A DNA stretch of 64,000 nucleotides from Eretmocerus hayati (taxonomy: Eukaryota; Arthropoda; Insecta; Hymenoptera; Aphelinidae): NCBI GenBank assembly GCA_029851415.1, contig CM056743.1, positions 123,410,305-123,474,304 of the forward strand. The letters are read 5' to 3'. Positions 1 to 64,000 of the stretch are shown one piece after another. The notes beneath the pieces were generated by a model, which saw only the letters and a list, made by a program, of their open reading frames with translations, was not told the DNA's origin and did not search any database. Both the position numbers and the translations under genes were made by a program. Positions within the stretch are counted from its first letter, which is position 1; the number at the start of each line of letters is the position of its first letter.

Positions 1-2
1 CG

Positions 3-586
3 TGTCAAGACAATTTCCATCGACAGACACCACAAAAGCCGTAAACCTTTCTCTCCCTGAATCAGGTACCAAATGAAAAGGGGCCAAGTAATTTATGAGA
101 CGTGTGACAAGCCTTCAACCCGCGAGATGAGGAAATTGAACTAGGAAATAATGATTTTATCTGCCGAAAACATCATCTTCTCTTTCAGGAATCCAAATAA
201 ATGCAATGGAAGGTTGGAAATCTCAGAATCAGAAGTACTCAACTTTCCATGAGTCAGATTTCTCGGTAGCCAACGCCTATAGATTTCGGGAAACTCCACA
301 ACCTCACGAGGTCAACAATTTCCAAATGAATCGATAGAAAGAAGGCCATGGAGAAGGCAAGGCAGGCTATATAAAGCCCAAACTCTGCAGAAGGGGAACT
401 TCATATTTAGACGACACCGATGTCATATCATACCATATCATATCATAGACATACCATATCATATCATAGTCATATCATATCATAGACATTGTAATTGAGA
501 TTAATAAATCCTTGGTGCTTTGCCAATTAATAGCAGTCTTTTGATTTTACGGAGTCTCCAGGCATTTCCATGCCATAGTTAGGACA
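3..586 (+). mobile_element. Possible solo LTR
   Basis: The stretch begins TGTC and ends GACA. It has a TATA-like box (TATATAAAG near 368) and an AATAAA near 503, spaced as in the U3 and R regions of an LTR. No coding sequence is recognisable. Only two bases precede it in the window, so a target-site duplication cannot be tested. It could also be ordinary AT-rich DNA with chance motifs. Confidence 0.3.
421..489. repeat. Short tandem repeat, CATATCATAT-type
   Basis: A run of imperfect copies of CATATCATATCATA with interspersed GACATAC units. It lies inside the possible LTR and looks like a simple microsatellite. Confidence 0.8.
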
Positions 587-1134
587 ACCCATGCTCATAC
601 AGTCGCAACTCAGTTCTCACAAGTCAAATGTTGGCGGCAGTACTGAAGCCATTTCAAAGCAGTAAATACTTCCCATATATATATTTCTGCACACCTATGA
701 GGGCGAAATTACATGGACAGAGTAGAGTGGAAAAATCAGAGAGGAGCGTAAAAATACTGGCCAATCAGAGCGCTCTTAACTTTCCGCTCCTTCCAACAGC
801 GTGGTACCCCGTTTACATGGGCGCAGGAGAGAGGAAGAAAAACACGGCGTAAAATATTTCATCTCAAAAATTAATTAATTATGCTTCGTGCAAATTAACT
901 CATCATCTTCTGTCATGAATATTGATAGAATATGAAGTCGTCAATGATGATTTGGGCTCTCTAAAGTTCTCAGAGAAAATTTTGAAGATTGCATTTTCAC
1001 GCTACTCCGTCAAAACTACGGTGCATGTAAACCGGGGACCACGCGAAAGAGGGAGCGGAAAAGACAGCGTGTCGTCTGCTGAATGCAGCTGCTCAGGTTC
1101 TCGCATTCATGTCGCGGTCGCCGAAATTTTTCAG

Positions 1135-1468
1135 AATGCGACTGTACTTAGCTTTGATAGAATAATATGGACAATCTCAACAACGTTCAGTGATCATTCA
1201 AACAACGGGCGAAGATTAAGCAGCTGAAATATACAGTTAGCCTTTACGCAATCGCTTCCTAACCTCGAAATAGAACCGTCTACGGAGCTATGACCTAATT
1301 TTATACGATTAGAAAAATGAAGTAATGCGGTCTAATCACATATTTATTTGTCTATAATTACTCAGTTGCGCGAATATCTCCTCAATTTCAACTGAATCAA
1401 GAAATTCCATTGAAACTGCAAACAAAACATTCGAGTTCAGAGAGCGCGCCAATATTTTGAAACTCGTG
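1135..1468 (+). repeat. Direct repeat copy A
   Basis: Diverged copy of 2273-2602. Shared landmarks in order are CAGAATGCGACTGTA, TTCAGTGATCATTCAAA, CGAATATCTCCTCAA and GCGCCAATATTTTGAAA. The copy ends where the LTR-like segment starts. Confidence 0.6.
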
Positions 1469-1684
1469 TGTTGTGAGCCTACAGACGCCCGCCAGCAGAC
1501 TCGGGGCTTGAGACCCGGACCTATAAGCTCAGCCTCGCTTGAATAACCTTATAACGAGCCTTTCACTGTCACTCTGTATTTCTATTCTGTATATCGTATT
1601 CCATAACGCCAGTTCTGTGTAGAGTCAGTTAATAAAGCCACCTTAATCGTCGCCACTGCTTCCATTGTGCTTCAGCACTTAACA
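1469..1684 (+). mobile_element. Short LTR-like segment
   Basis: Begins TGTTGTGAGCC and ends CTTAACA, so the termini are TGTT/AACA. It contains AATAAA near 1632. It lies directly upstream of an ORF, as an LTR would before a gag region. A matching downstream LTR is not seen, and the primer-binding site is not recognisable. Confidence 0.35.
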
Positions 1685-1806
1685 ATCCAACGAACCCGGT
1701 CCTTCCATCGTAACGATAACAACGATCCAGAGGTCCAGCCATCCAGTAATTCCAGCAACAGCAGCAGTCGCTACCGAATAATCATAAGTACAAGGTTTGT
1801 AAGCGT

Positions 1807-2235
1807 ATGAGAAAGACCCAGTCCTCGACGGAACGGTCGACGAAAATACCAGGAGGGGCTAGTTCCGTTACCGAGGTCTATCCTGAGGAATACCAACCTC
1901 CTCTGAAGGTCTCTTATTATACACCTGAGGCCGTACTTACGCTCCGTCGCACGACAAGAGTGCTCGACCCGACCGTGTACGGCGTTTCTCCGACGGACGA
2001 TGAACGATGTCTGACTCCAGCGGACCCAAGCGTTGCCCGCGCTGCCATTTCCGATTCCCAGGAGCCAGCCGAACCGCGACCGTGTACGAGCTCTACGCCT
2101 TACAACAGGCCCGTCGTCCGTCGATTAGCACGCGCAGGCGCAGAATCGAGTAGGCCTCGAGTTATAAACGGCGCCACGCCAGATTCAACAACTGAACCAA
2201 GCGTTCCGTCTTCGCCAGAACCATCGTCCCAGTAA
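1807..2235 (+). CDS. Orphan ORF, possible retroelement gag remnant
   Basis: An open frame of 142 codons starting MRKTQSSTERSTK, rich in Ser, Pro, Thr and Arg and predicted disordered. I recognise no domain; there is no zinc knuckle, protease or polymerase motif. Placement 120 bp after an LTR-like segment suggests the N-terminal part of a gag-like protein, cut off before any diagnostic domain. The GC-rich codon use differs from the AT-rich surroundings, which supports past coding function. It could also be a chance ORF. Confidence 0.3.
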   Translation: MRKTQSSTERSTKIPGGASSVTEVYPEEYQPPLKVSYYTPEAVLTLRRTTRVLDPTVYGVSPTDDERCLTPADPSVARAAISDSQEPAEPRPCTSSTPYNRPVVRRLARAGAESSRPRVINGATPDSTTEPSVPSSPEPSSQ

Positions 2236-2272
2236 CTTCTCAGGGCTCGTTCATAACACATGCAATCGAATT

Positions 2273-2602
2273 CTTCAGAGTGCGACTGTAGTCATAGGAG
2301 TATAATCTAAACAAAAATCTCAGAAACATTCAGTGATTATTCAAATTAACGGGCTGGAAGCAGCACAATCATAATTAACTAATTAGGCATAACACAGTCG
2401 CTCATAACCTCAAAATGTAATCGCCTACGGGGATACCTACTTTTATTGGTAGAATAATGGAATCATGCTCATTTATTCATTGACAATAGTCACATCTCTG
2501 GGCGAATATCTCCTCAAATCCAACTGAATCGAGAAAATTCTTTGCGATTGTGAGCGAAATATTCGAGTTCCACAAACGCGCCAATATTTTGAATCACGAG
2601 GG
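2273..2602 (+). repeat. Direct repeat copy B
   Basis: Partner of 1135-1468, roughly three-quarters identical by eye with small indels. It runs on into the right terminal inverted repeat of the 700-2674 element. Confidence 0.6.
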
Positions 2603-2677
2603 CTGTGATTGGCTACAACTTTTTACGCTCCGCTCTGTTTTTTCCGCTCTCCGCGCTCCATGTAATTTCGCCCTAAT

Positions 2678-3394
2678 GTTCTAATTGTATAGAAAATTTC
2701 AGAATTTGCCTATTTTGCCTTTTCGAGAAAATCGACTTTTAAGTCGTCAAAATATGCCCGTCTTCCAGAGGCCACAGCTCTTCGAATATTGAGCCTAGAC
2801 CAACGTATCTGGGCTCAAATCGAAGCTCTGAATTCGCCAAAATTATTTCGGCGTCAAACAGACCACACAATGAGCGAAAGAGATAAATTACATGGTCAAA
2901 GGTTTTCGCGTGTACTGGGTATACCTATATATACGGCAAGACGGCGCGCGGAGGGGGCAACTGATCTCGAGCAGACGACAACACTGCTTTTGCGGGCTGG
3001 GCTCGCCCGGATCGACGTTTGACGGGATGACTTGGGGAATACCTGCATTGGAACCTTCTACGAGGCCAGCAGAGCAGATCTAACCCCTTGCAGATGTAAA
3101 GCGGGTGCTAGAAACCTATGCATGCATGAGATTATCGCGAGACTTGTCTTCCCGCGCTGGCGCCACCCGTCCGCCATCTCACCATATATATAGGTATACT
3201 GTCACCACGTGTAACTTAAAATCGACGGTATCATCCTTCGCGATAATCTTTCTGAAGATTTAATACCTAAAACAATTTTGGCAAATTCAGAGCTTCAATT
3301 TGAGCCCAGGTACGTTGATCTAGGCTCAATATTCGAAGAGCTGTGGCCTCTGGAAGAAATAGGCAAATTCTGAAATTTTCTATACAATCAGAAC
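2678..3394. mobile_element. Foldback element with ~120 bp arms
   Basis: The left arm starts GTTCTAATTGTATAGAAAA and the right arm ends TTTTCTATACAATCAGAAC. The match continues inward past AGAGGCCACAGCTCTTCGAA and its complement, and past GAGCCTAGACCAACGTA. The centre (about 2860-3270) is GC-richer and does not pair well. It abuts the right end of the 700-2674 element. Non-autonomous, superfamily unknown. Confidence 0.7.
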
Positions 3395-4500
3395 AGTTAG
3401 AGTCCTACCCAAAACAATTGTCACATTTTGGTCGCGGTCCAGGTTGACGTACGTGTAATTAGAGTCAATTCATAACATCAGCATGCAGCGTTTCAGTTTA
3501 GTTTAGGTAGCAGGGGCGCATCTATTCAAAATAAAATTCCTATCACCATATCTATTCTGAATTTGATTCTCATTACCAATCTCGAATCTCCACAACATGT
3601 AGAGTTGCACTCATTAAATACAAAACGACTTCTCAAGAGTAAAGGGTTAATTCTCTCCACAGACATTGAATGTTATTAATAAAAATTCATCGATACTTTT
3701 AACGTCGAATCCACCATCAAGGCTGTTTGTCCTTGTGAAGGAAATCTCACCTTTTTATTATTTTTCGGTGAATACAGCTTTCCGCGAGAATTATGCTAAC
3801 ATCATTTTAATGAAATATGGGCATTATTTCATTATACTTTATTTGATTTTATACATGGTTGCATTATAGACCTTTTACAATAACACATTAAATAATAAGG
3901 ATATCAATCACTTTTGTTTATTCACAAGTGAATTTCAGTTTTGTTCAGAGTTGAATAAGAAATTTCACATTGCCATAACCCAATGAGTGAATGAATAACT
4001 ATTTCACACCAATTTTAGACAGTGCTTAGTTAGGGACAAGGCCAAGTAAGAGGTGATCGTATCAGATGATGTAAGAGAAAGATCAGTAACACCTAGAATG
4101 AGGTGTACTTTGCATTGTTTATTTTCCTTTACAAATCTCTTATTTACAACCCAAACTACCATTTACTCATAGACACACATGGAAATAACAAGCTTTGTAA
4201 TCATTCATATCCTTGTATCAATTGCCTACTCATTCAAACACATAGGTTGAAAATTCATTCATATGTAGGAAGTACCTAAATGAATAATGCATCCACTTAA
4301 GAATAAAAACATTATATCATCTTAAAAAGTATTTTGACTCATTTCAAATGAGTCACAATATTTTGAGTAGACCATGAAATTCACATTATGTACAATCTAT
4401 TCTATCTAAGACGTCATCATCAGAGAAATAACGACAAAGAAGCATCATTCATGAGTTAAGAACGTGCAAAGCACTGGCATTATAATGAGTTATTCAGCAG
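3395..4500. other. Gene-free stretch
   Basis: AT-rich DNA with no ORF that resembles a gene. Its right part probably contains the 3' UTR of the minus-strand HIG1 gene. Confidence 0.6.
4118..4123 (-). promoter_or_regulatory. Candidate polyadenylation signal of the HIG1 gene
   Basis: AATAAA on the minus strand, about 380 bases after the HIG1 stop codon. Other variants nearby cannot be excluded. Confidence 0.35.
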
Positions 4501-4872
4501 TTACTCCTTTTTCTCTTTCTTACTCAGATAATGTTTATCCAATGTGTTGTAAATCATCCCACACATTAAGCATCCGACTACTGCAGATTGTGCCGCTACT
4601 CTTAGTTGCATTATAAACAAGGAGGGAGAAACCAGGTATCCTTGCGTTTTATATCTGCGGTATCCCAACCCAAGTGCTCCAACCATTCCAATGATACCTT
4701 GAGTGAATTATTTTGCTTGTTATTGAGCTTCTCAATGTTTTGATGAAATCAAGTTCTTACCAGCCATGACAAATGGTTTTGTCTTGAATTGGTTAATTAC
4801 AGTATCCTTCAGGGATTCATCTTCTTCCTCAAAGAAAGACGATAGCTCAGTGGGAGGCTGTTGTTCAGACAT
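4501..4872 (-). CDS. HIGD1A: HIG1 domain family member 1-type mitochondrial protein
   Basis: Two coding exons, 4872-4761 and 4697-4501, joined G|GT across a 63 bp intron, give 102 residues. The protein starts MSEQQPPTELSSFFEEED and ends KKEKKE. An acidic N-terminal segment is followed by the HIG1 domain: first membrane segment near residues 34-50 (PFVMAGIIGMVGALGLGY), a linker, then the family motif QLRVAAQSAVVG leading into the second membrane segment. Length and the RVAAQ motif fit HIGD1 rather than HIGD2. Family members sit in the inner mitochondrial membrane and modulate respiratory complexes III and IV. A splice acceptor (TTTCACAG) lies 17 bases before the ATG, so a separate 5' UTR exon upstream is likely. 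Divergently arranged to HMBS, 1.8 kb away. Confidence 0.88.
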
Positions 4873-6696
4873 TGTGATATTTCGCTAACCTGTGAAATAA
4901 AACATCACCAAATAATTTTAAGCAGCAAATGTAAATAAGCTTCCAGCAAATACCAAATAACTCTAGTCGCTGTCTATCAGACTGCTAAAAGATTCTTTAT
5001 AATGAATATTTTCTCACAGAATCATATTACATCTGCATCTTTAAGTTTTTTTACGCATATCTATTAAACATATATGATTTGACATATTGATGGGACAGAT
5101 AAATGAACCAAAATAGTTCGCGCTGTGCACTTGCTCACATCATTGGCCCATCACCTAGTCATTTCCAGTCATAATTGTATGCTGGGGTTTTTAATGTTGT
5201 GTCACCTTGCAAGTATAAGATTAGTCTAAGCAATATAATCAAACTGTCTAAAAAAATTATGGAAATTACACAACATGTGCTAATTGCAGAAACAAGTGCG
5301 GAAAGAACCAGAGGTGTGTAGGTAAAGCTTGCATACTTACTTTTTGGGGCAAAGCGTCAAATTATCATGTAAATCACAAAGGTCGAACTTGAAAATTTTC
5401 AATGATGGATTATGTGCCACAAACTGAAAAATATAATCATCTCACTAGCCGCATGCCAAATCCGTCTGACAAGCATTGCAGACAGCTCGAGGCTTTACCC
5501 TTGAAAATTTATCTATAGATAGAACCCCTTTGACCGCCAATCGTCCACCTTCCAACCCGTGATCACATCGCAACACAATCGCGACGGATCATGAGAAGCA
5601 AAACTGTACATATTATACCACGTGATCGATTCATCGCGCAAGCTCATGACAAGCTCATGAACGTCAAACGCAAGTCAAACGTGTGTAATCTATATAGGTA
5701 TAAATATATTTATCCTCTTACACTTTACTCTATCAGTGCGGGTGGATAAGGACGAGATTTACGTAAGATCCCATCTCCATTACAGAAGTATGACTTCTTT
5801 TTCTTAAATTGATACTCTGATTCGTATCATCTCGCTCTCACCTCTCATCCATGCAATTACCTGGAGGGTCTCTACAATGAAGGAATCATCGTAATTTTAC
5901 GTAATCTTTCTCACCATCCCTCCTTTTCATTGCAGACATCTGACACCTCAGGTCCTACATGGTTTAGATACGAGGCTGTTCGAACTGCTGGATTGCAATT
6001 GGTTCTGGGCATGGCAATGGGCCTACGATTGGGGGATAAAGTGCTTCATGCTTCATATGGACGATATCATTATAGAGGTAGCCCGTAGCAGAAGCAATGA
6101 TAGTCATGACTTTCCATTTCTATAGTACGTAGAAAGTCCGCTTGGAGCAAAAGGAGATTGTAGATGTAATCGCAAAGCAATGTCTCTGAATGAATTGGAA
6201 TTCCTTGAACGAAAATTAGACGTATTTTCCTCAGTCGTGCGGTAATTATAAGTGTCCAAGGCCGCGAGAATTCATCAATCAAGATGGATGTATCAGTGCC
6301 GAGGAATCCACGAAGCCACCTGTGACAGTAGAGATTATCAGCCTCATGATAGCACAAAACGCAATTTAGCACGTGCCAAAATTCGATTATGCCCCGCCTG
6401 AAGATTGTTTCTGTGTCAATTGTGTCGAAAAGTGTTTTAATTTGTTAATTACATGTGTTGAAAGTTTTCACGTTGTCTCGTGCCTGTGTTGGAAACGTCG
6501 GCCTCCAGAAAATTATAATCTCAGAGCGGTTCAGGTTCCCACTGGGTCATTGTGGTATAGAGATGATTATGAAATCCTTGCCATATTGTGTGGGTCCTTG
6601 ATACACTTTCATAGTAGAGAAGTGCTCTCACTTAAGTAACCCAGTAATCTTCTCCATCAAACTATTCACCTCTAGTGTCTGGATCTGTGCACAAAA
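4873..6696. other. Intergenic region between HIG1 gene and HMBS
   Basis: Contains the 5' UTR and promoter of the HIG1 gene and the upstream region of HMBS. A plausible small intron (donor GTAAG at 5764, acceptor TTGCAG ending 5935) lies in it. Several short ORFs on both strands overlap with no protein-like features. Confidence 0.5.
5936..6089 (+). other. Exon-like open segment of unknown identity
   Basis: It follows a good acceptor (polypyrimidine tract then TTGCAG). One frame reads TSDTSGPTWFRYEAVRTAG and runs through a hydrophobic stretch with two GLRLG/GMAMG-like glycine repeats to a stop near 6089. A second frame is also open for more than 60 codons, so coding is uncertain. It could be an untranslated 5' exon of HMBS or of a non-coding transcript. 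Confidence 0.2.
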
Positions 6697-7767
6697 ATGA
6701 CTACAGAGCCACAAAATACTTTCCGGGTAGGCTCGCGGAAGAGTCAGTTGGCTCTCATTCAGACTGAATATGTGATAAAGTGTTTGAAAGAGCACAATCC
6801 AGATACGTCCTTCAAGATAGTGACTATGAATACGAAAGGAGATAAGATACTTGATATTCCACTGCCAAAAATAGGTGAAAAATCTTTATTCACGGAAGAA
6901 CTGGAGAATGCCCTCGAGAATAATAGAGTGGATTTTCTTGTCCATTCGTTGAAAGATTTGCCAACTACGCTGAGAGAAGGTTTAGCTGTTGGTGCCATTC
7001 TCAAAAGAGAAGATTCACGGGATGCAGTTGTTATGTCAAATGCATTCAGTTCTCATACCTTAGAAACCCTGCCACCTGGTAGTGTCATTGGTACCAGCTC
7101 TTTACGGCGATCTGCATTTTTAGCCAGAAATTTGAAGCACTTGAAAGTTGAAACAATAAGAGGAAATCTTAACACAAGGTTCAAGAAACTGGATGATGAA
7201 GATGGAAAGTATGCTGCTATAATATTAGCTGTTGCAGGATTGAAAAGAATGGGCTTGGAGAATCGAATAAGTCAGTATTTGGAAGCAGAAGAGACTCTTT
7301 ATGCTGTAGGTCAAGGTGCCTTAGCAGTTGAATGCAGAGAGTCAGATCCTAGAGTATTATCCCTATTAGAACCTCTGATAGATTTACACACCACACTGCG
7401 ATGTGTTGCAGAAAGATCATTCTTGAAATTTTTGGGAGGTGGTTGTTCAGCCCCTGTTGGGGTGTGCAGTACATTAGAGAATAAGGAACTCTCAATAACA
7501 GGGGCTGTTTGGTCGCTTGATGGAAACACATTCATTAAAGACTCTTTAAAATGTAAATTATACATGCCTAATGATGATGGTGAGCCACCCAAAAAGTGTC
7601 CTTACAGGGAACCCCGCACTTATTGTGGAGTTGTACCAGGAAATATAAATGCTATCAGTTTGTACGGTGCAGAACAGTTAGGTAAAGATGTTGCTGAAAA
7701 TCTGATAAAACAAGATGCTTTAGAAATAATGTCAGATGCTAGGAATGAAATTCTGAGTTCTACTTGA
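6697..7767 (+). CDS. HMBS: Hydroxymethylbilane synthase (porphobilinogen deaminase)
   Basis: A complete 356-residue protein in one uninterrupted frame. The enzyme condenses four porphobilinogen molecules into hydroxymethylbilane, the third step of haem synthesis, in the cytosol. Visible family marks are VGSRKSQLAL (11-20), the catalytic aspartate D87 in VHSLKDLPT, GTSSLRRSA (132-140), the substrate-binding RGNLNTR near 156-161, YAVGQGALAVECR (202-214), and C250 in GGGCSAPVG, which attaches the dipyrromethane cofactor. Length matches the animal enzyme (about 360). The start is the first ATG before the conserved domain, with AAAA before it. No intron is needed, which is unusual for this gene in animals, but no frame damage is visible, so it is probably functional. 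Confidence 0.97.
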   Translation: MTTEPQNTFRVGSRKSQLALIQTEYVIKCLKEHNPDTSFKIVTMNTKGDKILDIPLPKIGEKSLFTEELENALENNRVDFLVHSLKDLPTTLREGLAVGAILKREDSRDAVVMSNAFSSHTLETLPPGSVIGTSSLRRSAFLARNLKHLKVETIRGNLNTRFKKLDDEDGKYAAIILAVAGLKRMGLENRISQYLEAEETLYAVGQGALAVECRESDPRVLSLLEPLIDLHTTLRCVAERSFLKFLGGGCSAPVGVCSTLENKELSITGAVWSLDGNTFIKDSLKCKLYMPNDDGEPPKKCPYREPRTYCGVVPGNINAISLYGAEQLGKDVAENLIKQDALEIMSDARNEILSST

Positions 7768-7927
7768 CTGTTTTCGTTGGTGGTGGAACTGTATTGTAGA
7801 TTGTATAGTGTACAAACAAAAGTCTTCTGTGTCAGTCGAGAAATATGAATTGTATTTATGGTTGGAAGGGCTATAACATATTGTTGCTTTTCATACTGTT
7901 ATATTACGAGATTATTATATGGAGATT

Positions 7928-7950
7928 TATATATATATATATTATATATA
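7928..7950. repeat. TA microsatellite
   Basis: Interrupted (TA)n run in the 3' UTR of HMBS. Confidence 0.85.
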
Positions 7951-7967
7951 TTTATTGGACTTGGAAA

Positions 7968-7973
7968 AATAAA
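7968..7973 (+). promoter_or_regulatory. HMBS polyadenylation signal
   Basis: AATAAA about 200 bases after the HMBS stop, followed by GT-rich sequence (TGTTTTTGTATC) as expected for a cleavage region. A second AATAAT overlaps it. Confidence 0.6.
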
Positions 7974-8668
7974 TAATGTTTTTGTATCAAGTTACTGAAC
8001 TTTCTAACTGTTTGCATTTGAATCCTACAATGATTCTGTTACTTGACACTTTTCTCTCATCGCTGTCATCATTCAATGAGCTTACCATGAATACAATAGT
8101 ATGTTCATAAAAGTTAGTAACGGATTTTTGAACTCTTGAGAGGGATATTAGATGCCAGTATTGCTTTGAGAGATATGGATGAAAACAGAACTAAAAAATG
8201 CTATTGCTAAAACACTGTCTAAAATGCCTTTTTCTTTTTGGCATTATAATACGTAACTCTTTGTCTTGACTTCAAAACATGGAACCCAGCTCATCATACA
8301 CGTGAGAATTTCAGAAAGAAGATCCAATGCACTATTTCAGCACTTCTACTTTGACAATCCACGAAGTGTATCCATTTGTATCGAAAACAATTTTGAATTC
8401 AGCGCGCTTGTCGCCATCTTTCACTGGACTGCCACTTCCGGCAAGAAGGCCATCAGTTTCGCTTCCGGTGCTTCTCTGCCGGCCGCGCAGCGCGCACACA
8501 TGCGCTCGTCAGTTTTGGAGCAAACTCCAAGCAATGCATATCTTTCTGTGAAAATTATCAGTCGACATAGTCGAATTTTGGCTTTTACGCCTTGTTTCGA
8601 AGATATATTGAGGCTTCACCTAATTCTGAAAATTGTCTATCCAGTGCTTGGATAGTTGAAGGAAAAAA

Positions 8669-11600
8669 ATGGGTGACGCCAAGGCATTTTTGCATCAGTG
8701 GTGTGCAAAAACTACAACAGAACCCAACTTCGAAGTTCGACCCACGGGTAAGTGCAGCCATTTTGTATTAATGCTGTTATATGCCGGCATGCACCGGGAC
8801 GACGCTTTTTATCACAAACTGATTTTCGTGGATTGATAGAGCGCAATTTATTAATTATTTTATCAATCCTTCCCTCATACCAAGTACAACCTCCTGTCCC
8901 TTCTACCATTGATGATTTCAGCGGGGCTGTTACACTGTATCCAACTGTATAGCTCTGTATAATAATGAATTACTTTGAGTGGCTTGGCGTCATTCTAATC
9001 CACTTATAGATACTCTTGTTTTTATGTCCTCATTATCTCATGAAACACATCCTTCAAGCTCTAATATCTATTGTCCAATATCCAGTTTCTTTACTATGGA
9101 TCCCTCTTCTCACTCAATTGCTAGTACTGAGATCCACGCCATCCTGATTATTCAGCCTTTGTGTGTTAATATGAATTTGTAACAATGTAGGGTACCATGT
9201 AAGGTAAATAGATTCAAACTATTTATCTATTATTTACACATATGCTCTCAAGACCTTTTACATTCTCTTACGATTAATGGTGCAGATTAAAATGCAAAAT
9301 TTCAGTTCAGACCAAATAATTTTGACGAAATTATTGGATCACGAAAGAGTGCATTTGGAGAATGCTTTTTTTGCTCTCTCAATTTTTCTCTCATCAAGTA
9401 TCTGTCTGTGTTATGGATCAATTATTTCAAAGAATGGTATAGTTTAGTTCCAACTTTGATTTTTCTAGGTCCCAAACACAGGCAAAGGTTCCTTTGTGAA
9501 TTAAGAGTGAATGGATATGACTATGTTGCCGTTGGTAACTCTACCAACAAGAAAGATTCCCAAGGAAATGCATCACGAGATTTTATCAACTACTTAGTCC
9601 GCACTGGGAAAATCAATGCACAAGATGTGCCAGCTGATGTCAACACACCTGCTCCATCAGCAGATGCAGTCCCAGCTAATAATCATAGCACACCCAACAG
9701 ATCAGTCTTTAGGGATGGAATGGGACCAAATGATTTTGGCCAAGCCTATAGGCCCTACAGTGATCGGGGAGAGAATTACACGTACATAGATCGCATAGCT
9801 GAACAAAAGCGTGTAGAAGATGCTGAAGATGTTGATGTAAACTCAGCCATTCATGGAAATTGGACTTTTGAAAATGCCAAGTCAAAGCTTCACCAATTCC
9901 TCCAAATCAATAAAATCAATTCAGACTATAGATACACTCCAGTAGGACCAGATAGTACCAGGCAAGAAACTTTTTATCATGAATATCTTGTTATTACCTT
10001 CATCATGTCTTGAATGAAAATTCTGTCAAACATGGAATGAAACTGAAAGCCAACCCAGTAAACATTTTCTGAAAAGTTTACACTGAATGTTATATCTAAT
10101 TCAAGTGAACTTTTCGCATGAAACAAAGCTCTTGCCCTTCCCATGTTACATTTCTATTCAGTTTGTAAATGAAATCTTGATGCTTCATCTACTCTCTGAA
10201 GTCTGATAATGATATTCGATTATCACATAGGAGACCATTTTGGAGCACAGCATTCAAACAACATGAAGAAAAACAAATCCATTCGTTGTTTTATTCATAT
10301 TCAAAGTGGCGAATGATTTGCTTGTGAACAATCAAAATCTTTTGGAAAATGTCTTTGTCTAACTGATTTTGATTTTTCAATTGATTCAAGAGTTTTTGTT
10401 AAATTTGTGTAACCAAAACTTTTATTGAATGGTTCAATGATGGTTTTGGTGCTGCTTTTTGCAGATGTATGATCACTGTGCTCCAATTTGGTCATGGATA
10501 ATCTAGAGTGGTGAGTAGTTTTGCAATTGTATCTTTGAAACATTGTAAAATCTAAGATTACTCAATTCATTGTGTGATGCAACTGAATTCATGTTCTTTA
10601 CTTGACTTCCTTTAGGAGCTTTGTGGCAGAGATGTCCTTTTATGTCAAGCAACTTGGTAGAAGTAAGTACCTCCCCCTGGGAATCGTACTTTGAATTTCA
10701 ATTGCTAACTCATGTTTTTTGTGCAGCTATTACTGGTAGAGAAACTGGCTCCAACAAGCAAACGGCTTCAAAGAGTTGTGCTCTCTCATTAGTGAGACAA
10801 CTGTACCATCTTGGAGTTATAGAAGCTTTCAGTGGAACCCTCAAAACAAGGAAGGATACTGATCAGATGAAGCCATATCCAGTGAAAATTTCACCTGAAC
10901 TGGAACAGGAAGTTAATTCTGTTCTTGAAGCACTTGAAATCAGGCCTGTCAACGTGAATGTGAGTTTTTTGGTTTATATATAGTGATCACAATCACCAGT
11001 CGATCCCATTTTGTTTTGAGTGTCACTATTACATAATATGTTTCCAAGGAGATTCTTCGATTTTGCTTATTCCTACTGACACTAGACCCTATTAAATGGA
11101 TGCTATCCTCGAAACTTTCTCATTCTTTAAGTTATCTTCTTTTTTGTTCTTATTTCTATGTCAGTCTCAGAAACAATTCGACTTTACCCAATAAACAGAC
11201 AGTAACATGTAGTATCAAAGTTCAATTTTGGCATGTAATATACGTGTGTTGTTTTTCTTGCTGTATTGTTGCACTTGTTTTTAAATTAATATTCTCAACC
11301 TCAGCAACAACCTCAAGCCAAACCAGAGGGTCCAGATGCTACAGTTCCAGGAATTTCCCTGGTTACAAACCAGGTATTGGACGACTTCATTTCTTCCAAA
11401 CCTCAACCAGCTGGTGTAGTTAGCTGGTCCCCACCTCAACCTAACTGGAACCCGTGGACTGGTTGTAACATTGATGAAGGACCACTTGCATCCATGGCCC
11501 TTGAGCAATTATCGGAAGATATTATGAAGGAAGATCGAGGTCGTTTGCAGAATCACGTAGATCTGCAGCAAAGCATTAAAGCTAGACAAAAATTGCCAGT

Positions 11601-14600
11601 GTTTTCGAAAAAAGCTGAGATTATGTCAGCAATCAATGACAATCCAGTTGTCATTATCCGCGGTAACACTGGTTGTGGTAAAACAACTCAGGTCTGTCAA
11701 TTCATCCTGGATGATTACATTGCTTCTGGTCAGGGAGCTTTTTGTTCGATTGCTGTAACTCAACCAAGAAGAATCTCAGCTGTCTCAGTAGCTGATAGAA
11801 TCGCTGTAGAGAGATGTGAACCTCTCGGACAAAGTGTGGGATACTCGGTGCGTTTTGAATCTTGTCTACCGAGACCTTATGCCAGTATAATGTTCTGCAC
11901 GGTTGGTGTACTACTCCGAAAGTTGGGTAAGCGGTCTGCTGATTTTACCATTCCGAATTATTTGAAAACCGCGATAGAAATCTCTTTTTTTAAATACGAG
12001 ATTTTCATTGTGTCAAACGTATTTTTCAGAGGGAGGTCTTCGAGGAGTTTCGCACGTCATTGTCGATGAAATTCACGAACGTGACGTCAATTCTGATTTC
12101 ATTATGGTGGTGCTTCGAGATATGATCCATCTTTATCCTGATCTGCGCATCATTCTCATGTCTGCAACAATTGACACAACTCTATTCAGTCAATATTTCA
12201 ACAACTGCCCCGTAATCGAAATACCTGGAAGAGCTTTCCCCGTACAACAGTATTTCCTGGAGGATTGCGTTGAAATGACCAAGTTTGTTCCTCCTCTGGA
12301 TAATAGAAAGAAGAAAAAGGATCGGGACGCAGACGAGGCAGCTGCAGCTGATGGTGAAGTTGAAGAGAATATGAACAAAAATATCAGCTCAAACTACAGG
12401 TAGGATCATCTTCTCTATCCATAGCTGTTGATATTTCAAAAATGAAATCTCTTACAGCTATCGATATAGTCGCTTTCAAGTATGATAATTTTATTTTTTT
12501 CTTACAGTATACAGACGAAAAATGCGATGGCTCAGCTTACTGAAAAGGAAATAAGTTTTGAGCTGATTGAGAGTCTTTTGAAGTACATAAAAGACCAAAA
12601 TATTCCTGGAGCAGTGTTAGTCTTCCTCCCAGGTTGGAATTTGATTTTTGCTCTGATGAAACATCTTCAGCAGCATCCTCTATTTGGTGGTCACGAATAC
12701 ATCATTCTACCATTACATTCTCAACTACCGCGTGAAGATCAGCGCAAGGTATTTGACCAAGTTGGACCAGGCAAAACAAAAATTATCTTAGCCACAAACA
12801 TCGCTGAGACTTCAATCACTATTGATGATGTCGTTTACGTGATTGACTCATGCAAAGCAAAGATGAAACTCTTCACATCTCACAATAATATGACTAATTA
12901 TGCCACAGTGTGGGCTAGCAAAACTAATTTGGAACAAAGGAAAGGTCGCGCTGGTCGAGTCCGACCAGGGTTCTGTTTCCATCTTTGTTCAAGATCGAGA
13001 TTTGAAAAAATGGACGAACACATGACTCCTGAAATGTTCCGCACTCCTCTACATGAGCTTGCTTTGAGTATAAAACTATTGAGACTAGGAAGTATCGGAA
13101 AATTCTTATCGAAAGCTATCGAGCCACCACCTATTGATGCAGTCATTGAAGCAGAAGTTCTCTTGAGAGGTAATATCGACTTATTGCTAATGAATTTACT
13201 TGATACTTGAGAGCAGTTCATACAATTTGAAATATTTGATTTCCAGAGATGAAGTGTCTCGATAAAAATGACGAACTGACACCTTTGGGCAAAATCCTTG
13301 CCAGGTTGCCCATTGAACCTCGATTAGGCAAAATGATGATTTTGGGTTGCATGTTCCGAGTTGGAGATGCTCTATCTACCATGGCTGCTAACAGCTCAAC
13401 TTTCCCCGAGGTGTACAACATGGGACCCGACATGCGCCGGTTGTCAGCTCAACAGAGATGGTTTGCTGGTGCTCGGTACAGTGATCACGTGGCAATGGTT
13501 CATGTTTTCCAATGCTGGGAAGAGGCCCGAGCTGGTGGAGAGTATGCCGAAAATGCATTCTGCGAATCAAAGAATATTAGTATGCCAACTCTACGCGTGA
13601 CTTGGGAGGCAAAGGTAAATTTTTTGCGAGTATTTACACAAGGAATCAACTTTTTTCATAACCCTAGTTCCTGAAACGATTTTTTTGCGACGCTACTTGA
13701 AGATTTATTCTACACCTTGATTCATTTCATAACCTACTTTTTCACTTTTTAGAATCAACTACAAGCGCTCTTGACCTCAGCTGGATTCCCAGAGGAAACA
13801 ATGTGCCCAACACCACTGAATTATCAAGCTGGTGCAGATGTTCGTCTTGATTCCATCACAGCTCTTCTGTGCATGGGTCTATATCCAAACGTCTGTTTCC
13901 ATAAAGAGAAGAGAAAAGTATTGACCACAGAATTGAAAGCTGCCTTGATCCACAAAACTTCCGTGAATTGTAGCAACTACGAGCAAAATTTCCCATTCCC
14001 TTTCTTCGTATTCGGAGAGAAGGTAAGCAGAATTTTGAAATCTCTGCCGATGATTCGAGCGTTCAATCAAACATTTTAAGTGATCATTATTTCACCTTAC
14101 AGATCCGTACAAGAGCAGTTTCGTGTAAGCAAATGACTATGGTATCTCCATTACATTTATTACTTTTCGGATCTCGCAAAGTAGAATATGTGGACAATGT
14201 TATCAGACTGGATAATTGGATCAATCTCGACATGGATCCCGCACACGCTGCATCCATTGTAGCTCTACGGCCGGCGTTAGAAAGTCTGGTTATCAGAGCA
14301 TCTAAGGAACCGGAAACTATCTTAGAACTTAGCCCTCTAGATGAGAAGGTACGTAGTGATGAAAATTATTCGCCTTACCGATTTATGCTGCCGTCTTGAA
14401 TTATTTGAATTAATGAAAAAAACCACTTGTAGGTACTTGCCGTTGTGAAGAACTTGTGTGGCATGAACGCATGCCGCTTTGGGATGGAACCTATTACTGG
14501 AGGAGGTTTCACATCGAAACGACCTCCTCGTGGACACACTTTAGGATTCAATTCCGGTGGAGGAGATGGAGGTCCACCACCTAAGCTTATGCGTACAGAC

Positions 14601-14807
14601 TCAAGCTTTGGTGGTGGCAGTGGTAACGGAGAGAGCAGCTTCGGCGGTGGCGGTGGTGGAGGTTTCCGTGGTGGTTACGGAGGCGGTGGCGGTGGCTATG
14701 GAGGCGGTGGTTACCGAGGTGGCTACGGAGGTGGTGGCGGTGGTTTCCGCGGAAGAGGAGGCGGTGGTGGATTCCGTGGCAGGGGCGGGTACCGAGGAAG
14801 TTTCTAA
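8669..14807 (+). CDS. mle: ATP-dependent RNA helicase A (maleless / DHX9 type)
   Basis: Eleven coding exons: 8669-8747, 9469-9961, 10616-10662, 10727-10959, 11305-11926, 12030-12399, 12508-13169, 13247-13614, 13753-14022, 14103-14348, 14433-14807. All phases agree and give 1254 residues, close to fly MLE and human DHX9. Domains in order: dsRNA-binding domain 1 (start [12 protein letters not shown]), dsRBD2 ([14 protein letters not shown], then [19 protein letters not shown]), the Walker A motif GNTGCGKT (404-411), DEIH (504-507), SAT (536-538), [10 protein letters not shown] (712-721), QRKGRAGR (758-765), helicase-associated and OB-fold regions, and a C-terminal RGG/GGY tail (about 1165-1254). 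It unwinds dsRNA and RNA:DNA in the nucleus; in flies it drives roX RNA incorporation for dosage compensation. Intron 2 needs a GC donor (CAG|GCAAGA) at 9962. Confidence 0.96.
9962..10615 (+). promoter_or_regulatory. GC-AG intron in the helicase gene
   Basis: Exon 2 ends ...GATAGTACCAG followed by GCAAGA, and exon 3 starts after TTCCTTTAG. Only this junction keeps the conserved [14 protein letters not shown] reading. The frame that reads through reaches a stop after about 16 codons. The donor fits the GC-AG consensus (AG|GCAAG). Confidence 0.8.
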
Positions 14808-15819
14808 GTCATTCCGAACTACTAGCGTCTTTATTTTTATTCAAGCAATTGATGTCTCTACTTCTGACAAACGAATTGTATGTAATGTCAACTATAGTAT
14901 GACTAGTAATTTTGTATCCTGTGTAGTTGGAGTAGAATACTCAGATACTCCTATTTTAAAGTGAGTTTAGACATATTTGTACCGTGTTAGACTAAGAAGA
15001 ATGACTTTTGAATAAACACCAACAGTTGATCCCATTTTTGCGGACTTATATTTCCACCAACCCTTCACGATGATTAACTATCAAACTTGAAATTCGACAG
15101 ATCGAAGTGTCTACAATTAGATCTCTGTTATCACAAATTTGACAATTTAAGAAAAAAGATGAAAATTGGAGCACAGACTCTAAATTGAGCATAGGCTGAT
15201 CACAACCCGCGTGTAACCAGCGTCGAGAGGGCTTTCGAAAAGTGTCTGACTAGACCCGGATATTTCTACTGCTATTCTACTGGAAACACTAGCAAACACT
15301 AGCGACACTCTTGATCATCCTGTAGCAGACAGAAATAGTTATGGCGTTATGGCACTTTTTTGAAAATTTGGAAGGATTGACCAGCCCCTGTGGAAAGTAT
15401 TAAACGCGTCACCTCGTGGATTGCGTTTATCAGGTCCATGCCCATAAAACGCTCAGTATTTGGAACATCATCAATTCAGTGTGTGTGTCGTCGGCTACAC
15501 GGAGAGAGGCTGTCTGCGGTTGGCCTAACCTAATTCATGGCCGTAATAGCCGGCCCTCGTGCACCTCGTGCACGATGAGCGCAGAATCATCGTCGGGCTC
15601 GGTTACGAGTTGGAGTGTAGTGCGTCGGTGCTGAGCACCGCGTAACCGAGCTTGATCCGGCCCTCTAGTGCGAAGAAGTTATCGGAGGTGCCCGTCGTCG
15701 TCACGGCGCCGAGTCACAGAGGTGCCCCAGAGTAGCACGGCTCCCCGCGGCCGTTTGATTATATAAAAATAATATACACTGCGCCCGGCCGCGGCTTTGC
15801 TGCAGCTGCATCAAGCTGC
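14808..15819. other. Helicase 3' UTR and FASTKD4 upstream region
   Basis: Helicase 3' UTR to about 15030. From about 15480 to 15760 the DNA is notably richer in CpG, with a palindrome GTGCACCTCGTGCAC near 15560, suggesting the promoter and 5' UTR of the next gene. Confidence 0.5.
15011..15016 (+). promoter_or_regulatory. Helicase polyadenylation signal
   Basis: AATAAA about 200 bases after the helicase stop codon, and the best candidate before the next gene's promoter. Confidence 0.6.
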
Positions 15820-18800
15820 ATGGCGATGTTGCAATTGGGAGGACACCTCGCAAATGCCTCGGTGAAGATTACCCCTAGGGTATTCTGGTCGCTTACGGCC
15901 CAGCATTTGCTCTCCATAAGTTCAACAACCGCCAATACAAAGCCCACAGTCACATCGTCTATTGTCAAGGTATTTTCTGATGAAGCACCAGGTTCAGGGT
16001 GTTTCGTTTGAAGCCTCTTCCTGGACACACAGTTGTTGGTAGAATGTTCCGTTGAGTTCTTTCTGCAGAGCAATATTCCAATGGAATTTCTATTGGTGCT
16101 TTGACATGGTCCTAGAGATTTTAGATGTTTCAGAAAAGTTTTTCTGGTGTTCTTTTAGACACTCTTTCATTGTTTGCTATTTCATTGATTGAATTTATTG
16201 TTTTTTACGAAATGACATCCATTATTTCACCCTGGATGATCTTCTTTCAGGACAAGAAAGATGATCAGAAACGCAGTGGTGCGCCATCTGAAAAATTCTC
16301 CTCAAAGAGAGAAAGTACACAACGAATAAATGATGTCTTCATGAATCTAACTCTGTCGAAACAAAGTGAAACCACAACTTCAGCATTAGATCGAGAAATT
16401 GAAGAAAAAATTCAAAGTGCAATAAGTTGTGAAGAGTTACTAGATTTGAGTCAGCATGTCAATTTTGATCATGACTGTGCAGCTGCTGTGTTGAATAAAC
16501 TTTATAAATGGATTGCCATTGGCAAAATAAAAATGAATGATGTTGAGCAAGATCAAAGATTCCTGGAAATAAATAGAATGGTTGGTTCCCCAACAAGTAC
16601 CGGAAAGCTTGATGCAGTCTCTAAATTGCATGCTCTTGGTGACAAGCTCTGGAAGAAAAGGGTAGATGGACAGGATCATGATCATTCATCATCTGCTGGA
16701 GTTTCAAGGTCTGCTACTGGATCAATTGATGCAACAATGCTGGCAAGTAGAGTGTGATCTTATCTCTTATAGTACTCAAGTCTCAAAAATTGATTGATAT
16801 CAGTCGAGCTGATATTTAATTGAAAGCTATAAAAGTTTACCCCAATATTGTATCCAGGAAACAAATATGACATTATTCTCTCTATCTGTATCTTACTCTA
16901 AAAAGTAGTGCTTCAATATGCTCAACTTTCAAAACCTTATAGTATAAATGATAGTGTGATATTAGCAAATGTAAAGAAGGATGACTTAGATTTTATTAGC
17001 CTACTAATATCAACGTTTAAAAATATAGCTCGCAAAAGCATCTTGGTATATGAATGAAGAAAGTTTATTGATCGTCTTGGACAATTAGAAGTAGGATAGA
17101 TAAATGGATGTTTGATCAATTTCTGGTACCTCTTAATTTGAAATTTTTTGTTTTTTTCCCTTGAGTTTATGAGGACATGAAATGTCGATAGTTTATTTAT
17201 TTATGAACTGCTGGTCAGTATGTTTACTCTCTCTCCACATATGTAATAGAAATATAAAAGGTCTTGTCGACCACATATTTATCAAATAAAAATAAAAAAA
17301 ATGATGGGAATATGATTCACAATTTTTTACTCTGTTTTCTCAAAATTACAGTCGAGTAGTAACCAGCTTCTGAGAAGGATGAGAGATAAAGGAAGCTACA
17401 GGCCTCCCTCATCGCCAAGAGTCCCAAAATTTGCTGATCATTCAATTGATGCAACAATTTCGGCAAGTAGAATATGGCGCTATATCTCTTTGTATCTACT
17501 TGGCATTATGGATTATGCTTGAATAGGTAATGTGATGTTCTTTCTCTGTACCAAAAGAAGTTGAAGAAAATGTGGCTATGACACTCTTTTAAAGTCCATT
17601 TGGCAACCAAAATCTATGCTACACGATTGCTTGTATCCAAGTTTGAATGTATTAGAATCTGGTTGAAGTATGATCAAGAATTCCTGTCTGCACTAGTTTC
17701 AATTGTTTTTGCGATTCCATAATTTGTCATTGCTCAAGCTATAAAAAAATTGTTGAGATTCACAGATCCTTAAACATCACAGTTATTGAGAGAACAGATA
17801 AAATGTATCTTTGTGTAATGCAACCGATGGCAGAGATAGGACCTCATTACTGTAAACAAGTATCATCTATATGATATTTCAATTCAAAATCCTCAATGTG
17901 ATTTCTCCCTGTAGGTTCTCACATCTTTGGCAAGTGCTCAGAAAAGATCGGTCTCAATACTTCAAGATGTGTCTTCTAAAATAGTTGCATCAACAACACC
18001 ATTAGATTTAAAACAGGTTGGAGACATCTTATACAGTGTAGCTCTCCTCAATTTTTACGATAAAGTGAGTCATTTTGATAGCATTTTCTCAAAATTATCC
18101 ATACAACTGGAAAAAATTTTATATGTTACAGCCTTTGATGGAAAAAATGTGTACGGCACTGCTTGATCTCATACCCAAAAATGATCGTTGTGCAGTAATA
18201 GGATCCATTTTAACATCCATCAGTTTCCTCCGATATAGAAACGACGAATTGTTGGATAAAATATCAACATGGATTGTTGAACATGGACAGTCTGTGAGAC
18301 CTCAAGAAATTTGCAGTTTACTCATGACACTGGCTTCTATGGGATATACTCCCCAGAATTTTGAAGATTTTTATCAGGTATTTCATGTAATTGAAGTTAA
18401 TTGTTGTGCATGTCAATTTCCCGTCTAAAACTCCTTCCAAATATTCTCAGATAACGTATACAACCCTCGCGAATTTAGCACTTTTTCATTCATTCTGTGA
18501 GGATAATCATACACTGGAGCTCACTATCACCGTGCATCAGAAAGTTGGTAACGTCCTAGAATGAAATAAATAAAATATTTCTCCGCGATCATCGTCTAAG
18601 TACCGTCACGATCATTTTTCGAATGAATCAAAACCATCCATCGACAGGACTTGAAATAGAGTAGATTTTTCGATTTTTCTATTAGAAATAGCAAACGAAA
18701 GTTGATCTTTTTCACGATTTTTCGTCTTTTTCGCGGTTCTTCTGTCAAGTCGAAAGGGATGCGTTTTATTGAAAAATGTGTAGAATAGTTGTTTGTACAT

Positions 18801-21574
18801 AAGTATTTTGGAGAACTTTGAGCTAGCGTGTCTTATTCATCCAAAAACGAGGAACAACCCCTATGACATTCTCAAATGAAAAAAAATATCGCAGAAACAC
18901 ATAAACGTATACATTTCTTGCATCTCTTCGTCAAGTTTTTGAAACTACCTAGATTTCTGTGATAAATACGAGCACATCATTTTGTAGATATTTCAAAGTC
19001 CTGCTAAGAACGAATCACAGGTTTTTTAAATAAGACTCGTTCGTTCCGACTCAAAACGGAAAAAAATCCGAAAGAAACCAAAAACCGTGAAAAAGGCGAA
19101 CTCTTCATCATTGTTTATAGGAAGTGTAAGCATCGAAAAACTGACTTGAGTTGAAATTCCATCGACGGTTAATTTCAAGTTAAGTCAGTTGATTTCTCGG
19201 AAAAAGGACCGTGAAGGAGGAGTTTACCGCGTAAGAATTCTTCATATATTCTTCAACCTCTGACTTTGCCCATTGATCGATGCAGCGTTCTACATGAAGA
19301 GCATTCATCATTGAGTTAAATACTTTTGGGTTACTTCAAAAAATGCATTCTAGGCAGTCTTCCAACGTGTGAATATCTAATTTGTAAGATTTCGCAATAT
19401 CAAAGTAGTTTTATACTCTTCATACTGTAACTAGTGTCTTGCACTGAGATTCTTCAAGTGTTTTCATTTTAGCCTTTAATATTAGCGCAATCAAAGAAAT
19501 ATTGAAATGTTTGAAACATCATTTTTTCTGAATAAAAATCTCCATGAGTTTAAGCAGTTAAGGTCTCAACTTGTATTAAGGAGGTGATCAGAATCATAAA
19601 AAAAAATTCCAAAATAGAATCACACCTTTGTCAGATCTTTCTATACCTGCAATTTTTGTAGCCAAGTACATTCTGGTAATAGTGCATCTGTCATCTTTCA
19701 ACAGTACTGTGATGATTTATCACGGATCTTTCAAATGATTTGTATTTGACTGCTTGATTTATTTATGTTGCAGTCCATTATACTACCACTGAAGGAAACT
19801 GATATGTGTCAGAGTAGCGAATGGTTGGATGTTGTATGGGCCTTGACTATTCTGAACAAAGTTACTCTACAACATTTTGAATCGGTTTTAAATAGTGACT
19901 TTGTTAACAGATTAACAGGTTGGTTATTACACTCTCGTTCAATTGCTTGAGGAACTATGATAACATTCAACTTTTTTCCAGACCTACAACAACTGTCTAC
20001 ATCAAAATCATTGAAACTTTTAAATATTAATGCGGCAGCTCGTTTATTCGTTCCTAATTACAAAGGTATGGATGCATAATAACACTCAAGTTTTTTTTGC
20101 TGGATTTCACGATGGAATGCGACGTATTTATGTACAATAGCGTTAGTGGATAGCTTGGAAAATATGAGGGACTGATGAATCTAGTACACCAATTTATCTC
20201 CAATACACGTTCAAAAATACATAGATGATTAGTTCCTGGACTATTTCGAAGTTATTCATAAAATCGCAATGACTTGATGGATTCAAAAGTCTGAATTCGT
20301 TATTGGTACATCTTTGAACTATCGGATTTAATTTGAATTGAACTACGTATTCAAGGGCCATCGATTCCAGAAGACTCGCAGCTTTGGAATACTCCATTAA
20401 CGAAGACGAAAGAGAAGGCAGAAATATCGAATGCAATCGTTAGCGCACTGAAAATGTTGTTGCCGTCAGATTCAACTTACTTGAATATCACTCCCAACAC
20501 TAAGTTGGGTTTCTCTCTAGGTAATAGAAGAAAATATTGCTTATGATAACAAAACTTTTTTCATATTACAGTATATGCATGAGCCTTATCTAATGTGTCG
20601 AAAGCGGAATTTTCTTGATTGGCGGGCAATTCGTTCAACATTCATCCACCAAACACATTGATTGCTTTTGAACAGGTCGATTATTAAGGACTAAGGTCCG
20701 TTTAGGTGATTTCTTCAACTCGTAAACACGGGATCGGGCATTGATGGGTAATTTAAGATTCGCGTCTGTGTCAGTCGGAATAGCTCAACGTCATAAACGA
20801 TTAACCGACGATGAATTAACATCAGCTCACTAGTTGTTCAACAAGATGAATTCAAAAGAAAAAATCCTTCGTGAGGTCGCGGACAATTAATGAAAGTAAT
20901 GAAGCTCCGACAAGCTGGTGGAAGAGATCCGTCGAAATATGAGAGAAAAGTTTGAAAAACGTTGATCACGATTTCAAGTAAACGTTGTAATGAGTCTCAT
21001 AATGGATTCTCTTAAACTTTCTTATCAATGTTCATGTTAATAATGGATTAAATTATTCCATAATATGACCATGAATCAGGATAGAAATACTTGTCATGCA
21101 AACAGAAGCGGTTGAAAGCAGTCAACTGTGTTTGATGATGTTAGATGAATATGCAACCAACAAATTGCCTAAGCAGTTTATAAAATTCCCGGAACATCAT
21201 AGATTACAGATAGAGGAATTTATTTAAACGGAAGTTGAACCAAAGTCCATTACCTTACAGATGCTGTTTTGTGTGTAGATAACAGTTGCACACCTCTTCC
21301 AGTTGATTCCAAGTCAAACAATAATAAAGAGGTCTTCAGGATAGCTGTGCTAGGCTGTTGCTATGCAGAATTTTGCAGAGAAAAACAGGAACTCATAGGG
21401 CCTGTGAAATTTCACAGAAGTCTTTTAGAAAAACAAGGTTACAAAGTACTCTTAATACCGTACTCGGAAATGAACACAAAAGACAAACTTGTCACGCGGG
21501 TGAAATATCTGATAGATGGCATTAAATCACTAGTACAAAGTGATTTAGTGAAAGCTATGGACAGACAAAAATAG
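15820..21574 (+). CDS. FAST kinase domain-containing protein, FASTKD4 (TBRG4)-like
   Basis: Nine coding exons: 15820-15969, 16251-16742, 17352-17462, 17915-18064, 18132-18377, 19774-19918, 19982-20065, 20356-20520, 21261-21574, giving 618 residues (human FASTKD4 is about 630). The N-terminus is basic and lacks acidic residues (MAMLQLGGHLANASVKITPR), fitting a mitochondrial presequence. The middle carries FASTK-type helical repeats (DILYSVALLNFYD; SEWLDVVWALTILNK; LKLLNINAAARLF). The last exon is a RAP domain (RIAVLGCCYAEFC, GPVKFHRSLLEKQGYKVLLIPYSE). Family members bind mitochondrial RNA and control its processing and stability. Two introns, after exons 2 and 3, must use GC donors (CTG|GCAAGT and TCG|GCAAGT) to keep frame. 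The subfamily call rests on recall, so FASTKD4 versus a close paralogue is open. Confidence 0.85.
17352..17462 (+). CDS. Exon 3 of the FASTKD4-like gene, possible cassette exon
   Basis: A 111 bp exon of exactly 37 codons with phase 0 at both ends, so skipping it would keep the frame. It encodes a Ser/Arg/Pro-rich linker (SSNQLLRRMRDKGSYRP) ending DHSIDATIS. Exon 2 ends with the related GSIDATML. Both ends and the adjoining intron bases (GCAAGTAGA) look like copies of one another. Confidence 0.6.
18378..19773 (+). other. Long intron of the FASTKD4-like gene
   Basis: A 1.4 kb intron without a recognised gene. It contains a 51-base hairpin at 19140-19190 (ACTGACTTGAGTTGAAATT with its imperfect complement) and AT-rich DNA resembling decayed foldback material. 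It also contains GAAAAATGTGTAGAA, which recurs in the 33.8-35.0 kb foldback element. Confidence 0.5.
20521..21260 (+). other. Last intron of the FASTKD4-like gene
   Basis: A 740 bp intron bounded by GTAATAG and TTACAG. I see no gene or clear repeat in it. Confidence 0.6.
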
Positions 21575-23477
21575 TTTGCCAGAAAAGTGGTGATATTATT
21601 TGGGAATTTTGACTTTTTTGTTTTTCCCACAGCAAAGCTACTCATCTCTTTTCTGGAGGTTTGATATAGATATATACATTTACAAGTCATTAAAGCTATT
21701 TTAAGCACCAGAAGTTTGAGAATTGTGTATAAAAGTCTACTGATACTGAAATTAGTCCTCAATTTGTACTTCTAACTGAGATTGTACAGACAAGTTCCCA
21801 TCAATGAGTTGAGTTTATTGTAGTGTAATTTTTTTCACCTGTGGAGAGCATCTTCCTAATAATAATTCATCAAAATTTCACAGTATTTTTGTGAATTTGG
21901 TACGATTGCTCAGAATTGTTGAATATTCCAAACATTCAATTATGTCCATTGTGATAACTTTTGTAAATTTCAAAAGAATTTTCTGCATAGAGAATGCTGG
22001 GAAATCTGTTTCAGAGAAGATATAATAAAATTGTTCGAACCCCCGATGTATCGCAAAGGATCAGAATCTATCTCAATCCACTTGATAATCTGTAGTTGGT
22101 GAATCTGTGTCCTTGGGCCATGCCTACCCTCTAAATATGGTTTTATTGTTGATACTACCTTGCAAAACTAATGATGGTCTCAGTAGATTAATAACAATCG
22201 ATTTTACAGGATATTGTAGATCGCTTGGAAGAATGCTGTTCTTCAATATTTTCCAAAGTCAACTCGGAGTTATGACCTTCGCAAGAAGATCCGACTTTTC
22301 ATTTCATATGGATGCTCTGTATGTGTATCTATGCAAGTACAGTGTATCAATTTTGTACTTCCAGGCCTCATTCCAATTTGAAGACACCCCAAGCATGGTG
22401 TATATCTCCTTTGCACCATGACCCCAAGATTATGTATATTATTTTGCATGATTTTGTCTTAACCCGTTGACTGTTGATTTCCAGTATACTGGACACGCAC
22501 TTTTTTCGATATTTCGTGATAACGCTTGATAGAAGCATTGGAAATATTCGCAAAAAAATCAGTAAATTCTTGGATCACTGTTGAATCATGTTGGCACAAG
22601 AATACCTAATTCTTGTGCAAAAATATATTGAGACCTACTCAAAAGTCGACCTCTTTTGAGAAAAATAATAAAAATCGAAAAATTTTGACTTTTTAAACTG
22701 CCATTTTTTACGGTTTTCACTCTAGTATTTGGTATTTTGACCATCAGAAAAGGTTTGCGAGTGCCGGAAGTCACTACTATAGTCAACAGGCTGAAATCAT
22801 TCAAATTTCAGGAATTACAATCATGCTTTTTTTTGGATTGTGGCGTAGGTACTACACAGGAGCATCTTCAAGATTTGCCCTGAGAATATGCTCATTTAGT
22901 CTCCAAATCACACTCTAGAGGGAACTTGGAGGCAAATTTTGAGAGTTCCGAAGATTTCACGTCGAATTAATGCTTTCTTGATGATAGAAATAAAAATTTC
23001 AATTAAAAAACTGGGCCACCAGACGGAAAGAATTGGAATTTTGTGCATGTCCCGAATCTCCTTTTGAGCATTCATGTGATGATGAGTTTTCTTTGAAACC
23101 CTACACCCCGGTCGAAAAGATCGCACAAAACTGTTTGAATACTGCAAACTGTATGGTTTTGAGCTATTAACAATATCTATCCTTTGTAAGAACTTTTGGA
23201 ATTGATCAATTTGAATGACTTTCCATTGAATATTGCAGATACATTGATTAAAGTACTATTTTTTCGCAATATTAATAACTTCAGTATAAAGTAAGCAACT
23301 TGTTAACATTTTAACGAGCACTTGAATCCAGACTGTTTTGCAATCTTCAAATATGCTTTTTCCGAATGTCTTTGTATAAACGATGCATTGGAGATACCGA
23401 CAACTTTGTCCATGACTTGGCCGAATTTGTAGTCTCATGAAAATTTTTTGAGGCAAGCATTCAATTTTTTATGTGAG
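21575..23477. other. FASTKD4 3' UTR and gene-free stretch
   Basis: AT-rich. The 3' UTR probably ends near 22030. From 22457 to about 22790 there is a weak inverted pair (GTTGACTGTTGATTTC with GAAATCAGCCTGTTGAC-like sequence) that may be a decayed element. No gene is recognised. Confidence 0.5.
22024..22029 (+). promoter_or_regulatory. FASTKD4-like gene polyadenylation signal candidate
   Basis: AATAAA about 450 bases after the stop codon. It is the first canonical signal seen downstream. Confidence 0.45.
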
Positions 23478-25670
23478 GTCATTTCGGAGCATTTCGGCCA
23501 GAGGCGTCACCAGGGGGGTCTGGGAAAAATCCCAAAAATTTTTTTCCACCAATACTATGTTTAAAAGGTACAAAAAAATTTTCTTGGGATTTTTCCGAAG
23601 CCCTCCACGGGCCCTAGGGTCCACAGAAGGTCTATTTTAGGCCCTTTTTGGCCTATTCCTGGAAAATAATAGCTCCGACTGGACTCAATCTTTTTTTACG
23701 TACTTGGGCGCATTTCCTTTGTTAAGACACTAGCAATTTTGAAAAAAAATAGTCCGGAATCAATCATGCAGCCTAGTAACTTCTAGGAGCTATTTGCTGA
23801 GAGCAGATTTTAGCGATTTTTGGGCCTGCTTCACAGCGATCTAGCTCCTACTAGAAATGTGATAATCGACTTCTGCAGGTGGTCATTTATTGAAGGTCTT
23901 GAAGAAACCTACAATTTGACCACCTGCAGAAGTCGATTATCGTACTTTTTATAGGAGCTATAGCCAACAAGTTGAGCAGTTTTGTAAAAACGCCAAACTT
24001 TGAGCTCAATTTACAAAAATCGTTTTTTTTTCGACCCCAAACCTGTTCGAATATGTTCTTTAAAACAAGCACTAACAATATCAAGAAGAATCTTGGTGGA
24101 AAAATCATCTCCTGATTTTTGGCGTACGTTCAAACCGTTTTTGACTTTTTGCTTAAAATGCCGACATAGACATGGCTCGCATATGCTTCCATCTGAGTTG
24201 TTGTGCACCAACCCGGGTGGAATTACTCCCCGAAGTACCCCCAAATATGTGTAAGAACTTCCGGAGGCGAGCCTCAAGCCAGAAGCGAGTTGGAGGTTCA
24301 ATCCATCAGGTCCAAAATGGGCATTATTTCGTCTAGTTTCGGACAGGCGGGCAAGGTCTTGATTCCTCGTGTTTCTACTCACAAACAAGATAAACTGCTA
24401 AAATACGTGTCCAAGCATGATTTGTCGACTCAAAATGATTATCTGAGCACGATCGCGGGGTCGATTCGTGCCTAGGATATCATCCAATCCTCAAACGGCG
24501 TTAAACTCCGTAATAACAGGTTTTGCGCCTTTACTGCAAAATGACCATGATTCAGGGCTAAAATGACCCCGGGATCGTGTTTAGATGGTCATTTTGAGTC
24601 GGAAAAACATGTCTGAATCCCTACTCTAGCCACTGGTCTCGTTTGCGGGCAAGAACACGAGGAATCGAGACCTTGCTCGCCTGCCCGAAATGAGACGAAA
24701 TAATGCCCAATTTGGACCTGATGGTTTGAGCCTCCAGCTCGCTTCTGGCTTGAAGCTCGCCTCCGGAAGTTCTTACACATATTTGGGGGTACTTTCGGGA
24801 GTAATTCCACCCAGATTGGTGCACAACTCAGATGAAAGCATATATGCGAGACATGCCTATGTCGGCATTTTAAGCAAAAAGTCAAAAAACTGTATTTTTG
24901 AACGAAAGCCAAAAATCAGGAGATGATTTCTCCACCGAGATTCTTCTTGATTATTGTTAGTGCTTGTCTTAAAGAACATATTCGCACAGGTTTGGGGTCG
25001 AAAAAGAGTATTTTAAATTGGCTGAATAAAATCGAGAACTGAATGGCCCACCCAGATTATTGTTCTAATTGATAGTTTTGGTATCGAAAAACATATTCGC
25101 ACAGGTTTGGGGTCGAAAGAGAAAAAACAGATTTTGTAAATTGAGCTCAAAGTTTGGCGTTTTTACAAAACTGCTCAACTTGTTGGCTATAGCTCCTATA
25201 AAAAGTACGATAATCGACTTCTGCAGGTGGTCAAATTGTAGGTTTTTTCAAGACCTTCAAAACGACCACCTGCAGAAGTCGATTATCACATGTCTAGTAG
25301 GAGCTAGATCGCTTTGAAGGAGGCCCAAAAATCGCTAAAATCTGCTCTCAGCAAATAGCTCCTAGAAGTTACTAGGCTGCATGATTGATTCCGGACCATT
25401 TTTTTTTCAAAATTGCTAGTCTTGACGAAGAAAATGCGCCCAAGTACGTGAAAAAAGATTGAGTCTAGCCGGAGCTATGATTTTCCAGGAATAGGCCAAA
25501 AAGGGCTTAAAATAGACCTTCTGTGGACCCTAGGGCCCGTGGAGGGCTTCGGAAAAATCCCAAGAAAATTTTTTTGTACCTTTTAAACATAGTATTGGTG
25601 GAAAAAAATTTTTTGGGATTTTTCCCAGCCCCCCCTGGTGACGCCTCTGGCCGAATTGCTCTGAAATGAC
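23478..25670. mobile_element. Giant foldback element, ~1 kb arms
   Basis: Nearly the whole 2.19 kb is one imperfect inverted repeat. The ends are GTCATTTCGGAGCATTTCGG and its complement, finishing CTGAAATGAC. Paired landmarks going inward are CAGAGGCGTCACCAGG, TTTAAAAGGTAC, GGGCCCTAGGGTCCACAGAAG, AATCGACTTCTGCAGGTGG, TTTGGGGTCGAAA, GTGTAAGAACTTCCGGAGGCG and GGACAGGCGGGCAAGGTCT. The loop is about 24480-24560. The right arm has a ~100 bp insertion near 25000-25090 that repeats AACATATTCGCACAGGTTTG. All internal ORFs are by-products of the arms. Each arm also holds a shorter nested palindrome around CTTCTGCAGGTGGTCA. Confidence 0.88.
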
Positions 25671-25675
25671 TCATG

Positions 25676-25855
25676 TACACTCGCCGGACAAAATATCTGT
25701 ACAAGCCGTTTAGTGATTTTCACTTTTTGGGTTGGTATCGCCATGCATTCGTTCCATTTTCCGCGTTCCCTTAGCACGGAATGAGATAGGCCGTGCCAAC
25801 CCAAAAAGTAGAAATCACTAAATGGCTTGTACAGATATTTTGTCCGGCGAGTGTA
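25676..25855. mobile_element. Tc1/mariner-type MITE with TA duplication
   Basis: Flanked by TA on both sides. Termini are CACTCGCCGGACAAAATATC and the exact complement. The inverted repeats run about 60 bp each (through GTACAAGCCGTTTAGTGATT) around a 60 bp centre. The TA target site and CACT..GGACAAAA ends are typical of Tc1/mariner. It lies five bases from the giant foldback element. Confidence 0.8.
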
Positions 25856-26788
25856 CTTACATTTCCTTTTGTAAATGATGGATCAAAGTAGGGTCTCACT
25901 AAAACAGTGATATTTCCAATATACTTTGTCGTATGGGAATTTTGAAAAAAGCATCTCAAACATCACGAAAAAAATCTATCGATTCATGTGTTTAAAACAT
26001 TTCTTACGTGCTTACAAATGGATCGACGTCATCAACGTTGGAAATTCAAAAAATTTCTGTGCCATGGTATTTTTTTGATGAATTTTTGGTCTAGAATAGA
26101 GTAAAGCGAGACGAAACAGGAGCCAGCCGCGGTATCTCCATAAGCAGTTCGTGTGATACAAAATTTTCTTTCCAAGCTCGTTACTTGAACAGGTAAAGGT
26201 CGTAGAGAGAACTTTGAAAAAAAGAAATTGTAGGTTTTGAAATTACTCCTGCCAAAGTTGTAGGTGATTGATTGAAGGAGAAATTTTTAGACTTTCATCG
26301 TTGACTAAGGGCACTCAAAAAGGACGCGAGGAATGTTTTAAACATTAAAACATTACTATCTCCATAATCAAATAAACCTATAGTTTTAGTTTTCTTATTA
26401 CTGAAAGGATGGGGTCCCTAAATGAAGAGGTATCCGGATTCCGCATTCCGGGGTCCCGATGTTTACGCCATGATCCGATATGGATGGCTGTCGTCTGTCC
26501 GCATCGCATATTCCGCATCGGTCACGTCATCAATCGTGTAGTTTGTTGTTGGGATTATTGCCAATTATTGCCGTGCATATGCAGTACGGCACGGTGGCAA
26601 ATGAATTTTTAGCAAGACTACTGCATACTTTACGCAACAAACAACCGTACCCAATCATTAGTTTCTTGTTATACTCGAGTGTGATTATATTCTGTGATCC
26701 TATTTTTAAGAATAAGAACCTCAAATCTTACTGTGAGCTCAGATAGTTTCAGAGAACTGGTTTGCAGCAAAGATATTCCTATTTCACA
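25856..26788. other. Upstream region of the AP-1 sigma gene
   Basis: Gene-free. The part from 26400 on is GC-richer (GGATTCCGCATTCCGGGG) and probably contains the promoter and 5' UTR of the AP-1 sigma gene. Confidence 0.45.
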
Positions 26789-29700
26789 ATGGTAATTTCT
26801 CTCAGAACACTCACTTGTAGTTGTGGTGATTGCATCTCATCCTTATTTTATTGCCTTCCAGATGCAATTCATGCTCTTGTTCAGTCGTCAAGGAAAACTT
26901 CGCTTACAAAAGTGGTATGTTGCACACCCAGATAAACTAAAAAAGAAAATAACACGGGAGTTGATCACCACAATCCTAGCCAGAAAACCTAAAATGTCAA
27001 GTTTTTTAGAGTGGAAAGATGTTAAAGTTGTTTACAAAAGGTATGAAGAATCTTGGACTATTCATGTAAAAAATATAATGTAAATCTGCATGGCTAAACT
27101 CATACTACTCATCAGGTACGCAAGCTTGTACTTTTGTTGTGCAATTGAACAAAATGATAATGAACTCTTGACACTGGAGATTATCCACCGGTATGTGGAA
27201 CTGTTGGACAAGTACTTTGGAAGTGTAAGTCTTGTTTGGATACAATTTATTTTCAATTCTTGAGACATTGATTTTGTAATGACTGAACCATTACTGATAT
27301 TATATGTCTGTAGGTATGTGAGTTGGACATCATTTTCAATTTTGAGAAAGCCTACTTCATTTTGGATGAGCTACTAGTGGGAGGAGAGATCCAAGAAACT
27401 AGTAAGAAGAATGTTCTCAAGGCAATTGCAGCACAGGATCTGTTACAGGAGGTTAGTCATGGAGATGTTCCCATTGAGTTGTGATCTGTCGTATACGTGT
27501 CATCTGTTCTCTGTGTGTCTTTCATTCTATGAACGGGATCATTTTGGTTCCATTCAGAAATCAAATTAGTATTTGTCATTAGTATTAAAACAATATTTTG
27601 ATTGTGTTAAGTCTAATGCTTGAATTCGGAAGTAATGAGACTTATCAGTATATCAAGTTCAAAATATTGTTACAATGGGCATACCTTGAATCCAGACAGT
27701 CATTTCTCTTGAACTTTCATCTTGTCTTCCATCTGAGTTCAATTTTGTCTCAAAATTTATGGTTTTATGTGAGTTTGTCTCATTTTTACTCAAGTTTCAG
27801 ACCAGAATATTGTTGAAGATTTCATCATTATAGTTACAGTGATGAATGAACTTGCAATAAGAATTTACAATCGAAATATTGAATCATAACAAAGATTTTC
27901 TAAAATCAAATTCTTTGAAATGTTGAATTAAAGAAAGCTGATCCATGTATTACTGAGAAAATCTCTTGTATAATTGCAGTATTAGTTACAAGTTACAACA
28001 GCAAATTAGCCAAAATGATCTCTATCTACATGTTTTCATTATAACTGTGTTTGCCCTATTTCTAACATGCAAGTATGTTCCATGTTTCTTAATTACAAAT
28101 ATTCAAACTTTCTACAAAAGTGCATGGTGATGAGACCTATTATTACATAACAGAATATAATCATTCGTGCTTCTTATCTAGAGAGTTAGATTTATACATG
28201 TACTCACTGTTCTTGTATACATGTCTGACTGTCTTCTTTTATTGGTAAGGCATGCATAATATATATGAGATTATAGTTATAGTGACAGTATTGTTTTATG
28301 AGTAAGATGATCCTCTTTTATCCTGAGATGAAAGAGGATATTCATGTGTCGTTTTGTGTGAACACTGGATGTTGCATGGGGAATTGTGCTTGTCTCGTGG
28401 CATTTGATTCCAAAGCACATTTTCTTCTCAAAATTTCCTATCTAATCTGTACTCTACTACATGCTTCACTCTCTCCGAATCGAATCTATATTTATAAAAT
28501 CAGTTAATGACAACGGACCGAGTTGCGGAAAATTTTTTAGTAATCAAACCGGTCAAGCTGATGATTCAATCTTCCGAGATTTGAATTTCCAAGCAATAAT
28601 AGTAAAATCATTATTAAGATTGATATCTGTGAGAATTACTCATCGGACAAAACACTCGGGAATATTCATTCATTCAAGGGTAGTTTTCCGGAAAAACTGT
28701 ATTGGCTAGTTATAGATAGAGCATACACGCGAAAGATTACTATGAACGATTTGAATATTTCTATTTTTAGCTTTGAGTCTCTGAGATATCTTTCCCTTTG
28801 ATTCATAAGTTTGATTAAGATAGATCGATTTGAAGAACACCCAAAGTTGCACCACTCTTAGACATAATATAAATATTTTCATCAGTTATAAGTTTATGTA
28901 TCGGTACATTTTAGGATTACATGTGTTATTTAGAACTCATAACACAAATAATATTTTTGTATCTATGAATATGTTTTTTATCATGGAAAAGAACCAGTAG
29001 TCTTTTGCAAACATAATAATGGTTTCTTCCTTTCCTCTTATCACTCATTAATGATTCTACTATTCATGATAATGACAAATCGCGATTTAAACTATCTCGA
29101 ACCAGCAGTTGAATTTATCGCCAGCACTTTCATAAAAATGGTCCTAGTTGATATGGCTGCTAGACTCAAGGCCGAACAGGTCAAAAACTGCCTACTCGGT
29201 TTATTTAATGGCATAAATAAATATATATGTATTAAATGTCGCGTGGTGGAAAAAGTTTTTCTCCGCGAGACGCGAACTGACCTTGAAACTTATTTACGCA
29301 AGTTGGCAATTTTCTCATCAATTTTGCGCTCCAATTGATACTCTTACTTTAGTTGAAATTTTTTTTAAAAAGGCGATTAAAATTAATACTGAAAGGAATG
29401 AGTTTCTATTCTCTCGGATGATTAATCCCGAAAAATAAGCGTGTCCAGTTTGCTAGTCAGGGTGAAGTGAACAAATTGAACAGTTTCGATCGTCGCTCTA
29501 AAACAAGTATAGTATGAATGTGATGCGGAAATTCTTGCAAATATCTGTAATTTCACGTAATATATTCTATAATTGGAAAATCATATTTACTGATACTCCT
29601 GTGCAGGAAAAGATTCTTTTCTTGCGCATCGATTATTTTACCTGAGGAATGTATCGCTTAGTTCACGTGTGGAGAAGTTTGAAAGCTCAACGTGTTGATT

Positions 29701-32700
29701 CCGTTTTCTACCCCAAATTTTATCTCGATTTTTCTACTCATTGACTAGAGAAGCAAATTTTGGAAATTAGATAGATCTGAAGATATTTTAGATCGTCCTC
29801 TTATTGGTACATGAAATTGTGTAAGATCCTTTCAATCGATCTTGGAGGACTAGAGTTGTGCAGGTGGACAAAACACATGTTTTGCAAATTTCTTCATATA
29901 TTGTCAAATTGGGTAACTTTGGTACAGTGGGTGCAACTTTGGTACACCCCTGAAAAATGGCTTTCAACGATGCTTTTGGCAAGGTAAATGATTCTATCGC
30001 TCTGAAACCTATTCTCCCCCCTTGACCCATACATCAACAATGTGTTGAGCCACCGTATATCCCGCGTGGATGATTTTACTTGTTCATTGAAGCTTTTTCG
30101 GAAAAGGCTGATTTAGCAGCGATACGCGAGTGGTCCAGTTAGTGTTCCTGGCAAGAAGTGTTCCGGAACGAACTACGGATGTATAATGCTACATTTCCAT
30201 CACATATGTCACCATATTGAAGAAACCATCGTTACGTTAGAGTATTTACAGCATCTGCAATTTTAATGAATGAAAAATAGGGAAGAAACCATAAAAAAGT
30301 GTACCAAAGTTACTCCACTCTACGTAAGAAGCATTACGGTAGGGTAATTTTGGTTCAATTCTGTATGATAGCTTCTTTTCAATCCATCTTGAGTCGAGTG
30401 ATGATCTATACGGGTTTCAAATGTTTCAGACAGCTTAGAACAAGATTTCTGAACGACTAAAATTGATTCACTTTTATGGTCGTGGCTAGAATTAAAATGT
30501 TTTGTAAGAGTACCAGAGTTGCCCCATCGGGGTCTAACTTTGTTACACTGACAAAACTGCTAATAGCTCCGGCTTTAACTCATCAAATTGAACTTTGTAG
30601 CCCATCAGTCGGAAGCTGAGACTGTAAGCTTTAGGCTCGAATTTATAGTCGTAATCCGGAGTCCGGATAAGCTAATCCGTGGCGCCACAATCGCCAGTCC
30701 TGACAGATTCGCGAGCTGGCCGCACCGATTGTGGCGTCTCGGATTAGATTATTCGGACTCCGGATTACGACTATAAATTCGGGCCTTAGATTGACTAAAG
30801 TGGGTTTTGTCAATGTATTTCGGAATTCCGAGCCAAAGAAAATAAAAAGTAACGAAATCGTACCAAATTTACCCAATTTGACGGTATTTGCGACGTTTCT
30901 TGCGGTGGAATTTACTGACCTCTTCAGGCATCAATGCCAATTTTTACGAATTCGTCACATAATTAATATTCGATTGGTAGAACAAAAATATTCTACCTTC
31001 ACGTCAGGAGTGTGACAAGTGAGTCAAATTTTGGAAAAGTTTAATTTTTTGCCTATCGAATCTCGAAACCAAGGTAGGTGTTCTTAATTTCCTCCTTGAA
31101 GACAATTTACTAAAATCTCTGTGCCGCCTTGAAGTTCTCCAAGACAATTTTTTCGAGGCCTTCAGAAGCAATCGAAATATGACTAATTGAAAACAACCAG
31201 AGTCGACTCATCTAAGATTTACGAAATGAAAATCTTTGAAACAACGGCATACGAGTGTCGTGCGAAAAACTTTTTCCTTCACGAAAGACATGTCCGCACG
31301 GTTTTTGGGATAGGTTTAACGAAAATGCCACCAAAAACTGAATGTGATGATTTAAACGTACGCCTAAGGACCAAAATCCCGTTGGAGTTGAAATGGAGTC
31401 CTCTTCTTGGAAATGCGAGCTTGGCCCGTATTCTTATATGTTAATCAAATGGAGCTTCTTTGAGCTCTTTCACTTGCCGAAACAATAATGGCTTGCAAAG
31501 CCCGTAACTCAAACGCATTTCAATATTTTCAAACGTACTTCAACTCATTTTGAAGCTTATTCCGAGACCTTCGAAATAAGCTAAAGGAAGTTTGATTTCA
31601 ACAAATTAGAGTCGAGCTATCTCAGGAGTTAGACGCCCGAAAAGTCTTAAATCATTAAAAATCATTTTGAGAAATGTGAGATTTTAAGAAATCCTTTTTG
31701 CTGTGATTGAAAGAAAAAATCTCGGGTATTGTTTCAAAATCGTTCAAAGTGAGATTTCTCAACTCTAGTCTATTGAAATCAAACTTACTGCAGCTCATTT
31801 CAAAGGTCTTGAGATAAGCTTCAAAATGAGTTGAAGTACGTTTGAAAATATTGAAATGCGTTCAAGTTACGAGCTTTGGGAGCCGTTATTGTCTCGACAA
31901 GTAAAAGTCGAGAAAAGTGCTCAACAAACTCTATTTGGTAAACGAGTAAAAGTACGAATCAAGCTCGTATTTTCAGCAAGGGGATTCCTCCATTTCAAAT
32001 TCCAACGGGATGTTGGTCATAGGGCGTATGACTATATCACCATGTGCTCAATTTTTGGTGACAGTTTTGTTAAACCCATCAACCTTTCGCGAGAACCGTT
32101 TCCGCCGCCGTCCAGCAAGTTTCTCATGGTGAAAAACATTCTCCATCACTTGACACGTTTCATACTACTTATCGCCAGTTAGCAAATGTAAAGTTTTTTT
32201 ATATTCATCACGATCTTGGTTATTTTTCGAAACTTTCAAAACGCTCCGAGTGTTGACAAGGGTCATTCTGCGCGCACTTTCGAAAGAAGCACATACTGGA
32301 AGGGAGGGGGGATGAGGGTGAGTACACCTCCCAAACTTGGGGCTCAATCCCGAATTCTGATTCTGACGTATTTATTCTAGTCCTAAAGTTTGCAATTGTG
32401 CTAAAATTACATTTTGAAGGTCTTAAAAAAACAAAACGAAATGATTCAAGTGCGCTAAGAACTATTGGCCGAAAAATTTCCAGCAAACTTGAACATTTTT
32501 TACCGCGCTATAGATGGAAAACGCAATGCAAACCACCCCTTATTAATGTCATGAAAAGCATGAAAAAATTTACGGCAATGTCCATGGTTGCTTATGTATG
32601 AGATGAGCATTTGGCGACAAGTTGAGCTCTTTTACCTTATTTGTTGCATTGTCACAAGAGCGTGATAAGAAGCTCAAAATATGTACAAATAGTATATTAC

Positions 32701-35700
32701 TCCCGATGCGAGGCTAGGGAGGCTGTTTTGGGGCACGAGGATGATTTTTCCCCGAGTGCAATAGAGGGAAAAATATTCCCCTTACCTTAAAACAGGCTGC
32801 CGACCGAGGGAAGTATGCTATTTTTTCGGCATTAGGGCGAATAAATGCCAATTTTATGTAGCCGGGAGTAAAAGTGCCGCTTTGGTCGCCCTATTACGCT
32901 GAATTATTTATATGGTTTGAGTCGTTGAAATCATTCCCAGAATGTCATTGAGATCAACTCATTTCTAGTGTACTGTTCATTTCTGTGGTCGTTTAAAGCT
33001 ACATGTGCATCGTCTTCTCAGAATGTGTCAATTTTGCACGGTTTTGTAGGTTTTTCTTCCTTCCCAACTGATAGAACAGGACGTTCCCACCTTCAACCGT
33101 ATATTACTTCCGAGCAATTATCATGACTTAGCATTCGGTTTCGCGTCCAAAAATCGCTCAGGCTGCGGCAACTACTTTTCTTGCTTTTTTCTTCAATAGA
33201 AATGATTCATATTTGGTGTTGCTTGGAGATCCAACATCATTCATAAGCTTCTGGTGGTGCAACCAAGTATAGTAACGATGGCGATAACAGAGAATTTTGG
33301 ATTAGTTATTATTGCATCGATGTCTTTTGGATTTCATTCCTTCTTTTCGTAAATTGTGCTGCATCTCGTTGGAGTGTCGTCTTATTCTCGAACCAGTGTC
33401 TCGTAACTATATAGTTATTCGCTAAGAAGTTTGAAGATTCATCATGTAACAGGTTCTGTTTGTAGCTAGATTTATTCACAACTCTTTGATTAACGTTCAA
33501 CAATATTGTACTCTAGTCATCATAAATATTCAATCGATGGTGCTTCCGAATTCTGCGTTGATTTCAAAACCGATGCTTTTCGTTCTAATGATACCAATAA
33601 TTGTACATAGAAAAAATATATCAGATCACAGTTTGGAAGAGAGAACGTTTCGCGAGGCTGAATGAATGAAAAATTGGAGTATTGTACTTGGAAGAAGTCG
33701 AGTAACTATATGAATATAACCGGCTAAAATGAAAACAATGACTCCAGCCTGTGGCAATTTTTGCAAACGGGCTGGACAAAAGGAGGTCCAACCTTGCGAA
33801 ACACGGATCTCGATGAAACTCTGAGAATCATCTTGTTTCGGTGCAAAATGAAAGGTATCCCCAAGGGTTTGATCCCATGGGCCTGCTACTCTGAGATACA
33901 GCTATAGAGATTAGCATTGCCAACATAGGCCCGTGTTGAAAAATCGTGTGTAATGGATAGACTAACAATGCTAACCTCCATCACACCCCGCTTCAAGCTG
34001 CAATAAGTACCACTGAACTGACACCAAAATCCACCTATGGGGTGTTTTTCAGGAGATCCTACACAGTAAGGATCGATTTTGACCTAAATTGTATCGGTTC
34101 ACGCCACAAAATGGCGAGTAAAATCATTTTTTCCGTGTATAAGTATGTGGAGGACCATTTCAATAAATTGTCGATTTTGACATATTTCCTCATCAACCTT
34201 TCGATAACTCAGAAACGGCTCGTTTCATCGAAAAATGTGTAGAGAAACTTTTTGTAGAACTTCCAAAGATCTGAAGAATCATGCTACGGAAGATTTTCAA
34301 ATTGTGCGTCTTCTTCGAGTTGTGAGGTGTCTTCATTACAAGTTTCATGGGTTTTTAAAGATTTCCATGGTACATCATGACCCGAACTTCATATTTTAAA
34401 CATATTATGGAATGCTGGAAGATTCTCTTGAGCCTTATTAAGCAGAATCTCGATAATTGGAAAGGAAAAGTTCCCTGAATATCATCCTCCAACATTGCAA
34501 AAGTGGTCAGAAATATGAAATTTGAGACACGAAATATTTCAAAATCCATGAAACTTAGAATAAAGACGCCTCACAACTCGGAGTAGACGCATCGTTTGAG
34601 AATCTTCCATAGCATGATTTCTTAGATCTTTGAAAGTTCAACATAAAGTTTCTCTACACATTTTTTGATAAAACGGGCCGTTTCTGAGTTATCAAAAGAT
34701 TCATGAGGAATCATGTCGAAATCGACAATTTATTGAAATGGGCCTCCATACACTTATACACGGGAAAGATGATTTTACTCGCCATTTTCTGGCGTGAACC
34801 GATACAGTTTAGGTCAAAACGGATCCTTACTGTGTAGGATCTCCTGAAAAACACCCCGTAGGTGGATTTTGGTGTCAGTTTTGTGATACTTGACGCAGGT
34901 TGAAGCGAGGTGTGCCATAGCTGTATCTTGGAATAGGAGGCCCATTGGACTTAACCCTTGGAGATACCTTCATTTCTCACCAAAACAAGATGATTCCCAG
35001 AGTTTCATCAAGATGCGTGTTCCGCAAGGTCGAACCTCCCCTTGTGAAAATGGAATGAATTTCAACATTCAAAGATCTATTCAATTATGAGATTGTTCTC
35101 ATCTTATCTCATTGGGAGTATCTTTTTTGCTTTTCGATACTTCTAGTCGATGAAAATTTGGAATTTAATCAACATTTTCATACTAAGTTTCCATGAAAGT
35201 ATCAATAATTGAATTTTGTAACAAGGGCTAGTATTTGAGATCATTTGAATATCCGAATTGTCATATATGATTACAACAGTCACAGCTGTACTGAAAATCC
35301 AATCACAGGTTCAATTCGCTGGTTGAAATTTTCAATTTCAAAAGTTGACAAGTACCGATCATTTGCAAGCAATGAAGAATATGCGCCTCTCTAAATTTAT
35401 ATGATTCAAATTTTTACCTTAAAGTCAAAGCATTGAAGTCAGTTGACTAATTTTTTTCCATTCTAAATTTCGTAACGTAAAGTCGGAAAATGATACAGGA
35501 ATCTTCAAAAGAAAAATTTCGAAGATTTTAAAAAGATTTACAAAATATTATGAAATGTTCGATCAAATGTTTTTTTCTTTTTCCATTGACAGTTACAATC
35601 ATAAAATTCCATCAATTTTTTCTCTAATGTATGAGTTGATAACTTTTTTGACATTTTTCTGGTTTATTTTTCTTCATAGTAGCCACACGTATGTTGCAGA

Positions 35701-35977
35701 TATCGTCATTCCTTCGAATGTATCCGTGTTTCATTATTTGTAGGATGCTGTTCATTCTGAAAATTTATCAGTACTTTTCGAATAGTAGCATGGATAGGCA
35801 TATCAGATTTAATTAAAAACGCAACTTCCCCTTGGAAAGTCATAAAGACATTTGGATAATCGGAATAACCACAGCCTTTGCCATTTTGGTTTCTTGATGC
35901 TTAAGCAAGAGTATTTGTTTTTCTTGTAAAAGGATGAAGCTGTTGAAGGAGCTCTACGAGAAATAGGACTTTTGTAG
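26789..35977 (+). CDS. AP-1sigma: AP-1 clathrin adaptor complex sigma subunit
   Basis: Coding exons 26789-26791 (the ATG alone), 26862-27040, 27116-27224, 27314-27451 and 35933-35977 give 157 residues, the usual family length (about 158). The protein starts [20 protein letters not shown] and contains the family core [55 protein letters not shown] and [20 protein letters not shown]. It ends [14 protein letters not shown]. The sigma subunit is the small core chain of the AP-1 heterotetramer and helps select dileucine sorting signals at the trans-Golgi network and endosomes. The first intron splits ATG|ATG. The last exon is separated by an 8.5 kb intron. Joining phases all agree. Another terminal exon inside the intron is possible but was not found. 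Confidence 0.93.
29903..30882. mobile_element. TIR element with internal GTAACTTTGGTAC repeats
   Basis: The left end GTCAAATTGGGTAACTTTGG is mirrored by CCAAATTTACCCAATTTGAC at the right end. Variants of GGTAACTTTGGTAC recur in both orientations inside (29938, 30300, 30340, 30510, 30535). A separate palindromic element is nested at 30632-30787. No transposase is present. Confidence 0.65.
30632..30787. mobile_element. Nested palindromic MITE, TTTATAGTCGTAATCCGG family
   Basis: Arms of about 60 bp: TAGGCTCGAATTTATAGTCG then GTAATCCGGAGTCCG, mirrored on the right (CGGACTCCGGATTACGACTATAAATTC). It sits inside the 29.9-30.9 kb element. Ends resemble those of the 60.0 kb element (ATTCATAGTCGTTATAACCCG). 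Confidence 0.75.
31226..32165. mobile_element. Foldback element, ~0.4 kb arms
   Basis: Imperfect inverted repeat centred near 31690. The best-paired part is CGTACTTCAACTCATTTTGAAGC (31547 on) with its complement at 31808-31843, and CGCATTTCAATATTTTCAAAC. Outer arms pair through ATCCCGTTGGA and GGTTTAAC with insertions. A short relative lies at 42968-43022. Outer limits are approximate. Confidence 0.65.
33777..35045. mobile_element. Foldback element, ~0.55 kb arms
   Basis: The left arm starts ACAAAAGGAGGTCCAACCTT and the right arm ends CGAACCTCCCCTTGT. Paired landmarks are GATGAAACTCTGAGAATCATC, CACCAAAATCCACCTA, TTTTCAGGAGATCCTACACAG, TCGGTTCACGCCA, CAATAAATTGTCGATTT and CTCAGAAACGG. The loop is about 34370-34540. 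The left arm alone contains a ~75 bp mini-hairpin (TTAGCATTGCCAACATAGG ... AACAATGCTAAC) at about 33912-33978. Confidence 0.85.
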
Positions 35978-37165
35978 CCACGCCCGATGTAGACAAATTC
36001 AAAATACGAGAATGACAGTCATCCAGCGGATGGATCTCAACATTCCTGTGTTGTTTTATCATCAAAAATTACTAATGGATCATCGCCGTTGTCCTTAATA
36101 TTTTGAGTTAGTTAAAAAAAAACATTCTTCCATATTTTGTAGCCATTATAAGCATTTATGTGATCATACATTTTTGAGCTTAATAGGCGAGCAAATAGTT
36201 TGTAATATTATGTGTCATACAGCATGGAAAGTGATGGGATCAGTTGCGCAGCTGATTGATTCTGCTTATTTGCCTAGAAAATTAATGGTGACTAGACATT
36301 ATTTTCAAGTTGGAAAAACATCATTAAAAGTCGACTTTCCACGCTTTCCCGCGAACGTACAATTTTTTTCCAATCTGACAACAATCATCATTAAGTTCTT
36401 TTTCATTCTCTTCGTCGAGTTGAGATGATGCTCAAATCTCGAATTCTGCAATAGCGTTGTGGTGCATCAAACTCAAGTTATGAGTTAATACTTTTACGTA
36501 TAATCTTTCAATGACTTTCAAAACTCTGTCAAAATTCTAGAAATCGAAGTGATGCCACATCATCGAGAAAAACATGAGAAATTTGTTTGTTCTATCATAA
36601 CCTCCTGATGGAAACCTCAAATGGAAAGATTACTAATTAAACATTTACTCTGTAACTGTATGTATATGAAAAAAGTGGAGATTGGCGTATATATTTCAAT
36701 ATTGAATTTCGAGTAGGAGTTGGTCTTCCAAACATCAGTTGAAATGGCTCGAGTCATAGTTGCTCAGTTCATATAGTTGATGGAAGATTGACAACAGGAA
36801 ATTGTAAAAAAACGTGATTTCAAATGTATGGCTTCTCAACTAAGTCACCAGCAGACCAAAGCCAATACTTTATGAAGAAAATGATGAGACTGTGCCGCAA
36901 AATTATCCACTACGTCAAGAGAATATTTTTTCTCAGTGTTTCGAAAATTTCTCGTACAGTCAGAGCGAAGATTTAATAAAATCTATGTGAAGAAGACTTT
37001 TCATGTGATATTCATGCCGCGAAAATGTGCATTTTCATTTATTTGATAAATTTTCTCACATCAGACTGAATATTCTTTAATAGACTTGAGAAAATATATT
37101 TTTCTGATAGCCTCGAAATGAGGTATCGTACTATGCTTAATCGAGATATTTGAAGAGATATTATA

Positions 37166-37453
37166 TTAACCCGTTCACTACAAAATTGTCCCTGGTGTCG
37201 TAAATGACATCTTTCTCATCGGAATATGTTTCTGGGATGGAAAAAATGGTGAAAAATGTCAAAATTGGAATTTTGAAAAGTGTTCGTTTTTTATTATTTT
37301 TTCTCGCATATATCCACATTGAGACCCCATCTGTGTTCCATTTTGTTCCTTGCAGTGACAGAGAATTTTCATTTTTTCGATACAAGAAAACTATCACGAT
37401 TTATTAGGAATCGATAATGTCCCTAGGAGGGGACAAAGTAGTGAACGGGTTAA
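37166..37453. mobile_element. piggyBac-type MITE with TTAA ends
   Basis: TTAA at both ends followed by CCC...GGG. The termini TTAACCCGTTCACTAC and GTAGTGAACGGGTTAA are exact complements. A second short pair (TTGTCCCTGGTG with CTAGGAGGGGACAA) lies inside. TTAA duplication and CCC ends are hallmarks of piggyBac. The centre is AT-rich without transposase. Confidence 0.8.
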
Positions 37454-40400
37454 CTAAACTTTTACTGCAAATTTTCGAATATCATAAAAAAGTACAAGGA
37501 ATGTTGAGTATTATTGGAATTCGATGCTTGTTTCTGTAACATTGATTTTCTGCAAAAATTCTGGATTTAGTTATTTTTTTGTAAAAAATCAATACCGTCT
37601 GGGTTGTGATAGTGTATCAAGTTTTCCCTGAGTTCTACAAAATATTTGAATAGAAAGATTCTCTTGGACTTGAAAATGATGAGAATCTATTCAAAGTCTG
37701 TCTCTTCAAAAATTTTTCATCTGTGCAGTTATAACTTCGGTAGACTACAACAAGAATTGAAAGTATGTATAGACAGTCTGAAAAAGAACTCGAGGAACGT
37801 TTCTAAGCTATATATTTTTACAAAAAATGAGATTCTAAGCCTAAGATACTTTGACAATCGCTATTGTTTTCCATAGTCATGTATAACGTAGGTAAGTACG
37901 TACAATGATACGGATAATGAAGCCAAATTAAAAAAACCTTCCACTCTCACAGACTGGGTCTTTGTTCTTATCAGCCCGGGCGTTCAGCGATACAGATGAA
38001 TACGATGAGATGAATCTGATGTTGATGAATAAACTCCCATTTTTAATAATAGTGAATTATAGTTCTATTTAAGGGTCAGTATCTGTGAAATGCATTGGCA
38101 TTCGACAGATTCCCCGAAAATACACCTTTAATTGTATAGGTACTTGACAGGATAGAGAAGAAGTTCACTCTGATGTATGCCTAAATAACATTGTATCGAT
38201 AATTCGAGTATGAAAGATGGATCAATTAATAACACGGATCACCCGATAGTTTATGTCAATTATAAATGTGAATGCACTAAAGTACACAAAATTCCGATGA
38301 ACTGATAATAAAGCAAACCTTTTGAACATGAAGTGTAAATCTTTCTAAACACCTGTTTCTTCTGAAATATGTTGGTCATTTCGTTGCGCAAACGAAAAAT
38401 AAACACATCTATCCTTTGTAATGATCAACTTTGTGTTTCATTTTTCTAGCAACGAAATAATCAATTCACGCGCTTGGTTCCTTTTCTCATCCAAGTTTCT
38501 TTTTTCCTCGTTTGCTGTTTTAAATTTGGATACTGCTTTTCCCCGGTCACTAACTGAATCGTTCCATGCAAAAAGCAACCTCTAATGGATACCTCATATA
38601 ATAGAGATTCCTTCATGCAAGGCCCAATTCAACTACTCCTCTCATAACCAACTTCACGTGTTAGCCGAATTTGAAGAAATCTGTTAGAAAATTGCACATA
38701 CAATGCTGTATCTAATCACATGACATAGAATTGCGCATCCTTGTCATATATGAAAAGGGTTCAGTTCATCATTTGAAGCTGCCTAGAGAGGACTAACTCA
38801 TTTTTTTCGAGATTCAAAATAGGTACGTGTCAATACTATTTATTTCAAATAATATCGTTGTAAGTCGTATATAATTAACAACCTTTTTGTAATTTTTTGA
38901 AAAAGCAGCGACAAAGTAATTGATCCCTGGTCATATATTTGTATGAGTATCGTCCCCCTTCACCCGTAAACTCGCTATTAAAAATCCTAATAGTAGTCAT
39001 GTATCTTATGTGGAATAATTTCGAAAATTTTATTCAAGTATTGAAAGCAAAACCAATCTCGTGAAATTTTTCTATAGTTGATGATCTTTACAATTGTTCC
39101 AGGAGGAAACCCCGCAAGGCTTCTTCGAAGATCACGGCCTCGGTTAGATGGAAACAGCTTTTCAATTGCTGCTCTTGCAACTTCACGACGATTATTTCCC
39201 AGAAATCAAAAAAACCACAGGATGATCGATTTCGTCGTGAAAAAAGAACGGTAATATGTGCACACTCGAACCGGTACTTGTCTCCTAATTTATTACTCAA
39301 AACGAATTAAAAAGTATGATACTTCGTCTATTAGCTGACGGAGATTGGCATTTTTGCGTGATCTTTGAACTACGTGAAAATTTCATATCAATTGACAATA
39401 TTCTACCTGTTTTCTTCGGAAAGTCGGTATTTTCAAAATTGTTGCAATTATGGTTCAATTCCAGAAATTTTCACTGAACGACAGAGAGAAACATTTGAGT
39501 ATATTAAGCGTCCATTAAAATTTTTTCAATTTGAAGTTATGTCCGACACTTGGGAGAATCTCACAAAATTCAAGTTTTTCTCGAAAAGAGACAAACCTAG
39601 TTAATGTGTTGATAGCTCAAAACGGTATGAATTTTTTTACATGCAAAGTTTGAATGAGAGAAAGCAAAATTTGTCTTCTTCCGTTCGACAATACGACCGA
39701 GCAGGCAAATGTGTGTATACCAAGCCATGAAATTTGCGTCAGTTTGCGAAATAAAAGAATTCATCTTTGCATACATTTTTTTATATTCAGTAAAATGGTG
39801 CTGCAAATATTTCAAAATTCAAGTTGCGCCGAACCGCCGCTATTAAACGTGCAATTTTATGAGAACCGAGTTGTTGGTAGACACGAAGTGGTGAATTTGT
39901 CACCGGTCCTTTGTTTTGGAAATTCGACATACAAGTTGAGTAGTAGAGATTTTTTTTATTCAGTGTAAAATTTTATAAGCAAATTCGCAGCTTGCAAATT
40001 ATTACTAGAATATTCATTACACCTGAATAATTCACTAATTTGATGAACTGTTTTGTGTAGAGTAATAGCGCACAATATCGAGAGTGAAGGATCGAGGCTT
40101 TTCTTTGATTTTAGATTGAAAAATGGCTTATGTAAAGCTTCTACTTTTGAGCATGCTCAAAAGTTCAAGACAATAGAAAATCTCCCGTATTGGTGTGAGA
40201 TAATTATATCGATCCAGTCAAATGATAATACGGCTGAAACTTATTATTGTGGAATTAATCAAGCATTCTAAGCTATTAAATTATACGTGAATAAAGTTGT
40301 TTTTCAGATGATTATGGCTTAAAAGCTTGCTCAATGCGCAATGTTGTCAAAAATAACAATATATTCGAGTAGACCAAAATGGCATACTGTCGTGTGACAT

Positions 40401-40992
40401 TGTTAGCATCATGGTTGAGTTATAAATGCGAGTTTATGGTCATATACTCTTATATTTCGTACATGCTGTACTTTTATACCTCCGTCCATACCTGTTTTGA
40501 AGCTTAAAATTGTATAGATTGTATAAATGTCCCAGTTGAATTAGCATATTTCAATTCTATTTCATGCGAATCGCTAATGTCACGGGTTCTTATTTGATAG
40601 ATTGATAATTGAGCGATCTGTAATTGGGTGTATCAATATATAAATCTTTGAATTGAAATTTTCTCACTTGTTCTTTCCTCTCCCCAAAATAGAAAGAATC
40701 ACTCAGCTAAAAGCTCCAAAATGTAAAAGGAAGCCTGATAAAATGAATTCAAAGGGCTTTCAATAGACATTGGATTGATTTGAAAGTAGGCCAAGGAAAA
40801 AGATGGACAACACTCGTAGAACTAAGACACCGTGGGAGTTTGTGAATATGGAATCTTGAATATATGCGCCTGCAGACTTGTAAGAGATATCCATCACAAG
40901 GAGGTTGAACCTGTTTGGCTTTACATGGATTAATTTGAGTAATTCTTGCCTCCTTTTTTCATTACGACATTGCATTCCCAATTAAATTATTA

Positions 40993-41545
40993 GGAGCTAT
41001 AACGGTATAACTCGATTTATATAGTTTTTTTTTTTCATCGGACGAATCAAAATATTAACCCCCGGTACAAGTCGTGTGATTTTTTCAAAATTTCCTGAGA
41101 GAAATTTGTTGTTGTGAATTTCTCGGCTAAATAGTGCGTACTGCGGGTTATGCTCGTGTAGACATACAATCCTTTTTGTGTAAATGAACTTTCCAGAATT
41201 CTTAGAATGATATTTTGCACTTATTCATTTCACAAACTATAATTTTTCAATAACAAGTTCTGCACAGTTGCCATTCCATCTCAAATCCTATTGATGAGCC
41301 ATAAACATGATTAAATTGACAGATTCCTGCTTATGATGACATTTTACAAATTTTTGGTCGTGCCAGTCAAGAACGGCATGATTCGAAAATTTGTTCATTT
41401 TTTCAAAGTTGATGGAATAATCTTTTTCACAGTTTTCCACTCGAGTCAGCTTCAATAGTGAGTATGTGAATTTTTTCCGCGGTCCCTAAGTTTTTCTCAT
41501 TTTTCCAAAAAAAAAAAATCCCTCGAGTTATATCGTTATAGCTCC
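40993..41545. mobile_element. TIR element, GGAGCTATAACGGTATAACTCGA ends
   Basis: Left end GGAGCTATAACGGTATAACT and right end AGTTATATCGTTATAGCTCC are near-perfect complements (23 bp). Poly-T and poly-A tracts follow just inside each end. The 500 bp centre is unique and non-coding. Superfamily unknown. Confidence 0.7.
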
Positions 41546-42230
41546 CAATCATTCAAATGATATAGTCATCTCACTGGAATCAGCCACAGCTCAACGGCGG
41601 GTGCGTTCATTGAAACCGTTGAAACTTAATTTTTTCAATGATCTTGATCACTGAGATAAGCTAATGCGTACGATGTTGCTCACCTTGAAATCAATTGTTG
41701 CAAATTCGTGTATGTTGAGAATCTATGTCCCGTACGGGTGGGTAAAGTCAAAAATAAACGAGAATATGTTCAAAATATTCTTTACTGATTTGTACCGATA
41801 AATTTTCCTAGCTCATTTTGAATAATTTTGATTTTGAAGATATCAACGTGGAGGAGTTATGGAACTGCTATATACAAATGTAGCCGGCTCCTAGTTAGTA
41901 AACTTACCTCATCTATTCAATTTCTCGTTATCATTTGAAATACCAGATTGAGACTAATAGGCAAAATATGTGCACGTAGAATACAAGGTAAGTGTACCCA
42001 ACATGCCCGCATATGGTTATCTCGGAAAGGCGTGCAGCATGGCTTTTTTACCACTCAGCAGGGGCGTCAGAACGCCACCGGTTCGGGTGTGGAGTTCTCG
42101 GAAAGGCTTTTGGAAGAGCAATAAAAGGGCCTTCGCATCACGGAAATATTGTAATGTTGGCTAGACCCCCACTCCAGTCACTGCGACTGCAGACATACAA
42201 ATACAAATTCGACTCAAATGTTGTCTTATA

Positions 42231-42555
42231 AGGGGAGTCCGGAGTCTCCGAGTCCTGAAATCTCACCAAAATTTTTTTACAGTTTCGTACCACCTAGAAT
42301 ATGAAGAACCGAAAGCAACTCTGTCAAATGGGCCTCCCGTTCAGAGCTACAGCCAATGACATTAGCATTGCCCATATAGGTTCATGTTAAAACGTGATAT
42401 ATATAAATATACTTGCAATGTTGACGTTTCTAGCTGTAGCTCAGAGCAGAAGGCCCATTTGACAGAGTTGCTTTAGATTCTTCATATTCTAGGTGGTACG
42501 AAAATGTGAAAAAATTTTGGTGAGATTTCAGGACCCGGAGACTCCGGACTCCTCT
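42231..42555. mobile_element. Nested MITE, GGAGTCCGGAGTCTCC ends
   Basis: Inverted arms of about 130 bp: AGGGGAGTCCGGAGTCTCC at the left and GGAGACTCCGGACTCCTCT at the right. Inside are TCACCAAAATTTTTTTAC, CACCTAGAATATGAAGAA and CTCTGTCAAATGGGCCT with their complements. The loop carries ATTAGCATTGCCCATATAGG, close to a mini-hairpin in the left arm of the 33.8 kb foldback. Confidence 0.85.
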
Positions 42556-42967
42556 TGTTAGTGGAGTGGAGGACACCTAGGCCAACTTCGAGGTGCAAAT
42601 TGGGTCCATTGCTGGTGTCTGTTGGATTAAAAATCTATCGGCTACGTTTGGAAATAGTCCGATGCGATATCATTGGACCCGAGATACTTCAATCGCAAGT
42701 GCTCGGTTATTGAACCCTACACAGAGCAACAACTCAGAACGTGTTTACTGCATCAAAATAGGTCGGAAACAGTTTTTTCGGCCAGCTAAAAGCTACAAAT
42801 GTAGATGCACGGTGATGAAAACGGATCAAAGCGATTTTTCGCATTTCATCGCCGATTTACGTTGTTTTAAATGATGGGGGAAAGTTGGGTACACACTTTT
42901 GTAAACTCTCAAAAATCACCTTTTGGAAGAATCAACACAGTTTGGCTCTAGTTGGTCCAAATTGAAT

Positions 42968-43022
42968 GTACTTCAACTCATTTTGAAGGTCTTGAGACAA
43001 GCTTTAAAATGAATTGAAGTAC
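42968..43022. repeat. Short palindrome related to the 31.2 kb foldback
   Basis: GTACTTCAACTCATTTTGAAG followed after a short loop by its imperfect complement. The same words form the best-paired core of the 31226-32165 element. Confidence 0.7.
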
Positions 43023-43248
43023 GTTGGAAAATATTGATATAGGTCAGAGGAGTAAAGCGAACCAGAGCTATTGAGAAAATGGCTAAATGGGGGCAACTTG
43101 GGTACACTTACCTATTTATCAATTTCTGAAAAATGTTAAAAGATAAGCAACACCTGATTAATGTTCTGATCGAAGTGAAATTTTGAAAAACGCCAGAAAG
43201 GGTGTACTATCTTCAATACGATGTTTAAATATTAGTCCGAACAATGTA

Positions 43249-43381
43249 TTAGTATATTTTGCACCGAGTTTATGAGCTAGTATAACCTGCTTCTGAGCGA
43301 TTGGTTTTCAGCCTGAGCTGCAGGCGAAGGTCGAAATAATCGCTCGGAAGCGGGGAAACTCATGAACGAGTTGCGAATACT
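43249..43381. repeat. Palindrome with GAGCTGCAGGCGAAGGTCG loop
   Basis: Arms pair TAGTATATTTTGCACCGAGTT and CTGCTTCTGAGCGATT with right-hand complements (ATCGCTCGGAAGCGG, GAGTTGCGAATACTA). The loop shares GAGCTGCAGGCGA[AG]GGTCG with the hairpin at 59645-59795. Confidence 0.65.
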
Positions 43382-46300
43382 ACTTTTTGCAATTTTGTAA
43401 GCACCCAAACATCGGAAAATTGAAAAAACCATAGAACGATGAGAATATCATAAAATTTTGGTTAATCTCAATTTTCACTCGATGGACAGCTGACCTATCG
43501 ATTGCTGGAGTATAAAGATGCTGTAAACACCGAATGGGTTCTGAAGAACTCACTACGTGCACGATTACATGCCCTAATATTCTTTGATGTGAAACATGGA
43601 TATACAATACCGCAGAAGCTCAGTGGGTCCTGTGGGACAATATTTCGATTCGTGCCATTTCAACGCACAAATACCTTCAAGGGGGGCTCATAGAAGATGT
43701 CTCAATTAATTTGATCACTCAAGAATCATTGCCATCTCTACGTGAATCGATTTTTACCGGAGACTCACTCCCTTATCGAGCGCCGCGCGAGTGCTGAGTT
43801 TCGCGTAATCCTAAAAACTGTGTACGCGTCATCAGGGTTCCCAATCATTACAGATAGTTGGTTTTGGCTTAGAAAAAACCACCAACCATGCACAATTGCC
43901 TAAATATTTCCATGAAGCTTGGCAGTCTATATTTTAAAAGTGGGTCCCACAGGACCATCAGGGCGCTATAGGGTTAATTTTGGAATGTATGATTACAAAC
44001 CTTTTGTTAAGCATCACGAGCAAGCTTTCCAGAGTCACCAAGTTAATCATTTCTGATGCATTTTAGACTATATACTCTTGCTCCTTTCAGATTTTTGTCC
44101 ACTTGTATTATCCAGATTTGAAATTCTGCAGGAACAGCCGCACCTGAATCCTTATGGATCAGATCAGAATCAATACACATAAGGTTTACCACAACTTCTT
44201 ATACGGAAATTTTGTCAAGAATAGATGATGAATCGAAGAGTTTCTTGGTATAGCAAATCAAATTCAACAAGAATATTTTTGTAGCACATACATTTATTAT
44301 ACGTAGATTGTTCATAGCTTATCATTCTCGTCTATTCTTTATGCAACAGCAATATCATTACATTATTACAGCTTGATAAGAATAACAAACTTTTTTTCGT
44401 GTATTTCGACACTTGTACTCATCGGAATTCAATTTTTTTGGTTCAAGTTCATTTTTGCGAATGTGCCGCAAATGTGCCGCTCACGTCTTGCATTATTACC
44501 GGATGTTTAAAAACGTGAACAGCTGAGCCCTATACATCTGTGGCACGTTCGAAATGGGAGGCCAAGTCAATAATCCGGTTATGACGGCCTCCCGCATAAA
44601 CCATCTCGATCTCTTTTTCAAGTTTTGAAATGAGTCTTTACACCACACTTAGCTTTCTCAACGTTTTCGTTACACTCAATCCAAAATTCATTCAAGCTGC
44701 ATTTATCACTTTTTTTTACTTGTTCGGTTATTTTTCTGCTTTCATCTTTTTCGAGATGCACACGCCGAGATGTTTACGATTTTTTTTTGTATCCGTCTAC
44801 GCACATCATACCCAATACTCGTGTGTTTCGAGAATCTTTTTTTTTTATCGATTTTTCGTTTACGTCTCGTTACGTATTTATTTGTCTCGTATATCGCGCG
44901 TGGAAATGCAAATTGTATACTCGCGTACGTTTTTCATTCATTTGTATTTTTTTCGCATGCATGTATATTCTGTGGCACGTTATTAATCGTCATCTCCGAA
45001 TATTTTTTCAAACATACGTCAGCGCCAACTTTTTTTTTTGAGATGTAATTAGTGTTTATATGTGAAGTGCGTGTCTCATGTTATCAAATTTGTGATCAAT
45101 GGTCGCGATTTTGAATCATGAGTATAATGAAATGTTTTTGACGTGAACGACGCTATATCGGTAAATGTAAATCGGATCTTTATGTGTAATACACAGAGTG
45201 TAATATCTCAATTTACTGCATTCACATGCTTTGAATACCAAGGGAGGATAAGCTTCGCTTGCTTCGGAAAACCAGAAATACCGTGATTCTAGAATTATTC
45301 TATCTTCCCCTTTATTAGAGATAAATGATGAAATCGGAATTGTATCGTGTGTCAAATCAAGCCTACTCCAGTAATCGCATCTAAAATTTCTAACGATAAC
45401 TTGGTAAAATAGGTAATTTTCGTCCATTATTCTTCCAAGCCATTTCATTTTAATTATAGTACGATCTATCTAGGTAATATACCATGTAATATTATGTACA
45501 TCTACCTTTGGCACCTTAATAACATCAACGGCATTTGATCCAGAATCAATTGAAAATGGCCCTTGATAAAAAACAGAGTTACAAACAGATTTCAAGCAAA
45601 ACGACCGAGAACTAATTGACTTTGAAAAATACTTTCAATTTTGTCTTACGATTTGGTTTTTCTATCATTATTGTTGACAAAATAATAGTAACACATTCTC
45701 CGATATTCTGAAGCTTATCCTCAAATCTCATAGATCTACATGTTCTCGTATCAATTAATTTGTTGTAGACTTTGTTAAATGATGAATCCTTTTATACAAT
45801 CCTACATTGAGCAGTAGACATCTGAAAGGCTCAGTCATACACCATTGAGTCATTATTTCACCCCCTTAGAATTATTTCACTTTTTGACTGTAATGTGACG
45901 TGAGAACGCATTTTTATCCGGGAAGTGATCCAAAGTTCTTATACCGCGAATAATCGAATAGGGATTTGCTACCAACATTTTGATGAAAAAAAGGAGTTGA
46001 CGATGACTTTCATGAAATAAAAAGAATATTGATAATGACAACTTTTTCTGGATGTGGAATAAAATTTGATATATTTGTACTCTTGGTGAGTGCTTGTGTC
46101 GAATTAAGGCGCTCAATTTATTAGTTCCATGTGTGGACGTCTTTTAATCGAGAACGCTAAAATCGATCTGATCAGATATCATAGAATAGACCAATTGACA
46201 TAATCATTCCATGTATTACAGAATAAAAATGATTGTAAACAAGTACATATTCCAAACATACTAAAAAAATTGTCCTTTCATCGTAAGTTTTTGGTCTCAA

Positions 46301-49151
46301 TTGTAGCATGTGTGCCGCACCATCAAGTCAATTGTGGAATGTATCACTCCCTCTAAGTAAATCAATCGTCTGATCATATATCTGTTATTCCACGATATAG
46401 TATACCATTCGATCGAACTGACACATTTTTTCGTCTACTTTTATTAAAAGGGGTGGCGTTAATCATTACCGAATTTACCAATGAAACTAATAATTTGTGC
46501 CATAACTGGTAGTTCGATATGCCACGCCACGGTGAGCCATGAAAATCATCTTTTGAATAAACTAGTGACCTCATAAATTTCATCCAGTCTTTGAAAAAAA
46601 ATATAAATGGAATCTGAATTGATTCTTTGTACTTAATATAATACTTACAGGGAAATGTTCATGCGCCTCTGTTTCAATTGTTTTTACAGTTCATTCCATA
46701 TCGTCGGATAATTTCGGTATCCATTCAATAATTCATTAAATTTCTCTTTGTTAACGCCAAATGCATAATAATTATCTTCAAACCAATGAATACGTATACG
46801 CTTTCACTCAATATAGACTCTATAAATATCAAATTCTCTTCAAACAGTTGTGTTTCGAATGCACATCAATAAAAATTTTTTCAAACACTAGGTACACGCT
46901 TGAATTGAATAATGTCAATCAGGAACAAATCCGTACTGCCCGGCAGTCGGAATTTATAATAATCGCTCAATAGAAAGCTTCTTTGATTCCTTTAATGAAT
47001 AGCTGCAAGCTCGTTATGCGGCGCTTTGTGAAGCCATAACTTTCAAGTTGGAATTGCGGAAAAACATAGAACATACTTTTGATTCAGCAATGAGATTGTT
47101 GACAAATTGAATTTTTCTATATATTTTCCTCTTTTGCAATTGTATTCCTGATGTACTCTTTTTTCTTTTCATATGATTTTCACATCACATAATCCACTAC
47201 AGAGCTATATTTTTTATTGATGAGTCGTATCATAATTATTCATTTTTCATCTATCTTATATCCAATATACTTTTCTTCCTCGCGGCATTACATGCTCTCA
47301 ATCTTTGGTGCATTTTTCGCAGGCACCGTCAATTTTCAAGATTGTGCGTAGAAATTTCTATACACTTTTTTGTGTGAGTCAGTATTCTTGATGAATTAAT
47401 ATATATGTTCTATATTGGAGTAACTAAAAATATTTGGAAAGAAGAAACTTTAATGCAAACATTTATTTTAGGTATCGAGTACCAATACTTTGGAAAATGT
47501 GTCGTCCATTTCAAATGACGAGTCGAGCAAATGGATGATCGTGATGAGGATGGACTATGACTTTTTGATTCTCTCATCGAAGAACGTTTGATTTCACATA
47601 GATTCCGACACAATAATACGATTAAACCATTTTTTAAATTTACATTTTCCGTCGCCGCACATCATATCAGAATGAATAATAAAATCGATACGGGATGAAG
47701 ATGCGATCGACGCTGCTCTCCCCTATCAAACGATAAGTTAAAAAAAATTATCATCATCGGACTGTTTGACAGTGCTAAATTATTTCGGTCTATATATTAT
47801 ATTATATAATTCATCAGTCGTATGTTTTTTTTGTATGCAATGCGCGATGCGCGATTTGACGTAGACAATTCCTACAATGCAGCTCAAACAGTATTTTCAA
47901 ATCCGTTCGATAATTAATTTATTATAATTAATATATTCGCACCGGTCTCGTTTTGAATATAATATATATAATAATATGTATCATTAAAAAAAGGTGTACA
48001 GCACCGTTTAATTATTTTCCAATCGCAATCGACTTTGCAGGTACGTATGCACGTTTATATTTTGTGAATATGTGTAATATAGTGTATATGACGTGTGAGA
48101 GCGAGAGATGATAATAAAAAATGTATATATAGTCACGACACGAAAACTCGCTTCGGGCGGCTCTGGTAATGGCCCTCGAGGAGAGTTTTCACATATCCGC
48201 AGCCACCCCCTCGCGCCTGCCGTCTCTTTGCACGATGGCGAGCTCAAAAGAGAAGAAAAAGAAAGATAAGTTAGTAGTAAGACAGTGATCTCTGGTTGCG
48301 TATACTTCTCCTTCGACCATTTCTTTCCTGAATTACATTTTTTGGCATCGCGCATTCTTCAGCATCCCTAAAAGCGAGTGCGAGGGTCGTGTGTGCGATG
48401 TTCATAGCATATATCGCTCTCGGAGTTTTACATATTTATTCCGAATGCGTATAGCGATAGCCGGGTTGTGAGCGGTCTTTTTGAAAATTCAACGTTCGAT
48501 CGATGTGGATAGTTAATAACATTCGAACTCACGACGCCTCGTTTTTTGTATACCTCGAAACGCTATATTGACCATCAGGCTATCTCGTCCCGCTCCCGAC
48601 GCGAGAAAATAGCTGCCATCGTCGTCGCACATATAAAATTTCAAGAGATATAATAGAAAAAGGAAGCGGAGCGTTTTATAAGATCGAACTAAAACTTTTT
48701 CCGGGCGTACATATTAATTTTTTTATTTTTTTGTGAGATATTGATTGGATTGAGAGAGATTGAGCCCAGTGAGAGGGGGATGAAACTACCAACCACGCCG
48801 CGCGCTCGGTAGTTGTCGATATATGTTTTTTTTTCTTGGGGGGAATTGGGAAATTGCATTTTCATCGGAGCGCATCAGCCTCTGCGAGAGCGAGGAACAA
48901 GCCATCTCCTCGCTCACGGTGAGGTTATTATCCCCGATGTATGAATAATTTCTTTCTTTTTTTCGTCGCTATATAAGACCGCTAATGAGGATTTTCGTCG
49001 GAGTCGAGCGCGCTCACAGGTCGTCGGCCGAATCGGTCTCGCTTGGGGTGCTGATGCTGGGCACCAAACCCACCGTTGTTGGGCCCGATGATGATCCTGA
49101 TGATGCTTGGAGTGCGAGCTGCTGGCTGCCGCTCGACTCCGGTTGCCTTCG

Positions 49152-49184
49152 TCATTTACTTTTTGGCTTCCTCAGCATCGTCGC
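49152..49184 (-). CDS. Distal alternative terminal exon of the diacylglycerol kinase
   Basis: After the acceptor AATTATACAG on the minus strand come 11 codons reading ATMLRKPKSK and stop. This matches the first codons of the proximal terminal exon ([12 protein letters not shown]) in phase, amino acids and nucleotides: CAACATCGTTGCCTG (proximal, plus strand) against CAGCATCGTCGCCTG. Spliced to the donor at 54323 it would give the kinase a short basic tail. The CpG-rich DNA that follows on the minus strand (48.1-49.1 kb) would be its 3' UTR. Whether it is used is unproven. Confidence 0.6.
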   Translation of the reverse strand, partial: ATMLRKPKSK

Positions 49185-52100
49185 CTGTATAATTATAATC
49201 GTCGTGATAACTCGCGGTAACCCATCAGCAGCGAGACATTTTTTTTTTATTTCTCAAATTCAAGGGTGGCACTCTTTTCCAAAAATTTCAATTTTAGTCC
49301 ATATACCCTTATTGAATTTCACTGACTCTCTCTAGATCAACAATTTTGCTTATCGGTCGCGGCAGTGAAGCATTTGCTCAGCAATTAATATTTCAAAATC
49401 AATTTAATAGCTTTGATATTGGAATATGTATTATGATTGAAATTGCATCGAAGATTATTATCAACAAAGTCTAAAAGGCTGACAAAAAAAGTCTCAAAAA
49501 ATAAAGAATGGGATCAAGATTAATCTATTGAAATTTCTATTTGCCACTCGAATGTTGAAGACGAGCAAAAATAGATATGAACAATGAAAATTTGAATAAA
49601 CCCCAGAGCGTTCACCACATCTTCAATTTGTTTCTACCCGAACTGCTATTGTGCTATAATAATATATTGGACACATTCCAAAATTCGAGATTCGTAGAGT
49701 AGACAATGAAAACTTTCAATTTAGGGAAGAGTCTCTGAGACAACCATTGTCAAATTTTGTGCTGTTTTTGACTAAAAATAGGGTGGATAGATCATCCAGA
49801 ATCCGTGCCGTTTTGGAGCATTTCAGCCACAGCCATCTTCAGGGAGGGGAGGGGGGGGGGGTTCTGCAAAGAACCCCAAAGAAATATTTTCAGATTTTTT
49901 CAAAATCACTCAAAATTTTTTGATTTTCTACAGACCTCCCTGGTGACGGCTCTGGTTGGAGTGCTCGAAAATACTCATCTACTTATGACTATGAATGTTC
50001 TCAACGACTTTTTCTTCAAACATACATTTGATCGAGAACAAAGAGATAATAGAACAACAAGGAAACATCATAACAACCATAATAACATAATTTCGCAATC
50101 ACAGGCTCGAGCGTAAATCAAAAGATCGGGCAAACATCAAGGAATCATACAAAATTACTGTCATCGATATGGTACTAGGATACAACGTGGCTTCCTTATT
50201 GTAGACTACACAATGCAATAGCGCTCGAACAATTGGACGTATATTAAATATGCAGCCAAATTTACAATTTTAATTTAATACAACTCCCCATGTATTATAC
50301 AGATTCGTGAGCAATGTTCAAGGAAGAGGAATTTGAAGGGAAATACTTGGTCAAATACTTGACGGATACCACTGAAATATTTCTTGAAGCAAATTTTGAT
50401 TTTCAGAGCATATTAGCCTCAACATAAACTGTACTGCAAATATACTTCCCAATAAATTATCAATAAAATTGTAAAGATTTGATGCACATTGAGGTACAGA
50501 AATGATCTCTTTTACTTCAAAAAAATGAAGATTTCCAAAGGAAGTGTGGGATGCAATATCATTTACACCAACGATCAGGTAACAAATAACAAAAGTCTAC
50601 ATCAGAACGCAACCAAAATGGCAACCTAGATGATTACTCCTCAGTGTTAGTTGACTGAGTCAAGTAAGAGAGAAGGTAAATAGAAAGAGATGAACTGAGA
50701 TGGGAAGAAGAAAGAAGAATTGCCAGAGAAAAGTGACACCAAGGAAGAAGGCGAAGCTCATAGTTTTCTAGGAAGACAATCGCTTGGAAACGAGAGAATA
50801 ATGTCCGAGATGCACAAAAAGCCGGAGCAATGATGGAAAGAGCAAAATGAGCGGGTACGTGTTAGACTCGTGTATTCGCATGCACGTTTTATTCTTTTTC
50901 TTGGCAACGGATATAGCCTCTTTTTTGCTCGATAATACAACGACGATGCGGGTGTGGCATATGGTTTTGTTAAAACCCGTCGCTGTGGGCATGGTCAGAA
51001 TGATAATTATTGCCACATTGAGAAAAATTATCACGTGCGGTGAAAGTAATGTTGTTGAAATCTCCAGAATAAGCTCATCATACTTCTCCCTGCTCGCGCT
51101 ATATTGTGAGCTTTTAAAGATGAATTTCACCCGCAAAATGGTTTTCAAAAACAAAGAATTTTCCACCAAAATGAGCGATTTTCGTGTCAGTCCTGCCTTT
51201 CATTTTAACACGAATCAAGGTAGAAAAAAGTGTTTTTCTCATTATGTAGTGTATGAAAATTCGTGAAAAAATTAATGGCAACTTCAATGATCTTTTACTA
51301 GAGGAAAAATTATCTTGAAGCAAGAAAGACTATTCTAAAACCACGAATAATATAAAAAGATGGTGAAAAATTGAAATTAGCAGGGAACTTTTTTCTTCCA
51401 ACGTCCGTAAATCAGACGAAGAGGAGACAATGAACCCCTATTCCCTGAATTTACTTGAGGTTTACACAGCTATTTTTGGAAGATTTGTGCATTTCCAGAA
51501 TTCACCAGAGTGGTAAATTTTGATTTATCGAATACTTGAACTTTCGGATAGTCTATTTTGAAGCATGAAATTGTTGTAATCACTCAAGCACCAACTGTCG
51601 AAGCTTACGAAGAATTTTACTACGGTCAAAACTGGAGAAATTTTTTTGATTTTCAAAAACCTTTGGTCGAATATCTTGATTGGCTCGTAGAAAACTTTGC
51701 GTAAAGCACTGACTAGCTGTGACATAAATGACTTTGTTGAATTAGAACGTTTTTGAAAGATAATTCCTTCCATCACCCACGATATAACTCTACTTTCATG
51801 TAGAAATATTCGTCTAGGTGGGTGAAAAAACGATTTAAAGCTCAATTTCATCCCTAACGAAAAGTAAATGGAATATGCATTGCGTTGCGGAAATGCACGA
51901 GACAGTATTTTTTCATCATTGAACAAATAAATGAAGATGATAACGTATCTGTAGAGTAGGAATTGAGTTCAAAATGTCTCAAAAGAATTGGAGATGGGCA
52001 CTGACCCCGATGATCAACAAGACGAGCAAAGCAATTCCAAAAAAAATGATCTTAAAGTATGAAATACGGGGGAATGATTGAAATCCCTCCATTAATGTGA

Positions 52101-52938
52101 GGCTACTAATTTTTAAAATTATTCACAAGATCAGCTCTTTGGGTTTCGAATAGTAAGTAGTGTACAAAATGACACGAAAGCCAAAACTCGTGCAGAACAT
52201 CAGAATAAATCAACATTAACTCTTTGACTAGATTCAAAATAAATATATCTAATCTACAAGGAATACAAAAATAAATGTACATTATTATACTCAAGGTTGG
52301 TTATAATATGATTGGAAATAGTAACCGAGTGATTATGTGGTGAGTGCAAATTTGTAGAACAGAAACACAAAACACTTGCAGGAAAAAAAAATAATTCTTG
52401 GTATTCTGTTTTCAAGCATTTAGCGAGGGCCTAAAAAACCAATTCTCTCTTACTTTTACCCAAAAAAATATTTTCTCTTCGATCTAACGTAGGGATCTAT
52501 TCTTATTAGAAATGAGAATGGAAATATAGTTTTGATCATTAAAAGAAGATCTCCACTTTGTGATTCACATTCAAACTTTGTACTCTTGATTAAGTAGATG
52601 GGACAACAAAATATCGTACTTTATCATCCTTGGCATCAATCGTGGATATTCCGTCGCATTGAAAAAATATTTCTCCAGATCACATACACAACACATCAAA
52701 TTTTCAACCAACTCCATACTCATCTCTCATACTATCTAATAGGTATAATTTATATGTGGCAATTAGCTAATCGACTCTACTCTCTCACTTTTTAGTAAAC
52801 GTAATTTTGATCCTCACGATAGTCCTATATGTTTTTGACAAGATAAAGTATGTCAACGAATTTGTTAGCATCGAAGAGGCCCTGACACTTTTTGAACTAA
52901 TGTCAATCACTACAATCTAGGATTCGCAGTTAGATCAT
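49185..52938. other. Gap between the two kinase terminal exons
   Basis: Intron of the distal isoform and 3' UTR of the proximal one. Apart from the small inverted repeat at 49811-49972 I see only AT-rich DNA with short ORFs lacking protein features. Confidence 0.5.
49811..49972. mobile_element. Small relative of the giant foldback element
   Basis: TTTTGGAGCATTTCAGCCACA, then CAGGGAGGGG, faces CCTCCCTGGTGACGGCTCTGG and GGAGTGCTCGAAAA. The order GGAGCATTTC-GCC-GTCACCAGGG-AATTTTT repeats the ends of the 23478-25670 element with almost all the interior missing. Confidence 0.6.
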
Positions 52939-55900
52939 CTAATCGTTTGTGCTCTTGCCCGCCTCTCCGTTTGCGGATAAAATTGAAGGTTCGGTATTTC
53001 GACGCTTGACCTTACTTTTCTTCAACATCGTTGCCTGAGGTGAACAGAGAAAGACAAGACAGTATTTTTATTAGATTTATGGGTAGAAACGTGACAAACA
53101 GAATGCAAAAAAAAGCACAAAAAATAATCGGACGATAACAAGGGTAACACTGCGTAAGTTGACCAAAGTTCCAGGAATAGTTGAAGCTCTGACAGGCCTC
53201 AGCAAGCCCTTGAAAGTAATATTCAAATTTGAATGAGCTTCCTACTTCTTGGGACATTTTATAAGGATCGTGGAGGTGTTATTTAATGAAAAAATTGCAT
53301 ATGACAGACATCGAGAGAAAAAAGTCGCCTGGACCCAGATTTGAACTGGGGGCCTTGTTCACATCGGGAAAGACACTCTACCAGCTGAGCTATCCAGGGC
53401 TCCAGGAACTCTTGTCTCGATGTCATGCATATGCGCGCCTTTTCTTTGCCGAAGGCGCCTGAAATTTTTTCATTAAATAACACCTCCACGATCAAACCCG
53501 ATCGTTAATTTCTCAATTAATCGATCTCAAACTCGAGATTGATAGAGAAATAAAATTAGTCCTCCGATGCCGATTTACGAATATAATACCATTTGAAACA
53601 TAAGAGGACGAGTCAAGTTCGAAAAGTGTAACCTGATTTTATAAGGAATTCGTCTTATATTTCAATGGAGTATATCTTCAATTTTTTTCATTTATTCATT
53701 TCCATAAAATGAGAGCCGAATAAATTTATCACTTGTTTCATTTTAGTGCAATTAAAAAGGCAGTTTCTTGATTATAATTATGAATTTTTCACCAAACTAG
53801 ATTTTAACAACAACACGCTCTGTGTGAACTTGGGAATTGTTTCAAAAACTTGTGGTCAGAACTTTGTTGGAAAGTACAGGGGATTTTGCATGGATGAGAT
53901 GCATTACGGATATATTCTGTGAATCATGAAAGATTGTGGGTCGAAGGAATCATAACGAACAATGAAACCATAGCTCAAGACAAACACGCAAGCTGTAACG
54001 AATACATCACAAATCATGTAAAAAAAACGTAGAGGTATTCAATAGGGAACGACATTCTTGGGATGCATATGAACATTTACATCGTGCAACACTTGAATAG
54101 ACAGTTCTTTACACAAATGTCTCTGATCGTATTCATGGATTTTTATGATTTGAAATTTAAATTTTTTGAAAAAGTAATATATCTTTTAGAACTCATTGCA
54201 ACTTAGGTATCAGTTGATGACTTCTCGCAAAGTCAGTGCAAGAGATCACTCTGATATAATAATTTGATCCATCAGTACGATTGAGATAATATTTTAAAGA
54301 TAAATTCAAAGTGTTTCTGTACCTTTAATGCAGATCTCAGCACAACAACGTCCCCAGGACATTGAAGCCAGGGTTCACCATCGACTTGGACGGGTATGTC
54401 CGAGTTCATGTGAATTTTGATGTGACCTCCCTGTGACAATAGAATTGCAGAATGCTTCATGTGTCAAGTATTTTGTGAAGCCTTGACCAGCAATGCGCCA
54501 TGATGATTGGGAAATATTTTCGAAAACGTTTTTTTTTTTTTTCGTTTTTGGAAGATCGACAAACTATTAATGCTATGGCTTCAGAGCGGAAAGGAAACCA
54601 AGTCGATTATATTTTTAAGGAATCGAATCAAAAACAGTGATCGTGTGCAAAGACGAACTCTTCGCAAAATACCCTAAATAGTTTCATCGCTTTTTCACAA
54701 GACTTCCAAATGAAAGTTTTATAAAGGTGTCCACTAGACTCATCAGTTTACAGTAATTCATTTCGATCAATTAAAAATCTAATAACATTTGAGAGTGGGT
54801 TGCAAACCTGAGCTATGCGCACGCCGTTTCGGAGGCCCGATTGGATCTGACCAAGGTGAATGACGCCGGTCACGCCAACGACCTCTAGTAATCCGTCCCA
54901 GTGATTTGGCTTATTGAACTGGTCCTCTTTGTCAGGGCCCCATGGATTGGCACCGGAACCCCAGCTACAATCAAACAAGTCAGATTTTGATCGGATACTA
55001 TAGTAAATCTTTTTGTGCATGATGGTTTGGATGGGTTTCGGGGAGATTTCCCCCTCTGATCCCAAATCAAATCGATAGGAATTCATAGTTTAAAAAAGGA
55101 ATATGATGAACGTTACAATTCGCAGACAGCACCTATAGACAGTTAGCAAGTTTTTATTGAAATTCTCAGATCTTATGTTTCCAAACATTTAGTGCCCCAA
55201 AACACATGCTCACGAAAAAATATCTCTATTGAAGTTTCGAGGGGCATACCTGAGGATATTGAGGATGATGATACCCTCAACCTGCGGCAGATCAACTACC
55301 TTGCCATCGACTTCGAGCCTGATTTCTCTGTGCAAGTCTTTGCAAGGCTTCCGATTGACCATCTTGCGCAGACCCATTTTGAAATATACGCTCTTATTGT
55401 GCAGCCGGCTGTTGAATTTGTTAGGATTCTCCTCGCGCGCATTGTGGAAGTCCAGACAGAGTGCAGCATCGAGGCCAATTCCAAAATAGTTGTTCATGAC
55501 GAATATCTGCGTATTGTCCTCGCTGGTTGATGCGGCAACTGTAATCACCGATAAAATTATTTATCATCAATAAAATTCAAATGGATGACTTTAGAAAGTG
55601 GTATTTGAATTCTCGATGAAGTTAGCCGTTTGGAAGGATCTAAATGAATTTTGAAAGTAGGTTGGAAACGAAAAGTTGGAGGTAAAATATACAAAACTTT
55701 TTTCAAAATCAGTAATTAAAAAAAACAGTGTTACCTGTATACCTTTGATCTACTTACATTAAAATGTAAGTAGATCAAAGGTATACAAGTAACACTAATT
55801 ATTGACTAGAGAGTGAAAGAACCAAGAGAGCGTACCGGCATTGTTAGGCACGAGGGCCTGCTTGTCCTGCCTATCTTCCTGCTTCTCCTCAGGATGGAAA

Positions 55901-58900
55901 ACAACGGTCCATCTGTCGAGCCTAATTTCTTCGGCATCGATGACGTCACGAAGCAGATTGAGTGGATCCTCGTCACCCGTATATCCAGAGCCCCATCTAA
56001 GCACTCGGGCAAGGTCATTACCAGTTCCCAGGGGCACTATGGCACAGGCTGGTGAAGAGCACTCGCTGTCTTGGCCAACGTTGTCGAGGCACTGAAGCAC
56101 CCATCCAACCGTGCCATCACCGCCGCATACCAAAATCTTGTAGTTCGCTATGTGCCGGAATACGTACAGTCTGCAACAATTCAAAATTTCCACAAATAAC
56201 ACATTGTTGATCAGAGCTAAGGTTCTCTTAATTTTACTTAAGTCTCATTTCAAGAGAGAACAACAAAATTTGATCTTCTTAGCTCAAAAATATATGACAC
56301 GGGACACAACGCAGAGCTACCAGACAGCGCGTCCAATATCAGTAGTAAAAGACGCGTATAGTCAGACGACAAATATGTGTAGCATTCCCGAGCTCTGTCA
56401 TGTCATAACCGTTGCATCTGACTGTAGGACTGAATTTGAATAATTGATTCGGATCTTTGTGGCTATCTCTTCTATGAATCTGGTTCAATGAAGATCATGA
56501 AAAAAGTTGGCGACGATTCAACGAGGTTCGAAATACGTATTCCTTACCCGGGAAGTGGTCCGCCGTTGTCCAAATCGAACACTTGGTAGGGATTCAGCAG
56601 TTTGCGGAAATTTGATATCAAGTCAAGACCCTGGCAGCCACCGGATTTCACATTTACAAAAACAAGTAACGGCTGAACACCGGATGGCACCATACTTGGC
56701 TCGATACTTGGCAGCAACATCACTGAAATTGAAAAATCAACAAAGTTACAAATTTAGATTCATAGTATGAGTTTCATGAGACTATTGATCAGAGAAGTTG
56801 GAATGCTCACCTAAGAGATGTTTGTCCTCGTATTTTGATTCTCGCAGAGCATAAAGCGCGCGCACTGCTACACTGGCATCTTCGTAAATTATCACCATCG
56901 AGCCGTACTCGTAGTAAATTGGTCCGATCTTTGAAAATCTGTTCTCTGAAATCACGAATTAAACATAAAATACATGGAAGGTTCACTATCCCTCGTGATC
57001 TCACACACCAAATTTTTATTTGGGTTGAAAAATACATTAGGCTGAGTGAGCTTACCTCGTCCTAAGAACTCCATGAGCAGATTCTCGTAGTTTCGTTCCG
57101 ATAGATTTGGTGGCAGATTACCGACGAAGAGAGCAAGATTTGGCCCGTGCGGATCCTGTTTCAGCTGTAAATAGAACCGCATCAACTCCATCTGCCTAAT
57201 CGATTCCTTGGCCAAGAGTTTGACGATCTCGAGCGGCTTCTCATCCGGTTCCAGCACTCTTTCCGTCACAGCTTTTAATAAATGTATAAAAATACATTTT
57301 TATCAAAGTTATACAAGATAATACAGATACGAAGCATGTGATACAAAGTCCAAAAAGTAGATGAGAATGAGGAAGTGTTAAGATTACCTCCACGATCCAA
57401 GAGGATCTCACTGCAACGGTAATTTTCACTGTTGTTATTTTCAAGTCGAAAGCGAGTAATCGCCTCAGTGATGAGATCGGCGACCGTCGTCGACTCCGTA
57501 ACGGGAACCATACAAAAGGCATCCGACACCTGTAATTTTCCTGGATACACGCGAACTTCGCTCTTCTCAACGTCCCTGCAACAGTGCAATTTTGTCCAAT
57601 TAGCCGACGAGAAAGTGATAATACACAAAAATATCGGGACAAAGTATCGCAATTGAGTTGACCGACATTTACGCATATACCGATATTTACGGAGAACAAA
57701 CAGTACAAATAGTTGTCGCGCATTACATCGTAATTTGGTCTCCTCACTTGAAGAATAATTTTTATCCATGTTTCGACATGAGGCCTATCATTACTGAAAA
57801 AATATTGTGAATAAAGAACTTTGAGTTGGCCGAATACATTTCTTCTGAGGAATCAAGTTCGTTCATGTGGTGCACTGTTCATAGTTACACATGCAGAAGT
57901 AGGCGATTTATGACACAGCCCAAATTCATAAAATTGATCAAGTTAAAAACCTCTTGGTGATTAATCAGAACACTGTAATAGTTGGAATGAAGAAAGTACA
58001 ACCTCTGCTGATCTTTGGGTTGGAAAATTTGAATGAAAATACTGCCACTTATAGATTGCGTATGAAATTCAGCATTGGTCTTGTTGAGATCATACACTTG
58101 GAAATTATTTGAAATACTGAAAAATTGAGTATTATCATTGTGATTGTTTGTGCACGAAATATTCAAAGACGGCTAGGCTAACAAGTCGTGCGCGCACACT
58201 AAAATAGGTACAGAAATTTGGAGAACACTTATTGTGTGAATAGGTATGAGATACTCGAGAATAATTAAGGCGTTTTCACTGTATAAGATGCACAAAACCA
58301 ACAGAAATGCGGGCAATACCACATTCCCGAAATCAGTCGATCGTTCGAAAAACTGCATATTCAATCAAGAGTAGACATTCATGAACCTTCCGTTAGAAGA
58401 ACAGTAAATCTTAGATTTTACCATTTACCAGGAACTTCGTTAAATATTCAAAGCAGATAAACAGGATTTTACCATAGAAATGTTGGAGAGAAATTATGCG
58501 TCCATCAGTTTACGGTGAGTTGTCAAACGTGATTTCAAATTTATTTGTTTTTAATTAGAGCGAAAAAAATGAAGAGTACCTGATGTGGATCAAATGAACT
58601 TTTCATGGGCTTATCGTCAAGATAGTTAGCGATCGATGTGATGAAAGGTACAGTACATTTGAATTTCCGATTAAAAGTGGAATTTTGTATATTCTGTGGC
58701 TGCAAAAAGCAAATCAAAATGTAATGCTCTCGAGAGATTGTAGGATTACGTTTCTCGGAATATATCGCGCGTCATTCAAAAGCGGATAATGTACTTGACG
58801 CACACAGCGACAGGAAGAAATTTTGCATTTCTCATTATTGGTGCACGTATATGTGCATGACACAAATAAACTTTCTGACGGTCAATGGTACATGTGTATG

Positions 58901-61760
58901 CGATTAATTTTCCCCAGAGAATTTGCAGTAACCTCAATACGAGGGATGAGAGAGATCTGAACTGATCTGAACAATGCTGAAAAGTATATTCAGCTTGCGA
59001 TAATCGTGCACGGTTTTCTAAGAATCATCCTTATAGTTTTTAAAACTTTTGTATAAAACATGAAATTTTTTCCACTCCCCAAGTTGTTGATTTATTGTCA
59101 CCTTCCGTCGTACATAAAGGAAAAATAAGGATTCCCAATTAATTCAAATGAGGTTAATCAACGATTTGGAGCTTGAATTATTACATAGTAATTTCTCGAA
59201 TCATCTTATCTCGAATCCGATTATTATTTTTTTGCGAATTGAATCAAAAGTATGGATATTTCCAACAAGTACTTATGACGCGATCTATAACGCAGGCCCA
59301 CAATAACATAGTTTATACGTCCATACGTAGAAACAGCGTGTTTCTGCGTACAGACGTATAAAACTGCATACGCGTCTCGTGCGGATACATTTTTCCTTCG
59401 GGAAAACCACGCTGGACGTTGCCTTCACTCACGTCCAGCCCGGTTTCCCGAAGGAAAAAATGTTTCCAGCACTCGACGCGTAAATGTACTAATATTACGA
59501 AACGACTTCGATTCCTTACGCACGTGCGTAAAGTATCGAAGTCGTTGCGTATCCTATTTTTCGAAACCGACGTACTCAAAGTTAGTGCCTTACGCACCGA
59601 AAAATGGTCTTTACGCACTAACTTTATGCACATGATTTTGAAATAGTACATTTCGATACAAGGGTGTAAAACGTTTTATTCGCGTCCGAGTGATGGGTTT
59701 CCGGCCCGAGCTGCAGGCGAGGGTCGGAATCATCACGAGGATGCAAATAATTGGTTTTACGCCCGTGTATCTAACTGTACTTTTCGATAAACTGTGAGAA
59801 AAATTCGACAATCTGTGCGCAAAGTGCACTTTTACGCACAGTGTATCGAAAGAAAGATTTTTTGATCAGAAGAGTAGGAAGTCGTTTCTGACGTATTTTG
59901 AGCTACTGAACGCGAATCCGTACTCAGAACAGCATTTTTTCGTGGTCGTTTTCAAGTCATGGCCTTACCCACTACAAAAATACCTGGAGATGAGTCTATG
60001 CGTTTTACACTGGTATTCATAGTCGTTATAACCCGAGAGTTAAGAATTGATCCGCGGATTAGGCGCTGTAATCGGCGTGGCAGAAAAGTGAACCAAAGAC
60101 TCTTCATTCACCTCACATTGTCCCAATGCAGCAGAACACCACAGACTTGAACTCAATTTTTGTCCACGCCGATTACAGCGCCTAACCCGCGGATCAATTC
60201 TTAACTCTGGGTTTATAACGACTATGAATACCATTGTTGGGACGTTTAACATGCAAATTGAAGGTGGGATCATTTTTGCCACCAAATTTGACGTCGATAA
60301 CATATTTGTGAGAATTTTTAGCTATGCCAGGAGCCAGAGCTGAGGGGCAGAGCAAAAATCATTAAGAAAATCTCACTATAAAATTACAACCTGAAATATA
60401 TGATTCTCGCTTGCAACTGCTTTTCGACTCCTTAGTATCACTGGATAGTCTCGAAAAACACATTTCCGATGTAAAATTCAACATAGAATTCGACCCCGAC
60501 CTTAGTTTTGGTCCGGGTAGTCACCATTCTGGTTTAGGGCAAAAATACTCCACCGAGGGAGTTTCATCTCATTTGGGTTTCTTTCTAGCTACTTAGAGGG
60601 TCAAAAATGTCCGAAAAATCCGTTATTGACGTAAAACTTGATGGCATAAATGATACTGCCTTGAGTTTAGCTCTGAAAGGATGACTTCCTCCTCCCCAAC
60701 TAGAAAACTGTTTTTTGTGAGCCTGTATCATTGCTGATTTTACAAGCATATGAACGATGGACTCAGTACTCACTTGAACCGTAGAAAGACTGCCGGACGT
60801 TTGCCTTCCTTGCGAGTCAAGTTGAGAACGGGGGTCGGGTCGCACAAGGGCGATTCCTCGTTCGTGTATAAATCAGTCAAGTAGAAGTTGCCTGAAACAA
60901 TAAGAAGAAGAAAAATCGACGTGTTTAAACATTTGAACATTCGTATTCCATTGCAAATATTCGTATGAATTGAATATCCTCTTGACAAACAGTTCAAGAA
61001 CCCCTCATCTTCACCGATTGCGAGCCAAAAGTTCGACGCGTTCGCATTAGTTTGGCAAAATTTCAATTTTTCCCTCGTGCCACCAGTGCTTTCTACCAAA
61101 GAACGCGACAAAAAACGTTGTTTACCAGGAACTCACTTTCTTGCCTGCCATACAAATTGCGTCCAAAAAATTCTGGCTGTAAATACCATCTACATCTATA
61201 CACAGCGAAGCTTGGATATAAAAAGAATGAAAGTGAACAAGGAAGACGCTCACAAGACGATCCTGTAATTACGATCAGAAAATCTTTCAGTATTATAAAT
61301 GCTCGCTCGAGTGGGCTCTTTAACCGAGAGTTAAATCGAGCTGCATATCTTTCAAGCAAAGAGGGATGCTATACAATGGATCGATAGATAAGTATACATA
61401 ATATCTATACCCGCACCGCTCGCACTGATGCACAATGGCCGAGAGAGCTGAGAGTGAGAGAAAGTGGTTGAAGAGAGGAAAACCCGATGCAGAGCAAAAA
61501 TGTAATGTATAGGCAATGGCGTGTAAAAGGCTTCACATCACTCGTGCATCAATAGTGAATATATAGGGATATTTCATTATACCTATAGATATAATGTGAG
61601 ATATGAGGTTGATTTATGTACTCACTGAGATCCCTAGTGATGTGGACGGCCTGTAGTGCGGCTGCGAGTACCTGCTCGCTCGTTGCCTGCCTTGAAACGC
61701 TCGTTACTCTGAACAAACGCCTTCTCAGTGAACTGTTGCCGTCGTACACCTTTATTATCT
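52939..61760 (-). CDS. DGKQ: Diacylglycerol kinase, theta type (5' end beyond window)
   Basis: Eleven exons, in transcript order: 61760-61626, 60891-60774, 57575-57388, 57271-57056, 56945-56811, 56722-56548, 56170-55836, 55538-55250, 54964-54808, 54430-54323, 53034-52939. All phases agree, giving 649 residues. First come two Ras-association-like regions ([39 protein letters not shown]) and a segment with [17 protein letters not shown]. Then the catalytic domain: [19 protein letters not shown], the nucleotide loop [20 protein letters not shown]. The accessory domain follows: [57 protein letters not shown]. The RA-like regions point to the theta class, which phosphorylates diacylglycerol to phosphatidic acid. 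Human DGKQ is about 940 residues, so roughly 300 N-terminal residues with the C1 domains are missing. Confidence 0.92.
53266..53493. mobile_element. Palindrome-framed element carrying a tRNA-like unit
   Basis: Ends GATCGTGGAGGTGTTATTT and AAATAACACCTCCACGATC are exact complements, and the match continues through AATGAAAAAATT, 32 bp in all. Inside, ACATCGAGA faces TCTCGATGT around the tRNA-like core. It lies in the intron before the proximal terminal exon of the kinase. No target duplication is evident. Confidence 0.7.
53325..53400 (-). tRNA. tRNA-like sequence, probably pseudogene or SINE head
   Basis: On the minus strand it reads CCTGGATAGCTCAGCTGGTA (A-box) and AGTTCAAATCTGGG (B-box), closing with TCCAGGC, so acceptor, D and T arms can form. 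The anticodon arm is degenerate: only about three pairs close a CCGATGT loop, so no anticodon can be called with confidence. The A- and B-boxes are good RNA polymerase III promoter matches. A functional tRNA seems unlikely. Confidence 0.55.
55728..55795. repeat. Near-perfect intronic hairpin
   Basis: GTGTTAC, then GTATACCTTTGATCTACTTAC, faces its complement across a four-base loop. Arms are about 32 bp with one or two unpaired bases. It lies in the kinase intron 41 bases from an exon (55836). It could be a tiny MITE or a fold-forming RNA segment. Confidence 0.85.
59305..59870. repeat. Array of consecutive hairpins
   Basis: Successive inverted pairs in about 560 bp: GTTTATACGTC/GACGTATAAAAC (59308-59364), CATTTTTCCTTCGGGAAA/TTTCCCGAAGGAAAAAATG (59389-59463), AACGACTTCGAT/ATCGAAGTCGTT (59500-59545), AAAGTTAGTG/CACTAACTTT (59579-59624), and a longer one at 59645-59795 with loop GAGCTGCAGGCGAGGGTCGG. 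TTACGCAC recurs throughout. Looks like one complex foldback family. Confidence 0.7.
60011..60233. mobile_element. Palindromic MITE, TGGTATTCATAGTCGTTATA family
   Basis: Arms of about 85 bp: TGGTATTCATAGTCG, GAGTTAAGAATTGATCCGCGG and GGCGCTGTAATCGGCGTGG, with complements on the right ending GACTATGAATACCA. The centre is about 50 bp. Related in end sequence to the 30632-30787 element. Confidence 0.85.
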
Positions 61761-62911
61761 CTGAAAATTCAAAATTTCAAATATTATCCAATTTTGTGTA
61801 TATTTCCTAGAAAGCTGCGTCGTTAGATGAAGATTTTTAGATTCTCAATAGCCGGTCGCGTAATCTTTTGAAGGATTGCAAAATTTCGTTATCCACGAGG
61901 CGTTGAACAAACTGCTTACAAGTACATAGACCGATGAGCGCTCTTGAAGATTTTGTCGCTTTGAGTTTGCTGATTCGATATAGTTTGTCTGTGCTCACAG
62001 CTTCTTGAGCTTTGTCAACGAATTTTCATCTCTTTCATGGTCTTTTAGAGATGCACTTGAATTCGCTTGAATGTAGTTTCTCGGCCAATTAAATCGTGTC
62101 ATCACTGTCTTCATCTTGCACTTGAGATTTGGAGATAGTTGTGTACGCTTGAGTTGTTGTTTTGTAATGGTTTCAGGAGCTTGATTAAACATCTTAGAAT
62201 TATTGAATAGATAGAGATGGACAGATGGAAACAAATCTGTCACTTGTACGAGGCTCATTTTATATGCGGTCTTTCATCGGTTATCATGAATCAGGTGTAT
62301 GATTAAATATTTTTGAATCGAACTGGTTTCATCCTCAGCCATCGGTTTATCTCGTAAGCATTTGAATGATACAGCACGATTGTGCTTCGATCAATTTTGA
62401 ATATCACTCGCATTCATTTTTGCTAAACGTAAGCGTAAAGTACATCCGGTATATTAATCAATTACTATTCGGTTGGATAAGTCCGTATATATCAAGCTTT
62501 AAAATATCGATAGCAATTTACCTACGAGTATATCTGTTTGAAAATGGTAATTCAAAAATAAGTCTATCTAAGATTTTTTATCAACTTTTCTCGCTCCTCA
62601 CGGGTCACAATTATTATGATTTTTCAAAGCACAAGAATTTAGAAGATGTTCTTGGTATTCTACATGGTGCTCTAGTTGGAATTTTCATTCAAAATATTTT
62701 TAAGAATTTTCTCGTAAATTTACTTTACCAAAATGGTTAGATTTCAAAAATTACGCTGAATAGCAAGACGCGCAACGTTAGGCTTGGTAGGGGGGATCTC
62801 GTGTAAAAAACTTTTTTTTTATAAGAAATATTTTTCAAATTGTTAGGAATTAGAGAAAATTAAGAAACGGAAAATTGTGGGCCTCGGGAACGTCTCGAGA
62901 AACATGAGACA
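61761..62911. other. Kinase intron, right part
   Basis: The next upstream exon must end in one base of a codon (G|AG at 61760) but none with C1-domain sequence is found before the window edge. AT-rich DNA with short ORFs only. Confidence 0.5.
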
Positions 62912-63918
62912 GCTCCCGACCAGAACGGTATAAGTCCATTTTTGGCATTTCTGGCAAATGAGTTTCTTGTTTTGCGAGAAAAAATGGACTTATATCGTTT
63001 TGATCCCCAAATTTTCTCGAATATTTTTCCGGACCAGAACAGGATAAGTCCATCATTCTTTCTGAAGTGGACTTACATCGTTCTGGACCGGGGAAGCAAA
63101 GAAACGAGTCGATTTTCACGGTCTTTATAGATCGTGAAATATTGAGAAACTGTAGATTTGACCCGTTTTGGATCAAAAAACGTCAAAACACTGTGAATTT
63201 ATACCGTATTTCATGGAAAGAAGGTGAAAATTCTGGGGGCTAGAACGGTATAAATCCATGTTTTTTTTCTAGAATTGTCGACTGGGACCTTTCATGTCTA
63301 GGTGTTGGTGAAGATATTTGCTAGTTTTGATTAATCATAATCGGTCTGGATCGACAGATCTCACCAAAAATGTTACATTTGGAGTACTACGACCGTAATC
63401 GGTTATATTTTTGAGGTCGCAGTCCACGAGTGGGTATTCGAGAGAAAGTTTTCATTCAATCACCCTGTTTCACGCTGTAAAATGTCTAAGAAATAGTAAA
63501 GTACGAAATTCTACTTGAAGATTCACAGATGGAGTTTATATTGAAAAGCTCAGAATCAAAATTCTTCTAATATTTCAACCTTCAACGTGGAGTTTGACTA
63601 ACTAATCAGACTTTATTCAACTTAGCAGTCTGGAACAACTCATATTGATAAACAGTATAATATGATTCAAAAGTGGCTCAATTCGAGGAGTGTAATATTT
63701 TTACAACAATATCGACCACGATGAGATTCTTTTGTACCTAGCAGAAGAATCAAATTCGGATAACTGGGCGATGACTAATGGTCATGATGCTTGTGACGCC
63801 TTAAAGTGAATTTTCACTTCCGGAGTTGTCTGTACATATTTTCACATGTATTCTCTACCGTTTCCCGTCAAACACTCAATTTTCACCGAAATGGGCTTAC
63901 ACCGTTCTGGTCGGGAGC
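62912..63918. mobile_element. TIR element with repeated CAGAACGGTATAAGTCCA motif
   Basis: The left end GCTCCCGACCAGAACGGTAT and right end ACCGTTCTGGTCGGGAGC mirror each other, continuing through AAGTCCATTT with AAATGGGCTTAC. The same word recurs inside in alternating orientation (62980, 63040, 63070, 63240). No transposase. It lies in an upstream kinase intron. Confidence 0.7.
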
Positions 63919-64000
63919 CATCCATTTACTGCTCAATACCTTCAAATGATTTTGAGTGTATTTTCTGGATTATCTTTCAATCGAGGCGGTGGGTGGAAAA

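What the first reader, a model, noticed from the sequence alone, without database searches (positions are those of the whole stretch)
49152..53034. Two homologous alternative terminal exons of a diacylglycerol kinase
Seen: two minus-strand segments, 3.8 kb apart, each with an acceptor followed in the same phase by A-T-M-L-[KR]-K and a basic run ([12 protein letters not shown]... for 32 codons; ATMLRKPKSK then stop). The plus-strand word CA[AG]CATCGT[TC]GCCTG is common to both. Both fit the donor at 54323 (phase 0). Inference: exon duplication gives two C-termini, one 21 residues longer with RRNTEPS, a possible basophilic-kinase site. The switch could also choose between two 3' UTRs. The distal tail opens a CpG-rich stretch unlike the AT-rich surroundings.
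Basis: partly seen in the sequence, partly recalled or inferred. Interest (0 to 1): 0.75.

Follow-up and report, generated by a model that had tools for sequence, protein, structure and literature searches.

The report
Stop-gated tail of an insect kinase
A wasp gene for a lipid-signalling kinase can end in either of two old, related final exons, and in this wasp one of them is interrupted by a stop codon after which the old protein sequence is still recognisable, which suggests that ribosomes may sometimes read through it.

Summary
In detail: acceptors 53034 and 49184, phase-0 donor 54323, and two ATML[KR]K tails; the shared 15-base word occurs twice (expected 0.01). The window matches Eretmocerus hayati; the gene is diacylglycerol kinase theta. 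The two terminal exons are an isoform pair widespread in insects and already present in annotated proteins.

The tail reads ATMLRKPKSK-TGA-CGA, and the frame continues RRQPESSGSQQLALQASSG...SETDSADDL. Ants, bees and sawflies code straight through (..KMKRRNTESSMQLALQAAPSS..). Nasonia and Phymastichus proteins also end at ATMLRKPKSK, so the stop is probably shared by families separated about 120 Mya. Against hymenopteran tails, the post-stop sequence scores first of 6,869 stops in the window. It ends acidic-x-Leu, resembling the [TDE]-x-F ends of 102 of 102 F-ending distal rows.

Best reading: a nonsense codon entered an ancestral coding exon, and the extension persists through UGA-C readthrough. 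Readthrough is inferred: no other chalcid DNA, RNA or ribosome data could be examined, and frame-openness, codon-usage and RNA-fold tests gave no support.

The parts
54323..54430 (-). last shared exon of DGK theta ([17 protein letters not shown]), phase-0 donor after 54323
52939..53034 (-). proximal terminal exon, coding part: [31 protein letters not shown] and TAG
   Evidence: identical to the end of annotated protein P0001
49155..49184 (-). distal terminal exon up to the first stop: ATMLRKPKSK
   Evidence: Nasonia P0007 and Phymastichus P0063 end with the same ten residues
49152..49154 (-). first in-frame stop, TGA followed by C (TGA CGA): candidate readthrough codon
49017..49151 (-). open frame after the stop, 45 residues, RRQPESSGSQQLALQASSG..SETDSADDL; first part homologous to sense-coded hymenopteran distal tails
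49014..49016 (-). second in-frame stop, TGA
48722..48727 (-). first AATAAA after the distal exon, possible poly(A) signal
   Evidence: sequence match only

Best explanation
The DGK theta gene of Eretmocerus hayati ends in one of two homologous alternative terminal exons, an arrangement found in many insects. In the lineage of this wasp, Nasonia and Phymastichus, an in-frame UGA followed by C arose inside the distal exon. Splicing to the distal exon then gives mainly a kinase ending ATMLRKPKSK. A fraction of ribosomes reads through the UGA and adds 45 residues, which keep part of the old distal tail (RR..ESS..QLALQA) and an acidic-x-hydrophobic carboxyl end that may act as a PDZ-type ligand. 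Shown: the exon pair and its spread in insects, the TGA, and similarity of the frame after it to sense-coded tails. Inferred: that the stop is shared at the DNA level, that readthrough occurs and is selected, and that the end binds a partner.
For: Anchored alignment of what follows every stop codon in the window (6,869 on both strands) to 18 hymenopteran post-RR tails: this site scores 34.2, the next 21.8; 0 of 5,000 shuffles of the extension reach 34.2, largest 26.7. A profile of 20 hymenopteran distal tails run over 2,896 stop-to-stop ORFs ranks the proximal exon first, the post-TGA frame second (model positions 13-29, E 0.046) and the pre-TGA frame third (positions 1-10, E 0.067), adjacent and in one frame; the next ORF has E 1.0. 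Nasonia and Phymastichus end at the same residue, and one dated tree puts the Aphelinidae split near 120 Mya (PMC13116730, passages; its authors call the dates preliminary). Without selection, at least 11 of 18 identities survive in 2.8% of runs at 0.5 substitutions per site and 0.2% at 0.75; observed 12 of 18 with a two-residue gap. The frame ends D-D-L: [DE]-x-hydrophobic ends 49 of 2,163 window ORFs, [TDE]-x-hydrophobic 103 of 2,163. TGA-C is the context favoured in insect readthrough (PMC7826183, passages).
Against: With a profile of the post-RR part alone the frame is second but at E 0.68, hardly apart from a chance ORF at 0.77. Without the two-residue gap only 8 of 18 positions agree, and agreement with the nearest sense-coded wasps seen is 7 of 18 for Leptopilina and 9 of 18 for Cephus. 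The open frame is no evidence: 3,568 of 5,000 shuffles are open. Codon usage hardly separates the frames (-5.93, -6.37, -5.99) and GC by codon position (0.58, 0.64, 0.67) is unlike the core exons (0.58, 0.36, 0.58). RNA after the stop folds no better than shuffles (z -1.24, 24 of 200 as good). The enriched 8-mer CAGCAGCA of fly readthrough regions (PMC5100048) is absent from the 135 bases. The annotated E. hayati protein has the proximal tail, so use of the distal exon is unproven. The stop codons of Nasonia and Phymastichus were not seen as DNA.
Confidence: 0.58

Rival explanations
1. Plain truncation: the TGA is an efficient stop, the distal isoform ends ATMLRKPKSK, and what follows is a relic of the old coding exon, now 3' UTR. 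The splice switch then chooses between a 31- and a 10-residue tail and between two 3' UTRs.
For: The ten residues before the stop are identical in three chalcids. Single-species coding tests on the extension give no support for translation, and residues beyond about the twentieth have no clear counterpart in the other tails read (alignment).
Against: If the stop is about 120 My old, as the shared end implies, an untranslated relic should have lost its similarity: at 0.75 substitutions per site 0.2% of simulated runs keep 11 of 18 identities (no indels modelled, and the true neutral rate was not measured).
Confidence: 0.27
2. The stop is bypassed in the RNA, by splicing from a donor-like site at 49159 (AAA|GTAAAT) or by A-to-I editing of UGA to UGG.
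For: The site scores 4.6 on a matrix of the gene's ten donors, close to the true donor at 54323 (5.0); acceptor-like AGs with at least 60% pyrimidines lie near 49107, 49043, 48883, 48881 and 48836.
Against: 6.5% of all minus-strand GTs in the window score as well. Splicing to any of the listed acceptors would discard most or all of the conserved block. Editing leaves no trace in DNA and was not testable.
Confidence: 0.08
3. The sequence after the stop is kept for another reason, such as an RNA element, while the peptide similarity is a by-product.
For: The stretch is GC-rich and foldable (-37.8 kcal/mol).
Against: Folding does not exceed shuffles (z -1.24); Rfam at E up to 1 over 47000-54500 lists only a tRNA at 53326-53399; the similarity is to amino-acid sequence in the right frame.
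Confidence: 0.06
4. The UGA encodes selenocysteine.
For: It is an in-frame UGA inside a conserved frame.
Against: Nasonia and Apis have lost selenoproteins and the ability to make them (PMC2500217, passages). Rfam lists nothing but a tRNA in 47000-54500 (that Rfam holds SECIS models is recalled).
Confidence: 0.01

Closest known systems
Annotated alternative C-termini of insect diacylglycerol kinase theta (for example Odontomachus brunneus isoform X9, proximal tail, P0022, and X8, distal tail, P0081)
   Same: Same gene, same two tail types after ..LKSALK.
   Different: There the distal tail is sense-coded throughout and ends ..DAEIF; here it is cut by a TGA after ten residues.
Insect stop-codon readthrough genes (Drosophila and Anopheles, PMC5100048; Bombus, PMC7826183)
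   Same: First stop TGA followed by C; amino-acid similarity continues in frame after it.
   Different: Here the stop lies inside what other insects code as sense, and in one of two alternative terminal exons. The conservation test across close species, by which those genes were found, could not be run. PMC5100048 excludes stops present only in close relatives as recent nonsense changes (passages).
DGK zeta recruited through a C-terminal PDZ interaction (title of Yakubchyk et al. 2005, seen only in the reference list of PMC5021689)
   Same: A diacylglycerol kinase whose carboxyl end is used for recruitment.
   Different: Different DGK type; for insect DGK theta there is only a motif-like end, with no binding data.

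Membership tests
Diacylglycerol kinase theta | DAGK catalytic and accessory domains, RA domain and RBD_DGKtheta domain | tested here: met
   Pfam on P0001, all four above the curated cut-offs; window exons encode the matching part
Diacylglycerol kinase theta | N-terminal C1 domains | tested here: inconclusive
   Not among the five families found on P0001 and none recognised upstream in the window (motif scan); relatives carry PF00130; the 5' part may lie beyond 64000
Alternative terminal exon pair | Two homologous exons, each with an acceptor in phase with the same donor, and both tail types present in relatives | tested here: met
Alternative terminal exon pair | Both junctions used in RNA of this species | not testable with these tools
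   No reads held; P0001 has the proximal tail
Insect stop-codon readthrough gene | TGA first stop with C as next base (favoured, not required) | tested here: met
   TGA C at 49154-49151
Insect stop-codon readthrough gene | Protein-coding signature after the stop across related species | tested here: inconclusive
   Similarity to sense-coded tails met; codon-level conservation among chalcids not testable, no chalcid DNA held; single-species tests uninformative
Insect stop-codon readthrough gene | Stop conserved in relatives that are not close, excluding recent nonsense change | tested here: inconclusive
   Two chalcid proteins of other families end at the same residue; their codons were not seen, and Trichogramma, Copidosoma and Ceratosolen rows show only proximal tails
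Insect stop-codon readthrough gene | Extended protein or footprints detected | not testable with these tools
   No ribosome or mass-spectrometry data held
C-terminal PDZ ligand | [STDE]-x-hydrophobic at the free carboxyl end | tested here: met
   D-D-L in the extension; [TDE]-x-F in 102 of 102 F-ending distal-type rows, 34 distinct tails; motif classes are recalled
C-terminal PDZ ligand | Binding to a PDZ domain | not testable with these tools
   none
Selenoprotein | SECIS element | tested here: not met
   Rfam over 47000-54500 at E up to 1: only a tRNA

The most novel reading that the evidence does not exclude
In chalcid wasps a nonsense mutation inside a deeply conserved alternative exon was domesticated more than 100 My ago. 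It turned a constitutive DGK theta tail (basic stretch plus a putative PDZ-ligand end) into one gated by UGA readthrough, so that a translational switch sits on top of a splice switch. This would be a datable case of readthrough born by a stop arising within coding sequence rather than by leakage past an old stop.
Probability: 0.38. Interest if true: 0.62.

Novelty: new member of a known kind. Interest (0 to 1): 0.45.

Why it matters
A stop placed inside a tail that other insects code straight through gives a before/after comparison for how readthrough genes arise: the constitutive tail can be studied in bees or beetles and the gated one in chalcids. Catalogues built from aligned stops set such stops aside when only close relatives share them (PMC5100048, passages). 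The data also show that DGK theta, a regulator of diacylglycerol signalling, has two old carboxyl ends in insects, one of them with a [TDE]-x-F terminus in every F-ending distal row read. The listings of the searches made on this show no paper on it; most listed papers were not opened and no supplements could be read.

Tried and rejected
Single-species coding tests on the extension (frame openness, codon usage, GC by codon position) gave no support. RNA folding after the stop: no signal. SECIS or other RNA family: only a tRNA. Protein search scored on the last 75 residues with X at the stop: 465 candidates, 36 hits at E up to 10; five are chalcids (P0001, P0003, P0006, P0007, P0063) and none continues past the stop, but the word filter also missed Trichogramma and all ants and bees, so this absence means little. 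Search scored on the end of Nasonia P0007 (120 of 1,241 listed): Trichogramma, Copidosoma and Ceratosolen appear with proximal tails only, so their distal exons remain unknown. A small intron removing the TGA was considered and set low. A published neutral rate for Nasonia was sought and not found (no paper). Literature: ten searches were seen as listings. Of the papers cited, only passages found by term were seen (PMC5100048, PMC7826183, PMC9984522, PMC2500217, PMC5021689, PMC13116730, PMC10482854); none was read whole.
Full report
What is there. On the minus strand, ten exons between 61760 and 54323 with consistent splice phases encode part of diacylglycerol kinase theta. The translation with the proximal tail matches Eretmocerus hayati QAD02_004047 (P0001) at 100% identity over the query, and Pfam finds catalytic, accessory, RA and RBD_DGKtheta domains on P0001. 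The last shared exon ends ..VVVLRSALK at a phase-0 donor (54323). Two acceptors follow. The one at 53034 gives [31 protein letters not shown] and TAG; the one at 49184 gives ATMLRKPKSK and TGA. The shared 15-base word occurs twice, 0.01 expected.

The pair is ordinary and old. I read the carboxyl ends of 234 proteins from three searches (best 120 of 4,282, 36 of 36, best 120 of 1,241; overlapping, with several isoform rows per species). By the number of residues between ATML and the RR (RW in P0128), 111 have six (proximal type), 120 have eight (distal type), 2 end at KPKSK, and 1 (P0002) has no ATML tail. Both types were retrieved from Hymenoptera, beetles, a termite (Cryptotermes), a katydid (Anabrus), a lacewing (Chrysoperla) and mosquitoes. 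A horseshoe crab row (Tachypleus P0128) has the longer spacing, and Limulus, tick and spider rows the shorter, so the duplication may predate insects; I did not test this further. Of the 120 distal-type rows, 102 (34 distinct tails; insects and one unnamed entry) end in F, and all 102 have T, D or E two residues before it. The other 18 are rotifers, a priapulid, a horseshoe crab, a nemertean, an annelid and four unnamed entries (names). Such ends have the form of a PDZ ligand; the motif classes are recalled and binding is untested.

After the TGA the distal frame reads RRQPESSGSQQLALQASSGSSSGPTTVGLVPSISTPSETDSADDL and then TGA. The ant exon reads ATMLKKTKGKMKRRNTESSMQLALQAAPSSDPDEDIF. So M-K before RR is replaced by one stop codon, and RR..ESS..QLALQA is still there. 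A profile of 20 distinct hymenopteran distal tails, run over 2,896 stop-to-stop ORFs of both strands, ranks the proximal exon first, the post-TGA frame second (positions 13-29, E 0.046) and the pre-TGA frame third (positions 1-10, E 0.067); the next ORF has E 1.0. A profile of the post-RR part alone is weaker: the frame is second at E 0.68, and a chance ORF has 0.77. In an alignment anchored at the stop, with every stop codon of both strands as control (6,869), this site scores 34.2 and the next 21.8, and 0 of 5,000 shuffles of the extension reach it.

Age. Nasonia P0007 and Phymastichus P0063 end exactly at ATMLRKPKSK, so the stop is most simply shared by Pteromalidae, Eulophidae and Aphelinidae (family names of the first two recalled); their codons were not seen. 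A dated tree with E. hayati puts the Aphelinidae split near 120 Mya, sister to the other chalcids except Trichogrammatidae and Encyrtidae (PMC13116730, passages; its authors call the dates preliminary). Crown Chalcidoidea is 168.6 Ma in PMC9984522 (passages). In a neutral simulation of an 18-residue block without indels (4,000 runs per value), at least 11 identities remain in 11% of runs at 0.4 substitutions per site, 2.8% at 0.5 and 0.2% at 0.75. Observed against the ant and bee form: 12 of 18 with one two-residue gap chosen to fit, 8 of 18 without it; sense-coded Leptopilina and Cephus keep 13 of 18 each, and the E. hayati block agrees with them at 7 and 9 of 18. The neutral rate was not measured, so this argument is suggestive only.

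Mechanism. UGA followed by C is the context favoured in insect readthrough: the bumblebee study infers at least 306 of 851 candidates and uses TGA-C enrichment to estimate its error (PMC7826183, passages). In flies and mosquitoes older cases are richer in TGA, while the excess of C after it is not significant (PMC5100048, passages). The most likely reading is that the distal isoform mostly ends ATMLRKPKSK and that leakage supplies a minor form ending ..DSADDL, which keeps the QLALQA stretch and an acidic-x-hydrophobic end. Such an end ([DE]-x-hydrophobic) closes 49 of 2,163 window ORFs, and the looser [TDE] form 103 of 2,163, so it is modest support. The RR.TE motif of both tail types reads RRQPE here, so the basophilic-kinase idea does not carry over to the extension.

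Results against. The open frame means nothing: 3,568 of 5,000 shuffles of the 135 bases are open, and the other two frames are open over long runs too. Codon usage hardly separates the frames, and GC by codon position (0.58, 0.64, 0.67) is unlike the core exons (0.58, 0.36, 0.58). RNA after the stop folds no better than shuffles (z -1.24; 24 of 200 as good). CAGCAGCA, the 8-mer enriched in fly readthrough regions (PMC5100048), is absent; CAGCAGC is present (sequence). Beyond about residue 20 the extension has no clear counterpart. P0001 has the proximal tail, and the distal acceptor has 47% pyrimidines in -20 to -4 against 88% for the proximal one, although two of the ten shared-exon acceptors are also at 47%, so the distal form may be rare. 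An assembly error is unlikely: the published genome used HiFi reads with 0.01% heterozygosity (PMC10482854, passages), and two other species end at the same residue.

Verdict. The alternative exons are real, widespread and already annotated in relatives; that part is ordinary. The interrupted distal exon is the interesting part: a probable readthrough gene of a known kind, with an unusual origin if confirmed.

Noticed in passing
53266-53493 (tRNA-like part 53326-53399, minus strand): A tRNA-like sequence (ARAGORN: tRNA-Ile, anticodon GAT; Rfam tRNA 38.4 bits against a cut-off of 29) sits between two 34-base inverted repeats, 97% identical (53266-53299 and 53460-53493), in the intron before the proximal exon. 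Probably a tRNA-derived mobile element; no other copy of it in the window.
   Followed up: partly
50893 and 50279 (minus strand): The first AATAAA or ATTAAA after the proximal stop lies about 2 kb downstream, against about 290 bases after the second distal stop (48727), so the two forms may differ strongly in 3' UTR length.
   Followed up: no
P0121-P0151 (not in the window): Rotifers, a nemertean, an annelid and a priapulid carry only the longer-spaced tail among the rows retrieved, while ticks and spiders show the shorter one, so the short proximal type may be an arthropod addition.
   Followed up: no
P0002 (not in the window): The Heliothis virescens entry has no ATML tail and ends ..LKSVFACARLPVSKQGSN, which looks like read-through into an intron or a misannotation.
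   Followed up: no
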